A stretch of 64,000 nt of DNA from Effrenium voratum (taxonomy: Eukaryota > Sar > Dinophyceae > Suessiales > Symbiodiniaceae). Made by a program: the position numbers and the translations under genes. Positions 1 through 64,000 of the stretch are shown here, piece after piece. Positions within the stretch are counted from its first letter, which is position 1; the number at the start of each line of letters is the position of its first letter. Location: contig CAUJNA010003240.1 in NCBI GenBank assembly GCA_963377175.1, positions 270,501 through 334,500 of the forward strand. The letters run 5' to 3'. Under the pieces are notes generated by a model. That model worked only from the letters and a program-made list of their open reading frames with translations. It searched no databases and was not told the DNA's origin.

Positions 1-464
1 CCTGGGCGATCCAAAGGAGAGCTAATGCGGATGCATTGTGCTCGCTTTTGGCACTGGTTTGTGGATGGCGCTTGCTCAAGCCTCTTCGCTTCGGCTTGTT
101 GAAGTCTTGTTGGCGAGGCATTTGCCTGGGAAGAATTGTGCCGCAAAAGCTATTCTAAAGGGGGAGCTAAGGGGGGAGTGCCAACCAGTTTACAGCAGGA
201 TGCGGCAGGGGTTGCATGTAAATGTACTCACTTGAAAGTTTTTCAAACCCTTCAGAACATCCCGTCGCACACATGCGATTTGGCCAGCTGACCATTGACT
301 GTTGAGGCACCCAGTTTATTTGATTTTGTTTGCAGTTTTATCACGGTATATGGGCGACGGGTGTCAGCATTTGGCTCAATGCGGGTCACATGATTTGTTG
401 TAGAGCACTCAGATGGCCATGCGGGCAAACAACAAGTTCTGGTCTTTGGTTTGCATGGCTACAG

Positions 465-527
465 CTAGTGGAGCCCAAGCACTTGAAGCAGGCGGCCGAG
501 GCCCTGGAAGCGTTTCAGGAAGCGCCA
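465..527 (+). CDS. candidate internal exon, unknown protein
   Basis: After an acceptor ending ACAG at 464 the frame reads LVEPKHLKQAAEALEAFQEA, an alanine/glutamate-rich helix with mostly G/C third positions, up to a possible GT donor at 528. It would belong to the + strand gene whose last exon is near 8.6 kb. Family unknown; boundaries are inferred from splice-like dinucleotides only. Confidence 0.35.
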
Positions 528-1776
528 GTGGCAAGTCAGCCAGCACAGCAAACACATGCATTCGTTAGGAGGACCAGCAGCTCGCCCCGCTTGCTCTGCG
601 CATCCCCCCATCAAGCTTACACCGAGAGCAGCCATGCAGGATGTGTTGAGAAGCACGTGTTTTTGCTAATCTGTTATGCCATGGCCAATGATGCCCTAGC
701 ATTGGGCAATTGGCGGCTGGCAGCAGAGACTCTCGGCAGGAAGCAGAGGTTTGTCACCAAAGAGGCTTCGCTGGGTGTATTGATGCCCCAACAAACTGGC
801 GACGACTAAATTTTCAAAGCGACTGGTTGCTTTGTTGTCGAGTTTGGCAGGATCTTTTTCCGATTTGCGTGCTTCGCAACATGCAGCGCGGACATTAAAT
901 TTGCCTTGCAGGTGTGTGGTAGTTATACTCTTACATCCCTCAGAGACGTTGTAGGTACGCACGGGGGCACGACGAGTCAACTTGAATATGTTGCCTAAGG
1001 CTCTTCAGCAAGGAGATAGCACAGTGCCGAGATGCTCTGTCTGCAGGCCTTCCCCGCATAGTGTTGAAAAGGAAAGTTCTGGAAATGGGCTTGTCTTAAA
1101 ATTAGGCAGCCTGGTTTCCTTTTGCCTCTCTTGTTTGATGATGGCTGGCTTTGGGTTGAACAAGTTGAGCTCCGTTGCAGACAGCAAATTTGGGCCCAGA
1201 CGCTTCTGCACATTCACATTCCCAGTTCTGCAGCAGTTTCGGTCCAGGCTGACTGTGCTCAACTTATCGCAAACTACGGCCATTGCAACATATCCGAAGG
1301 GCAAGCCGCACTGACACTGGAGCAGACAATAGACTTCCCGAGTTGAATAGACTTCCCGAGTTCTTGCGTGCCAAGCCTGCTGATAGAAGATGCTGCTGTC
1401 CATCCGCAAGGCTCAGAGACTGTTCAGATAAACATCTGACTTGAGAGTAGGTGTTTCATCTCAATTTTGCAGTCATTTGGGGCGAGCTAAGGTGCTGTTG
1501 ACTGTCATTGCTTGCTTAGCTCTGATGCCTCTTCCAGAGCCCTGTGAGCAGTGAAGGTTAATGGAGAAGTTCTGGAGCACAGGGCCCCTTTGGAGGACCG
1601 AGAAGATGACTGACGTGTCAGCATCACTTTTTCAATGCACCAGCCCATGAGGCTTGAGGCAAGCCAGCGTTTGTCAGCGACCAATTGAGCCGCAAACACG
1701 GCAGAGATGTTCACATCAGACGGGCTTGCGTTGGCCAAGGCGCGCATGTCAGGTCATTGACGCAGTTTCTTGCAAA

Positions 1777-1890
1777 ATGGAGCTGAGTAGAAGGCTGTCT
1801 TTTCCATCCAGACAGGACACCGTCTCGCAGTTGAAGGAGAAGATTGCTGAGGGAGTTGGGGTACCTCCACTTTGCCAGCGGCTGCCTGGC
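1777..1890 (+). CDS. candidate exon with ubiquitin-like fold segment
   Basis: The frame from the ATG at 1777 reads MELSRRLSFPSRQDTVSQLK and then EKIAEGVGVPPLCQRL. The pattern D-T-V-x-x-L-K-x-K-I-(x)5-G-V-P-x-x-x-Q-R-L is the alpha-helix plus following loop of ubiquitin-like domains. Only the first half of the fold is visible, so the rest should lie in a later exon. The resemblance is motif-level and the strand-1 region is weak. Confidence 0.4.
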
Positions 1891-2103
1891 TTCAGCCGCG
1901 CCATCGCATGGCGCCGCCAACAAGTCTCGAGTTTTTAGTACCGCCTTGCTCAGTTTGGCGTGGTGGTCCAGGCGACCGGTGCAACAAGTTGTGCAGCATG
2001 CAGAGCGTGGGGAGTTTGCCCAAAGTCTCAGGAAGGGTGGGACCTGAATGATCTAGAGCTACTCGGGCCAGCCTGAATTGCAGGTTTCCTTTAGCTTTGA
2101 TTC

Positions 2104-2310
2104 TTGCGCAATGCCACGGGTCATTTTGACTGCCTGAGCCCCTGGCTTTTCGAGCTAAGGCTTTGGCTCAACGAGGGCAGTCCTGACATCGTGGCGCGCT
2201 CCTTGCCGTGGCTTCGCACCCGTGTGGAGGAGAGTGTGCGTGAGCTGAATAGGAGAGACATCACAGAGGCGCGGGCGTGGATATCGCTGGCATGTTGTGC
2301 TGCTGATGCC
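2104..2310 (+). CDS. candidate exon, helical protein of unknown function
   Basis: An open frame includes FDCLSPWLFELRLWLNEGSP followed by DIVARSLPWLRTRVEESVRE. It is amphipathic and helix-rich with coding-like codon use. Exact splice borders are not clear; the frame stays open to about 2514 but the composition decays after about 2310. No family recognised. Confidence 0.45.
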
Positions 2311-2520
2311 TGGACAGCCCCTTCTGCTCGTTGGGAAAAATGCGGCGTGGAGGTTCCAACCGCGTTATGTTTCGAGTCACTTGGTCACAAACAACATATT
2401 TTGTGCGGAACAAGGCTTGGAAGCCCCACACAATCATTTCCTTGTTCCAAGTCCTCTTGGGCCACTTCTGAGCATAGGGGAGCGCACCTGCAGAGTCGAG
2501 GTGAACGTCCTTAAGGGGCC

Positions 2521-5500
2521 CTCCTGAGTAGTCTTCGGTCCTTTTCGACCCTGTTGCTTTCGTTCTCCGTTAGCATTGGTTTCGTATTGCTCAGTAGTGC
2601 CCTGGTAAAGCCTCTTGGGCTGCAAAAACTTTAGTGGAAAGTAGTTTTGCGAAGCTCCCTAATATAGTGATGCGCCTTTTCTCTGGTGTTTTTTCCGACA
2701 CCAAAGCGTGCCCAGGCTCTCAGACAATCTCAGACAGTGCCCACCAAAGATGGCCAGGGCCCTTTTGTGGGGGTACGCGTTTATAAAATATTTTTTGATG
2801 GACAACGAGGATTTCATGGTTTGAGATCTATGCTTCGCAGGTTTAGCAGGGCCTAGGTTTGCAAGGCCTGGGGCGGAAATGTGTTCCTTAGTTTTCTTGG
2901 GAATTTTGCTTCAGTTGCTTTCACATGCGGGTGTTCAAGCAAGCCATTTTTGATATGATTGATGGTGCTGTATTTAACAATTTGCAACGCCAGTCAGGAC
3001 AGAGGAACCCTCCAGATGGCGGTTTCCTTTTAAAGTTCTTCCTCTTAAGCCATTCTCGATGGGAAACCTCGGCAAAGTCACAAACACAAGTGATCAATGG
3101 AAACCACAATTCCAATTGCGCTATGGAGGTGAAGGCCTGGATGCGTCCGTGGCTCGGCGACATTGGCTTCGTGTGCGTGGCTGCTGTTCCTATTTGTTCT
3201 GGGTTCGGTCTAGGCTCCTTGTTTTCTGGTATTGCTGCGCAACTATGTTTTGGGCCTTTTGAGGCTTGACATCGTGCCCAAGAATGTGTTCTGATCATGC
3301 CAAGTGTGGTTGACAGACCCAAGGTGTGGTCGCCAGACCTTGCTGGCTGTTACTTGTTTGGTTACAAGTTATATAGTGCATTCGGGGCCCGACGGGCTTT
3401 GCAACTGAACCACGCGTGGCCCCTGGAATCATGTGTCAGTGGATGAGTTTGTCAAAGGTAATGATCCCAAGCCTGGCCGGCCATTGCAGATCTGGGGAAG
3501 CTTGCCAATCATAGCCCTTGTTTTTCCCCAGAGTACCCTGCAACAACTGGCCGAACCGCACCTGGTTGCTTTTTGACTCAGACGGCTGGATTGGGAAAGA
3601 AGCAGTCGGTGTGCCCTCACGAAGCTTGAGGCCAAACAAAGCGATCGAATGCCTCCAAGTTGTGCAGACCTTGCTGTGCGCCAGCGACCGCGTGACGATC
3701 CCAACGAAAAAGCGAGGGGATCCCAAGGACATGTCCTGGAATGGCTGCAACTTGGACCGGCTCGCAAGATCCTTGCTGCAAAGCTTACATTTATTGGGGC
3801 GTAAGGACGTTTGCCAGGTCAAGCATGGGCTTTTGCAACCCAATTCAGCCATGAGCGGCTTTGAATTTGGAACGGCTTGTTTTGTTGGTGCCAATTTGCG
3901 GGGAGTATGTAGCAATGCAAGGAGGCTTGCGCAGAGTTCAGCTCTCGGTTGTGTTCGGCTCACTTGCCACAACCTGTGCCCCATAGGGCATTCCGACTAC
4001 CCGCCCTGAAAGCTACGCATCGACCCATGTCGAGGCAAGCAAATGATGGCACAGCACACCGACTTCACGCAGGCCCTGATGAATTTTGGCGAAGATGTTA
4101 TCAACAAGCGCCTCACTGAGAAGCAGGCAAGGTCTGAGCCATCCGTTTGTTCAGCACGTTCCGCTTTTTTGATGGATTGTTCCTGGATATCGGAGTAGAA
4201 AGGGATTATCTGGCTTCCTGGCTTTGCAAATGCTTTGGCTTTTCTTGCTTCTTGGCTGTTTTTTCGTCTTTTGCTTCTGGCTTGGTGGCATTGCTGTCGT
4301 CTTGCGGGGAGGCTTGTTGGCCTCTTCGGAACCAGGTTGCACAAAGCCTCGCCTAAGCTTGCCTCAAACCTACCCTCATTTTACTTTCATCTCACACCCA
4401 GAAAGCTCCCCCAAAAGGTGGCAGGCGTGTGCGCAGCGCTGAAGTCTCTTGGGTGAGCGAGCTAATCGTGTGGCAGACCTGTGTGTGTTGTGGAGCGTGT
4501 GCCAGCTGAGCATTTGTGCGCATCATATTGGCTGCGCTTGGCGTGGGTCTATGGTAGTCGTTTGTTGTTGACCTGCCCATTGCTGCTTGAATCCCTTATA
4601 TTCTTCAGGCATGTTTGCTCAATACAAGGCATTCCTGGCGAACTATTTCTTTTGGGTTTTGCTCGCATTTCAGCTTGCAGGTTTCGCGAGCCATGTTTTG
4701 TGGTCTCCCAATTCTCGCGGCACTACATGTTCCCTCTAAATTTATTGACTTTAAACAACTACAATCATTTTGGCTGTTGTCGTTGGGCGGCCCTCGGCAT
4801 TTTAAGGTTTTATCCCCACCCAGTTGTAAGCTTCAATTTGTACCTTCAACATGTCCTGCCACCAATTTGGCTCAATGTGAGGGGGAACAGTGGGAAAACC
4901 TCCTCCATTTGTTCTAAAATTTATTGTTTTTGTTGTTGGCTTCGCGAGCGATTTGTGGTTCTTTCGAAATTCTCGAAATGAATGCATGTTCCCTCCAAGT
5001 TTCTTGGGACTTTTTTGGTTTTGGAAATGTGTGCATGTTGTGCTTTGTTGTCGTTGGATAAGTCAAGCAGAACACAAACAGTCAAAAACAAAGCGAATTC
5101 TGAAAGTAACAAATATACACAGATAACACCATGAAAAGAATAAAGACACATATGGTTAACAAGGCAAGTTAAATGAGAAAGCACACAAGCAAACAAAAAA
5201 CAGGAGACAGGCAACAAAAATACAAACACAGACGCATGAATAATCCAACCATCTAAAACAGTTGGACTGGTTAGAAGAACCACAAGCATAGCCCTATTTG
5301 TTGCCAAATAACCCAAGCTGTTCCCAAAGGGCGAGTGGCTCGTAGGATTTTGCGACAACCATTGCTCAAAAGACTCCAGGCCCTTCGTGAATAATCGGAG
5401 CACTCAGATAGAGTATGATCTTCCCTCTTACAGGGGTGGGGGTTAGCATGTGTTCGCCAGATGCTACGGCAAGAGTTTGCCAGCTGTGCCGTTGGGGAAG

Positions 5501-7446
5501 GCTCAGAATGTGCGATTAGTATGACTTGCAACATGGTGTTTTCGTGTCGCCCTTGCGCAAATCGTAGCTTTTGCGACTGTTGTTTCGCTGCGCAAGCGCA
5601 GTCCTAACGCAAGGCTGCGCGTTTGCGTTGCTGTGCCCCGTCCTGATTTGTGTCTCAGGGGTGGTTGTTTGACGTGTCTTGTTTGGGGCGCGTGCAAGCG
5701 ACTGCGCGAGCGTCATTTTCGTCAGTCCTGTCGTGCACTCCGCTCGAAAAGTATTCCTGTCCCGTGTTAATCTCTGAGGACGGCCTGAGGACGGATCAGT
5801 GCGGGGGTCGGCTCCGAGTTTTGTGGCTGGTCGCTGGCTTGCTGGCGCCAGTCGTCCCAGTTCCAAGTGTCCCGGCTGCTGGACCACCAGCTAGCCGACC
5901 ACCTCCAACCGCCCCGTAGCTAGCTATTGGGCTCATTTTTTCTCAAGACCTCAAAGGGCTGCGTAGCACATACGTTGACTCAAGCCCTAGTTCTTCACAA
6001 GTGCAAAAAGCGTATGCAAATTCACAGGAAGAGCAACAGTAGCTGGTGACTGGCCTAAAATGATGGATGGCAGGATGCGCGGGAAGTAGATGAGCAGGTT
6101 GTTGGTAAGAGATCTGCCTGGTCTAAACTGGTGGGATGGCAGGATACCAAGGGAGCAGATGAGCGGCAGTGGCTGGTGACAAATCTCGCTGGCCCCGGCT
6201 GGCAGGTATAATGTGCAGGCCGAGTTCTATCTATCAGTCGTGCGTGCAAATATTATTAAACTGCTGTGTCCTGAGACAAACTAACTGTTTTAACTGCTTT
6301 GACTGCTTCCAACCCGCAGCTCGTCACCACTAAACCAGTTATCCCAGTGATGCAACTGGTAGTCAACTGTACCAACTGGAGTAACCATGGCACACTCGGC
6401 TCAGCCAATACATAGCTAAAATCATGTCTTTTCGCAGAAAAGTGCGCAAATTGCTTTGCTCTCCGACCGTTCATGCCTCCTTATGCTAAAGTTACGATGT
6501 GCAAGCTGGAGCTGCCAAAGTGCATTCCGTTGACTACTCCTATATTGAATCGTGGTTCGACACTTCAAGTGCCCTGTGGAAGCTAGCGTTGTGGCAGCGT
6601 AAAAAATAGTGCGAGGCGCGCCTTGCGTAAGCCTCGTGTAAGCTTTGCCATAGCACTTCCGCGAGTAAGCTGATTGTGTGCACGAAAAAATCACGAGTAA
6701 GCATTGGCACAGCGAACTGGCTATCGCAGAGACAGCAGTCGGTGCTTCTAGTATGGCTCAAGTCTCGGGTTGCAGCATCACACAACTAGAGCACGGATGC
6801 CAAGGGGTTCTGTCCCAAGATTATTTCACTGAAGCAAGCGTAAAACAAACAAGTTTTCAACCCGTGGGGGGGAGGGTTGCAGAAACGGAAGGAATTGCAG
6901 GGCCATTCCACACGGGTTTTTCCCGTGCGCCGAAGACGACTAGCGCGAATTTGGATGGGTATTGGAGGGGGTTTGGTTGCATCGAATCTCATTTGAGGAA
7001 GTGTGAGCCCCAGGTGCAGAAAGCAAAGGACATCATAGAAAACATTGGTGACAAGTGGAGCTTCCAGTACTTTGGCATGGTTAGTGTTGCTTGGCAGCAT
7101 GGTGGGGTGTTGTTGCGTCCTGGCAAATACCTTGCCTTACTTTGCCGCGCCAGATTTGACACCGCGGTTGCCCCAAAGATCCAGCTGCGAAGATAAACTC
7201 AATCAGTTGGTGGTTGCCACAGCCATTCTTCCCTCTTGCAAGCATGGAATCTGAGCAAGGTTTTGTGGCCATGACTCAGAGGGAACATGTGATGAGACAT
7301 GGCTTGAGGCTGCGTGGGATCTATTGTCCGGGCAAAGGTTCAGCGAAGGTGGACCGAGAGCTGGGGTTTGCCAGAAGTGACAACCCCGCCACTGCTTTGT
7401 CACCCACTCGCAAAGAATCCGGAACACAACCTCAAGCATAGTTTAG
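2521..7446. other. long stretch without recognisable exons
   Basis: T-rich, intron-like sequence. Frames longer than 100 codons exist on both strands (3436-3984 minus, 3518-4009 plus, 5650-5919 plus) but none has a domain or a clear codon bias, and opposite strands are open at once, so I do not call them genes. A short imperfect direct repeat sharing GATGGCAGGAT lies at about 6045-6190. Confidence 0.4.
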
Positions 7447-7583
7447 GGGAGCTGAGGTGCTGCTGCGGCAGCTTCACGGCTGGGTGGAGAGCGTTCTGAA
7501 GCTGTACCGCGCGGTGCACTGCGAGCTCGATGCCACGGAAGGTCTGGAGATGGACAACGACTTCCCGCTGAGTCTGTATCAGG
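7447..7583 (+). CDS. internal exon, unknown helical protein
   Basis: After TTAG|G at 7446 the frame reads GAEVLLRQLHGWVESVLKLY and RAVHCELDATEGLEMDNDFP, ending SLYQ near 7583 at a possible GC-type donor. Third codon positions are almost all G or C, unlike the flanking T-rich DNA. It is probably the exon before the terminal exon at 8565. No known domain recognised. Confidence 0.6.
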
Positions 7584-7649
7584 GCGGTGGCGACCGGGCA
7601 CGTCCTCCAACTTGTGAGGAGAGGAATTTGCAGTTTTCTCTTACTTGAG

Positions 7650-8130
7650 CTTGAGATGGCCTGGCTCGGGCAGCTCTTTGTTTCCCTTTGTCTCTGGCTC
7701 GGCGGTCTGGCTTGTTTAGCTCTTTGTCTCCCCACTTGGTTTCACTGTCTCGGATGGTGGCAAGAAATGGTCTGGCTCGGCCACTGGATGCTGTCACGTG
7801 GTCTTGCTCGGTCAGCTGTTTGTTGCCCCACTTGTTTCATTTGGCTCCTGCTAGGCTGGATGCTGTCACGAGATGGTCTGGCTCGGTCAGCCCTTTACCC
7901 CCACTCGTTTCTATCTGTCTTCCCACTTTTTTCCTCACGCGCTTGCCTCGCTGGATGCTGTCACGAGAGGTCTGGATCGGTTAGCTCTTTGTCTCCCCAC
8001 TTGTTTCCATTTGTCTCCCCACTTGTTTCGATGCTGTCACGAGATGGTCTGGCTCGGTCAGGCTTTTGTTTTTTCACCTGTTTTCTGACGCGCTTGCTGG
8101 GTCGGATGCCCACTTGTTTCCTCGCACGCT
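7650..8130 (+). repeat. diverged tandem repeat, ~100-120 bp period
   Basis: Four to five degraded copies share GGATGCTGTCACGAGATGGT, then a TCTGGCTCGGTCAG block and CCCCACTTGTTTC. The array lies inside an intron. Several frames are open through it because the period carries few stops; I do not treat these as genes. Confidence 0.75.
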
Positions 8131-8564
8131 TGGGTCGCCAATGATTTTTGCAAAAATATCGCTCGGCGTCTCTGCTAACCCGCGTCGGGTGCGATGATGG
8201 TGTAATGTTAAATTGTACTGTGTTTTGTTTTGCGCGGAGTGTTAGGCAATGCAACATTGTGTTTATGTTTTGGGTTTAAAGGGTTATCGAAGTCAGAACT
8301 GGGGCCGCGCAGCTTTAACCACCAATTGGGCGGGTGGTCTTTGCTATGGGAATGTGTCACGAAGCTGGACCTTCCGCCATGCTCAAGTGTCAGGGTTTGG
8401 GGGGCCGAGCTGAGGACCCTACACCCCACACCCCCCGAAGCAAACGCTGGCCGCTGAGGCCCCTAGCTAGAGGAGTTGTAAGTGCCAATCTTGGCATGAC
8501 TGAAAACTAGGAAGGGGATAGAAGTTAGACCTTCCCAATGATGGGGTGGCGACGTTGAGGTGAG

Positions 8565-8663
8565 GCTCCCGTGGAGATGGCGCTGGTCCAGGATGTGGAC
8601 GCTTTGTGGGACGCGTTGAATGGCAAGGCCAAGACGCTTGAGAATCACCTGGAGGCCGCGTGA
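8565..8663 (+). CDS. terminal exon, unknown protein
   Basis: Following GTGAG at 8560-8564 the frame reads APVEMALVQDVDALWDALNG and KAKTLENHLEAA, then TGA at 8661. Codon third positions are strongly G/C and the peptide is a clean amphipathic helix. This ends the first gene in the window; the exon at 7447 is its likely upstream neighbour. Confidence 0.65.
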   Translation, partial: APVEMALVQDVDALWDALNGKAKTLENHLEAA

Positions 8664-10647
8664 AAGCAAGAGTGACCAGGGGTGCAAGAAGCATCGTCAT
8701 AGGAGGAGCTAACTCAGTACTAACTTGTTGCCTCTTTGGGTAATGGCTTCATTTGTTTTTCAGGCACGCATGGTACGCCTTGTGTTTCTTGGCTGTTTGT
8801 TTGCTGGCAATTCGAGGATGTTGCAGGTTGCAAGGAGAACTTGCTTGAAAATGAATAGGGGCCTAGCAATGCGGGGTGTGATTTTGCCGCTCAAACTGTT
8901 TGGAGTATGGCGAGTAGCTCTGTTTTAGAAACCGTTTAGATTTAGTGCTTGGATGAAACACTATACATGTAAACTTTTTGCACTGATTGAAGTTCTTGAC
9001 GATTCCAGTACTGTACTGGCAGTGATGGTTTAGCATCGGCCTTCAGATGAGGTCTCCCTCAGCAGACATTTTGCTGCTGTTTCGCTTGTGATTTGGTATG
9101 TTCAAGTATGCTAGCAGAATGAGTTGAATAACATGTATGAACCTCTGCTGGTATTTGGGTTGCAGTTGTGAACAGCGTTAGCTTTTGTGTTTAGTTTCGG
9201 ATTGGCTTCTGGGGGGAGCAAGGTTGACATTGATTTGTGGGGATGCTGATCAACTTTGGAAGCGTTGTGTGAGTAACCTCGGCAAATATCTGCGATTGAA
9301 GCACCAATGATAATTAGTCAATACCTATGTTCAAGGACCGGCTTCTGATCATAGGACTGTTGGCTGGCTTGGTTTGGTACTCGTGTGCGCGCACTTTGCC
9401 GCAGCACTGAAATGATCGGACAGGCCCAGCATAGCCAAGACACTTTCCGCGGCGAGAAAGCACAGCTACGCTGAGGATGCTGTGCACAATGTTTGTGAAA
9501 ACACAATTGCAAGAATGGACCAGACGAACTGGAGGCCACATTTTGTGGAGTGGAGTATTTTTCAGACATGGCTTTACGGCATACTGATTTTTTCCCCCTT
9601 CAGGGCCCAAAATGCCGGGAGCCAAAGAGGTCCTTCATTCTTCAACATTCTTTCCGGCTCCCTTCCCCTCCGGCCAGGCCTTGGGCCACACTCTTTCGGA
9701 ACCCCCTTTTTGTCCCCCTCCCCAACCCCCAACCCGCCGCACTGCCGCCTGCTTGCCGTACGTAGGCAGTAGCGGCCCTCGGGATCATCGGCCAGAAGTG
9801 CGGAGATCGGGGGTTGCAAGAAGTCGCCAAGAAGGTGGCCTGCGACAACAATATCTTGAGGACCTATCCGGTGGATGGCCCTTTTACGCACTTTCTCCTG
9901 CTTTGCCAAAATTCCTGCAATGGGACTGTCCGGGGGAGAAAAGAAGGGCGTTTCTTAAGAGGGAAACCTGGTAAGAACCCGCCCTGCTGTAGGGGTGCAA
10001 TTCTCGACTGCCAATGCATTCTTGCGTGAACACAACAGGCGCCGCTGGCGTCGTTGAGGGAACGCTACATTGACATGCAAGTTGGATATGGGCTGCGGCT
10101 GATGATTAACAACGCACCTAAACAAAATGAGGCGCTATAGTAGTCATATCCACACACCGTTGGGTCCAAACACTTGGAGGGGGGGTCTGAAAATGTAGTT
10201 TGCATCTTCCGCCCCCCTCAAGCGGACCCCACCCTTCCGCTTTTTTTGGGCGGGGGAAGGGGGCTGGGGAGGGGGCCTGGGAAAATGCAGCTTGACAGCG
10301 GTGAGGGGGTGGTCGCAAAATGCAAGCTGATGATGCTGATGGGGCAGATGTGGCGCATAACTTGATTATTTGTGAGGTGCCTGGCTGACAGGCCCGCCAG
10401 AGTCCAACATGTAATCTCACATTTGGCAGGTCCGGAAGCCAAAATGTAAACCTTACGTTTTGATATTTTTTAGGTGGCAAACCCCAGAAAATGGCAACAT
10501 CAAGGGGTTCGGGATGTAGTCGTCCAATAAAAGGGATTGTTCAGACTTGGCGCAGACAAATGTTCGTAATGTCTCGCCACTTACTAGCCGCTGTCCGGCG
10601 TGGCACCCTGTAATTGCACGCCTGTCGAAGCACCTTCAGATTTTGGG
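8664..10647. other. intergenic or intronic, nothing recognised
   Basis: T-rich sequence with no exon-like frame. Short C-rich and G-rich runs at 9595-9735 and 10175-10290 give chance open frames on both strands. No repeat family or RNA gene seen. Confidence 0.4.
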
Positions 10648-10997
10648 AGGACTGCGGCAGTGGAGGCCCTGAAGAAGGCTTGGCAACCAGATACGGCGAA
10701 GGTCGACATTTTTATGAACGAGGTGAACAGCCAAGGCTTCGCTTTCAACCAGGATGGCTGCGGAGCTGCTATGGTGGACGCGTTGGACTACTTGGCTCCG
10801 GACGGCGAGCGGGCATTTGAAAGCATTTGCAAGCTGGCCGCAGTCAGCGGGAGCTTTCAAGACGTCAGGGCCAGGACTTGGAGGAAACTTGCCGCAAGAA
10901 ATCGCTCCAGCAAATGGATAAACTGAAGCATTGGGAGGCAGGTCTGGAGCAAGCCGATCTGAACAAGACAGCTCCAGCTAGCTTGGAGCGGGCATAG
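10648..10997 (+). CDS. terminal coding block with an internal frame change
   Basis: The first part reads AVEALKKAWQPDTAKVDIFM, NEVNSQGFAFNQDGCGAAMV and DALDYLAPDGERAFESICKL. From about 10848 the coding-like frame moves by -1 and reads QRELSRRQGQDLEETCRKKS and LQQMDKLKHWEAGLEQADLN, ending at TAG 10995. Both halves have G/C-rich third positions and the second is coiled-coil-like. There is no room for an intron between them, so a single-base deletion or sequencing error is the simplest explanation. Family unknown. Confidence 0.6.
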
Positions 10998-11855
10998 CCT
11001 AGCTAATACATAATGATGGTGGGTGCCTCAAGTGAGAGGTTGTTGGAACGGAACAGGTGTTTGTGTTCAGCTGGACACCATCTGGTCGGAATAGCAATGT
11101 TCTCAAGCCTGGCATTCCGCTTGCCAAGTTTGGGCTGTGTGGTTCGTTGCATTGTCATAGGCAAGAAGCAAGAGTCAACCAGATTTACACACCTTAAATG
11201 TTCCTTTGGTCTTCTGGGAACCTTCCATAGCTTTGGGGTACATTGCTTAGTATTCCACAACATCCTGCAAAGAACGGACATAACATTGGCGTCTTTTTGG
11301 GGAGGAACTATTTGGGCTTCTTTCTTTAGAGAGGCCAAACAGAAACCATGTGTTTCCATTTGTTGGGTTTCCCATTTGAATTTGAAGACACACCATGTTC
11401 TGCTTGGTCCAGGCCATGGTCTGCTCTCGGACTATGAGAACAACCAACAGCCGCCAGGCTGCACAAGTGGCCCCAAACTTCCGTCGTCCGAGGGTACCAA
11501 AGTTGTTTGGCGTCCTTGTGTTTGCTTGTTTCCTTTGGGAACCAACTGTACTTTTGGGCCAGGGTCGCAACTGTAGGCTCTTTTTCCATCGACGTCTTAC
11601 CAAAAAGCTCAGTGCGGAGAACAAGAAGCCATTTTGATTCTTTACTTTCAGGGATTTGGGTAGGTCCAACACAAGGCTTGGCTGTTTGAGCGCAATCCTC
11701 AAACCAGGAGGATCCAGGAGGAGTATCCCCACTCTAGTCAAGTCATAGAGTTGGTCGAGTGTGAATTCTGACCAAGTTTCCTAGACAAATGAACCACCCC
11801 CTCTGCGTGGCAGAATGTCTACTTGAATACTTAGGCTTCTCTTATTGTCGGCAAG

Positions 11856-12049
11856 CGCCCTTCAAAACGCACTGCGCTTCTGAGGTGCTGCTTTGAAAGC
11901 TTCGAGCGCCGGCAGAGCCAACTTGACGCCACCTTTGTGATTGATCGCTTGCTGGATGAGTTGTTCCAAGATAGGCAAACGAGCTGGCACCCAACATCGA
12001 AGAGGGAGAAACCGAACGACCAGCAGGACAGGCTAGACATCATTTGCAG
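11856..12049 (+). CDS. candidate exon of helical-repeat gene
   Basis: Between AAG|CGC at 11855 and CAG|GTGCAT at 12050 the frame reads FERRQSQLDATFVIDRLLDE and LFQDRQTSWHPTSKREKPND. The peptide is helix-rich with charged termini. It lies upstream, on the same strand, of the ARM/HEAT-like exons, and I tentatively place it in that gene. Confidence 0.45.
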
Positions 12050-12634
12050 GTGCATGGAGAAGGCAGGGGATTGCAATTTCCACAACTTCACCCTTGACTC
12101 CTTTTTTGTGCGGTTTTTGTCCCGAGTCAAAAAAATAGTTCACGTTGCTTGTTTGCACGTTTACCGACATCAATTCAGGGTCACTGGTAGGAAGTGGCCA
12201 ATAAATGGGCAAAACACGTCCGATCCAGGGTGCGCGTTAGCAACTCACATAAATCCAACGCGTCTACGCTGTGGTCCCTGTTTTTGAAGACTCTTTGTGC
12301 GCGTTTTGCAAAGCTCATCCCATTGTCCACGCTTTGCCCAGTGCAGCAAACCAAGATCAACCGCTGGTGGATGCAACGAATGCCAAGGAAGCCGTTCAAA
12401 CATCCACATCCGGGCTGGAGAATAACTGTCGAACAAGCACAGAAGTCATATCTGCTGCACACACGGACGTGCCACCTTGTTGAACAAGGTTTTATTGCAC
12501 TTCCGTGTTGGTTTGGCAAGCGGTTGGTAATGTTCAATTGGGCAAACGAGGGGCACACTCTTTGGCTACCCAATACTTGGAACTCCCTCCACCATGGTTC
12601 TTAAATCCCTCTCTCCCCGCCCCCAATTGTTCAG

Positions 12635-12824
12635 GTTGGATCGGACCAAAAGAGGCGCATGGTCAAAGGGTCAAGCCACCAGGCCGCAGAGCGGGACTAC
12701 AGCGCTGCCATCACGGGCCTTCTGGCGTCGTTGGCGCCCGACAAAGCGGCCTGGGAAAGGGCGCGCGCCGCCTCAGTGGCCGCCCGCGTGGCCAAGCACG
12801 AGGATCCCCAGGCCGGGGAGAAAG
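12635..12824 (+). CDS. exon of ARM/HEAT-like helical-repeat protein
   Basis: Acceptor TTGTTCAG|G and donor GAAAG|GTGAGG frame a 190-nt exon. It reads VGSDQKRRMVKGSSHQAAER, DYSAAITGLLASLAPDKAAW and ERARAASVAARVAKHEDPQA. Almost every third base is G or C. It has the alternating small/leucine pattern of paired helices, which fits the repeat exons that follow. Confidence 0.7.
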
Positions 12825-13181
12825 GTGAGGCATTCGAGGCACCCCACAGAACCTGCACAGCTGGACGAGGGTAGCCTCCCACCAACTTAAGGTGGGTTGT
12901 TTCCAGGTGAGTTGTCCTCTGAGTGAGTTTCAGTGAAAAAGTACAGTAGTTTGTTGTCCATTTGGGAGGGACATTGAGGAGGGCTTGTTGCGGAAAACTC
13001 TTTTTCAGGGATTTAGTCGGGCTCAAAATTCAGTACCCTCCTACCCACTTACATGGCATTTGTCAGGCGGTCCCTTTTAAACCTTCTCACAGGTGCCATG
13101 TTAGTGTCATGGCTGTCTCACCTTTTCAACTAGCACTTATCGGGCGAAGCCTCCAGACTGCCTTCAGTTCGGAATCCGCAA

Positions 13182-13305
13182 GCCTTGATTTTCTTTCGGC
13201 TGGTGAGGGATTGCCTCCGAGGGAGGCCCTTGCGCTTGCGAGATTGTCAGCGCAAGGCGGTGGAAGCATTCCAAGCCCTCTGTGCAGAGCGTAGCGAACA
13301 TCTGA
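13182..13305 (+). CDS. candidate exon of the helical-repeat gene
   Basis: The frame reads FFRLVRDCLRGRPLRLRDCQ and RKAVEAFQALCAERSEHLK. The second half is helix-like and coding in style. The 5' border is uncertain (possible AG at 13181) and the 3' border is unresolved. Confidence 0.5.
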
Positions 13306-14066
13306 AAGGGACTCCTGGCAGCCTTCAGCTCCAAGTCGCAGTTTCGTTGCGGCGGCCTTTCCCGCCCAGGTTCACGGTTGTTGGAGTTTTGACATCAGCT
13401 CGCCCTCACAAGCTGTGAGGACACAAGGGCAGCTTTTTGAGACCGAACAAGCCCTTCAACTGCAACAGCGAACAGTTTGTATCGGCTGCCTTGTCCTTGT
13501 TTGAGCAGCACGGCCAGCTCCAACACATCCCAGAGTCCATGGTCTGAGCCAGCTTCCAGAGCCCAAATGATCTAGAATGCTGCAAAGCTGTGAGCAATCA
13601 AAACCCTTTATAAACTCCCTTTCAGATTGTCCAGAACTGTCCCACCAAGCGAGTTTTGTCGGGCAAGGCTCTGACAGTCGTTGGCAACCACTCTTGTCGT
13701 GCTCTCTGGAAAGTCCTTCCCGGCTCAGAAGAAAGGCCGTAAAAAAACGACATGTTAAACACGAAAGGAACAACACTTGGCAGAGTGGTCCCCAATATTA
13801 AACACGAAGGAAAACTCTCAGGAAGAGCAGTCCACCAATACTAAACATGACCCAAAGTGACACAGCGGCATTCTTGACTGATTGACTGCTTGGGTGGGGT
13901 CCGTGGAACCGTAAAGAATTCTCACACAACATGCCGGGGTTGAGCTGCCCGACGGAGGAGCAGCCTTGCTGACAAGTGCTAAGCAAACTTCTAGCGCACG
14001 GCCAACCGTTTTTTCCAGCTCTCTTTTGCCACATGCTGTCAGCGTGTTGCACCTGTGAGAGCTGAG

Positions 14067-14239
14067 GAGCCACTTGCATGAGGTCGCCCTGGCGTTTGCC
14101 CAGCTGTCTGATGCTCGAAATCCCTGCCTCCAGGCCCTGTGCAGAGAGCTTCGGCCTGAGAACTTGGACCTTGAGGACGCGTTGACAACCCAGACTCCGA
14201 CAACCACTCTCGGGATCTTGGCAAAGATTGCCCCTGCAG
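14067..14239 (+). CDS. exon of ARM/HEAT-like helical-repeat protein
   Basis: Opens after CTGAG|G and reads LHEVALAFAQLSDARNPCLQ, ALCRELRPENLDLEDALTTQ and TPTTTLGILAKIAPA, then a candidate GC donor at 14240. The paired-helix pattern and codon bias match the neighbouring exons. Confidence 0.6.
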
Positions 14240-14362
14240 GCAGGGAATCCGCATCAGGGAGACTAGGGGCTCCTTACTGAATGGTGGGGGACTAACCAGG
14301 TTGCTTGCTTTCCGTCTTTTCTGTCAAAAAAGAACGGGCACCTTTAGAACCAACACTGGCAG

Positions 14363-14983
14363 GCGACGAGGAGGTGCATGCTGCCATCCTGCACTTCCTG
14401 GACAACTCCCAGATGATCTTGGCGCTGGAGGGTCCTGAGCCACTGCTAGCAGCTGTGCAGGTGGCCCAGCAGCTTCAGTGCGACGAGAGATCCGCGAAGA
14501 CGAAGGTCATGCAGCAGCTGGCTCTGTTTCTGGCAGCTCGCAAGCAGGTGCTCCTACCTCGAAGGCCTTTGAGACGTAGTACCAACCGGCTGGCGCCGCC
14601 CAAGCGGAAGTTTCACGTGAAAGCGCACCAGCTGCTGCTAGAACTGGCTGAGCAATGCGAAGGGGTGGATGCCAGCATCTTGGAGCTTTTGATCACAGGC
14701 TTCGAGAGTCTGGACGCATCCGTCAGAACAGATTGCAAGGCTCTGTTGCAGCAGATCCCGAAAGTCGAAGGATTAGACGCCAGCTCGATGCTTCTCAAGA
14801 CTATAGAGGAGTCTTGCAGCACCACATGTCGCTGCACCGCCATTGCCGCGCTTCCACTGGTTGCGCCCGGGGAGGGAAGTATCGTGAAGTTGCTGCCACT
14901 AACGGCTGACAGGGACCTTGCAGTGAGATCGGCAGCCTTGGACGCCTTGAGGGAGTGCTCGACTAAAGCCTTGCAGCAGACCA
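14363..14983 (+). CDS. large exon of ARM/HEAT-like helical-repeat protein
   Basis: This is the longest exon of the gene, about 206 codons. It contains serial two-helix repeats such as VHAAILHFLDNSQMILALEG, KAHQLLLELAEQCEGVDASI, LELLITGFESLDASVRTDCK and RDLAVRSAALDALRECSTKA. The spacing of L/A positions and of D-x-x-V-R turns is typical of HEAT or armadillo repeats, which form protein-binding solenoids. Which partner it binds cannot be told from sequence. The acceptor is probably GGCAG at 14358-14362; the donor near 14984 is ambiguous because an in-frame TAG lies at 14989. Confidence 0.75.
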
Positions 14984-15191
14984 GTGGCTAGGTGATAAGC
15001 AGCTTTGTTTTTCCCCCAAAGGGCACTCCCGAAAAATGGATCATGTTGATTTCCTTCCAGACCCCCGTATTTCAGGTTGAATAATTGGCGGCTTGGAATT
15101 GCTTCGGGATCTGAACACCAGTTGGGCAAACGATGTACATGGGAAACCACCCCCCGGACCCAAAGTTCAAAGCGCACTAAGCTGAACCCAG

Positions 15192-15331
15192 GTGGCGTTG
15201 TGGAGGTCGCCACTGCTGCCTTGGCAGATGGTGTGGACACTGTGCGCCTGGCCGGGCTTGAACTCTTTGCCTGCCTGGAGCCACCAGACCTCAACGCACG
15301 GCTGCTGCAGTGTTTGAAGGACGCGGATTTG
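15192..15331 (+). CDS. exon of ARM/HEAT-like helical-repeat protein
   Basis: Acceptor CCCAG|G. Reads VVEVATAALADGVDTVRLAG and LELFACLEPPDLNARLLQCL, then KDADL before a GT donor at 15332. D-G-V-D-T-V-R-L-A-G-L-E-L is a canonical HEAT inter-helix turn plus B helix. Confidence 0.7.
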
Positions 15332-15773
15332 GTTTTGGAGGGAAGGGAGCGACATGATGTTAAGACTTCTCAACAGCCGGTTTCTTTTCAAGCGTCCCGT
15401 GCAGAATGGCACGCCTGCGGACAATGAGTGCTTGCACGTGCTTGCTGAAGGGACGATGGGTGGACAGAATGGGGACCTACTGTTAGGGGAAGTATCCCGC
15501 CTGAGGAACCCTTAGTGAAACACCCAATGTTTTGAACACTGGGATTTTAGTCGGCGGCAAGCTAATTTTGGTTTCAAAGCACAAAACCCAATTGTTAAAC
15601 TCAAAGGTTAGACCCAGTTTGTTCGACCTAGTTTTTGTGGGCCGAGTGAGATGATAAAGTCGAGGTTAACCAATCGGTTTGTTTGTTTCTTGTTGAGGGG
15701 GGGAATGGAACGTCATGAGTTGCATCCGCAAAAGGCTTCAACCTGTTCGAACAACCATACCGCAAACCTGCAG

Positions 15774-15900
15774 GACCCCGCCGAGGCGGTGGTTCGCTTC
15801 GCGCTGTTGGAGGTACAGCTGGGAGGTGACCTGGAGGTGGCGGCGGATCTGCTGCAGAGCCCTGGCCATGGGTTCAAGTCCGCCCACAGCGCACTTTTGG
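15774..15900 (+). CDS. exon of ARM/HEAT-like helical-repeat protein
   Basis: Clear acceptor CTGCAG|GAC and donor TTTTGG|GTCAG. Reads DPAEAVVRFALLEVQLGGDL and EVAADLLQSPGHGFKSAHSA. High G/C third positions and helical-repeat character. Confidence 0.8.
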
Positions 15901-15978
15901 GTCAGTTTGGTTGAACATAGATGGTGCTTGCTTCATTTGGGCTTCCAATGGCCGCCACAAAATCCCAATTTTCCCAGG

Positions 15979-16104
15979 AGCGCCGATTTCAGAATCCGCG
16001 AGCAAGCGGCCAGAGCGCTGGGCCGCGCCTCCAACCAGCGGGCGGCACTCCAGGTCGGGGCCCTCTTCGAGTACCCGCTGGGGTTCCCACCGACGGTTTC
16101 CTAG
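15979..16104 (+). CDS. penultimate exon of helical-repeat protein, phase unresolved
   Basis: The repeat-like frame reads FRIREQAARALGRASNQRAA then LQ at a GT donor (16059), with further open sequence to TAG at 16102. R-E-Q-A-A-R-A-L-G matches a HEAT B helix. The obvious acceptor (CCCAG|G at 15978) gives a different phase from the preceding exon, so the true 5' border may be further in, or the previous donor differs. Confidence 0.55.
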   Translation, partial: SADFRIREQAARALGRASNQRAALQVGALFEYPLGFPPTVS

Positions 16105-16394
16105 ATCTCCCGTTTTTCTAGTTGTAATCACTTTTTTTGGGGGCCATCGGTGGGGTGATGTTTCAAAGGGAACAAGAAGTCCTCCGAAACACGTGGTTGG
16201 AGAAGCCAGGGCTGACTTCCATTTGCGTGTGTCAGACTTGCTACCACCGTTGTTGGGGTGAGAAAGGGACACCAAAAGCGGAGTTTTTCAAGGAGACCAA
16301 AAGGAAACCAACCTGTTTGGGGCGTGAAAGGTCCCGGAGGGAAAACGCAAAGATCTTTGGAGAGCCGAAGTTGCCACGGCCACACGAAGTTCAG

Positions 16395-16508
16395 GTGCTG
16401 AACGCGGAGACCTTATGGCCTGAGACCAACTCCGAAGTGATCCAGGCGCGTGCATCGGCGCTGGCGGAGTTGGAGAAGGCGGCCTTTATGGATATGTGGG
16501 ATCGCTGA
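16395..16508 (+). CDS. terminal exon of ARM/HEAT-like helical-repeat protein
   Basis: After TTCAG at 16394 the frame reads VLNAETLWPETNSEVIQARA and SALAELEKAAFMDMWDR, then TGA. Phase 0 matches the CAG-ending end of the preceding exon. It closes the gene. Confidence 0.75.
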   Translation: MLNAETLWPETNSEVIQARASALAELEKAAFMDMWDR

Positions 16509-17280
16509 TCGCTGAGATGGCAAAACATGTTTAAGACAGGTTCGGTTCTCTCCGGTGTTATGTTGATTCAAGCATCCGAAACGAGTTCATTTGTTAGAAC
16601 CCATTTCGGGTCACTCAATGGTTGCCGAACTTCTTGAAGAGAAGTGAAGCATGCATTGCGCCATTTCGTGGCCGCATATTTGAAGAAGTGAAGCATTTCT
16701 TCCAAAAAGTCACGGGTGACTGCAGGATCCCTTCGATTTGGATTTGGGAGGTGCCCCATAGCCGTGACTGCCGGTGTGCTAACTCAAAAGCTGATTTGCG
16801 TTGCCCGTGGCAAAGCGCAAGTGGTTAAGCCCAGGGCGCATTGTGACTGCCAAGCAGCCACTTGCTGTTGTCTGCCCAACGGCAGCAGCACCACACGCGG
16901 TCAAAAAAGTAGCAAGGCATAGCATGGCATAGCATGGCATGATTGCTCGCTACTCATTTGAAGCCATCACCACGTGCCCACCAGCATGCTTGTCAACGTG
17001 GGCTCTGACAACTAAGCAGTCTTATCTTGCTGGAGCAAGCACAACCCTGGCATATAAGCGAAGCCTAATGCCACCTTGACATGGGCCCCTGGCTGATACT
17101 GAAGGGTTCAGAGCAGGGTGCAAGCTTCCGTCGTGCTTTGTGTTTGTCCCTGATTGAAGCTGGGCGCTTTGTGACGCAGTCGCAGCTTCCTTTGTCCCTT
17201 CACAACTCCTGGGAATAGGACCCGGGGGGGGGTCCTATTACGCAGGGAACTAGGGGAAAGAGACCGCTTGAACCACTCAA
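16509..17280. other. intergenic, nothing recognised
   Basis: A short direct repeat (GAAGTGAAGCAT at about 16641 and 16685) and AGCATGGCAT repeats near 16920. No exon-like frame. Confidence 0.4.
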
Positions 17281-17430
17281 GGCCCGTTTCGCGCGTTTCG
17301 CCGTCTTTCGCCCGAAGGCAAGGCCAATGTCTCGGGCCTGTGCAGCGGCCTGTGCGGCCGAAGCGCGGCACTGGCGGAGATGGGCCGCCAGAGGGGCAAG
17401 TGCTTTGGCAAGCCGGTCAGTCTCTCTGCA
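17281..17430 (+). CDS. possible exon, Gly/Cys-rich
   Basis: One + frame has strongly G/C third positions and reads EGKANVSGLCSGLCGRSAAL and AEMGRQRGKCFGKPVS. Two other frames are also open here, so the call rests on codon bias alone. It would belong to the gene ending at 17923. Confidence 0.3.
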
Positions 17431-17818
17431 TGTGGACACGCGCTTTTTGGAAGACTCTCCAAAAAGGCCATCCACTATCAGGACTAAATTGGGAAAGTGG
17501 TATGTCGGGGCTCGTCAAAAGCAATTTGTATAATCTGATCTTGGGATGCGAAAAGGGCAACCATTTGAATTCATTTTAGTTCATGTGCAGGGACGATTCA
17601 GGATTAGGGGTTTCCCGTCTATGGCCAATTTGAGGGTCTCAGAGGTCGGGCCCCCCTAGTTCTGGCACAACCTGACAACCTAGCCACGGGGCGGAAGGCA
17701 GGGGACTTTTTTTGCCTACTTCCAGAAGGATTTGTACCCACAAATCAAGAGTAGCCAAAACCTTAGGACCAAGGCCAGGTGCATGTTTCATGCCCGTTCA
17801 ATCTTGCCCTTCCCGCAG

Positions 17819-17923
17819 GATGTCGCTTTTCGACCATGTCGACCAAGGCTGGCAGCACAACCAGAAGTCCTGAAGGCGGCGTTGGCAGATGCGCGGGCGG
17901 CAGCCGGCGACCCAGCTACTTAG
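17819..17923 (+). CDS. terminal exon, unknown protein
   Basis: Acceptor CCCGCAG|GAT, then DVAFRPCRPRLAAQPEVLKA and ALADARAAAGDPAT with TAG at 17921. Alanine-rich helical tail with G/C third positions. Confidence 0.5.
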   Translation, partial: DVAFRPCRPRLAAQPEVLKAALADARAAAGDPAT

Positions 17924-18362
17924 GGGCCAACCCAGAAGGGTTAGGAAGGGGTACCTCGCTTTGTGCTTGCCGATTGGTAGAATCCACAATGTGCCCCGCA
18001 AAGCTCCTCAATGTCGTATTCGATACCCCTAGGCCGCACGCCCAATACGAGGCCTAGGCTTCATGCAGGTGGTGTCAGAGTAAAGCACCTCCACTAATTC
18101 TCAAAACGGCGTCTGCAAAAGTGGATTTATCAACAGCAGTGATTTTCTTGTTTGATCACAATGCACGTAGGGTGCTGAATGATTTTAGCCAACATGTTGG
18201 GTGGAACTTATTTGTAGAATCAATGAAATTGGGACCCCTGCACTGCCAGGCAGGGGGATATGAAGCCCTGGATCTTATGTTCATGAGAAGTGGGACTGCT
18301 GGTGGTTTCTGGTAACCTCATGGGTTGACTGTTAAAACACAGTTGCCGAATCCTGTTGTGAG

Positions 18363-18505
18363 CGGACTTACTTGCACTCGAGGTTGCGCTGGCAAAGCGT
18401 GTGGGCAATGACGGGGAGCCTTTGCTGAAAGCTGCGCTGTGCTTAGAGAGTGCCACATTTGGCAAGACGTTGAGCGGATTCTTCAAAATCACCCCGATTT
18501 TCTGA
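18363..18505 (+). CDS. candidate terminal exon, unknown protein
   Basis: After TGAG at 18362 the frame reads LLALEVALAKRVGNDGEPLL and KAALCLESATFGKTLSGFFK, then ITPIF and TGA at 18503. Helical and coding-like. The last few codons may lie past a donor. Confidence 0.5.
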
Positions 18506-18659
18506 AGCTGAATCCTTTCGCCAGGTTGGACCCTGTTGTTTGCAGCCAGTGTCAAAGGCATGCGAATAGTCGAACCACAGCCTACGCCTCGGGGCGGAGG
18601 GCATTTGGAACGGACTGCTACAAAAGCCCACAATGACGCAATGAGCTGGCACTTGGCGT

Positions 18660-18790
18660 TTTGGGGGAGAACGGGATAACGCTTCGGCCGGATCGGCTCG
18701 CCAAGATCCGGGCGCTGCGCTCTGCCCTGGTGGCCGCTGGTGGGGAGGGCTGGGGAGAGGGCATGGATGCACAAGCCACTTGTGCTACAT
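18660..18790 (+). CDS. possible exon, unknown protein
   Basis: The frame reads GENGITLRPDRLAKIRALRS and ALVAAGGEGWGEGMDAQATC. Borders not defined; a (TG)n run starts at about 18840. The opposite strand is open too. Confidence 0.35.
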
Positions 18791-19045
18791 GTGAAAGCTG
18801 TGCAGATGGGCAAATGCTGGCGCGGAACTGGCGACGGGCATGTGTGTGTGTGTGTGTGGCTGTACGTGATCCGGACCCTGCAAGCTCCACAAGCGGCTGT
18901 GTCACTCATTCAGTGGACGCACGCAGACTGCGCAGTGGGGGCACTACCTTGTTGATACTATTGATCCGATAATGCAATGAGACATGGATCCACAAAAGGC
19001 TGCCCTAGACCAGTGATGCTGAATGCAGTACGGCACTTCCAGGTC

Positions 19046-19130
19046 TATTGGTTTTGGAGTCCTGCTTGGCGTTGCTTTTAGTGGAATCCAGCTTGAGTCC
19101 TCTTGGCGTTGCTTTTAATGGAATCTAGCT
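19046..19130 (+). repeat. two-copy tandem repeat, ~40 bp
   Basis: GGCGTTGCTTTTAGTGGAAT and a near copy with AATGGAAT recur about 41 bases apart, each followed by CTAGCT/CCAGCT. Lies in non-coding sequence. Confidence 0.6.
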
Positions 19131-19554
19131 GGAGGCTGAAAGTCGTGATCAAAGTGCTTTTCTTGCAATGGTTGGCTGCGCTACGCAGGATAATATGTTT
19201 GCTTGCACGGAAGCAAGCGCCTTGATATGGCGCACGGACCCCATATTTGCAGCTGAGTCTGCCAATGTTGCGCAGGTAAATCCCATGCCGCGAACTTCAG
19301 GGTTGTTTGGACAGTTACCAATGCAGATTGCGGTGAGTGTGTCTTGCCCGTGCACTCCTGATGCACACATATTTGATTGGCAGCCAAGTCACTGGGATTA
19401 CACGCCACGTCACATGACATCATATAGACCATGCAACGCAGATTTGCACTCATATCTACTCACAGGCATGAAATTGCATTGCGGTGTGCCAGCATCCCAA
19501 AGCGAGGTACCTTGACACGTAGCTGCCAGCCGCGAAGCCTTACTTGACGCACAG

Positions 19555-19652
19555 GTGCATCCGTGTTTGCACATTACCTTGAGCCCCATCGGCCAGGCGA
19601 AGCGCCCCGGGAGGCCGAGGACGCTGCACGTCAAGCCGCAGGCCTGGTCTGA
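19555..19652 (+). CDS. terminal exon, unknown protein
   Basis: Acceptor CACAG|G, then ASVFAHYLEPHRPGEAPREA and EDAARQAAGLV with TGA at 19650. Strong G/C third positions and a helical C terminus. Confidence 0.5.
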
Positions 19653-21363
19653 GACGCAAATTTAACGCCTAGGAAGTTTGATTCTGTGGCCACGGGCATC
19701 AGGGAGGCGTATACCCCGGTAGAAGGGGTAGACAAGGCCGGGCAGCATATACCCAAGCGGTACTTGGTACTTTGCCGCCACGCCTTTGAACCCCTCACTT
19801 TGCTCCAATCCCACGTGGGCTGAAACACGTTTAGTTCCGATTTTCAGGGTTCTAGTGGTCATCCATTGGGTGAGAATCATCGTTTGCTGTGTGACCGAGA
19901 CTGAAATTGGCTTATGTTCCTCTTTGGAAGCAGCGCAAGCGCTTGCCAGACAGCGGTGCCTTCTCACCAACAGTACTTCAGCAGCTCCAGCAGCTTGGTT
20001 TGTGAACTTTCTGCGACGCTGCCAGGTCATGGTCAAATTGTGCAATTTGAACTCGTACATTGCTCATGTTTAGAAAATCTGCACTAGTCTCTAGATAGGT
20101 TTGCTTAGTGACAGGACTTGTGAGATCATACTCCGCCTTGATGGTTCTGCAAGCACAGCACTACGGGATCAGAGTTGGCGACCGTTTGAAGCAGTGCGGA
20201 TGCAGCGGGATCCGAGCGGCTCAACGCCGTTGCCTATCAACACACGCCAGGACATGCCCAGGACGCCACATGCGAGAAATCTCCTTTCAGGGGACCCAGG
20301 GCACAGTGGACCGTTGCAATCGAGGACTTTCCAGGGATTTGATATGCATAGCATCATAGCATCCATACCTCCAAAACCCAGACCTCAAAGTACCCTTGAT
20401 AAATGCTTCGCAGACACTCAAGGTTTGACCCGGGTGTTCCAACTACTTGATCTGAAGGGCTTATTCTTATGAGCCACCGGGGCTTACAAATGTGACGCAG
20501 CCCAGGCAGCTTTCGCAGGGCATCGTGTCTACAGCTGAGCGGCTCGCTTTGCATCTATATATGGCTTTGTGTCAAAATGAGGGGACTCCCAAAGTGACTG
20601 GTTTCTGTTGGTTACACTTGCAAAAAGCAGCCGAAACTCAGCCAAAGTTACACGCTCAGACGGTTGGTTGAGAGCTCATCAAATCTTGGCAAGAGCCATT
20701 CCGCGGATGCTAGCCTTATGTGGTTGCGCTCGAGTCACCCACGAACAAGAAGATCGTGTTGTGGTGACCGCCTTCCTTTTCGCATGGGAAAACTGCAGCC
20801 ATGCTTTTTGCCAACTAGGCTGTGTGCTGAGATGGATGCTGCTGCAGATGACGGTTGGTCTCCAGGCGGGCTGAGGGATAGGGGCAAAGATGGTTCAAGA
20901 GGTCAGAAAATCAGGTGATTTTGGGGGGGAGTGTCCTACTTTGGGGGAATCCTTTCACACGAACAAGCCGCGAAGTCTAACAATCCTGACTTAACATTAC
21001 ACTCTGCAACTGGGGCACAGAGACGTCCCACAGATGAATTCCCTCAACAAGACACAAACAAAAAACAAAGTAAGCAGAATCCCCTGGACCCCTGTCAGGC
21101 CTTTTTGAATTGGGCGCTATGCCCAGTTGGGAGTGGAGGCCCGAAACAATAGGAACATTGATTGACTGTGGCTTCAACACATGCTGGTGAGCCCTTGAGG
21201 CACCTTCAGGTGGCCGCCTCGCATGTCGCTGCCCCTGACTCAGAATGCCTGAGAGGCAACCAAGTTCATGTGGATGTCTTGCCACAGGTTTGCTACTACA
21301 AAACTGTGGGGGGGGGTCGTGCCATGTAAAGCCTGTGCTATAGCTGTGGTTTGCGACTTTAAG
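19653..21363. other. no supported gene
   Basis: Intron-like sequence. Frames up to about 130 codons at 19662-20060 (minus) and 20101-20472 (plus) lack coding bias or domains. No repeat family seen. Confidence 0.4.
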
Positions 21364-21465
21364 TCTTTGTCGGATCCGGGCCGCGCGCCAAGGCCGACGC
21401 TACCTCCGGGTAGGCCTTCCGCAGCTTCCGTCTCGGACAAAGGCGGGGCCCTTTTGGGCAGATGA
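21364..21465 (+). CDS. candidate terminal exon, unknown protein
   Basis: After TTTAAG at 21363 the frame reads SLSDPGRAPRPTLPPGRPSA and ASVSDKGGALLGR, TGA at 21463. Low-complexity, probably disordered tail. Confidence 0.4.
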   Translation, partial: SLSDPGRAPRPTLPPGRPSAASVSDKGGALLGR

Positions 21466-22532
21466 GCACGGCAGGGGCGTTTCTCGGGGCCAAGAGTCAA
21501 GCGGTGAACATGGTGAACCCGCAAACATGGAAGCTCTCCCTTCCTTTTCAGGGGGATAGTAGCTTTCCAAGTGTTACCGGGAGTGAAATAGTTTTGTCGC
21601 TTTTGGGCTGACGGCCCCTGCCAGTGTGAGTCAGGAAGGAATGGCCGGAAGGCCAGTCTCGAAGGTGGCTTCCATTTCCTCGAACCGCTGTGCTTTCTTG
21701 TTGCACAGGCTGGGGACCGTACTTGCAGGGCACTCGGCACAGAGAGCAAGCAACGGAAGAAGATAGCAAACGGAGAACCACAGGAGAGGAGGGGCAGGCT
21801 GCTCTTGGCGTCACTTTACCCGAGTGCCAAGAAGCAAGGCGCAGCTTGGAGTGGTCAGTGAGTTTCTGAGGCGTCAGCGTGGGGGCGAGGACATGGTGGA
21901 AAGTGCTAGGAGCAATGCGGAGCACTTAAGCACAAGCAGCAGCTGCTAGCCGCTAGTGGGGTTGGAGACGTAGTGCTCGAGGGATGAACCATGAGTGCAA
22001 TGTTGACATATGAGAAATGCTTGGTGCTGGCCTTGCATATGTTTGTTTGCATGCTATTGGGATCTTTGGCCTCGAGGCCATCATGTTGGACGCATTGTCA
22101 TTCCCCCTGTCGTTGGCCTGAGCCTTGGCAATCCGTGCTGCCGGAGCGGCCTGTGTGTGCTGCTGGCCGCACGCTGTCAGGTGACTACAGCTTTCAAGGC
22201 AGAGTGGACTCACAGAATCTCACAGACATCAGACACCGTTTTTTGAGTAGCCTCATGGAAGCCCTAATCCAGATGACGGACGCCAAACATAGTGCACAAC
22301 ACTCTTTCAGGAGAACGGCTTTGCTTTGTGTGCACTCGCAAGCTGCCAAGGCCTGGCTGCTGCAACAGGAGTCCTTGGCCCGTTCCTTGGGATCATGGGA
22401 TGCCTCAAGCCTTGCTACGTCTCGTGACTTTGCTGCTCTATGTTCAAAGGTTCCCTGGTTTCTTTTAGGGATGTTGGATGCCAGTTGAACCTGGTTTCAG
22501 CATATGTGAACATTCAACAACTCTTCAAGTAG

Positions 22533-22676
22533 GAAGTCCTGGACCAGGTGCGCTGCGAGGGGAGCGGGGAGCTGCACGTGGTCGTCCTGGGTGCCACTTC
22601 CAAGGCTGAGGCGCGCCTACTTCCCACTCTCGAACGCGGCTCATTCGGAACGTGTGCGCTTTGCCCCCTGACCTGA
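22533..22676 (+). CDS. terminal exon, unknown protein
   Basis: Acceptor AAGTAG|GAA. Reads EVLDQVRCEGSGELHVVVLG, ATSKAEARLLPTLERGSFGT and CALCPLT with TGA at 22674. It has a beta-alpha look and strong codon bias. Family not recognised. Confidence 0.6.
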   Translation, partial: EVLDQVRCEGSGELHVVVLGATSKAEARLLPTLERGSFGTCALCPLT

Positions 22677-22846
22677 GGGAAGCATGTTGCTCCATGGGCT
22701 TGAGAAAGCCTTGCCAATTATATGCACTTCAGGCGGAATTCACATGCAATGAGGTGTGAAGGGTAATGTTGGTGATTTATGTTGACAGGATACATGTTGG
22801 GGCCACGCTTTTTCCCTAGGTTTGGCGGGCCGGGTCGTGGCAGGGT

Positions 22847-22908
22847 CCGGTTGGTCGGTCGGTCGGTCGGTTGGTCGGTCGGTCGGTCGATCGGTCGGTC
22901 GGTCAGCT
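22847..22908 (+). repeat. (GGTC)n / (CGGT)n microsatellite
   Basis: About 13 tetranucleotide units with a few substitutions, next to the telomere-like region. Confidence 0.9.
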
Positions 22909-22979
22909 GCCCACGCTAGACCAATGGGTTACATGCACTACTTTCCTTGCACGTGTTTTTGGTGGCTTTTCGACCCTAG

Positions 22980-23105
22980 ACCCAGCCTAAACCACAACTA
23001 CACCCTCCCTCATACAACAAAACCAGCCAACCCCAACCCAAAACCTGAAGCAAACCCAAACTAAACAAGCCCGAAACTCACCCTAAATCAGCCCTACTCC
23101 CTACT
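22980..23105. repeat. A/C-rich degenerate tract, partial CCCTAAA character
   Basis: CCCTAAA-like motifs (ACCCTAAATC, CCCAAACTAAAC) on the + strand, complementary in type to the G-rich array that follows from 23270. No gene. Confidence 0.5.
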
Positions 23106-23269
23106 CCCTACTTGCTTTTTGTTCCTAGATTTGGCGGGCACCAAAATGACGTTTTTTTACAGTAGTTCCAAACAAATGCACCAGCTTTACACCAGCACAG
23201 TCAACATCCCCAGCATCGTGGTTGACACCCCTAGCATCCTGTTCAACACCCCCGGCATCACCAGAAGCT

Positions 23270-24125
23270 TTGGTTTAGGCTGAATTTGGCGAATTTGGAA
23301 GGTTTAGGGTTGGTTTAGGGTAGGTATGGGGCTTGCTTAGGGTTGGTATGGCGCTTGCTTAGGGTTTGTTTAACGGTTGGTCCAGGGTGGGTTTTGCGCT
23401 GGCTTCGGGTGGGTGTGGAGTTGGTTTAGAGTTGGTTTGGGAGTGGGTTGAATAGGGTTTGTTGTGGCTAAAGGGTTGGAAAAGGGTGGATTTAGGCTGG
23501 TTTCATACGAGTTTAGGGTGGTTTCGGGTGGGTTTAGGGTTGGTATAGGGTTTGCTGAGGGTCTCTTTGAGGTTGACTCAATGTGGTTTAGGGATGGTTT
23601 AGCGCTGGCTCAGGGTGGGTTTGGGGGGTTTAGAGGTTTGGGGTTCGTACAGGGCTGCCTTGGGGCTGCTTTGGGATTTGGGGCTTGCTTAGGCTTTGTG
23701 TCGCATGGTTTAGGGATGGCTTAGTGCTGGTTAAGGGTGGGTTTAGGTTGGTTTTAGGTTGGTTTTAGGATGGGTTTAGGGTAGGTTTAGATTGTTTGGG
23801 GTTCGTATAGGGTTGCTTTGGGGCTGCTTTGGGGCTGCTTTGGGGCTTGCTTAGGCTTGGTGTCGCATGGTTTAGGGATGGCTTAGGGTGGGTTTAGGTT
23901 TGTTTTCGGATGTGTTTAGGGTGGGTTTAGAATTGGTTTAGGGTTGCTTTAGGAGTTGCTTAGGGTTGGCTTCGGGCCGGTTTGGGTTGGTTTAGGGTGG
24001 CTTAGGGGGTCTGTGTTGGGTTGAATTAGCGTGGTTTGGGGATGGTATAGTGCTGGTGCAGGGTTGGTGTAGGGATGGTTTAGGGTTGGTTTTAGGTTCG
24101 TATACGGTTGGTTTAGGGTGGGGAT
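23270..24125 (+). repeat. degenerate TTTAGGG-type telomere-like array
   Basis: Dozens of imperfect 10-13-bp units with core GGTTTAGGGTTGG, varied as TTTAGGGTAGG, CTTAGGGTTGG and so on. TTTAGGG is the telomere unit reported for some dinoflagellates and plants, so this may be interstitial telomere-derived sequence or a look-alike minisatellite. A ~95-bp block carrying GGGGTTCGTA and GTGTCGCATGGTTTAGGGAT is duplicated (about 23638-23726 and 23797-23883). Confidence 0.7.
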
Positions 24126-25110
24126 ACGGAAAAAAACTCTTCCGTCGCTACATGTGACATGTGTTCAGACGGCTCAGGTTGATCTCATCGTATATGCAAT
24201 CCCCGTTTGTCCTTTTTGCATGGCCCTTTGAAGCTTGCGCATGGCACCATGCGCAGCTCTGCAGAAAGCCCTGCACAGACTGCATGCATCGGTGGGGTTG
24301 AGCGCTGACGCGCTGCAAGGTGAGAGTTCTACAGGCGCGGTGCGGGTGCCTGGCATGATTTTAGATCAAACAAGCCCCCCCGCTCTGCTTGCTGCGTTTT
24401 GAGTTGGACACCAACGGGAGCCTCCCATTTAACACTCATTCCAATCGTGTGGCGTCCGCATCATGGAGCAACTGCTGTGTTTGCAGCAGAGTCTTGGGTC
24501 ACCGTTTGTTTCAGTGACCCAAGCCGCATGCAGTTTCTTTGATCTGTGGATTCGCGTTGCCTTTTACAGGTGCTCTCAATCGGAAAGCTTTCACGTGCAA
24601 GTGTCCATGTCGCCAAGCCTTTCCAACACATTAGCGTTTGCAACTGGAAGCAGATGTTACGATGTCGGAAATGCATAGATGGATAATTTGTCGCCAGGGT
24701 GTCCGATCTTTTGAGGGAAGGTGGGGATAAATGGAGGCAATTAGGTGTCATTGTCTGTGCAGGCAACTGATCCAACTGATCAGGCATGCTAATCTCGTAT
24801 GTGTTGCCTTTTGCTGTCGGGGGTGGTGGCAAATCAGTGGGCAAACCCCATGTTCTTTCGTCTTCTTTGCGTATCGGCGACGGCGTTGATCTCCGAACCT
24901 GTGCGCCAGGAGTCGGACTACTGGGGGGCTCCTTGAGTTGCATGCAGCTATGTCCCAACTGCCTTTTGTTAATCTTTGGGTGGGCAATAAAACTACAGAG
25001 CCTCAGGAACCTGAGGGCAATTGAGGGGGTCGACCTATATGCGGTTGAAGACACAATGAGCATCAGCCAACCGCTGCAAAGCCCAAGCGAATTCAAGCAA
25101 CAGGCAAGGC
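24126..25110. other. no supported gene
   Basis: The longest minus-strand frame in the window (24461-25438, 325 codons) starts in this interval but has no domain, is Pro/Ser/Cys-rich and overlaps a better-coded + frame at 25117. I see no exon with good borders here. Confidence 0.35.
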
Positions 25111-25116
25111 ATGGCA

Positions 25117-25240
25117 AGGCTGTTCGTGGCCACGGCCTCAACCTACGGTTGCCTGGTGGAAGCACTGAAAGGGTTCTGTGGGCATTATCAGGCCCAGACC
25201 TTCTGGGCTCCACTGGCATTTTGCCCCAAGCTGAGGAGCT
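25117..25240 (+). CDS. possible exon, unknown protein
   Basis: The + frame reads LFVATASTYGCLVEALKGFC and GHYQAQTFWAPLAFCPKLRS with G/C third positions, after GGCAAG|G. Two other frames are open, so strand and frame rest on codon bias. Confidence 0.35.
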
Positions 25241-26375
25241 CACACAGCTGCAGCAGGTCCAGCTGCACTTTGTCGGCCCCGCCGGGGCCCAAAAAAGCGA
25301 ACTGATGCGAGCTGCGGTTAGTGTGGGCGCCACCCAAACGTGAAGCAAAGGTGTGCTTGCAGGTGAGCTTGGAGCATAGATTTGCCTGTGTTGTTGCAAG
25401 TTCACCGATTCGGGTACAACGAGCTCGCCATGATGCAATTCCTTAGCTTAGATTGAATCCACTGGTGGCCGTTTGGATTGCACTGGCGTGGACCACGTTG
25501 ATTCCGAAGACGTTCAACTGGATAGGATGAGTTTTCAGGAGTTCCCAACAACCTATGTTTTACTTCGAGTTTTGCACGTCCAACTACCTTACTAGCAAAC
25601 TAGCCAGCCAACTAGTAGGTAACTTGATCGAACACACGCACACACACATGCACTTGAAGAGCAAGATGTAGAACATCGCAGTTCATGGGTACGTGAGTTC
25701 CAAACTACAGCTCCTATACGTTCGACACTTCCCCCCAGCTCTGCAGGACTGGCATTTGCTGCGCCCAAGAAAGGTAAAGAGCTGGACACATCAGAATCAA
25801 GTAGTGTAGTTTTGGCTGCAAAGGTTTCTGCAGGAGGCGTGGTCTTGTTTCTCTTGGACAAAAGGCCAAGACAGCAGCCGGTTCATGCAAAGTCAGTAAG
25901 CGAAGCTGTTCGCGGAAGCAAGCTTTCAAAACCTGGCAGCGAGTCACATGGTTGTGGGAATCTGGGCCTACACAAAGATGACCAAGCAGTCATGGGAATT
26001 GATCCATGTTGGTAGCACTGGACAGGTGATTGTCCCCAAGCCGCAGATTCTTGCGGACGCATCTTTTGCGGAAATAGGGCTTGCAGAGCATGCCCCTTAC
26101 ACATGCAGAAGCTCGGCTGAATGTTTCCTGCGAAGGGTTCATTCTGCACGTCCACTCTTCAAATTTGCAAAATGTGAAAATCGCACTATCGACATGAGCT
26201 GTTATGTTATGTGAGCGGAAGCTGTGTTGAAGAACGTAGCCGGGCTGCGATTGGTTACATTGGTAGCTTCAGGGTCTTGAGCGGTACGCTGGTTCTGTTT
26301 CCACTTGAGTTCCGTTAAAACCCCCCTAGTAGAGGACTAGTATTGCAGCGACCCAGGTTTTTGACACACGCAGCG

Positions 26376-26392
26376 AAATGAGGCCGCCCCGC
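26376..26392 (+). repeat. 17-bp block flanking the satellite region (left copy)
   Basis: AAATGAGGCCGCCCCGC, repeated exactly at 30019-30035. The two copies bracket the whole 61-bp satellite domain. Confidence 0.7.
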
Positions 26393-26519
26393 CTCTGAAT
26401 CAACTTGATAGCGTGGAGCCCGCCCATAGCAAAATAAGTGGGAACGACATCTGAAACGACATCCGAAACGACATCCCAGCGGCAGTAATCCCTTCTTCAT
26501 ACTTTGCGCGCTACGTTCC

Positions 26520-26890
26520 TGACAAGTTGCGACTTTCCAGCCGGAGCTGCCGGAGTGGACTTCGCGCGCTACGCTTGTATTGAAAAGTTGTGGCTTTCCA
26601 GCCGGAGCTGACGGAGCCTACTTGGCGTACTACGCTTGTACTGAAAATTTGCGACTTTCCAGCCGGAGCTGCCGGAGCGCACTTCGCGTACTACTCTTGT
26701 GCTGAAAAGTTGCGACTTTCCAGCCGGAGCTGCCGGAGCACACTTCGCGTACTATACGCTTGTACTGAAAAGTTGCGACTTTCCAGCCGGAGCTGCCGGA
26801 GCGCACTTCGCGTACTACGCTTGTACTGCAAAGTTGCGACTTCCAGCCGGGGCTGCCGGAGCACACTTCGCGTACTAAGCTTGTACCTAG
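26520..26890 (+). repeat. 61-bp satellite, array A (about 6 units)
   Basis: Unit core AAAAGTTGCGACTTTCCAGC, then CGGAGCTGCCGGAG and CACTTCGCGTACTACGCTTG. Each unit holds a small hairpin, AAAGT-TGCG-ACTTT. Open frames through it on both strands come from the repeat period, not genes. Preceded by ACGACATC repeats (26446-26476). Confidence 0.9.
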
Positions 26891-27039
26891 TGCGACTAAA
26901 CCCTGAAGAAAAGCAGGGTGTAAGCTGAAAACCTGGGTTTATCGCTTGGTTGCAAAAGAATAACTCGGTTGTAAAAAATGCACCCCGTATTTAAGCCGTA
27001 CACACCCCATATTTAGCCTGCACTAACCCCAGGCCCGCT

Positions 27040-27680
27040 CGATAGAGGGATGGGGGGGGTTCTACTTGCATTCTTCAAGGGGGGGGGACTTGATTAATCG
27101 ACGGAGGGCACAGCTTCAGTAAGGGGGGGGGGGGCTTCATGAATCGAAGGACGGGGGGGGGGAGAAATCGCGGGGGGGGGGGCTTCATTAAGGACGGAGG
27201 GGAGAGCTTCCTTTAGGGGGGTTCATGAATCGGCCTTCATCCAGGGGGGGGGGGGGCCTCCTTAATTGAGGGGGGGGGGGGGAGCTTCATGAAAGTGGGG
27301 GGGGGGGGGCTTCATGAATCGAAGGGGGGGGGGGGGGCTTTCATCAAGGGGAGGGGGGGGGGCATAAATCCACGGGAAGGGGGCGAGGGGGGTCGTTAAT
27401 GGAAAGGGCGGCTTGTTGCTCGAAGGGCGGGGGCTGGGGAGGCTCTTCATTAATTGGGGGGGGGGGGGAATAAATCCACGGGAAGGGGGCGAGGGGGGTC
27501 GTTAAGGGAAAGGGCGGCTTGTTGCGAAAGGGGGGGGGGTCGAAGGGCGGGGGCTGGGGAGGCTTCGTCGACTCAATCGACGGGGGGATTTCATTAACTA
27601 AGCATGGAGGGGATCATTAAGATGGAAAGGGGGAGGGCTTGCATCCGGGAGGGGGCTTCATTAACTAGCATTTTTCTTGT
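27040..27680 (+). repeat. G-homopolymer field with internal duplication
   Basis: Runs of 7-14 G separated by short motifs such as CTTCATGAATCGAAGG. A ~115-bp block containing AAATCCACGGGAAGGGGGCG is duplicated (about 27362-27448 and 27472-27566). A matching C-rich tract follows at 27780-27970. G-quadruplex-prone and prone to assembly error; no gene. Confidence 0.85.
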
Positions 27681-28089
27681 TTGCAGAGTCTGGGCGATCC
27701 GTTTGTGCATGGTGCTTTAACACGTGTAGCCCCCGCCCTTGCTAGAGCTGCGCTTGATCAAGGCCCCTTCCCTTCCTTGATGAAGCTGCGCTTATTCAAA
27801 GGCTCCCCCCTCCGCCCCCCCTCCCTTGATAAAGCTGCGCTTCTTCAAGCCCCCCCCCCCCTTAACATCTTCCCGAGGGGGGGGGGGGAGGCCGCCAACC
27901 CAAGGCAACAACCCCTCCTTGATTAATTCCTCCCCCACTTGAGATTGAAGTAGAACCCCCCCCCACCCCTTCCAATCGAAGCGGTCTCACTAACCCTGTA
28001 TTTGTCGTATTGCTTATAGAAACCAGGTTTTCAACGTTAAGCCCTGGTAATTTTGCATACCCTGCCTTTTTTCAGGGTTTGGGTGCTCT

Positions 28090-28312
28090 AGTTACTGAAA
28101 GTTGCGACTTTCCAGCCGGAGCTGCCGGAGCACACTTCGCGTACTACGCTTGTACTTAAAAGTTGCGACTTTTTAGCCGGAGCTGCCGGAGCAGACTTCG
28201 CGTACTACGCTTGTACTGAAAAGTTGTGACTTTCTAGGCGGAGCTGCCGGAGCGCACTTCGCGTACTACGCTTGTGCTGAAAAGTTGCGACTTTCCAGCC
28301 GGAGTTTGATGG
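28090..28312 (+). repeat. 61-bp satellite, array B (about 4 units)
   Basis: Same CACTTCGCGTACTACGCTTG-type unit as array A. Confidence 0.88.
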
Positions 28313-28390
28313 CCGCGTTGCATGTTTGACATGTTGCCTTGCAAGATGCCGTTGTCTGTACATCCCCCAGTTTTTTCCCACGGTTCATGC

Positions 28391-28440
28391 CGAGCCAGAA
28401 CGACATCAGAACGACATCAGAACGACATCAGAACGACATC
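28391..28440 (+). repeat. short tandem repeat, 12-bp unit
   Basis: Four units of AGAACGACATC(A). A related AACGACATC run precedes array A at 26446-26476, so this motif accompanies the satellite. Confidence 0.8.
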
Positions 28441-28489
28441 CACTTGCTTGTCCCAACCAGCAAATGCAGGCAGTTCCCCAAAGTGTATT

Positions 28490-29255
28490 TCCTGTACTAC
28501 ACTTCTGCTGAAAAGTTGCGACTTTCAGCCGGAGCTGCCAAAGTGTATTTCCTTTATTACACTTGTACTGAAAAGTTGCGACTTTCGAGCCGGAGCTGCC
28601 GAAGTGCATTTCCTGTACCACACTTGTACTGAAAAGTTGCGACTTTCAGCCGGAGCTGCCAAAGTGTATTTCCTTTACTAAGTACACTTGTACTGAAAAG
28701 TTGTGACTTTCGAGCCCAAGCTGCCGAAGTGCATTTCCTTTACGACACTTGTACGGAAAAGTTGCGACTTTCAAAACGGAGCTGCCAAAGTGTATTTCCT
28801 TTATCAAATACACTTGTACTGAAAAGTTGCAACTTTCGAGCCGGAGCTGCAAAAGTGTACTTCCTTTACTACACTTGTGCTGAAAAGTTGCGACTTTCGA
28901 GCCGGAATTGCGAAAAGTGCATTTCCTTTGCTACACTTGGTCTGAAAAGTTGCGACCTGCGAGCCGGAGCTGCCAAAGTGTATTTCCTCTACTACACTTG
29001 TACTGAAAAGTTGCGACTTTCGAGACGGAGCTGCCGAAGTGTACTTCCTTTAGGGCACTTCCTTTACTACACTTGTACGGAAAAGTTGCGACTTTCGACC
29101 CGGAGTTGCCGAAGTGTACTTCCTTTACTACACTTGTACTGACAAGTTGCGACCTTCGAGCCGGAGCTGCCAAAGTGTAAATATTTTTACTATTTACGCT
29201 TGTGCTGAAAAAGTTGCGACATTCGAGCCGGAGCTGCCAAACTGTGTTTCCTCTA
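28490..29255 (+). repeat. 61-bp satellite, array C (variant, about 12 units)
   Basis: A second subfamily with AAGTTGCGACTTTCGAGCCG, GAGCTGCCAAAGTG and TATTTCCTTTACTACACTTG. Units vary between 58 and 70 bp. It is interrupted by the MITE at 29256. Confidence 0.9.
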
Positions 29256-29610
29256 CCTGGAGATTCATTCTCCGGCCTTTTTCTAGGCGTTTTAGTTTCC
29301 TGGTAGTTTTGGGCGTGTTGGGCGTTCTAAGTGGTTTCTAGGAATTTTGCGCGACCCCCGAGCCTAAAAAACGTCTTTGTCTGATTTGCGGGCGTTTGCG
29401 GGGTTTTGCGGGCGTTTGCGGGCTTTTTGCGGGCGTTTTGCGGGTAATTCTGGGCGGGGAAAACGTGAAACCGTACTAATTCTGAAATCTCAGAATTAAT
29501 ATAGGAGCTTTGGTAGTTTTAGACGACCTCACGAAAAAAACATCGAGATTTACGAAAAGCAAGTCAAAGCCGAGAACTACCAGGAAATTCATGGAGAATG
29601 AATCTCCAGG
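29256..29610. mobile_element. 355-bp MITE with TIRs and TA target duplication
   Basis: Ends are exact inverted repeats, CCTGGAGATTCATTCTCC at 29256-29273 and its complement at 29593-29610. A second inner inverted match, TTTCCTGGTAGTT, lies near 29299 and 29575. TA occurs on both sides (29254-29255 and 29611-29612), and removing the element with one TA restores the satellite sequence CTCTACTACACTTG. No transposase frame is present, so it is non-autonomous; TA target and TIRs suggest a Tc1/mariner-like mobiliser, which is inference. Confidence 0.85.
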
Positions 29611-29612
29611 TA

Positions 29613-29968
29613 CTACACTTGTACTGAAAAGTTGCGACTTTGGAGCCGGAGCTGCCAAAGTGCGTTTCCTTTACTACACTTGGGCTGAAAAGTTGCGACT
29701 TTCGAGCCGTGGCTGCCAAAGTGTATCTCCTTTACTGCACTGGCGCTGATAAGTTGCGACTTTCGAGCCGGAGCTGCCAAAGTGCAATTCTTTTACTTCA
29801 CTTGTTCTGAAAAGTTGCGACTTTCGAGCCGGAGCTGCCAGAGTGCATTTCCTTTACTTCGCTTGTACTGAAAAGTTGCGACTTTCCAGCCGGAGCTGCC
29901 AAAGTGTATCTCCTTCACTACACTTGTACTGAAAAGTTGCGACTTCCGAGCCGGAGTTGCCAATGTTT
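29613..29968 (+). repeat. 61-bp satellite, array D (about 6 units)
   Basis: Continuation of array C after the MITE insertion; the last unit decays at CGGAGTTGCCAATG. Confidence 0.88.
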
Positions 29969-30018
29969 ACTTGCGATAGTTGTTGTTGCAAGCGTTGTTT
30001 CTTACAAGGATGTCAACA

Positions 30019-30035
30019 AAATGAGGCCGCCCCGC
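30019..30035 (+). repeat. 17-bp block flanking the satellite region (right copy)
   Basis: Exact copy of AAATGAGGCCGCCCCGC at 26376-26392. Confidence 0.7.
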
Positions 30036-30039
30036 ATGA

Positions 30040-31172
30040 GACTGACCACATCATATCGGGGACATAAGGAAAATTAGGGGGGGTTCCAACAGAGCTCACT
30101 TGACCTCACAAAATTCACCGGATCCGTTTTGGCAAACAAAAAACAGGCTGGTTCGCGGTTTGTTTGGCTCGGCACAGGAGATCTCAAGCTCGAAAGGGCG
30201 GGCGGAGGCTCGGCTGCATCACGGAGGCCGTTTATATTCAGAGACGAGGGCTAGCTTCAGACCAAGCGGGAAATTGGTCCCCATACAAGGGTCTGATGGA
30301 TTTCCGCTCGAAGAAGAGAAGCTTATGTCAGTCTATTTGGTGGCATTGCAGAACTTTGGGGCGGTTTTCAGTTTGCACAGTGCGTTGTCTGACTATGTTT
30401 TACTGCTGCTCAGCTTGAACCGGCAATTCAGTCAGGCAGGTAACTCCATGGTGGTTGTGATTTGTGCCAGGCCTGACATTTTGCCCAAGCACTGAAGACA
30501 GGAATGCCGCGGATTGGGATTTCCTTTTGTTTGAAAACTCCGATTGGGTTAATGCTAAGAGGAGTATGGTTGGAACCCAGACGCGCCTGGGTGTATCCCA
30601 GGGGTTCTGCCCCAGTTGGCTGGGAGCCCATCTCCCCTTGCTGGCTGAATACCTACTAATATATATTTATATGTAAACACGAAAATGTTTATGGGAAAAG
30701 CATGCAACGCCGTGGTTGCCTCAAAGTGTAGAATTTGGATGGCCAAATGGTTCGCCAGCTGCTCATTCTGAGTGGCATCAAGCCGACTTGGACATGGACT
30801 ACACTCAATTGGCACTATTATGCAATTTTCCTTGCTAGCAGGGGATCATGTCAGGGGTTGATGCTAGCCTCCTGGACTTGAGCCTAGGAAGTTCACGCCG
30901 TCCAGCTGGAGGCTGAGCATGCGGGATGAGGCTATCTGAGGTTTGGCATCTGACGGCCGCGGGGTGTTTGCACACAGCATGTGCAAAGCTGCAGGTTGAG
31001 GCATACCATGGGTGGCATCGGCTTCTGATAGAGTCACAAACCGAATTCTCGAGTGGTTTGGGCTTAGCGGGGACCATTCATAGAGTTCGAAGATGGCACT
31101 GGCGACTGGAGGTGCTACCATGCCGCTTCATGTTTTGTTCCAAGGCCGCCTTGTGCCAAACAATTCTTCCAG
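30040..31172. other. no supported gene
   Basis: Intron-like; frames at 30100-30495 and 30926-31231 lack coding bias. Nothing else recognised. Confidence 0.35.
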
Positions 31173-31265
31173 CGCAGGGAGGACCTGCTGCCGGAGCTTT
31201 TGGGCTGCATTCAGGAGGTTTCGGTGGCTGAGGCTTTTCCTGAGCCCTTGAACACTTGTGAGTGA
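31173..31265 (+). CDS. terminal exon, unknown protein
   Basis: Acceptor TTCTTCCAG. Reads RREDLLPELLGCIQEVSVAE and AFPEPLNTCE, TGA at 31263. Coding-style codons and a helical start. Confidence 0.55.
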   Translation, partial: RREDLLPELLGCIQEVSVAEAFPEPLNTCE

Positions 31266-32303
31266 AGGGACTTGTGACGCACGGTTCCTTCTTTGGCCTT
31301 TGTTTTGTGATTCCGCGTCTCTGGATTCTGACCTGCAAGCGGGCATCAATGCGGACCCAAGGAACGCATTGTGCGTCGCGCCTTGGCCGCATGTTGTAAG
31401 AAACTTTGCGGGAGGTTTTGGCCACTGCGCACAGAAAGTGACGGACTAGCTTGGAAAAAGAACCAGAAAACCAAGCTCCCCACCCACATCGCCAAGCAAC
31501 TTGACTGAAACCTTATGTGTATGAAACAGGGCACGTTCGAGTGATGGCACGAAACAAAAGGCTTCAATTGTCCAAGGTCTTCAACGGTGGCTTTGGCAAC
31601 TTTGTCGCTTCTGGCCGCGATGAGCTTTTGTGGAGCTGGATGCCGGACTGATTTGCTCCTGTGCCTGGGTAGTCTGAGCAAAACTGGTGTTCCTGTTTTT
31701 GCCGCGTCCATTGAAATGGAGCTCAACACCTTCGGATTGCACTGGAAGCATACCCATTCGGGACATGGGGGGGGAAATGCAGCAGCAAAAACCACCTGTG
31801 ATAGAAGGGGCTAGTAGAAGTGTTGGCGCGCTGCTTTTGCACGAGGACTTGCTGTTTCTAGCGGACAGGCCGCTTTGCTGAACCTATCTCGTTGGGCAGG
31901 GTCTGCAGGGTCGGAGGGTTTGTTCTGCAAAAGCTTTTGCGGTGGTTGCGATTGGTGGGAGCTCGCGATGCAGAGTCTAGATGTTCCTAAGCTTGATTGG
32001 AGAGCCATCCACTGACCCGGAACCAAACCATCGACCTGAGCCAACGAATTGTGGTCTTAGGTTTGAAGGGTCCTTGACAGACACATCTTTTTGCCCGCTT
32101 ATGGATCCGGACTGAGGGGTTACTTTTGCGTCTTCTATTGTGCCAATGACTATGCGGACCTCCGAGGGGAGGTGGGGCTTGAGATGCGTTCAAATTCCTT
32201 GCAATGACCGACTTTTGAAGGCTGTTTGCACGTGGCCTGGCGAAATGCAAATGTTGAGAAAAAGCCTTCTTTACTTGTTGACTAAAACACCTTCACGGCA
32301 GAG

Positions 32304-32387
32304 GTGGCCGTGCACAAGGCGCTCATCGGGTCCCAGTTTGCGCTGGCACCACGTGAGCCTCCCAGCAACCTTTTGGTGGATGCAGGG
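32304..32387 (+). CDS. internal exon, unknown protein
   Basis: After GCAGAG the frame reads VAVHKALIGSQFALAPREPP and SNLLVDAG before donor GTGTCT. G/C-rich third positions. The exon at 32525 may follow it. Confidence 0.55.
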
Positions 32388-32524
32388 GTGTCTCTTGGGA
32401 GAGGGGCTTTTGCATTTTGGTGCCAGCCCACCGTATAGGGGTCAAGTGAGCTGGGGCCAGAGCAATGGGCGTCAGCACAACATGCTCAGCCCTGCACGCT
32501 CACACACACACACAATGCGCGGAG

Positions 32525-32577
32525 GCGAGAATCCATTTGCCATGGCCACCGTCTATTCAGGGGAGGACGTGGGCTGA
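32525..32577 (+). CDS. possible terminal exon
   Basis: After CGGAG the frame reads ENPFAMATVYSGEDVG with TGA at 32575. Short, so support is limited; it sits just after a (CA)n tract. Confidence 0.4.
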
Positions 32578-32858
32578 GGTTCAAGAGAACTGTGCTGACC
32601 AGGTTTCATTTGCGGATTTCCCCAATCGTGCCTACGTCAATTGACAATACCTAGGAGAACACAATGCCCCACTTTGGAGTAGACAGTAAATTGAGGACAT
32701 GTCGGTCGATCTATATATAGTATCCCTTCCAGGCGTGCCCAGCTGCAGCCGCAGTAGGAAGGGGGGGTGTTTTTCTCACATTCAGGTGATTTGCTTGCGG
32801 CCGAGCACCCACGATTGCCACCTTGCATCTGCTTGAGCTTGCTATCTCTCCGTCGCAG

Positions 32859-33041
32859 CACCAAAGGAGAGCCCTGGGTTCAAGTCTAGGGGGGGAAGCA
32901 ACGAAATGGAGCCCTCTTGTCAAGGACAACTCGGGGGAGTGGTTCTCCGGTAACTCCTCCATGTACGCTGTGAAGGGCTGCCAGACCCTTCGGCTGCACG
33001 TGCAGTTGGGCAGACAGTTGCGTTTGTCTCTCAACAGGCCC
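32859..33041 (+). CDS. candidate exon, unknown protein
   Basis: After GTCGCAG the frame reads ALGSSLGGEATKWSPLVKDN, SGEWFSGNSSMYAVKGCQTL and RLHVQLGRQLRLSLN. The 3' border is uncertain; an internal GGTAAC at 32950 could be a donor. Confidence 0.5.
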
Positions 33042-33176
33042 CCCCAAAAAATATATAGAAAGAATGCAGACAGAGAGGTGGTTCACCCTGCAACCAAGTA
33101 AGGGAAGCAGTCGAAGCTCCTGCAAAGTCCAAAGTCAGTTTCAAGGATGATGGGCTTTAGAATTGCCTACGTGCAG

Positions 33177-33265
33177 ATGTGTGGATGTTGCACGCCCGGG
33201 CTGTAGACGGTTGGCCGCTGCTGAAGGTCGCCACAGACGCTGCTTCCACTTGTCCCAAGCTTCTG
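33177..33265 (+). CDS. internal exon, unknown protein
   Basis: Acceptor GTGCAG and canonical donor CTG|GTAAGC. Reads VWMLHARAVDGWPLLKVATD and AASTCPKLL. Confidence 0.6.
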
Positions 33266-33544
33266 GTAAGCCGGGACCTGCCAGACAACTCAGCTCTGTT
33301 GCATGCGCGCGGCCCAGGACTGCAGCACGGCCGGATGCGGTGGTTCCGGCATTTTTTTGCACCAAGTTGTCCTGCATTCCTTGGCGGGCAAGCCGGGGTG
33401 TGTAATGCAGAGTTCATGCATGGATATGAGGAGGGTCTTTCTCTTACTCGGGAAATGTCCTTTGCATATATCATATCCGTTCTAGGCATCACAGAAATGC
33501 GGCAATTTAAAGAACCAACGCTTCGGGGAGCCTTTTTTTGGCAG

Positions 33545-33649
33545 GTGTCGGAGAAAACTGACTTTGCTGACGTGTCCGTCCGGCGCCGGTTGGCTGCTTC
33601 AGTGTTGCTCTCAGCTTGCGTTTCTCCTGCCCAATTGCGAATGTGTTGA
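33545..33649 (+). CDS. terminal exon, unknown protein
   Basis: Acceptor TTTGGCAG|GTG. Reads VSEKTDFADVSVRRRLAASV and LLSACVSPAQLRMC with TGA at 33647. Confidence 0.5.
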   Translation: MSEKTDFADVSVRRRLAASVLLSACVSPAQLRMC

Positions 33650-34439
33650 GGTTAGTCAACGCTACGCTGGTGTCGCTTTGTGCCGCCACTGCAGCATAAT
33701 TTGATTTGTACATTTTGTTTAGGAGCTTCTGTTCTGAGGGCATCGACTCAGGGCAACAATGCAGTGCGCCGGTTGGAGTCCAGGTTCAGCAGGATATCAC
33801 CCTTGAGCTTGTCAGGAATCTTTCGAAGAAGGCATTGAGCAGTCCCTTAAGGAATGCGTTGTGTTTTTGTACATGGCGCGTTGGTAATTCTGTTGATGAA
33901 AAACACCTTGCCACCTAGGCTTTGGGACAACGTCTCATTTGTCGTTTGAACTTTCGTCATGCCCCAGCAGTTCTAAGGCACGATTTGCTTGTTTTGCCAC
34001 TGGCGGGGGATGATTTAAACCCTGCGGCTGACTTCTGTGTTCTGCCAGTGCAGCAGGCAAGTTTAGGCCGGCATCACTGGCAATTGCTCATTGCCTTGTC
34101 TGATTGTTTGTTTATCTATGTTGCTTGCTTGCTTGCTTGTTTGTTTTATTTGTTGGTCTACTCACTGTACACGTGCTGTTTACTTTTCTATTTAGCTTGT
34201 TTCTACTGTCATGTGTTGTATGTGTGTTTGTGTAGTTCACTGATATGTTTAATTTTGTTGATCGTTGTTACCTATACACGAACTAGACTTGGTTGGTTTG
34301 ATTGGTTGAGTGTGTGATTGAGTGGTTCGATTTCATTTGATTTGATTCAATGATTGACCGACATGTGTAGATACATACATAGTTTGCCTCTGTTATTTGA
34401 TTTTCTTTTGGTTTGAGTTGATGTGATTTGATCCAATTC

Positions 34440-34600
34440 ATGCATTCACTCATGCATGCATGCATGCATTCATTCATTCATTCATTCATTCTTTATTTCA
34501 TTAATTTCATTCATTTCATTCATTTCATTCATTTCATTCATGCATTCATGCATTCATGCATGCATGCATGCATTCATTCATTCATTCATTCATTGGTTCA
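34440..34600 (+). repeat. (CATT)n / (CATG)n microsatellite
   Basis: Blocks of CATT, TTTCATTCA and CATGCATG alternate over about 160 bp. No coding potential. Confidence 0.9.
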
Positions 34601-34625
34601 TTGGTTGGGTGGTGGGCTGATTGGT

Positions 34626-34790
34626 TAGTAGGTTGGTAGGTTGGTAGGTTGGTAGGTTGGTAGGTTGGTAGGTAGGTAGGTAGGTAGGTAGGTAGGTTGG
34701 TTGGTTGGTTGGTTGGTTGGTTGGTTGGTTGGTTGGTTGGTTGGTTGGTTGGTTGGTTGGTTGGTTGGTTGGTTGGTTGGTTGGTTGATT
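34626..34790 (+). repeat. (GGTA)n then (GGTT)n microsatellite
   Basis: About 9 kinds of GGTTGGTA/GGTA units then some 25 GGTT units. The long open frame on the minus strand (Pro-Thr-Asn repeats) is a by-product. Confidence 0.92.
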
Positions 34791-35013
34791 CGTTGAATGA
34801 ATAAGTCAATTAGTGAATGAATGAAGCTACATTGAATTGAATTGATTTGGTTTGACTGCCTGACTGATTTACTGATTTATTGATTCATTGTTGAGTTGTT
34901 TTTGCTTGTTTGTTTGGTTGGTTGATTGCTTTGCTGACTTCAAAAAAGGTCCGACCCATTCCTGCATTGGCCAGCCGATTGGTCTGGCAGGAACTCCTTT
35001 GCACATCCTTGAG

Positions 35014-35117
35014 CCGAGGTCTTGGAGCTGGCTAGGGCGGAGGCAAAGGCTTTGGTGCAGGCGCTCGCAGAGAGACGTTGGGAGGGCTGTCAGCCTCGGA
35101 CACTAGTGAACAGCTGA
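35014..35117 (+). CDS. terminal exon, helical tail
   Basis: After TTGAG the frame reads EVLELARAEAKALVQALAER and RWEGCQPRTLVNS with TGA at 35115. Strong helix and codon bias. Confidence 0.55.
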
Positions 35118-36437
35118 GGGAGGGTTTGATCGAAGGCCAGTCCCACCCACAGAGGAAACGCCCCGGGAGGGAAGTTGGGGCCAGGGGGTGCTTCCCCAAA
35201 GCAGAAAAAGAAAGACTGACAAATAGTCAGAAAGAAAAGAAAGAAAGAAAGCAAGTGCCCGAAGGCGCCGCTTCCAGTGGTGCTGCACACTTCTGTCAAG
35301 CCAGCCGATGTGGTGCATGCATGTGCCGAGCCTGAGTGGCTCCTTGGCAGCAACAGCATACTGAGACTTGGCAAAGGCGAGACGCAACTTGTTCCTGAGA
35401 TCAAATACGCAGTTGGGAAGGCCCTGGAGTGAGAAAGTTTCTGCTGACAAGGGTCGCAACAGGTTCCTGATGTATTTGTGAGTTGCATTTGTTTTGCTTG
35501 GCCTGCCTTAGAGAAGCATGACTCTGAAGCGTGGGGCTCTGGCCAAGTCAAAGCAGGCAGCACCAGGCACGCACTGCTGTTCAAGCATTCAAGCAGCTAC
35601 CATCCAGAGCCCAGTGGAGAACTTATCCGAAGGCAGCCATGGCAGCCCACAAACATATACTCGCAAGACACGCCTCAGAGGGCGTCCGCGCTTTCACTTT
35701 TTCCACTGTACAGAAGTAGGAGCTAATGTCGCCAGACCTCCAGGAACAGAGCAAGGTTGCGACGGAAGATCCGGCACGACCAGTGAAGGAGGAGGGAGAA
35801 TGTTTGTGATAAGGGCCCGTCCAAACAAACAACTTGGAAGCATACAGAAGGGGCTTGCAAAGCGTGTCCCCCTATTTGAGTTTCAAGTACAGGCACCAGA
35901 GATAGTAATAGATAGTGCTGTCCTTCCAAGCCCCCTAGACGGAAGACACTGCCCCTTTAAAAAGGAAGCGACAGCGCTTCCGCGGTTGTTTCTCGGGGCT
36001 GGCAATTCAATCGCCTGCAGGTGCCCGGGCTTGGCGTGCGGAAAGGGGCCCTGCAGGTGCCTCGGCACACTGTTGGGTGGGCCCCGGCCAAGGCAGATGC
36101 TGACAACAGCAACATGCATAGAACCAAAACACCCACTTGCACTACAGTGCGAAGAAGACAGATGTTGGCAGCTGTTCGGGTGTCAAGGGCGAAAGCTGTC
36201 TAGTTTTCTGGAGGTCTTATACAAGCAGAAACACAATGAAATCATGATCGGGCCAGCAAGCATCAGCAGAAATTCCGTCCGTCCGGCGAATGCGAGGTAA
36301 AGTGCTGGCTTTCCTTTCTACCAAGCTCCAAATGGATCCAAATCAGAAATCTTCCAGGTAGCTGTGGTTTCTATTGCAACCCCAAATTGGTCCCCAGCCT
36401 CAAAATGGAGCACCCAAATTGGGGTAATTCCGCTTAG

Positions 36438-36617
36438 GTACAGCAGATCTACGCGGCGGTGCAGCTGCGATTGCCAAGTTCCTACGAGGAGACCCTCGTG
36501 GAACCGGTGGACCCGGACTCCATCGGCCCGGAGATGTCGGCCTCCGGGAACGAGGCCTCCGACTCAGAGCCGGAGAGCCACAGGACTCGTGACGCACCGT
36601 GCTCCGTGGGTCAGAAA
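36438..36617 (+). CDS. internal exon, acidic linker protein
   Basis: Acceptor GCTTAG|GTA and donor AAA|GTAGGA. Sixty codons: VQQIYAAVQLRLPSSYEETL, VEPVDPDSIGPEMSASGNEA and SDSEPESHRTRDAPCSVGQK. The second half is acidic and probably disordered. Very strong G/C third-position bias. Gene identity unknown; downstream exons may be those at 38092 and 38482. Confidence 0.7.
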
Positions 36618-38091
36618 GTAGGAAATCAGAGGGATTTGATGAGGGGTTCAATGGTTTCAAGGGAAAGCACAGCAAAAAGTGAGGTTGTTGGAGCGTTTTC
36701 CTTGGCTCTTTACGAGAAGTCCCCTAAGCCATGTGGCATCAACTAACTTGACAGATATGGCTGTTTCAAACGAGGACCATGAAACTTCCACGCCTGATTG
36801 CTTGCAGAATGCGCTATTATCTTAAGTCTATGCCCGCTGTCAGAACCACACATGATCTCAACCGTTCGAGATGCGTCGCAGTCTTCACAGTGACTAAAAC
36901 CACGGTTATATTGTTTGGTTGCGCCGCAGACATTGGTATGTCTAGTTTGCTCCAGGAATGTCACGATTTTGCTCTGGCGATTCTGCGTGGTGCACAAATA
37001 CATATATACACAGATATCTATATATATATATGTGTATCCATCATATATAGTTGTTCGTTGATGCACGGCACAAACAAAGTTCAACGTGCTGTAGCCATCA
37101 TGTGTAGCCATCATGTGACGGTCCTGCTACGAAGGTCACCCTAACCTTACCCTTATTTCTTCTTCACTAGGCTAGTGTTTTCATTGTTGACCATGTTCGC
37201 TGTATGTGCATGAGGCATCTTGAAGTTTGTTTGGCCCACGCCGTGCCATCATGGCTCGCATTGGCATGTGAAGTGGCATTTTGGTAAACAAGTGTTGCAA
37301 GAAAAGGGAATCAAGGGGCATATTAAAACACTGATTGACATGCATGAGGCCATCGTCAAACAATATATTAATTATTCAGCCGCAAGTTGGAACAGTAGAA
37401 AGGTTCAAGCCTGGCCTAATGAACCCAATGTGCACCACTTTTTTGGATGAAAATCAGAACATTAACCTCGCTAACATGGATCAAAGGGCCTAGGGGAGTG
37501 ACCTTTAATTGATAAATCCAGAAGATCCTGTGAATCCGAAGTTCGTCAAAACGATAGCGGCGAGCATACATAGCTTCGCCCATTGACATTCCGTTAGCTT
37601 TGTTCGACCCCTGAGCGGAATGTTCCAGAGAGAGAACCTTGTCGCTCTTGAGATGGTTGCGAACAAATCCTTTGCATGCCACAACTTGGCAGTAATGACA
37701 TTGATTTGATTAATTTGGTGTCAACCCATGTGATGGCTGTAAGGATCATGCCTTTAGTCCTTTAGTCTCCCATCCGTGATGAGAGTGCAAAAGCCAATGC
37801 GCCCTGATCATTGGATGTGGCATTTTGGGCCGTTCTCCCGATGACTGCCCACAACCGCCTACCACATTGACCAATTAGACTGCGTATGCCAGTCAGCGTC
37901 TCGGTTTGAATGCGATGTGTAGAAGAGGCCGCTGCCATTAGGGAATCCTCTGCCTTTGTCCTTCCTGCCAGAATGCGACCAAGCCCACGCGTAATTGGAC
38001 CGAACGAAATGCCCGAAGGTGCCTTTGTGCATTTGTTTGCGTTCTTTGGCTCAGGCGCATTCATTCGAATCCCAAAACCCGCAGTTTGTAG

Positions 38092-38206
38092 GAGCTGGCG
38101 GGAAGCTGCGCAGCGGCTCTTTGGCACCGATGACCTCGACGATGCGATCATGGGCATGGCGCCCAAGGAGTCGACGGAGAAGGACTCGCTCGAAGGAATC
38201 GCGAAA
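38092..38206 (+). CDS. internal exon, unknown protein
   Basis: Acceptor TTTGTAG|G. Reads SWREAAQRLFGTDDLDDAIM and GMAPKESTEKDSLEGIAK to donor GTCCGG. Confidence 0.6.
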
Positions 38207-38481
38207 GTCCGGGGTGTGCAAAATGTGCGGAATACACCGGTCCTTTCAGAGAGAAGCCAAGTGAGGTTGTTTAAACAGCGGTTTCAAGGTGGTGGCCTAA
38301 CTTTCGAATCATTTCGAAGCAGAATGTTGATTCTGGAAGGTCTTACTTTATGCTGGATCGGTGTCCATTTTGGAGGGAGATTGCCGTTTTTTGTTGAAAG
38401 AGTCCACCCATTTTGTTACTTTGTTGTTGGGAGACACGCCCAGGTGCATTTAGCATTAATGGGCTACGGTTTATTCTTCAG

Positions 38482-38663
38482 GGAAGGCAAAACCGTTGTG
38501 GCGCCTGTCATTGCAAAAGAGGACCGGTCCGGGCTGATTGCCCGAGTTCTGGAAGATAGCTCCAGCAGCGACTCTACGGAGGATAGCCTCGAGGCCACAC
38601 GCAAGGCCCTGAAGACATCCAGTCGATTGACGCAGCAACGGCGCACACCTCCCAGCGCCCCAG
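38482..38663 (+). CDS. internal exon, Ser/acid-rich
   Basis: Acceptor TTCTTCAG|G and donor CCCAG|GTAAGA. Reads EGKTVVAPVIAKEDRSGLIA, RVLEDSSSSDSTEDSLEATR and KALKTSSRLTQQRRTPPSAP. Phosphorylation-prone serine/acid cluster. Phase does not join directly to the exon at 38092, so another small exon or a different border is likely. Confidence 0.7.
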
Positions 38664-41202
38664 GTAAGATGAGTGCCAGTCAGCTGAAAAACGCTGCTAA
38701 CGCCGGGTATGTGGCAAGCGTTGAGCCCAAAGCGGAGGATTGTGCAGATTCCTCCCGGACGCTGAAGCCCAGAGGCTTGAAAGCGCCCACTTGATCTAGA
38801 TAGGCATGGTGTTTTGGCACCAATCTCACCCCGATGAACTAGCGACTGAGTCGAGGCCCAAAGGGCTTGGCGCAGCAAAATGTTGGCGTGCTGCTGTTTG
38901 TGCTACAATGCCGCAGAAATACTTAAGATGGCTGATCAAAAGCAGGAGTCCTGTGCAAACATGTGCAGAAAGTTGGCACGCTGAATCGATCGCTTCTTGT
39001 TTGGATATTGCCCAGTGTTGCACTGAGTTTGAGACCTGCATTGCAAGTTGCACTGCAATCTGGCTGTCCTTGTTCTTCGCCGTGGGGTTACGTACCTGCT
39101 CCAATTGTGCCGGCAAAGCAAGGCATGCCCTTCCCCGATCCACAGGGCTGAAATGAAGGAAAGATCACCCGTTTATCAACTTGAGGTGATGATTCAAGAA
39201 ATGCGGCTCGTTAGTCTACACTTACTGTGTCGCTACTAGGTATGTTGCGCCAACTGCGTGCCTTTTTGAGTTCATAAGCCACAATTTCCGCCTAAGGCTT
39301 CAGAGAGCAGGTTTTGTTGCGGCCTTTTGTTGCTGCCCATCCGGCCTTGCGTTCATGGTTCAATACTTTGGTCAGGGCCAAGTCGAACATCAAAACAGCT
39401 CCCTTGAAGTTGCCAACTTGCTGGGCCCCTTTGCGAATTCCGCGATATTTGTTATGAGCATTGGCTTCTTGGAATTGGTTTTGACAGACGCTGTTGGGCC
39501 ATCACCTCGGCCCCTTAGGTCGCGCAGCATCATGTCTTGCAGCAAGAACTTCGGGTTTCCGGCAAAGATGGGTGCCACAGGGGTATGGGCCAAACATGAC
39601 TCCGGCTCTAAACTTTGCATGGGGGTCGCTTGCGCTGGGATGGCCGGGGCATGGGCTAGCAGCTCGGCCTCCAAGGTCTATGAAGACCACTGAGGAGGGC
39701 TTCCGCTTCGAGGCTCGTAGGGTCCGCTTGCGATGCTTAGGGGGGTGCTCGGTAGGCTGCTTTCTTTCTTGGTTGCTTCCTTGTGCATGCGCTTGGGAAG
39801 AGTGGTGTCTGTCCACTCTATGTGTAAGCACAAGTTGTGTCGGGAGGGGTAAGCAGATGTTGAGGAAGCATGGTTTCCAAGCATCGAATCGCGCGTCAGC
39901 TCTTCCTTTTCAACATAGTTTGCTCAAGTTCCAAGAGTTAATCGCTACGCAAGGCGTACTCGAAGCCCATGCGTCGCGTGAGCCAACAAACGCATTGAGT
40001 TGGGCTGCACGAGCCAGACGGACGCTTTGGACATGGCGCACTGTAGCGATCGCTTTAGGAATGCTTGGATCGGCTACGGACCGTAGAAGGTCCTGGCGAC
40101 ATGGAAAGTTTCACTGCTTGGAAAGCGTCAGTTCTGCAAATAGGCCGCATGGACCGACAACTTGGGGATTAGCCAGGCTGTGCCGACACTTCGCTGAGCA
40201 TTGAACAAATTCCCCCTTGCTACCAGGGCAAACTTGCAATTGTGTGTGCTTGTTGGCGACTGTCACGCTGGTTGTCAGCAGGAATGACTTTCAACACAAT
40301 TGTTCATGTGTTGTTGGCATCCTCCTCCTTGAAATACATTTGCATTGTGGCACAGCGAAGGTGGTCATTGCTTTGTGTATTTTGGCGCCCTGACTTCCCG
40401 GTTCCTCCTTGAAGGAGCACGGCGGGTTTTGGGGTGTTGAAGCCAGCATGCTTCTCCCTCCTAGGTTCAAGACGGTCCTCAAAACGTTCCGTCCCTTTTC
40501 TCGGCCACATGGCGTGCCAGGCACCCATGCCACAAGCGGACGCCAGCAAGGCTGTGCCTCGGCCAATCGCTGGGCCAGGTGCGTCTTGTAGGTTTTGAAG
40601 CGTGCAGACACCTTGCCATGAAATCGCACCGCATGGGCCAGCAGAGCTTCTTTCCTAGATGCTGTTTTCACAGGGCAGACGTTTCCTTCTTGGTCAGGAA
40701 ACGGTTGTGGGGCGGCATTGTTTTTGGGCGTTCAGGCCAAAATGCACCTGTGACGTGTGTCTCATGAGTGCAGGACTTGCTGGCAACTTGTTTGGGGCTC
40801 TGGTTTTCAGAGCAAACTTGCTTAAGCCTTGTCCGGCCGAGGACGTGAACATCTCTGACACCGAGATTGCTGTCGCGGCTTCTGGCCAAGGCAGCCCCAT
40901 CGGTTTTTTGGTGTTTCCCTCAAAAAAGGAAAAAGTGTTCGCCTTTTTCAGCTCACCAAAAAGTGAGGCTTGGGCTCGGAGTTTGGACGCAACGAAGTTG
41001 GCTCGAGCTGAGATGAGCTGCGCGCAATTCAAGGTCTTGGCCCAGTGATTTAGCAGTGCGCGCCGCCAAGACGCGGTTGGAAAGAGATGCCCACAAGCAG
41101 AATCCACAGCGGTCGCAGTGGGCACAGTAGTCAAATGAACTTGACAAAACAAGAGGAATGAGCCACAAAGAGGTGACCAGTGTCCAGGAACCTGCTGTCC
41201 AG
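38664..41202. other. mostly intron-like; no firm exon
   Basis: A + frame at 39494-40204 is open for 236 codons and its part near 39925-40080 (LLKFQELIATQGVLEAHASR) is mildly coding-like, but borders are unclear. Otherwise T-rich sequence. Confidence 0.35.
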
Positions 41203-41270
41203 CTATGGGCCGCAAGCAAGGGTTCCGCTTGTGGCAGCTGGTGGCGGTGCGTAATGACCTGGAGGACTTG
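41203..41270 (+). CDS. exon, probably of the multi-spanning membrane protein gene
   Basis: Acceptor GTCCAG and donor GTAATT. Reads MGRKQGFRLWQLVAVRNDLE then DL. Same strand and style as the next exon at 41762. Confidence 0.5.
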
Positions 41271-41761
41271 GTAATTTTTTTGTGGAACGACCAATGCCTT
41301 GTGAAGGGAAAGCAAGCTGTCCCTCCTCTTCAGGCCAGGTCGCCTTGTTAAACGATGTATAAACGATGTTGCTTGGGTTCCACACTTTGCGCTAACTGCA
41401 GCAATCTCATTAAAAATCGATTGCTTGAAATCAGAGTATGCAATTCCTTTCAGCTGCAAAAGTGTAGTGCAAAAGAGTCGGCTATTTTCAAATCACTGCC
41501 ACAGGGAAAGCATATGAAAGCGAGGTCGAAACCATGATGCAGCACACGCTCAGAACACACGTGCCACTGTTTTCCACTCAGCTGCTTGTTTGGTGGTGAT
41601 TGATCATCTTGCTTGGGGTTTGCGTGCAGCTCAGGCTGCGGTTCCATGAGCGATGTGCTCAGGGAACGTTTTACTCTGTCACCAAAAATAGCCTGGCCAA
41701 GGAATACACAAGCGCTAGTCACCAACAACGTGAGATAGATTGCCTGCAGCTTGTAAGACAG

Positions 41762-41948
41762 CGTGACTGGGCTCGGGGCATTTGACCATATTTCGGACCC
41801 AGCGCAACTGGGAGACTTGTGGTACCGCTTTGCCGAAAGACTTGTGACTAAGCCTCGCGTGCTAGGACTGTTGGCAGTGCGCGCGGGTCTGTCAGCTGGA
41901 GCCCTTGATGGTGAGGCGGCGGCCCAGGAGTACACTCGCCAGTTTCGA
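41762..41948 (+). CDS. exon just upstream of the retroelement
   Basis: Acceptor AGACAG, donor CGA|GTTCGT. Reads LGAFDHISDPAQLGDLWYRF, AERLVTKPRVLGLLAVRAGL and SAGALDGEAAAQEYTRQFR. Strong coding bias. The large retroelement begins about 180 bp downstream, in the following intron. Linking this exon to those after 54.5 kb is inference from strand and order. Confidence 0.65.
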
Positions 41949-42104
41949 GTTCGTTGTCAGCCTGGATTGCCTCGACAAGGCACGCAAATGCGGACAAAAA
42001 AAGCAGGCATGCTTTGGCTCGTTTGCTTGGCCGTGGTTGAGGTTGTGGCTGGTTGTGGCTGGTTGTGGCTGTGGCTATTGTGGTTGTCATTTGTTGTGTG
42101 TTGT

Positions 42105-42107
<3 letters not shown>

Positions 42108-42138
<31 letters not shown>
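42108..42138 (+). repeat. (GT)n microsatellite, insertion target on the left
   Basis: 31 bases of alternating GT directly at the left edge of the terminal repeat. A matching (GT)n run follows the right repeat. Confidence 0.9.
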
Positions 42139-42140
<2 letters not shown>

Positions 42141-42498
42141 GAGTGACAGAATGCCCTGTCACCACCCTTTCGGTTTTTCAGCAGGGGGGCAGAGAGGACT
42201 TGCAAAGCTCTGCCCAACGAAGCTCTTTGCAAGCTCCTAGGATACGGAGTCTGATCAACTCCGCGTACCTGCACAACTCGTGTGATTCAAAGTCCTCTTG
42301 GCCCGTTGTTTTTCTCGCTGTGGGTGCTTCATGTTGAACCTTGTAACGTTTTCGCAGCTAGACGGAAACCAAGTGACTGCAAGCCGAACCTTCACTCACT
42401 CGAGACTCATCTGTTGTACTCGAGACTCATCAGTTGTACTCGAAACTCATCAGTTGTACTCGAAAGATTAGCACTCTCCATCTGGAGTTCAAGTGTGT
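42130..42498 (+). repeat. left terminal direct repeat (369 bp)
   Basis: Holds three strong hairpins: GTGACAG/CTGTCAC (42143-42162), CTTGCAAAG/CTTTGCAAG (42199-42233) and CGGAGT/ACTCCG (42245-42263). At 42397-42466 a 20-bp unit (CTCGAGACTCATCAGTTGTA and variants) is repeated three and a half times. It does not start TG or end CA as LTRs do, and fits the pseudo-LTRs of Penelope-like elements. Confidence 0.9.
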
Positions 42499-42772
42499 AC
42501 CCCATTCGTGGGGAATCCTCGGGTGTACCCATTGTGTGACCCCGGGCCGGCTCTGTCGGAAAATTTGACCTCAGCGTACTTATCATAGAACAGCGGAACT
42601 TCACATTTAACCAGGAACGAGGTTTCACTAAAGGGAAGACAGCCGTCAGATCATAGAGACGTCTCACCAGTGCTGCTGATGGCTGCTGACTTGAACTTGC
42701 ATTGACTTGCATTTTGTCGGACTCGTTTCTCTCAAGATTGTGGAGTTGCGGTTGTGAGTTGGTTGCGCCATC
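42499..42772 (+). promoter_or_regulatory. leader between left repeat and first ORF
   Basis: Just inside the repeat is a stem CCCCA-TTCG-TGGGG (42500-42513). Upstream of the first ATG is a pyrimidine-rich stretch ending CTCTCAAG (about 42729-42736) that could serve as a trans-splice acceptor. No tRNA-primer binding site like that of LTR elements is evident. Confidence 0.45.
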
Positions 42773-43504
42773 ATGTCTCGACGTGATGATCGTGACAGAT
42801 CTAGGACTCGGCGCAGACGTGATCGGAGTCCTTCCCCTCAAGCTCGTAAAGCACGCCGACGTGAACACAATGACAACCAGGTCTCGGAGGGCATGGATTG
42901 GAACAACCTGGTATCTTGGCAACACAATTCCGGCTACAACTCTGCCAACAATTTCCCGATGATGCCCACCAATTTTCAATCGACTCACAGCCCCACACAG
43001 CAATTCCAACACCCAGCGATCAACTACATGATGCCGATCCCTCCAGACCCCACGCCAACGAAGTTCATGCCACCCGTGATGCCACCACCGGTCACTACTC
43101 CCCAACCTACACCGCCACCTGGACCTCCTGCGGCTCTACCGGTTCGCCCTCAGAAAGCCTGGCTTACACCATCGCCTGACTGGACACCTGGAGATGGCAT
43201 GTTTGATGTCAATCAGCTCTACAACTTTAGCCTGCCCATGACCGTTGCCAACACTCCGCATGGCAACCTGCGCGACATGTCAGGCATGGATATTCGTGAC
43301 GTTCGCCTGGTTCAAGTTATCCATGGGGGCCTCACCAACTGGCTACTCCGACCGTTCGCTCACGGCAGATTCGTGACGTGGGAAGGCTTTCGCACTCGCA
43401 CCGAGGCCTTACTTTGGAGTACCTGTTCCAAACTACTACGACGATCACAGTCGCTCAACCTGCCACCCAGACAGATGACATGGTCAAGAAGTACAATGAT
43501 CTAA
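42773..43504 (+). CDS. ORF1a, Arg/Ser-rich and Pro-rich Gag-like protein
   Basis: 243 residues from the first ATG after the pyrimidine tract. The N terminus is an Arg/Asp/Ser stretch (MSRRDDRDRSRTRRRRDRSP, about residues 1-35) resembling RS domains, which should bind RNA or target splicing speckles. Residues 75-135 are Pro-rich (PPPVTTPQPTPPPGPPAALP). After about residue 205 the frame loses protein character while the -1 frame (ORF1b) takes over. The position before nuclease and RT, and its basic/low-complexity make-up, suggest a nucleic-acid-binding Gag analogue. No zinc knuckle seen. Confidence 0.7.
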   Translation: MSRRDDRDRSRTRRRRDRSPSPQARKARRREHNDNQVSEGMDWNNLVSWQHNSGYNSANNFPMMPTNFQSTHSPTQQFQHPAINYMMPIPPDPTPTKFMPPVMPPPVTTPQPTPPPGPPAALPVRPQKAWLTPSPDWTPGDGMFDVNQLYNFSLPMTVANTPHGNLRDMSGMDIRDVRLVQVIHGGLTNWLLRPFAHGRFVTWEGFRTRTEALLWSTCSKLLRRSQSLNLPPRQMTWSRSTMI

Positions 43505-44103
43505 ATCGTGCGCATGAACTGCTCCAAGCTCAGTATTCAGCATCGCTGCGCGCTTCGACCTCTCCCACGATGGCAAGCCAGAAAGATGATGCAGAGTTGG
43601 TTACACCGCCACCGGTCAACCACACACCATCCTCGTCACCTGCCAGCTCCCTTCCTACAGCCAGCGCAGCGGCCCTTGATGGCAAGTCGTTTGATAGCGC
43701 GGTGCAACCTCGGATCATTCAGTCTCTTCACGGAGTGTCGTCACCGCCGTCCAAGCCGGCGGCGTCACAATTGCTCACCATGCACAGCACGCCGGATGAA
43801 GTTGTCAAGTACTACACATGGACCAGTGACCAGCCTCGCCTTTATCTCAAGCAATCGCCCACAACCACGACTTTGGCGTCACTGGTCAAGTGGGCCAATC
43901 ACCCGTCCCGGCTCAACGGCAACAAGTCATTAGATTCCATGGCGACGCAGCTCCTTCAAGCGCGTCAACGCATGCCGAAAGGCGACGCACCTACTCTCGG
44001 GGCGATGGCGGCTTCGTGGGGACTGGAGCCCGGCTATCTTACCAAGCTCACTGAGAAGGCATTGAGTCACCTCATCGTGACCGCTCGCCTACTCAGCGGA
44101 TGA
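43378..44103 (+). CDS. ORF1b, -1 frame continuation of ORF1
   Basis: Open in the -1 frame relative to ORF1a with no convincing ATG at its start, so it is probably read as an extension. It holds a short coiled-coil-like part (DDMVKKYNDLNRAHELLQAQ), a Ser/Pro/Ala linker, then a folded-looking region with SLVKWANHPSRLNGNKSLDS and LGAMAASWGLEPGYLTKLTE. The crossing lies near 43400-43430. I see no canonical X-XXY-YYZ slippery site, so a one-base deletion is equally possible. Function unknown; a Gag-like capsid or chaperone role is a guess. Confidence 0.6.
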   Translation: MGRLSHSHRGLTLEYLFQTTTTITVAQPATQTDDMVKKYNDLNRAHELLQAQYSASLRASTSPTMASQKDDAELVTPPPVNHTPSSSPASSLPTASAAALDGKSFDSAVQPRIIQSLHGVSSPPSKPAASQLLTMHSTPDEVVKYYTWTSDQPRLYLKQSPTTTTLASLVKWANHPSRLNGNKSLDSMATQLLQARQRMPKGDAPTLGAMAASWGLEPGYLTKLTEKALSHLIVTARLLSG

Positions 44104-44285
44104 GCAGGCATCTTAACGACCTTCGTTCTCTTATGAGCCCGGAGCGGCAACCATGTCACGGATGAGTCAAGGCTAAAACTCGTCCGTCATCTTTCTGCGT
44201 TGCACCAGTTTGATCTTGTGCTTGATTGTTCTTGCATTGCCTTGTGTGTGATTGTCTGTGCAGCTTGTATCCATGTCGCCGCCTT
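44104..44285 (+). promoter_or_regulatory. intercistronic spacer with candidate trans-splice acceptor
   Basis: A T-rich run (CTTGATTGTTCTTGCATTGC onward) ends in GTCTGTGCAG at 44263. The first ATG downstream (44273) opens a 17-codon upstream frame; the nuclease ATG is at 44286. Confidence 0.55.
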
Positions 44286-45482
44286 ATGGTAGATTTCATT
44301 GGTTGCATTTTCACCATGTTGGATGAGCTTCGCCGCTGTGGAATCTATGATGTTGTTGCACAATGGCAGTCTCTGGACAACTTTTTACACTCGTTGACCA
44401 TGTTCTCTACGTGCTGGCAATACTGCTTCCCTGGACTACCACCACCGTCGATACCAACTGATGAGTACGAATCAATCACACAACTACCGTGGTTGGGCCT
44501 CATTCTCGAAGTCTTAGTTGTGGTCCGGATTGCCCTTCAGATTCCAAATCACGCTATGTCACACTCTCAGCACACTGTGGCCAACAGGTATGAGATTCAT
44601 AGATGTCGGTGCACTGCCTATTTATTGATCAGTTTCTTACAACGTCTCATTTCCCAAGATCATGGCTACTTTCCGCCGTTCTTTGAAGTCCTTCACTTCT
44701 ACAAGGCTTCTCTCTTGTGTGAAATCATGCACTCCACTTTTGCCGACACGCGACATCTTCGCTCATTGCGGGCACGATTTCCTGACCTCTATGACTTCAT
44801 CCACGACCCAGGTCATCATCAACAACCGTGCGTCTACATCCGACTTTCCCCATGGCACACACCTTACTACGTTGGTGCGACTGATCAGGATGTTCTACGA
44901 CGTGAACACTCACGCAGTCGCAAATTTCTACAACTACTTCGAGGACGTCATGCCTTCTTCGAACCCGCGCTTCACTACTGGAAGCGATCCAATACTTACT
45001 GGCTCTTCTGTGCTGTTCCGGTTGAGATCAAACTTCCCGTTTCCTCGGTTTGGGTCCAAGAAAGCAAATGGCAATACCTGCTACGCCCGCATTTGAACGC
45101 ACCCTGGGTACACAGACTTTTGCGAAAGGTGGGCTTCCGGGAACACCTCGTTGATTTTCGACGTCACTCGTTGTCGTCTCCCACTTCCCTCGGCTTGCAC
45201 AAACGCTTTCGACGACGACTACATCCGGATCTCCAACGGCAACTACGACCCGACATGCTGGATGACATTCAGGCCCATTACTCTATTCTCTATCAGCTGG
45301 GATCCAATACAGGACATCGTTCCAAGCCATGCGTGACCTACTGTCGGCAGCTTTCCCTCCTACTCAGCTGTACTACTTTCTGCGGCTCTCCGTCTTTGTC
45401 AACGAGCCCTTCCGCTCCAAGGCGCAGAAACTCCTCGCCCAGGTGTTACGCAAACGACGGCTACAACCACCCACCACTTTGA
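44286..45482 (+). CDS. ORF2, GIY-YIG endonuclease domain protein
   Basis: 398 residues. From about residue 180 it carries a complete-looking GIY-YIG nuclease: VYI (GIY position, 183-185), YVG (YIG position, 195-197), the R-x-E-H cluster (RREH, 205-208), catalytic-type Glu at about 259 in VQESKWQYLLRPHLN, and the closing Asn at about 271. GIY-YIG nucleases nick target DNA for Penelope-like elements. Here it precedes the RT, the permuted order described for the Naiad/Chlamys group, rather than following it as in Penelope. The region before 180 is hydrophobic and unknown. The last ~70 residues overlap the RT frame, which lies at -1, and lose protein character near residue 340. Confidence 0.8.
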   Translation: MVDFIGCIFTMLDELRRCGIYDVVAQWQSLDNFLHSLTMFSTCWQYCFPGLPPPSIPTDEYESITQLPWLGLILEVLVVVRIALQIPNHAMSHSQHTVANRYEIHRCRCTAYLLISFLQRLISQDHGYFPPFFEVLHFYKASLLCEIMHSTFADTRHLRSLRARFPDLYDFIHDPGHHQQPCVYIRLSPWHTPYYVGATDQDVLRREHSRSRKFLQLLRGRHAFFEPALHYWKRSNTYWLFCAVPVEIKLPVSSVWVQESKWQYLLRPHLNAPWVHRLLRKVGFREHLVDFRRHSLSSPTSLGLHKRFRRRLHPDLQRQLRPDMLDDIQAHYSILYQLGSNTGHRSKPCVTYCRQLSLLLSCTTFCGSPSLSTSPSAPRRRNSSPRCYANDGYNHPPL

Positions 45483-47344
45483 CACAACTACTCCTACCGC
45501 CTCTACATGTCCGGAATTGGAAAGCTCTACTTGGCACATGGTTACAAAGCTGGATTGCTTCTCATCGGGATTTGTTCCCTTCTCTTTTCCTTCCAAAGAT
45601 CCGGGTGGTGGAAACTCGCAGTGCCACGTTGGGCGACAAGATCTACAACTACCGCACATGGCAGCGCAGATGGACTCCTGAAACATCCTTTCCGTGTCGC
45701 TGTTTGGACATCGATGATCACCATATACACCGAGCACATGGACATGCTGTAATGGTTGATGAGTTTTCTCGCATCAATGCGGACATTGACATGGAAATCA
45801 TGGCCGCATCAATGAAGGATCAGTACTTCGGTGATGTCGACTTATTACATCAACGTTTCACCACGCAACTTCGCAAACTTGCTCGTCGCTGGCATGTGCA
45901 TGGTTCCAGTCTTCTTGTAGATCTGCAGCCGGTTTTGACTCAGTTAATGGACACTTATCGAGCTAACCTTCAAGATCGTGCTTATTGGTCATCGACATCG
46001 TTGCAGCGCACCGTGGCTTCTCTGTCATCGTGGGTTGTTATCCCTGCGGATCATTTCCCCTCCCGCGCACATGTGATTTGTCCGTCCCTGTTTGCCATAC
46101 TGATGCGGAAGACCTTTTGCTCGGGAGATGTCTTCTCGCTTTGCCGTGAATCCGCAGCATCTTTTCGCTCTGAAGTGGTAACTACGGTACCTTCCCTCCT
46201 ACGTCAACGATATGCATGGGGACTTCGACTTCAAGCACCGTTGCCCACAGCACGCATCCTTCCAAAGCCGACCAAGGACTGGCAGAAAGCACGACCCATC
46301 ATTTCATTCTTTCGCACGTGGGCAGCTCCCTTCCTCACGGTCTTCGGCGCACTCATATTTGAACTTACCAAAGCTACTTTTCCCGACATTGCAGGTCAAC
46401 TTTCAGTACATGAACTTGTCCAGCAGCTGTGGGAATCGCTGTCAAAGGCAGATCCCGATGAATACATCCACCTGGTGTCACAAGACCTGTCAGGCTTCTT
46501 CACGTCCATTCCTACGGAACGATTCCACCAGGCACTACAAGTGCTTCTCCATCGGTACGATCAAGTTGTTGGCCTTCGCAGATCCTCTCAATGGTCAGTG
46601 TTCGAAGTAAAGTCGGATCATCGACGCCGTATGTTCAAAGGAAAATGGCGCCGTCAAACAAAGATCCCTCGAACTTTTCATGAACAAGATCTCCGGCACC
46701 TTCTGGACTTTGTCATTGACAACAGTCACTTCGAGATCAACGGATACTTGTTCCGCCAAGAACGGGGAGTCGCTATGGGATCACCAGCCGCGCCACCGCT
46801 ATGCAATTTGGTTGCCACGGTTGAGGATTTCTTCTGGCATCAAACAATGTGTTCTCTACGTTTTCGCATGCCCGACATTGGTGTGATCTGGCATGAGCGC
46901 TACGTCGACAATCGTTTCATTCTGCTTCGGGATTCAGCCCCACACTCGCCCGTGCTCATGAATTTTCTTTCCCTGGAATTTTATCGCCCACCAGTGATGC
47001 TTGAGGTTCAACATGATGACAAAGTGCTGGGCTATCGATGTGATTCTTCTTCCAGAACTATTACACCACAGCTACCTGATCATCCCTCCCAAATCAAAGG
47101 AATTCGGAGTGCCAATGATCAGATGTTTACTTATTCTTCCTGGTCTTCTCGCTCCTGGCTCATCATACGTGGTGCACAACCGGCGGTTCAGCAACAGCAA
47201 GGACTTAACGCTCTCAAGCGCCTTTATGAGGCCAAAGGTTTCGACCCCCACCTTCTGCGTGACGTTCGGCGTCGACTCGGGACAAAATCTGCATGTGAGC
47301 TTGTCATGTTGTCTCTTCTTGCGCATGCTTGTGACTGTTGTTGA
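45266..47344 (+). CDS. ORF3, Penelope-like reverse transcriptase
   Basis: The frame is open from 45266; the first ATG at 45329 gives 671 residues. RT motifs, numbered from that ATG: fingers motif ILPKPTKDWQKARPIISF (310-327); motif A HLVSQDLSGFFTSIPTERF (381-399, Asp386); motif B RGVAMGSPAAPPLCNLVA (479-496); motif C HERYVDNRFILL (522-533). The D-x-x-x-x-F-T-S-I-P motif A and G-x-A-M-G-S-P motif B are typical of Penelope-like and telomerase-related RTs. Motif C has YVDN instead of YVDD, so one metal-binding Asp is replaced. A Cys/His cluster (CRCLDIDDHHIHRAHGH, about 123-139) may bind zinc. It may be made as an ORF2-ORF3 fusion. Confidence 0.85.
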   Translation, partial: HSGPLLYSLSAGIQYRTSFQAMRDLLSAAFPPTQLYYFLRLSVFVNEPFRSKAQKLLAQVLRKRRLQPPTTLTQLLLPPLHVRNWKALLGTWLQSWIASHRDLFPSLFLPKIRVVETRSATLGDKIYNYRTWQRRWTPETSFPCRCLDIDDHHIHRAHGHAVMVDEFSRINADIDMEIMAASMKDQYFGDVDLLHQRFTTQLRKLARRWHVHGSSLLVDLQPVLTQLMDTYRANLQDRAYWSSTSLQRTVASLSSWVVIPADHFPSRAHVICPSLFAILMRKTFCSGDVFSLCRESAASFRSEVVTTVPSLLRQRYAWGLRLQAPLPTARILPKPTKDWQKARPIISFFRTWAAPFLTVFGALIFELTKATFPDIAGQLSVHELVQQLWESLSKADPDEYIHLVSQDLSGFFTSIPTERFHQALQVLLHRYDQVVGLRRSSQWSVFEVKSDHRRRMFKGKWRRQTKIPRTFHEQDLRHLLDFVIDNSHFEINGYLFRQERGVAMGSPAAPPLCNLVATVEDFFWHQTMCSLRFRMPDIGVIWHERYVDNRFILLRDSAPHSPVLMNFLSLEFYRPPVMLEVQHDDKVLGYRCDSSSRTITPQLPDHPSQIKGIRSANDQMFTYSSWSSRSWLIIRGAQPAVQQQQGLNALKRLYEAKGFDPHLLRDVRRRLGTKSACELVMLSLLAHACDCC

Positions 47345-47382
47345 TGCATTGCGTTGTGTCTGCATGCAGCTGGCTCAGAACC
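47345..47382 (+). promoter_or_regulatory. spacer with candidate trans-splice acceptor
   Basis: The U-rich stretch running from the end of ORF3 ends GTGTCTGCATGCAG at 47369, 13 bases before the ORF4 ATG. Clearest acceptor in the element. Confidence 0.6.
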
Positions 47383-48756
47383 ATGGCGGAGTACACGGTC
47401 ACCAGTCTCTCACGCTCTGACGGATCAGTGCAAACTACGAGCCGCGTGACGCTGGAGCACCTTCCCAACTTCATCAACGGCAATGAGATGCAAATGTTCA
47501 TCCGGACACACGGACTAGCACACCAGCAAAGTGTGCAATCCCACGGCCCATCCCGTGACGCTCCGGCACTTGGATCCGAGGCCAACATCCGAGCGGCACG
47601 CAATCACACCGGACGGTCCCGTTCGCGCTCACCCAGGTCCCGTTATTCCCGGATCAAGCTCACACCAGGCCCACAGGGAAATTCTGATGAGGAGGAGGAC
47701 TGGGGTGAATGGAAAAGTGATGGGAGGCGTGCTCATAGTGATCAAAGGAGGCCCCGCTCGCCTCCGTTTCCTCCCGCTCAAGTCAGTCCATCCGAGAACC
47801 GCATTGTGCTGATGCCTCTCTCAGTTCGTCAGCATGTACCCGATTTGGGCAGTCATCGCTTCAAGCTGCGCACTGGTTGCCGGGTCGAGGAAATTGCCAT
47901 CGTAGTGAATGATGTCCTTTACTACACCTTGCCCTCGATTGCCGCCTTAGTATTTCCTGAACCTGAGCTGTTGAAGAAATCGTGGGAGACGGTCTACAGG
48001 AGCCTCATGCCGCATCGCCGCAGCATCATCGAAGATGAGCAGCGGGTCAAGTCCATTTCGGAGTTTCCGTTTTCTCCGCCACCACATGGTGTCCCGGGAC
48101 GTTGGACGGATCAAGTGGTCAGAGACATTTCTGACTACTTCCAGATCTCCCCGAAGTCACTGCCGCAGCAACTCATCGTACAGCTTGGCATTTGCGAGGA
48201 AAAATGGCCATATATCAGCAGGACTACACGGTCGTATCACCACTTCTCGACGGACAAAAAGAACTCCCAGAAGAACCTCTTCGGGATCATCTTCTCGTTT
48301 GAGCCACGCCGATTGTTGCCGGACAAGCATCGCACTCAATCACAGTCGACGTTTTTCTGGTCCCACAACACCAATATGCAGGCGGCCATGAACATCCTGC
48401 GTGATGAAGAGCTGATCAGACCCTCAAAATGGCAAGAACATCCTTCCCCCAATCACGAGTGCTCAAACTGGAACGAAGTCTGGTTGCCTCCGATGGGATT
48501 TTACTGCAGGGGCAGCCTCCATTCCCAGGAAGCGGCAATCCAATCAGCAGCGCAGTTCGCGGGAATTCGCACGGATCGCCCCGTGTGTATTGGTGGCACT
48601 GCACGTCTCCGGCAACAGCATTGCACTATACCCCGTGGCGGAGTGTACGCGGACATAGCTGCTTCCCATTACTATGACTGCATTCACGCCAAAGATGGCA
48701 GGTGGAAACTCCGATCATCGATTGCGGTGCCCAGCTACATGGGCATGTTCTGGTGA
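47383..48756 (+). CDS. ORF4, 457-aa protein with RS tract, function unknown
   Basis: Starts MAEYTVTSLSRSDGSVQTTS at the first ATG after the acceptor. Residues about 75-90 are an RS tract (GRSRSRSPRSRYSRIK), followed by an acidic patch (DEEEDWGEW). The middle is a folded-looking globular part (LRTGCRVEEIAIVVNDVLYY; FQISPKSLPQQLIVQLGICE). The C-terminal 130 residues contain WSHNTNMQAAMNILRDEELI, RPS and MGFYCRGS, loosely like the H-x-T...A-x-x-I-L-x-x-x-x-I-R-P-S opening of ADP-ribosyltransferase or KptA/PARP folds. That link is weak and needs structure comparison. Otherwise unrecognised. Confidence 0.7.
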   Translation: MAEYTVTSLSRSDGSVQTTSRVTLEHLPNFINGNEMQMFIRTHGLAHQQSVQSHGPSRDAPALGSEANIRAARNHTGRSRSRSPRSRYSRIKLTPGPQGNSDEEEDWGEWKSDGRRAHSDQRRPRSPPFPPAQVSPSENRIVLMPLSVRQHVPDLGSHRFKLRTGCRVEEIAIVVNDVLYYTLPSIAALVFPEPELLKKSWETVYRSLMPHRRSIIEDEQRVKSISEFPFSPPPHGVPGRWTDQVVRDISDYFQISPKSLPQQLIVQLGICEEKWPYISRTTRSYHHFSTDKKNSQKNLFGIIFSFEPRRLLPDKHRTQSQSTFFWSHNTNMQAAMNILRDEELIRPSKWQEHPSPNHECSNWNEVWLPPMGFYCRGSLHSQEAAIQSAAQFAGIRTDRPVCIGGTARLRQQHCTIPRGGVYADIAASHYYDCIHAKDGRWKLRSSIAVPSYMGMFW

Positions 48757-48929
48757 ACGACTATGGCAAGGCAGTCTGACACCCTTTTGGGAAGAAGCGC
48801 ATGGGGTTGCCTGAGGCTCATGTTTTGATTAAGTGTGTTGCATGCTTGTTGTGTTGCTTGCCGTCGCCGCATTTGAGTAGATTACCGATTGATTTGGCCC
48901 TCTCTGTCGCATCTTCACCTGCATTGTGG
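48757..48929 (+). promoter_or_regulatory. spacer with candidate trans-splice acceptor
   Basis: Pyrimidine-rich TGCTTGTTGTGTTGCTTGCC, then AG at about 48877 or 48880 before the ORF5 ATG. Confidence 0.5.
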
Positions 48930-49571
48930 ATGGATCATGGGGATCTTTTACGTGAATGTCGGCACATGCTACTTGCCATTTCTTCGCAAATCAGTCTACT
49001 TCTGGCCGGACTGCAACGTCTTGAAGGCCAGCAGCGGCATCCACAGCCGCCACCACCGCCACCGGTTCCTGACGGCCATCCACCACCGCTACCCCCGCCG
49101 TCTACGACGCCACCGCCCTTGCCGGCAACATCAGTCCGGCCAGACTACATGGCAGCACCGGTCACTCTTGTGGCCACCTCGGACAACCGTACGGAGCACC
49201 CTGCTCACGTCCGCACGGTGAGTGTCAGTACGTCCTGGGAGCACAGACGGAGGAGAAGGTCCAGACATCGGGAGCCTCATCGGCGCCGATCTCGCAGTCA
49301 TCACCGGCGGCTTCCTGGCCGTCCTGACGACGCGGTTCCCACGTCCCGCCGCCATGCCTACACTCCCCGGCAGTCAAGGCCATGCCGGCTTGTCGACCAT
49401 CAGGTCTGTCGTATGAACGTTGACGGAACACCAGCGGCAAAAGTACCTCAGTATTTCGGCGCATGCATGTTTGCAAGCATCATGTCTTCGCAGTCCCGCA
49501 GCCTTACTTGCTTGAGTTGTCCTTGCTGTTTGTTCGGTTGCCATGCAGTTGTCGGCCGAGTTTGTGAATAA
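48930..49571 (+). CDS. ORF5, Pro-rich and Arg/Ser-rich protein
   Basis: 213 residues. N-terminal leucine-rich helix (LLRECRHMLLAISSQISLLL), then a polyproline stretch (QPPPPPPVPDGHPPPLPPPS) and a long Arg/His/Ser tract (HRRRRRSRHREPHRRRSRSH). The last ~40 residues run into the next spacer and look non-coding, so the true end may be earlier or in another frame. Probably an RNA-binding or assembly accessory; that is inference. Confidence 0.55.
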   Translation: MDHGDLLRECRHMLLAISSQISLLLAGLQRLEGQQRHPQPPPPPPVPDGHPPPLPPPSTTPPPLPATSVRPDYMAAPVTLVATSDNRTEHPAHVRTVSVSTSWEHRRRRRSRHREPHRRRSRSHHRRLPGRPDDAVPTSRRHAYTPRQSRPCRLVDHQVCRMNVDGTPAAKVPQYFGACMFASIMSSQSRSLTCLSCPCCLFGCHAVVGRVCE

Positions 49572-50316
49572 CCTGGTGGCGGTACTCAATGTCCTTGCAT
49601 CCCAAGTTGCGACAGCTCTGGACACCCTGAACTTTGCCCTGATGACCGAGCGTAGCCATCCGTCAGACACTATAGTGACTCCCAGGGCACCACGGAACTC
49701 CAGGCATGGGCTGCGCCCTCGCATCATCACAGAGCGCATTTCGTCTGACCGATCCCGCTCTCCCACTCGAATTCGAACCCGACCTTTGGACACGTCATCC
49801 ACCTGGTATATACCGGCCTTATCCCCGCCTCGTGCGGCACATCGGGATGCTGCTGACAACAATTCTGGTCGTCGGCCTGAATCGATGTTGGATCACCTGC
49901 CACCACCTCGGCCGCTTGCTCCCTTAACCCCACACGGCGGCCGAGAGCCAGGACAGATGACGCCTACGACACCTGACTCCGATTCTGATGGCTCAGTGCG
50001 TCCACATCCAAGTGCCTCGTCGTTCCGACCGTCTCCTACGGTGGTTCATGGACCTCGGGAACTTCTACAAGAATTCACCATTGCACTTCGCAATGCACAC
50101 CGTGAACCTTTCACGGCATGGACACAGGGTGAGCTGGATGAGATGGTGCGACGGAAGAAAGACAAGGATTCCAGGCCCACCTACAAAACCATTGCTCGGT
50201 TCCTTCAGAAGCCCATTGAGGAAGTCAAGCAGGCATGGAAGGTCCATCAGCAACTTGAGGCGTATTCGGCTAGCGCTGCAGGTTGTTGTGACGGTTGGGA
50301 TTGTAGTCATTATTGA
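49543..50316 (+). CDS. ORF6, SR-rich protein with Myb/SANT-like domain
   Basis: 257 residues, overlapping the tail of ORF5 by 29 bases. N-terminal leucine-rich helix (FVNNLVAVLNVLASQVATAL), an RS/Pro linker (DRSRSPTRIRTRP), then residues about 190-236 with TAWTQGELDEMVRRKKDKDS and RPTYKTIARFLQKPIEEVKQ, closing W at 232. The W-T-x-x-E-L...I-A-x-x-L...V-K-x-x-W pattern is a single Myb/SANT-like helix-turn-helix. It could bind DNA or chromatin and guide integration or transcription of the element, which is inference. A short Cys-rich end (GCCDGWDCSHY) follows. The likely trans-splice acceptor is uncertain, possibly GCAG at 49501. Confidence 0.7.
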   Translation: MQLSAEFVNNLVAVLNVLASQVATALDTLNFALMTERSHPSDTIVTPRAPRNSRHGLRPRIITERISSDRSRSPTRIRTRPLDTSSTWYIPALSPPRAAHRDAADNNSGRRPESMLDHLPPPRPLAPLTPHGGREPGQMTPTTPDSDSDGSVRPHPSASSFRPSPTVVHGPRELLQEFTIALRNAHREPFTAWTQGELDEMVRRKKDKDSRPTYKTIARFLQKPIEEVKQAWKVHQQLEAYSASAAGCCDGWDCSHY

Positions 50317-50431
50317 TCACATGAAATTTGCTTGCTTGCACTTGACTGCCATTTTACTAGGGTGATATTGCTTGCCGGTTTGGGGTGTTGCCGCTGACGT
50401 GAAGTGAATTCATGACTGAGTTGCTCAAATC
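50317..50431 (+). promoter_or_regulatory. intercistronic spacer
   Basis: TTTGCTTGCTTGCACTTGAC, then ATTTTACTAG at 50360. A first ATG at 50412 opens a different frame from ORF7. Confidence 0.45.
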
Positions 50432-51001
50432 ATGTCGGAAAAAGTCGTACAGACGTACATTACCTGGACCCATGGAGCGCAGCCGACGTGGTTACAATTT
50501 CACGGACCTGGAGCCCTACTTGACAGACCCATTCGGCAGACTACGTCACCTCCGCCCCCACCAAGTTTCCCACTGCTTCTTCCACCTCCGCCTCCTCCAC
50601 CGCCACCACCACCGGTGACTCTACACCCACAGTTTATGCCCTCAGTACGGAGCCCCTCGATCTCAGCTCCTCGCGGACAATCCTGCCCTGCCACGTCGAA
50701 ATCGCAGCGCACACGCCGCTCGATCTACAGCACTGACCATTCCCGTGATGAAGAGCTACGCAGTCCAGGGCGTTCATCCAAACGATCTCGGACAGCATCC
50801 GCTTCGGCACCGCGGAGATCTCGGCGGCCCTTTACAGTGTTCCCCTCCAAACGTGCTGGCCGTCCATCGCTGTCCCCATCGGCAAATTGCAAGCATTACT
50901 GTCATGCCATCCTGCGCCATGGGCGTAAATGTCTTTCCCCTTGTGATCGTAGACGACCAGGACATTACCATTGCAGGTGTGCGCGGCATCAACGGCGGTG
51001 A
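50412..51001 (+). CDS. ORF7, polyproline, SR and Cys/His-rich protein
   Basis: The 189-residue frame starts at 50432. It has a run of prolines (residues 39-61), a basic Ser/Arg part (RSSKRSRTASASAPRRSRRP), and a C-terminal Cys/His cluster: C153, H154, C156, H158, C167, C171, H178, H180, C181, C183, H186. That cluster could bind zinc like a retroelement nucleocapsid knuckle but is not a CCHC box. A second ATG at 50412 opens a 68-codon frame with protein-like MERSRRGYNFTDLEPYLTDP, and the 189-aa frame lies at -1 to it, so the real product may start at 50412 and change frame near the C-rich run about 50550. Confidence 0.6.
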
Positions 51002-51163
51002 AGCTTAGCAGTCGTATATTACAAACCTCGCTGCTGTGTCTCACCTTGAGTTTGAAAAGTTGCCTTGCTTTCCTTCAGCTGTGCGCGGTTGTCATTGCAT
51101 GTGTGTCTTCGCCGCAGATTTTCGATTGCTTTTAGCGGCTGCGCGAGAGCCTGTCTTGCCGCT
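51002..51163 (+). promoter_or_regulatory. spacer with candidate trans-splice acceptor
   Basis: Pyrimidine-rich, ending GTGTGTCTTCGCCGCAG at 51117; the ORF8 ATG is 47 bases further. Confidence 0.55.
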
Positions 51164-51586
51164 ATGAACCCTCAATATTTCGAGTACCAGATCGACAGAG
51201 GAGTGGAATGGATTCGAATTTACTCACCGGGCACGTGGCGACCCGTTCCCGATGATGCTCCAGTGCTGGACCCACTCTACGCTTCCACGTATCGGGAGTG
51301 GCGCAGGTCATATCGCTTCCAAGTGTACTGGTCCGAAGACAGCACCGGAGGCACAACAACGGATCCCATAGTCACGCCCAGTTCCTATGTGTCCTACCAC
51401 GTGTGGGAGTACCGAGACTGGCAAACACGAGGGTATCAACGACTTGGAGCTCCTTTACCAGCCATTGGACTCGCGATGCTCGTGAATGCAGACGCCAATT
51501 CCTCGGTGGGCTCATCGGTGCCGGATGGGGCGTGGCGAGAGCCGTCACCACCACCATTCTATGATCCTTGGAACGATTCGGAGTGA
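51164..51586 (+). CDS. ORF8, WIRIY/YREWR/YRDW family member 1
   Basis: 140 residues. Core motifs: VEWIRIYSPGTWRPV, then TYREWRRSYRFQVYWSEDST, then WEYRDWQTRGYQRLG. The same order recurs in ORF9, ORF10 and ORF11, so these are four tandem paralogues. Rich in Trp, Tyr and Arg with short acidic/proline tails (SPPPFYDPWNDSE). I recognise no known family. Aromatic/basic make-up would suit nucleic-acid or protein binding, but that is a guess. Confidence 0.75.
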   Translation: MNPQYFEYQIDRGVEWIRIYSPGTWRPVPDDAPVLDPLYASTYREWRRSYRFQVYWSEDSTGGTTTDPIVTPSSYVSYHVWEYRDWQTRGYQRLGAPLPAIGLAMLVNADANSSVGSSVPDGAWREPSPPPFYDPWNDSE

Positions 51587-51733
51587 CACTTGAGCAGCAT
51601 GTCGGATAAAATGACGCGGTTGTGCTTGCTTTGTATGCGATTCCATGTTGGGTTGTCTTGCTTGGTGTTGTGCGTTCCGTCTCCATGTGTTCGCCGCTTT
51701 CCTTTATGACTTCGAGCGGCTTGCCTGGTTGAA
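51587..51733 (+). promoter_or_regulatory. intercistronic spacer
   Basis: T-rich (TTGGGTTGTCTTGCTTGGTG) with CCGTCTCCATGTGTTCGCCG and TTTCCTTTATG. No single best AG acceptor; the ORF9 ATG is at 51734. Confidence 0.4.
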
Positions 51734-52126
51734 ATGTTCAATTGTACAGTGTATGGCACAGCACGATGGGTCCTGCCTCGCTACTTTGACTACGACATCG
51801 TCAATGGCCCAGCGAACACGAGTGTAGAATGGATTCGGATCTATGTACCGGGTCCGTGGCATCCAGTCGCCGTGAACACCTTGGGACCAGCCCCGGATGA
51901 CTCAACCACCTATCGGGAATGGCGCAAGGTCTACCACTTCGAAGTGTATTGGCCGAGGGAAAGCACAGGCGGCACCAATACAGGTGCTGTTTCGCAACCA
52001 GTATCTTATGCATCCTTCTATACTTGGCATTATAGAGACTGGGTCACCAGGGGATACCAACGACTGGGTCGCCCACACCCTAGCATTGCGCGGCCAGCGC
52101 ACCGGACCTCATGTATGCTGGATTGA
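51734..52126 (+). CDS. ORF9, WIRIY/YREWR/YRDW family member 2
   Basis: 130 residues. VEWIRIYVPGPWHPV, TYREWRKVYHFEVYWPREST and WHYRDWVTRGYQRLG align closely with ORF8, and both keep a STGG-T linker after YW. The C-terminal tail after GYQRLG is short and unlike ORF8. The closest pair in the set, so probably a recent duplication. Confidence 0.75.
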   Translation: MFNCTVYGTARWVLPRYFDYDIVNGPANTSVEWIRIYVPGPWHPVAVNTLGPAPDDSTTYREWRKVYHFEVYWPRESTGGTNTGAVSQPVSYASFYTWHYRDWVTRGYQRLGRPHPSIARPAHRTSCMLD

Positions 52127-52346
52127 CCTCTTCATCGGCATCCTCCGACTCAGATGGTGGCTGATGCTCGTCCTCGCCTTCCTGGGGAGTCTGTTCAGTT
52201 CAATTCGATTCGGGAGATTGTCTTCGATACCGGAGCCGTGCATTGCTGCAAAAGTGATTTCGTGCACTGTGGCAGTTGTTTCTCTTTCAGTAATTGTTGT
52301 CTGCAGCCGTACACCTATCAATTTGTCTTTCCGGGTTTGCGTTGTC
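52127..52346 (+). promoter_or_regulatory. spacer with two candidate trans-splice acceptors
   Basis: TTTCTCTTTCAG at 52290 and TTGTTGTCTGCAG at 52306, 41-57 bases before the ORF10 ATG. The frame is open through the spacer by chance and would encode a hydrophobic stretch. Confidence 0.55.
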
Positions 52347-52928
52347 ATGCCGTGGCTGGAATGGTGTCCGGATCCTCAACAACCAGATGCCCAGTGGGTC
52401 AAGATCTTTCATCCGGGATCATGGACTCCACATGAAGAACATGATGCTCCACCTCCACCGCACACGTATAGAGAGTGGAGGGAGTTCTATGCTCCCAACC
52501 CGGACTCAGTCGGTGAGCAGCTCAATGTCACCATGTGGTACAAAAGAGACTGGGCCACAGAGGGCTATCGGAGAGTCGCTGCCCCTCAAGCTGGTCATGA
52601 CTTTGATTCTATGTGTTTTCCTGATCATCACAGCGTGGCCACGCAATCCGCGGCATTGAGTATGTCACCGCAGCTGTTAGAAGCGATCCTCAGGTCCTCG
52701 GATGCGGCGGATTTCTCTACCGAAGAACTGACTCGTCTCCAAGAGGGGATTTCTCAACAACTGACAGCTCGCGCACGTCACGCTTCCCAACCTCATCAAC
52801 CAGTACGTGCATCACGTGGAATCACACCATCGGAGACGGTTGGGGTCTCCGAGCCATACCGGCCTGTTAATCCTTCCGACAGCTGCAAAGACAAGGCGAG
52901 TCCCATCTTCGAGCTAAATGAGGACTAG
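52347..52928 (+). CDS. ORF10, WIRIY/YREWR/YRDW family member 3
   Basis: 193 residues from MPWLEWCPDPQQPDAQWVKI. Motifs: WVKIFHPGSWTPH, TYREWREFYAPN and MWYKRDWATEGYRRVA. The inter-motif linker is shorter than in ORF8/9. It has a longer C-terminal tail with a helical segment (TEELTRLQEGISQQLTARAR). The start is chosen because it is the first ATG after the CTGCAG acceptor. Confidence 0.7.
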   Translation: MPWLEWCPDPQQPDAQWVKIFHPGSWTPHEEHDAPPPPHTYREWREFYAPNPDSVGEQLNVTMWYKRDWATEGYRRVAAPQAGHDFDSMCFPDHHSVATQSAALSMSPQLLEAILRSSDAADFSTEELTRLQEGISQQLTARARHASQPHQPVRASRGITPSETVGVSEPYRPVNPSDSCKDKASPIFELNED

Positions 52929-53078
52929 ACGCACGCGAGTGGGGTAGCGTACAAAATAAGGGTGGTTTTCACACTTTCATTACCTTGCTTGGTTGTTGCT
53001 TGTACATGGTTGTGCATGGTGCCTGTTCCTCTATCAGCTGGATCGGAGCCCGCGATACGCCATGCCTCTTACTTCGAC
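52929..53078 (+). promoter_or_regulatory. spacer with candidate trans-splice acceptor
   Basis: TTACCTTGCTTGGTTGTTGC onward, ending TTCCTCTATCAG at 53037. The first ATG after it (53061) is out of frame with ORF11; MDIDDSK at 53079 is in frame. Confidence 0.5.
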
Positions 53079-53591
53079 ATGGACATCGATGATTCGAAGC
53101 AGCACCCATGGCTCGAATACTCGGTCTGGCAAGATCAGGAGTGGGTGCGGATCTACACTCCAGGACAGCCTCAGCGATGGCACCGCGGAGAAACTGTACC
53201 TGATCTACCAGACAATTCTTTTCGGGAATGGCAGCGGGTGACTGATCCCAATGGGTGCACTGGTGAGCACGGTCAGGCATGGAACATCCGCGACTGGCAG
53301 CATCAGGGATACCAGCGCATTCTGTCTCGAATGGAGTCCTTCACAACTCATCATTCGCATGATCAATCTCTTGGTCAAGTTCGGAATTCCGATGCCATTC
53401 CAGTTGAGGAGACGTTCACCTACGCCACCCCGTTTTCTCATGGTGATCGCCAGGCTGCTTCACAACTCGCTTCAGTCCTCTATGGCGACACTCGTAATGC
53501 TCAACGTGGTGATCTCTCGTTCCCGTCTTCTGAGCGGTTTAGGGCTGTCTCTCGTTCCCCTCGCCGCGGTGGAATTTTTGGTCAACGATAG
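53079..53591 (+). CDS. ORF11, WIRIY/YREWR/YRDW family member 4
   Basis: 170 residues from 53079; the frame is open upstream to 52962, where it would give a signal-like hydrophobic start that I read as spacer. Motifs: EWVRIYTPGQPQRWH, SFREWQRVTDPN and AWNIRDWQHQGYQRIL. The most diverged copy. Ends with another RS tract (RFRAVSRSPRRGG) about 65 bp before the right terminal repeat. Confidence 0.7.
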   Translation: MDIDDSKQHPWLEYSVWQDQEWVRIYTPGQPQRWHRGETVPDLPDNSFREWQRVTDPNGCTGEHGQAWNIRDWQHQGYQRILSRMESFTTHHSHDQSLGQVRNSDAIPVEETFTYATPFSHGDRQAASQLASVLYGDTRNAQRGDLSFPSSERFRAVSRSPRRGGIFGQR

Positions 53592-53656
53592 GGACACGGG
53601 GTTGAGCATGTGGTCTTCCTGCAGAAAAGGAGACTCCTCGCCCCTCAGTGAGGGGC
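53592..53656 (+). promoter_or_regulatory. 3' leader before right terminal repeat
   Basis: Contains a purine run GCAGAAAAGGAGA (53621-53633) and a perfect 9-bp inverted repeat CGCCCCTCA/TGAGGGGCG (53639-53657) against the repeat border. Could be a terminator-like or template-recognition hairpin; role unknown. Confidence 0.45.
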
Positions 53657-54025
53657 GTGTGTGTGCGGAGTGACAGAATGCCCTGTCACCACCCTTTCGG
53701 TTTTTCAGCAGGGGGGCAGAGAGGACTTGCAAAGCTCTGCCCAACGAAGCTCTTTGCAAGCTCCTAGGATACGGAGTCTGATCAACTCCGCGTACCTGCA
53801 CAACTCGTGTGATTCAAAGTCCTCTTGGCCCGTTGTTTTTCTTGCTGTGGGTGCTTCATGTTGAACCTTGTAACGTTTTCGCAGCTAGACGGAAACCAAG
53901 TGACTGCAAGCCGAACCTTCACTCACTCGAGACTCATCTGTTGTACTCGAGACTCATCAGTTGTACTCGAAACTCATCAGTTGTACTCGAAAGATTAGCA
54001 CTCTCCATCTGGAGTTCAAGTGTGT
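53657..54025 (+). repeat. right terminal direct repeat (369 bp)
   Basis: Same length as the left copy with a single difference (T at 53843 for C at 42316). Followed at once by a (GT)n run. Confidence 0.9.
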
Positions 54026-54043
54026 GTGTGTGTGTGTGTGTGT
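54019..54043 (+). repeat. (GT)n microsatellite, insertion target on the right
   Basis: Alternating GT continuing from the end of the right repeat, ending GTTGCCCC. With the left run it brackets the element. Confidence 0.85.
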
Positions 54044-54516
54044 TGCCCCATTTCCGGAGGAATGACCCATTGTTGTTGGAGAGTGGGATCTTGCTTAGCT
54101 TGGGTTTGACGTGGTCATGTCAGACAGGCTGATAGCTCTCCACATGTTCCGAGGCACGTTGCTTTCGCTTGGCCTTGGTCAAATTCATTCGGAAGCAAAG
54201 CGGCAAAGCAGCGAAAGGAAAGGACCAGGCATCCAGGCAACACTTGTGACGTAACTTGACCACCGCCCCTCTCAACAATTGACCTTCGGCATTCCTTCGC
54301 TTTCCTTCAGGGTGGCCAGCTTCTATTTCAACAGGGTGTCCGTTGTTGTTTGAGTTTCCCCTTTTGGCGAACATCATTCATGCGAATTTGCCAGCCATGG
54401 TTGAGGGTTTGCCACATATCAAAGTTCAGAGATGAATCACAGTCACAGACCTTCCTTTATGGAATGCCTGGGCATGCTTGAAGGCCCCCTAGGTAGAGTG
54501 CCAGGAGTAGATACAG
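54044..54516 (+). other. intron sequence after the retroelement
   Basis: No exon-like frame or repeat seen between the right (GT)n and the next exon. Confidence 0.4.
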
Positions 54517-54602
54517 CCACTTTGGGTCCATCGCCAATTCATTTTGAGGAGGAATTGCACCACCTCGAGGGTCTGCAGCAAGTGCTCCGGGACAAGGACC
54601 AT
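54517..54602 (+). CDS. candidate exon downstream of the retroelement
   Basis: After AGATACAG the frame reads TLGPSPIHFEEELHHLEGLQ and QVLRDKD. Helical and coding-like. The donor is not clear. If it joins the exon at 41762, the element lies in the intron between them. Confidence 0.5.
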
Positions 54603-55024
54603 TCGTGCCAAAGGGGCAGGCGTCCATTTAATTGGCTTTCTGTTGTTGTTCCAAAGCTCAAATGGGGCGGCTTCAATAGGTGGTTGGATTCCCGCCCTGT
54701 CTGGGCTGGACTTCTCTACCACATGCTGCCATTACACATTGCCGCATGCCATGCGGTGTGTTTCCCACATGCTGCCATTACATCTTGCCCGGACGCATGC
54801 CTTTCCTTCTGAGATGGGAGGGCGGGGGGTTTAATTATACCTACGAAGAGCACTTGTCTAGACTCTATCGATCTGGCAATGCAGTTGAAGCCGCCCCCCC
54901 AAAAGAAGCCACCATGCAGTAGCTATATCTAATATCTCACAAATGATATTTATTTCTTGACCGCGAAGCTTTGGGGATTTGGGGTGTTGGAAACCATGTT
55001 TGACAGTTGTTGAACATCATTTAG
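54603..55024 (+). other. probable intron
   Basis: Contains a short tandem duplication around CACATGCTGCCATTACA (54719-54783). No exon-like frame recognised; ends at acceptor CATTTAG. Confidence 0.5.
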
Positions 55025-55168
55025 GGCTGCCGTTTCGATTCGCCTTCAAGGAGAACGCTGAGCCCAACCCTGCACCCATTGGCCTGAGCCCAGATCAGCA
55101 GGCCGCCTATCCCGGAATCGTTGCCGAAGGCAAGATGAGCTTTGCGCAACCTGCTCAAATTCGTCGGG
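55025..55168 (+). CDS. exon of multi-spanning membrane protein gene
   Basis: Acceptor CATTTAG|G, donor CGGG|GTTTAC. Reads LPFRFAFKENAEPNPAPIGL, SPDQQAAYPGIVAEGKMSFA and QPAQIRR. It ends in phase 1 and joins in frame with the exon at 55565 (G + CC = Ala), giving AALDASFRYAVLLL. Confidence 0.75.
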
Positions 55169-55564
55169 GTTTACATGGTCTTTGGTTTTGAACCTTTGGG
55201 TTGCCTGTTTCCTCTCTGTTTTTTTTTTGGGGGGGGGGCGGGTTGGTTTGGAGCAGCAACTGCGCTGTGGCAAGGCTACCAGGTTTTGCAGTTCCATGTG
55301 CAGCCATGTCATTTCCTTGGACATGTTGTAGACCCAATCGATGGCTGAAAGCCATCCTTAATCCTTCTGTTGACGTGTCAGAACCTCTTGGGTTGGAGAA
55401 CAACTATTAGAACTGATCGGAACTGATCAAAGGCAAGCTGAGTTTGGAAGCTCTTCTACGCCTCCAGGGAAACCCAGGCATGTGTTGCACTGATTTGTTT
55501 TCCTAGTGCACGGTTTTTGCGGGCCACCCACACCTCTAACTTCCTTGGCCTGCGACTTCCGCAG

Positions 55565-56230
55565 CCGCACTCGATGCCAGCTTCAGGTATGCGGTCCTTC
55601 TCCTGGGGATTGCCGGGCCCTTGTTTTTGAACACCATTTGGCTCTCAATGGCCAACTTGGTCAACAAGGGTGAGGACCGTCAAGACTACTGGTGGTTTGT
55701 GCTCTTCTTCGACAATTACTTCATGATTGTCAAGGGCACCATGTTCACAGCGTTCTTTTACGAGTTTCTGCCTAAACCGCAGGGAGGTCGCAAGCGCTGG
55801 ACGTTCCTGCTGCTTGCAATCATGTGGCCATTGTTTTCATTCTTGATCCATATGCTTTGGCTTGCAATGGGCACAACCACCTGGGGCACAATGAAGTTGA
55901 ACTTCCCCGTGGGGGCATCTGCCGCGGTTTTTGCCTGGATGCCGATTTGCATCATGCAGTACTCCAGGGAGGAGCGGCGCTTTGCAATCCTTCGCTTTGC
56001 CGTGATTGTAGTGACCCAGTTGCCCAGGGCGGCCTTTTGTTTGCTCTTTTTGAGCGGGTGTTGGGGTAGCGATTTCCCCGTAAAAGCAACCAACGAAAAT
56101 GGGGGGGAGGTGGCGGCTTCTGATTCTGAGGTGGTTTTGGTGGCGGATCTGCTGTTTGTTAGCTCGTCCCACGCGATCATGATGCTCTTCAAAGCCTACA
56201 GGGCTGGGGAGTTTGGCTCGCCTCAGGAGG
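55565..56230 (+). CDS. exon of multi-spanning membrane protein gene
   Basis: Acceptor CTTCCGCAG. At least five membrane-length hydrophobic segments: RYAVLLLGIAGPLFLNTIWL; WWFVLFFDNYFMIVKGTMFT; WTFLLLAIMWPLFSFLIHML; FPVGASAAVFAWMPICIM; FAILRFAVIVVTQLPRAAFC. Loops carry basic residues (QGGRKR, YSREERR). No transporter or receptor signature recognised. The 3' border is at a donor near 56211-56231; the frame otherwise runs to TGA at 56251. Confidence 0.75.
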
Positions 56231-56334
56231 GTGTTTCCCAAAATGAGTCATGAACTTGCCAGGTTTGGTCTCAAGTTTGGTTTCCCTTTCAAGTCCCAAG
56301 CTTTTGGCGCTTCCCTACTTTAAGACAAAACCAG

Positions 56335-56681
56335 GACACCAACCTTCGACTGCTGATGGAACTGCTGTGGGTGTCCGCGTTTTCGCAAATATACCTGCCT
56401 TTGCTGGCAAAGGTTTGGCAAATCGGGCTGATTCTGTTTGACACCTTAGCACCATTGGATGACTTGCAACGGCACGCCATGCTGTACTTTGCCACCGTGA
56501 TGATGGACATGCACAGGTACATGTACCTCCGAGAGATGCTGACCATGGCGGAATTTGGTGTGGTTGCAGCGATTGTTGTTGTGAAGGATATGCTGCATGA
56601 TGTCTACCAGTTTGGCATCAGGCAGGGCATGAGTATTCTGCATGACTTCCCTGAAGGAAATAAGGCTTTGCTTTTCGATGG
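56335..56681 (+). CDS. exon of multi-spanning membrane protein gene
   Basis: Acceptor AAACCAG. Reads DTNLRLLMELLWVSAFSQIY, LPLLAKVWQIGLILFDTLAP, YFATVMMDMHRYMYLREMLT and MAEFGVVAAIVVVKDMLHDV. Two hydrophobic segments alternate with Met-rich helices. A donor at 56682 (GATGG|GTGCAT) fits the phase of the next exon; GTATAA at 56689 is the alternative. Confidence 0.7.
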
Positions 56682-56828
56682 GTGCATGGTATAAGACGCA
56701 TGCTGGGTATCATGCGCAGGTTGGACCAAAGTATCATTGCCATGTTCGCAGATGTGCAGCTAGGAATGCCAAGGTCCGACTTTCCGAGGCCTAAACTTTC
56801 CGGCTAACGAACTCCCCCACTTTTCCAG

Positions 56829-57015
56829 GTCGGCCCCTGCTCTCCAGTCCTGCGAGTTGATGAAGATCCCCCTTTGGCACACCTGCCTGGGCATCGGCGG
56901 AAAGCACTGGTCCAGCTCCAGGTGGTTGGAGACGGCGGGGTGCCTCTTGCAGCCCTTGGCCAACTTCCTCGAGCTGCCCAAGAGGCAGGGAGTCGATGGT
57001 GGCTGGCCAAGTTAG
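56829..57015 (+). CDS. exon of multi-spanning membrane protein gene
   Basis: Acceptor TTTTCCAG|G. The G/C-biased frame reads SAPALQSCELMKIPLWHTCL, GIGGKHWSSSRWLETAGCLL and QPLANFLELPKRQGVDGG. A second open frame has poorer bias. It may be spliced before the TAG at 57013. Confidence 0.55.
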
Positions 57016-57217
57016 CTAGCCAGGGACAGGCAAGTTTGACTTCTAATTTCCAGGATTTTGGCTCGGCTATGAATTGAGCAACCCCCGAAAAACACTCGAA
57101 GACTGGGGAAGTACACGACAGAGGTCAGCTTGGACTGGGCTGCCAGCATAAAATTGACCTGTACGACTGCACTCTCTAGTCAAGCACCGAGCCCCATTTT
57201 CTCCCTCACACTGCGAG

Positions 57218-57790
57218 GTACGCCACCATGTTCACTTGGACTATCGATGCGGGATATCCGCATGAGACTGAGACCTGCGATTTCTATTTCGCGGAAACAA
57301 AAGTGCAAATCACGAACATGCCAGCAAAGTTCGACCAAGCTTTCAAGCACTGGACTGCCAAGGGTGAGAAGAGGCAGGAAGCCTTGGCCGAATTATTTCA
57401 GGGCACCCCGTTTGACGTGGCCTTGGCCTTCGATGCCATGGACAAGAGCACTGGCGAATGGGGCAAGGTTTGGGATGGCTTCTCGGACCGCTTCAAGCTC
57501 TACCAGTTGTTGACCATCCAGCTCGGAGGAATCATGTTCTGCCGCTTTTGGTCCCGTATTACCATCAAGCTGGCTAGCAGCGTGATGATTCTGGCCGCGG
57601 GCGTGATGATCAGGCTCAGTTCGTCGAAGGAGGTTATGAACTTTATGCGTGACTTCTCACAGCCAAGAAGTGCAAGCACATGGATTCTTTGCATAGGCAT
57701 GGTTGTGTGCGACTTGCTGGAGCCCTGGCTCGATGGAACTTCTTTGACACTGCTTTTGGTCTTTTCCAAAAAGCACAGGGACGGTGGGTT
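57218..57790 (+). CDS. exon of multi-spanning membrane protein gene
   Basis: Acceptor CTGCGAG|G. Reads YATMFTWTIDAGYPHETETC, then AKFDQAFKHWTAKGEKRQEA and LAELFQGTPFDVALAFDAMD, a soluble domain, then ITIKLASSVMILAAGVMIRL, a membrane segment. After about 57660 codon bias weakens although hydrophobic stretches continue (TWILCIGMVVCDLLEPWL), so the exon may end near CTCACAG. Confidence 0.65.
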
Positions 57791-58212
57791 TGTCAAATGC
57801 GGGTGTGTGCCTAGTAAACTTGCCTTTTATGCCAGACTTGTAGATCTTGAGCAGCGATCATATTCAATTTGTGCATTGCACTCCACAAGCACCAGTCGTC
57901 CTCAAGGGCACGGTCCACTTGATTTTGGTGTGTAAGACGTGGCTGTGTCTCTCTTCAGAGTGGCCATTCTCGAAGGAAGGGCATCCCCACATGTTGCAGC
58001 TTGTTTCGCGACACGTTTTGATTTGAAAGTGGAGCTATGTGAATGATTGTTTAAATGATGGCTTTGACAGATGCCCACAACGGAAATCGGACTTCCCAAG
58101 AGGGCCGCAATTTTTAACACCTGAGTAGTTTGGGGGCAAACCCAATTATACATGATACAACTAAGAGCGGATATCCACCCTTTTAGTTGGTTGCAAGTGT
58201 TGGGCAGCCACC

Positions 58213-58462
58213 TTCAGTACCAGCTTCAGTTTTGACTCTGGCGCAATTGACTCAATGTATGGAGAACTCGCACTTTAGCCGCATCGCAAAGGAGTTGTGC
58301 TTGGTGAGTTTCCTGCAGCACAGCGAGAAGGCCATCATGGATTATCGGCTGAGACGCTTTGCCCGGCTGTTTCAAAGCCGCGTTTTGCTGGGCATCCTTC
58401 TGAGCTGCCACGTTTGCTGCAACAGCGATGTTTACATTACCTTTTCCAAAATGAAGTTTTAG
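58213..58462 (+). CDS. candidate last exon of the membrane protein gene
   Basis: Reads ASVLTLAQLTQCMENSHFSR, IAKELCLVSFLQHSEKAIMD, YRLRRFARLFQSRVLLGILL and SCHVCCNSDV, with a stop at 58460. One hydrophobic segment near the end. The acceptor is probably one of the CAGs just upstream. Confidence 0.55.
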
Positions 58463-59039
58463 ATTTTTTACGTTTGCAGGGCTGTGCACTCCCTTTGAAA
58501 GGAGGATACGAGTGTCAACGTTCCCAAGCCCTGTAAATTCGAATTTATCATGTTTTCCTATTGCCACCTGGCCGGTTCCTTTTGGCCCGTTTCAGAGACT
58601 TGGGATAGGCGCCTGGGAGGCGCTGTTCTGAGTTCCTGCTCCCAAGCCAGCAAAGCTAGCTTATGGGGAGAATTTGTGGGGCTCAGGCCTTGCAATGGCA
58701 ATCCCAAGAATGTCCAATCTCAAGCATGCAACATGTTGTGACTCTACAAGGACTTGTAAGCGAAGCAGCGAGTTCAGCCAGCAGCACGGAACCTCAAGTC
58801 TGGGTTGTTCTATGCGTTTAGTTTAGTATGTGCTGCAGTTGGCAGCAACCCTTGGGCTCGAGTTTTGTGTCATGGATTTTCTCAGTTTGTTTGCTGCGAG
58901 CTCGATGATCCAGTTTAGTTCTTGTGCCATGCTGCTGCTGGCAGGCAGTTTTTGTGCAAGCAGGACAGTATTGAATGCCAGGCAGGCCACAAGCACAAGC
59001 ATGCATGCGCACAAACAGACAGAAAGACAAACAAACAAG

Positions 59040-59340
59040 CAAACAAACACACACACACACAGACACACACACACACAGACACACACACACACAGACACAC
59101 ACACACACAAGCAATCAAGCAAACAAACAAGCAAACAAGCAAGAAAACAAGCAAGCAAACAAACATACAAACACAAAGAAAAACAATAAAGACATAAACA
59201 AAGAAAGAAAGACATAAATGAAAAGAACGGCAATGAATGAACTCAAGAAACAAGAAAGTAAGAAGCACACAGTAAAACAAGCAAAATTACCAACAAACAA
59301 GCAAACAAACAACAAGAAAGCAAAATAACAAGCACACAGG
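59040..59340 (+). repeat. (CA)n and AAACA/AGCAA simple sequence
   Basis: (CA)n blocks separated by CAGACA, then A/C/G-rich pentanucleotide-like repeats. Long open frames on both strands are artefacts of this composition. Confidence 0.9.
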
Positions 59341-59397
59341 ATACAACTGCTCTGCATTTGACAAGGATTCAAGCGGAGCTTGACGCGCAGACTGGTG

Positions 59398-59765
59398 TAT
59401 GCGTGTGTTTGTGTTTGTGTTTGTGTTTGTGTTTGTGTTTGGTTCGTGTTCGTGTTCGTGTTCGTGTTTGTGTTTGTGTTTGTGTTCGTGTTCGTGTTTG
59501 TGTTCGTGCGTGCGTGTGTGTGTGTGTGCGCGCGTTTGCGCGCATGCATGCTTGCGTGCATGCCTGCGTACGAGCGCGAGCCTGCGCAAGGGTGCATGTG
59601 GGCGCTCGCGTGGTTGTGTATGTGTGTGTGTGTGGTTGCTTTCTCGCTTGCTGGTTTGCGTGTTTGCTGTTTGCTTGTGTTTCTTGGTTTGCTGCCTCTT
59701 TGCTTGTTGTCTTGCTTGTTTGCTTGTTTTTTGCTGGCTTGCATGCCTGCCTGCTTGCTTGCTGT
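59398..59765 (+). repeat. (GTGTTT)n / (GTTC)n / (GT)n simple sequence
   Basis: Hexanucleotide GTGTTT and GTGTTC units, then CGCGCATG-rich and TTGCTTGC-rich blocks. Complementary in type to the CA-rich tract 60 bp upstream. Confidence 0.9.
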
Positions 59766-60271
59766 GCATTGTGTTTATGACGTGGAGGTTGGTTGGCGCT
59801 GTTGTCTCCTATCATCGTGTTGATCCCGGACTCCCGGACTAGTAAACACAGTATTCCCTCAAACATCGCCTATTGATCCACCAGGTTGATTACTCTGGGG
59901 TCGAGCCAACGGCAGTCGACAGTCGGTTGCTTGTGTTTGAACTCCTGATTGTTTTCTCTATTCGCCTGTCAAGGTTGACACAAGACCATTTTCATTCAGG
60001 GACGAGCGTTGGTCGGATGCCCATGCGGCGACATCAACTATGATTTGCGTTTGTTGCCCCAGCGCCCGGGCTATTTACTACAAACATCGTGACTTTCCAA
60101 TCCAATGATTGGGGTCAAGTTCGCACCATGAGACGCTACTGTGGACGGACAGAATCCTGCACCGCCTAAGGAACCCTGGAGTGATGACCCCCTTGTAAAA
60201 ACCGACAAACAACGGTTTCCCATGGGTGGTGCAGGATTTCGTCCAGCCGCAGTATATCAGTGACATGCCAG

Positions 60272-60402
60272 CGAGGATGCCCTCAGGTTGTCTGACGGTG
60301 GCTTGGCCCTCCCCGGTGGACTCCGCGACGGCATCTGCCAGCTACTCGAAGAGGCAACCAAGTGGCAGATCCTGGCATGGCGCGGTTGGTTCGAAACATG
60401 CA
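60272..60402 (+). CDS. candidate exon, unknown protein
   Basis: After GCCAG the frame reads EDALRLSDGGLALPGGLRDG, ICQLLEEATKWQILAWRGWF and ETC before GTTTTG. Strong G/C third positions. An in-frame TGA just upstream means it must be spliced in. Confidence 0.5.
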
Positions 60403-63400
60403 GTTTTGCCTATGGCACGGCTTCATGATTTTGGAGCTTTCACAGCTGCTTCCACAAACTGATTCTTTTGCAGCATGCGCAGGAACACTTTCAGTCTCAC
60501 GCTTGCCTGAATCATACCTTGCTGTCGGGGTCAAACGTCACGCATCACAGGGAGACACTCGCTCGTATGGAAATCCATGAGTATTGTCTACATTGGCCAA
60601 TCCACTCAATTGGTTGCACGCACGGTTGCGAGCTGAATGACTTAATCTGTGGGCCAAAAGCACTGGCATTCAGCTTCGATTCTGAGCGGGCCTGTAGCCT
60701 GCGCAGGTCTGGGAAGCTGGTGGTCAAGGCGAATCGTCAGACTGGGTGAGTCGCTGAAAACGCCGTCAAGCTTCCTGGGGCTGGACCAGCTTTGTTTCCC
60801 TATGCATGCCGAGTTTGCTTTGGCTGTTGGGGACCTTCCAAAGCGATCCCTTACTCGCAAAATACGGAAGTCCTTGTGGAGGATTCTTCCATTGGGGTAT
60901 GGATTGACGGTTGTCTCTTGGGCGATATTTTGCGACTGTGTGTGTGTGTGTTTGTGTGTCGTCGAGAGTGAAGAGGTGGAATGATGCAAGGCCCCCTGAA
61001 ACGAATTTGCTGCGGTGCTGTGAATCCAGTCGCAGCTGAATTGGACCATGGTGGTATTCATGTGGTATTCTGCACAAAGAGGTGCCAACGTCCTCAGCGA
61101 CCGTTTGTAGAGGCACACGGCTTTGGGGAAAGCAGGCGTTGCGTTCTTTTCCGTGAGATTCATGGCCGGGAACTTGCACTGCAATGGGGCTCAAAGAAGG
61201 CAGGAGTAGCTGCCTAGGACGTTCCAAGACTCCGTACTCATGCAGCCTGCCTGAAACAGTCAACATGTCCCCTGGTCAATTTGTTGGACTGCATGGACCA
61301 GTTCAGGCTCACAACGAGTTGTAAGCCTGAGCTGTTTTGTTGGCTTGGTTGTGCTAGCAAGTGTTTTTGAATGATCGTCCTCAACAGCCATATTTGCCAA
61401 GGCACGCTCCAAGAAAGGTCGGGCAATGCTCGACTACCGTTCTATTCTGTGTCTTTGCTGCATATCAGGCATGATCTTGAGCTCATACGGTGACGACCTT
61501 CGTGTGTTTTGTTTCTCCACGTCACACGTAACATGGACCACTGGAAGGCATTAGGTTGGACAGTTTGGCAGTTGCGAATTCATGCTCGGGTACGTCCTTG
61601 CTTTAGTTCCAAGCACCCGCACCCACCACACGCCTGTTCAGAGTAGTCTTGCTCACAGCTGACTGCCGGTGCATGCGGTCCGCTTTGGCCCAACAGAATC
61701 TTGAATGGCTTTTGCGAAAAAGCTGCCAAGGTGTACTCGTGGGTTCATGGTCGGCCACTGAGGCCTGTCTTGCAATATGGAAGTGCGCCACTGACTTGAA
61801 AGATAACTTTATTATTTCAACTGGGAGCCACTCAGAAGGGAAGCACCGAGAGCGGATCAACGTATCAGGCCATGTCAGCCCCCCGGCTTTCTACAAGTCG
61901 TGAGACGGGGCGTGTGACAGTTCCTCAGAGCTGGGCTTCAAGGAGCCAGTTTGAACCTGGCAGGACCATTTGGTGCAGGCACTGGCCGAAGATAGCTGCG
62001 ACACTGCTGCCAGCGGTCTGGCCCTGCTTCAGACTGCAAGCGACTGAGCTGCATCTTTGGCCAGGCATCTGATTTAATGCCCTTGTTGGCGCCAGTTCGC
62101 ACAGCGCATTGTTTTTTTGTAAAAGTGTGGTTTGCGCGAGGGCTGTGATTTTGCTTTTGCTCCGCCCAACAACTTTATTTCTTTGTGCTGCTAAATGGCT
62201 ACGACCGGCAATTTGATTTAGACACTCAGCCAGGGAGCAAAACCAAACGCAAACACCGCAACGACCGGGGCAAAGCCCCCGCTAGTAAAAAAAGCACCGG
62301 TTTCGTTTGATGGGTTCCCAGGGACTCCTTTTGCCAAACTTAGATTGACGTGGCCTTTGCATGGCTGCGGGCCAACATAGGTAGCGGAGCGAGGTCGTGA
62401 AGGGGACGTCGCCAGAGCTTCAACGTGGAGCTCAAGCAGAACATGGTCCAGGACGAGGACATGAGCGCAACAAGGGACGGCTGATGCCAAGGGAAGATCG
62501 GCAAGGCGTTTCGAAAACGAAGAAAATATCTGTAGGAGGACAGGTCTTCGCCAACCAGGGTGAGACCGAAGGCGGAAAGAAGCAGGTGATTTATTAGCGG
62601 AGGGAGGAACCACGAGTTCCGAGAGTGTGCACGTCCGCGAACCGGAGTTCTGCAGAGATGTCCTCAGTCATGCCACAGCGGACACACTGTGCAACGAGTC
62701 ATGTGCGCACGGCGGTCAAACTGGAACAAGTTGCTTTTGACTTTGCCTGGGAACATGCAATCAGCTAAGGCCCGGGTCACCAATCCAAGCTGGTGTTGGG
62801 AAGCGCTGGTAATGCAAGCCACGGCGCAACGGAAGACGCACGCCTCAACTGTCAAACGCAAGCGTGTGGACTCGCAGCAGCCCATCCTGCCCAGCAACGC
62901 GGTCAACCTCGTGGAGGACACTTGGACTTGGGCTGCCCACGCGTGCAGCGCGGCGAAATCATGAGGTCTTCGCTCAACGTCTCACCTTGCAACAAGAAAT
63001 CAGCGCTGTCAGGAAGGCAAGGTTGTAAGCAAGTTCTTCAATCTGAAGGCGCGCTATCTCGCCACGCCTGCGTGCTGCTGGGACTCAGCTGGCTCAAGCC
63101 ATCTTGCTCGGCGCACGCAAAGGGTAAGCGGGAGGCGCCCAGCCAGCGCGCAATGACCCATGCCTGCGAAGCCCATGTGTGCAAAGATGCCGCGGGAGGT
63201 TTGTTTGCGCGTCTCCGCACAGAGCGGTCAGCAACTGCGGTGCGAAGGCAAGAACTAGCTTGCTCAGATATGGAAAGGAGCTTCTGTAAGGTGGGCTCGG
63301 GCCAGGCTACCAGCCCAGCGCGCAATGGAAGAGAGAAAGAGCAGGAAGCAGTCGTCCGAGCTTGTGCTTAACGATGCGTGATGTGCCAGAAACACGAGAC

Positions 63401-63675
63401 CCCGCAGAAGCAGAAGACGAGAGGTGCTCTTCGCTGTCACCAGGCTACGACACGAAGGAAGGCAGGGCAGGGGTGACGTGCGACCGAGACCGCAGCTCGC
63501 GCAGGGGGTCCGGCCAATCGCACGATGAAATTTCAAGTCAAACTCCGAGACTGCTGGCTAAAGGCAAGTCAATTCAGCTGTTTCTGTTTGCGCGGCGTGC
63601 GCGGAACGCTAGTCGCGCCGTGGGTCAACGCGGCGCAGCTTCGTGAAGGGCAAGCCCAGAATGGCAGATTCGCAG
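60403..63675. other. few or no firm exons
   Basis: 60.4-62.3 kb is intron-like. From about 62.4 kb base use becomes more G/C-rich and frames at 62689-62964 and 62793-63371 are open, the latter for 192 codons, but neither shows a domain; a degraded gene or element is possible. Confidence 0.35.
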
Positions 63676-63771
63676 GAGACATACCTGATGGCAGCCCAGA
63701 ATGCAGCGCAGAACTATATGGAGTATCTGGAGGAGATCCATCGCCTGATGCCCCAGAAGGGCAAGAGAAAG
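63676..63771 (+). CDS. internal exon, unknown helical protein
   Basis: Acceptor TTCGCAG|GAG and donor AAG|GTGGGT. Reads ETYLMAAQNAAQNYMEYLEE and IHRLMPQKGKRK. Thirty-two codons with good coding bias. Confidence 0.6.
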
Positions 63772-63939
63772 GTGGGTCTTGCCAAAGCGCGCAGGCCGGC
63801 AATGCACTCTGTCGGAAACCTCTGAAGGTCGCGAAGATTTTGAGGGTGGACATATAGCGCGAGGGCTGGCTTCAAGAGAGATGGAAGTTAAAGCTCTGAT
63901 CGATGCGGGTGTCAGCGCCTGCGGTCGCCCACCCAGCAG

Positions 63940-64000
63940 TCTTTCAACGACAAGTCGGAGGAGCAGCTACACAGGAGCCTAACGCAGGAGAATGATACGA
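63940..64000 (+). CDS. partial exon running off the window
   Basis: After CCCAGCAG the frame reads SFNDKSEEQLHRSLTQENDT, charged and helical, to the window end. Probably the next exon of the gene at 63676. Confidence 0.4.

Follow-up and report, generated by a model that had tools for sequence, protein, structure and literature searches.

The dinoflagellate Effrenium voratum carries what is, at a probability of about 85%, a complex Penelope-like retrotransposon with an N-terminal endonuclease, resembling Chlamys/Naiad, in which pseudo-LTRs (pLTRs) enclose ten cistrons that are inherited together. Its membership in the Penelope-like elements (PLEs) is probable, as judged from sequence motifs and architecture. 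The copy described here (window copy, 42130..54025) lies in a window of 64,000 nt, the whole stretch of DNA that was analyzed (GCA_963377175.1, contig CAUJNA010003240.1, 270,501-334,500, forward strand), and all coordinates are window positions. A ten-cistron PLE bearing an endonuclease (EN) and subject to selection on all of its cistrons would demonstrate that the PLE class can build complex gene sets.

Boundaries and Cistrons of the Element

The element is 11.9 kb long, is bounded by two 369-bp direct repeats and has a (TG)n tract as its host site (Table 1). The repeats, described as near-identical in the initial annotation, were identical at 368 of 369 positions, and their boundaries recurred among other copies. 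Among element copies, 10 of 18 5' flanks and 7 of 15 3' flanks passed the cut for TG, compared with a background of 0.25-1.2%. Two element copies were arranged head-to-tail in tandem on one contig (C350). Tandem telomeric repeats were absent from the window, and an Rfam search of the window copy gave no credible match and no ribozyme. The stability of the leader fold was not above that of shuffles (z +0.94), and therefore no leader fold is claimed.

The cistron set comprises ORF1, EN-RT and ORF3 to ORF10, all on the + strand; in the window copy, neighboring cistrons are separated by spacers of 38-182 nt. At least eight + strand ORFs had previously been listed beyond a GIY-YIG protein and a Penelope-type reverse transcriptase (RT). 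These ORFs are present, the first RS ORF being one protein of 488-492 aa in intact copies, with a frame change near 43460 in the window copy. The nuclease and the RT were also found, not as the separate ORFs first proposed but as one ORF of ~1,020 aa in intact copies. ORF7 to ORF10 are paralogues; identity to ORF7 was 50-54% for ORF8 and 28-31% for ORF9 and ORF10. The motif TTGCTTG occurred eight times in the spacers of the window copy (1606 nt) and never in its coding sequence (9552 nt), a post hoc count uncontrolled for composition.

Table 1. Features of the window copy and its flanks
Feature	Position	Strand	Observation
5' (TG)n flank	42108..42129	+	Also flanks other copies
5' pLTR, 369 bp, GTGTGTGTGC at start, AAGTGTGT at end	42130..42498	+	368/369 identical to 3' repeat
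Covarying fold within 5' pLTR (candidate)	42143..42263	+	34 pairs, 99.3% of cells paired
pLTR fold, first hairpin	42143-42149/42156-42162	+	Covariation analysis
pLTR fold, helix S1	42187-42194/42208-42215	+	Covariation analysis
pLTR fold, helix S2	42195-42207/42225-42238	+	Overlaps S1: pseudoknot or switch
pLTR fold, last hairpin	42245-42250/42258-42263	+	Covariation analysis
Conserved leader, ~170 nt, common to short non-autonomous elements	42499..42668	+	Mean column identity 93%, 14 sequences
ORF1, basic, RS-containing; 488-492 aa in intact copies	42773..44103	+	Frame-changing deletion near 43460 here
Hairpin, ORF1/EN-RT spacer, weakly supported	44158..44187	+	z -1.93; 8/200 shuffles fold as well; two-copy alignment
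EN-RT, single ORF with N-terminal GIY-YIG endonuclease plus Penelope-type RT	44286..47344	+	Frame change near 45281-45314 here
ORF3, RS-containing, 457 aa from its ATG in window copy	47383..48756	+	No family match
ORF4, basic, Pro/Arg-rich; 167 aa in other copies	48930..49433	+	3' end in shifted frame here
ORF5, basic; 231-242 aa in other copies	49543..50316	+	3' end in shifted frame here
ORF6, Pro-rich, C-terminal Cys/His cluster, 189 aa	50432..51001	+	Copy comparison, selection
ORF7, paralogue 1, 140 aa	51164..51586	+	Copy comparison, selection
ORF8, paralogue 2; 147 aa in other copies	51734..52177	+	3' end in shifted frame here
ORF9, paralogue 3, 193 aa from conserved ATG	52347..52928	+	Copy comparison, selection
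ORF10, paralogue 4; 187-191 aa in other copies	53016..53591	+	Copy comparison, selection
Hairpin directly 5' of 3' pLTR, retained by short non-autonomous elements	53640..53656	+	Copy comparison
3' pLTR	53657..54025	+	368/369 identical to 5' repeat
3' (TG)n flank	54026..54043	+	Also flanks other copies

Conservation and Selection across Copies

The same ten cistrons in one order were found in 8 of the 9 other loci with two repeats 8-20 kb apart (one with a local inversion), and the accessory ORFs are therefore not chance nested insertions. Each of the ten cistrons showed purifying selection, with a median dN/dS of 0.07-0.38 in frame versus 1.06-3.62 in the out-of-frame control. Divergence of the nine other ORFs tracked that of EN-RT across copies (r 0.92-1.00), and at most 2 of 1000 permutations reached values as high. 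The earlier proposal of a Penelope-like retroelement with about ten cistrons thus held. Copy comparison had been named as the way to refute it, through accessory ORFs that belong to unrelated nested insertions; these ORFs instead recur in order, are selected and share the history of EN-RT.

Individual copies are frequently damaged. No stop interrupted EN-RT in any of the 44 matches scored, which were the best among 2150 first-look candidates; of eight full copies, only two (C3523 and C1091) had it as a single open frame, the other six being broken. Other copies contained ATG-to-stop ORFs of similar sizes. Among public predicted proteins, those extending through an internal deletion or a read-through combine parts of ORF1, EN, RT, ORF3-7, ORF9, ORF10 and the pLTR in various pairings, at the protein level only.

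EN-RT Protein

In the family EN-RT, P0002, EN motifs were located at residues 191-278 and RT motifs at 666-881. A CxC lies between them at residues 479-481, in columns conserved across a 10-sequence alignment. The GIY-YIG motif was identified by eye, and PLE-like RT motifs were likewise recognized by eye. In the EN alignment, the stretch from VYI to YVG showed no Cys pair on inspection by eye. RT motif C read YVDN in 9 of 9 RT sequences, not the usual DD pair. P0002 matched nothing in Pfam at E up to 1, EN-RT matched no PDB profile, and a distant relative, P0055, matched RVT_1 at 3.8e-5 with 23.9 bits, under the curated cut-off of 29.6.

Accessory Proteins

The six accessory protein types (ORF1, ORF3, ORF4, ORF5, ORF6 and the ORF7-10 family) had no significant family match in Pfam or PDB profiles, ORF4 and ORF6 having been searched as single sequences against Pfam only. 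Of the accessory set initially described, the RS proteins, the Cys/His protein and the paralogous family were recovered, and the Myb-like protein found no Pfam or PDB profile support. Three candidate matches, the best obtained, were rejected as not significant: ORF10 proteins matched CDC73_C (E 0.006; 16.7 bits versus a cut-off of 32.8), part of ORF6 matched FXa_inhibition (E 0.019) and one ORF1 member matched Circo_capsid. The predicted structure of ORF3 was a failed model with a mean pLDDT of 37, and assigning this protein as an ADP-ribosyltransferase would be a guess. No viral contigs were confirmed. The highest Kyte-Doolittle 19-mer mean among the element proteins was 1.91.

pLTR Fold and Short Partner Elements

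Pairing in the pLTR fold reached 99.3% of cells, a level attained by none of 500 shuffles (84.2%); slid controls gave 32-45%. The covariation score was above that of 500 of 500 shuffles, most of the covariation being a single split between two sequence types (6 versus 14). Pairs with both sides changed numbered 15 versus a shuffle mean of 13.7, and 124 of 500 shuffles were as high. The pLTR fold may represent a new functional RNA.

Short tandem elements of 1.48 kb have in common with the full element only the repeats, the ~170-nt leader and the end hairpin. This retention points to these parts as cis signals and makes the mechanism testable.

Alternative Explanations

The cistrons could be pieces of one or two polyproteins expressed via frameshift, read-through or splicing. 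Overlapping frames in the window copy would fit this, as would the 8 of 44 matches whose EN-RT frame stays open into downstream sequence, giving open frames of 1466-1518 aa. The similar-sized ATG-to-stop ORFs of other copies and the spacers of the window copy speak against it, and it is highly unlikely. Host or mobile genes unrelated to the element could also have been captured by a simpler PLE consisting of ORF1 and EN-RT, leaving the extra ORFs as passengers. Foreign DNA between PLE pLTRs can be mobilized (PMC3846280), a parallel being the NRPS gene bounded by pLTRs in Adineta vaga, and the copy C3397 contains a later insertion inside the element. Recurrence of ORF3 to ORF10 in order at 8 of 9 loci, together with their purifying selection and shared history with EN-RT, nevertheless largely refutes the passenger status; capture may account for the origin of the accessory ORFs but not for their maintenance, and we consider this explanation highly unlikely.

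A further possibility is an endogenous virus-like agent derived around a Penelope RT, whose particle proteins would be ORF7-10 and/or ORF1. The ten genes, the four small tandem paralogues and the basic RS-containing proteins would agree with it, and the structured end could serve as a packaging signal. Against this stand the lack of a significant Pfam or PDB capsid profile match (the sole Circo_capsid match, E 0.036, came from 1 of 25 ORF1 members), of any strongly hydrophobic stretch in the element proteins and of a confident structure, and such an agent appears very unlikely. The retrotransposon with ten co-inherited cistrons remains the preferred reading.

Proposed Expression and Mobility

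The RNA of this retrotransposon would be polycistronic, with host spliced-leader trans-splicing giving each cistron its own mRNA. Host trans-splicing could make polycistrons workable. A spliced-leader search returned 364 matches and 0 in the control; no spliced-leader-tagged ORF3 copies were found with an exact pattern and a leader end <=30 nt from the ATG. EN-RT may bind the pLTR/leader RNA, cut TG tracts and start reverse transcription at the GU tract that borders the repeat. From their composition, the basic proteins ORF1, 3, 4, 5 and 6 might coat or carry RNA. The other four proteins, the small paralogues ORF7-10, might be assembly or host-interaction subunits. Taken to its full extent, this would be a telomerase-lineage retroelement with an evolved virus-like set: a ten-protein machine of RS-containing and paralogous proteins around an RNA recognized via a new pseudoknotted pLTR fold, trans-spliced by the host and parasitized in trans by short elements with cis signals only. 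We offer this extended picture tentatively, as possible but on balance doubtful.

Comparison with Known Penelope-like Elements

Chlamys and Naiad, a subject of work by Craig and colleagues in 2021, are reportedly EN+ PLEs with an N-terminal GIY-YIG followed by RT. They have a CxC between EN and RT, pLTRs, tandem copies, a microsatellite insertion bias and an insertion-in-fingers domain in RT, with no canonical hammerhead, and the Chlamys EN has no CCHH motif. The element resembles them in its N-terminal EN, CxC, pLTRs, tandem copies and (TG)n microsatellite insertion, and in having no hammerhead detected by Rfam in the window copy. It also resembles Chlamys in having no Cys pair within the EN motif. 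Unlike Chlamys/Naiad, which have one EN-RT ORF, it has ten cistrons, ~12 kb, a dinoflagellate host and a covarying pLTR fold.

In a full-text literature search of open-licence papers, none of the titles or abstracts listed described an element of this kind. According to PMC12477816, PLEs were unreported in TSAR before Ectocarpus. Canonical Penelope/Poseidon, as outlined in PMC11167929, have a C-terminal EN, one ORF and a hammerhead. On those features, the element is like them in its pLTRs, tandem copies and GIY-YIG plus RT in one protein, and unlike them in its N-terminal EN, its ten ORFs and the absence of a detected hammerhead. PLEs are described in PMC6431247 as compact, with one or two ORFs, the Terminons of bdelloid rotifers excepted. 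The same paper presents Terminons as multi-ORF PLE-class retroelements of up to 40 kb, attached to telomeres, with an RT protein without EN, hammerheads adjoining telomeric repeats and an accessory set of exonucleases, esterases, Rep and others. By that account, the element differs from Terminons in being EN+, inserting into (TG)n, showing no hammerhead in the Rfam search and no tandem telomeric repeats in the window, and carrying another accessory set, and it resembles them as a multi-ORF PLE-class element with accessory genes.

Conservation of the ten-cistron unit

The window occupies C3058:270501-334500 of assembly G000 (1.156 Gb, 3699 contigs), where the repeat search returned at least 44 matches, with 40 of 1511 first-look candidates scored. 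Nine further loci among the listed matches carried two same-strand repeats 8-20 kb apart. The sequence of all nine was compared, and ORF7-10 matches below 45% identity were excluded because these paralogues cross-match. Eight of the nine loci (contigs C3523, C702, C3571, C477, C1091, C3397, C3677, and C452) contained all ten cistrons in the window order. ORF3 end and ORF4 start were locally inverted in C702, a 7-kb insertion interrupted ORF5 in C3397, and the ninth locus, C391, was short and rearranged. Elsewhere, the 5' part of an element at C1269 retained ORF1 and a portion of EN-RT, and C350 carried two copies head-to-tail. The 5' flanks at C3571 and at C425, which lies outside the eight full copies, were identical. 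Because of this common flank, the two were counted as one duplicated site, which may reflect duplication of the region or a single insertion seen in two haplotypes.

Selection was evaluated across nine copies. Median in-frame dN/dS was 0.07-0.38 per ORF, compared with 1.06-3.62 for the same DNA shifted by one or two bases. For seven ORFs, all pairs gave their lowest value in frame, as did 22 of 26, 17 of 18, and 29 of 31 pairs for ORF7, ORF9, and ORF10, respectively. Between 18 and 33 of 36 pairs were used, those with too few codons or too little synonymous change being dropped; matched pieces below 60% protein identity were excluded. All nine remaining ORFs had distances that correlated with the EN-RT distances (r 0.92-1.00). 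At the protein level only, public predicted proteins spanning internal deletions or read-throughs fuse pieces of ORF1, EN, RT, ORF3-7, ORF9, ORF10, and the repeat. The initial annotation had proposed an element of about ten cistrons, a reading that would fall if the accessory ORFs were unrelated nested insertions or if only RT and nuclease were conserved. Cistron order, selection, co-divergence with EN-RT, and fused proteins together answer this question: the accessory ORFs are not unrelated insertions, and conservation is not limited to RT and nuclease.

The window copy is damaged in five cistrons (ORF1, EN-RT, ORF4, ORF5, and ORF8). EN-RT was a single open frame in two of the eight full copies (C3523 and C1091). 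It was stop-free in all 44 scored matches elsewhere, a sample biased because these were the best 44 of 2150 candidates. Long-form public protein clusters contained 241 (EN-RT), 190 (ORF1), 134 (ORF3), 118 (ORF5), and 71 (ORF10) members. Computed pI values were basic for ORF1, 3, 4, 5, and 6 (9.6-11.7) and 4.6-6.9 for ORF7-10. Roles for the accessory proteins are guesses from amino-acid composition.

Features of the element and related loci in assembly G000 (positions without a contig are window positions; cistron sizes from seven pieces of four other copies)
Feature	Position	Strand	Description
369-bp repeats (pLTRs)	42130-42498 and 53657-54025	+	one mismatching site between the two
Tandem units	42398-42465 and 53925-53992		20-bp units, pLTR 3' part; copy number differs between element copies
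Inverted simple repeats	58980-59740		CA- and TG-rich, close to element
ORF1		+	472-488 aa; predicted protein P0068, 492
EN-RT		+	1019 and 1023 aa
ORF3		+	470 aa (C477); 580 with upstream extension (C3523); split (C1091)
ORF4		+	167 aa
ORF5		+	231-242 aa; interrupted in C3397
ORF6		+	189 aa
ORF7		+	140 aa; 163 from upstream ATG (C1091)
ORF8		+	147 aa
ORF9		+	about 190 aa from conserved ATG; broken in C477
ORF10		+	187-191 aa
Insertion within ORF5 (L019/L020)	C3397:360371-367564		encodes several ORFs of its own
Short units (L026, L028, L038)	C3615:194253-196089, C1375:14928-18215, C2446:1158217-1159948		repeat spacing ~1.48 kb
Spliced-leader cluster	C722:109307-122977	one strand	dense, perfect sequences, spacing often ~136 bp

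EN-RT placement

The family EN-RT (P0002) carries EN motifs at residues 191-278, RT motifs at 666-881, and CxC in between, an arrangement that we take to mark Chlamys/Naiad PLEs. EN also precedes RT in the distant relatives P0055, P0059, and P0062 (25-30% identity), and P0060 begins downstream of EN. RT motif C is YVDN in 9/9 RT sequences and in 24/24 of a wider count, whose pattern required a closing R and could miss other forms. In P0002 it reads RYVDNR (residues 880-885), with Asn in the second position of the customary DD pair, as in relatives at ~25-30% identity. Counting against this placement, Pfam and PDB searches gave no match for P0002.

Cis signals and insertion

The 1.48-kb units at C3615, C1375, and C2446 are short non-autonomous elements, in tandem at C1375. 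Their C/T-rich interior, compared at C3615 and C1375, is unrelated to the long element. On these two contigs, short and long elements have nothing in common but positions 1-539 (repeat and leader) and ~20-32 nt preceding the 3' repeat (end hairpin). Mean column identity of the leader was 93% over 14 sequences, whereas the repeats of different copies can diverge by as much as 20%. Likely cis signals therefore lie in the three shared regions: repeat, leader, and end hairpin.

Across 20 distinct pLTR sequences, a four-helix fold had 99.3% of its cells paired, compared with 32-45% when the partners were slid; the alignment excluded L026, which lacks part of one helix, and any row containing N. The covariation score was 0.385 against 0.129 in shuffles (0/500 as high). 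Pairs changed on both sides (15 against a shuffle mean of 13.7; 124/500 as high) and further pair types (18 against 21.0) did not exceed shuffles, and the changes mostly reflect a single division of the sequences into a type with 14 members and a type with 6. Because helices S1 and S2 overlap, they would form a pseudoknot or alternate, and RNA or single-stranded DNA would both fit the data.

TG tracts lie on both outer sides of the window element. With a cut of at least 8 of 11 TG/GT steps within the nearest 12 nt, 10/18 5' flanks (one an internal junction) and 7/15 3' flanks passed; the background was 0.25% in the window and 1.2% in the other loci compared, CA included. Several failing flanks had shorter TG runs and a few had none. 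Movement of the pLTR-bounded unit into TG tracts is supported. At L032 (C732), two repeats are fused end to end via a common GTGTGT, as if one element had inserted at another's TG end.

EN-RT would cut TG tracts and prime at the GU run; a precedent for internal initiation by one PLE is given in PMC11167929. With spacers of 38-182 nt in a host that has a spliced leader, each cistron may yield a separate mRNA by trans-splicing. The dinoflagellate spliced-leader sequence matched the assembly 364 times at ≤1 mismatch (reversed control, 0), which identifies the host as a dinoflagellate. A direct sequence search found no leader-tagged ORF3 copies. The C722 cluster is likely a spliced-leader RNA gene array.

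Comparison with known elements

According to PMC12477816, PLEs were unreported in TSAR before Ectocarpus. Multi-ORF PLEs are already known in the form of Terminons (PMC6431247).
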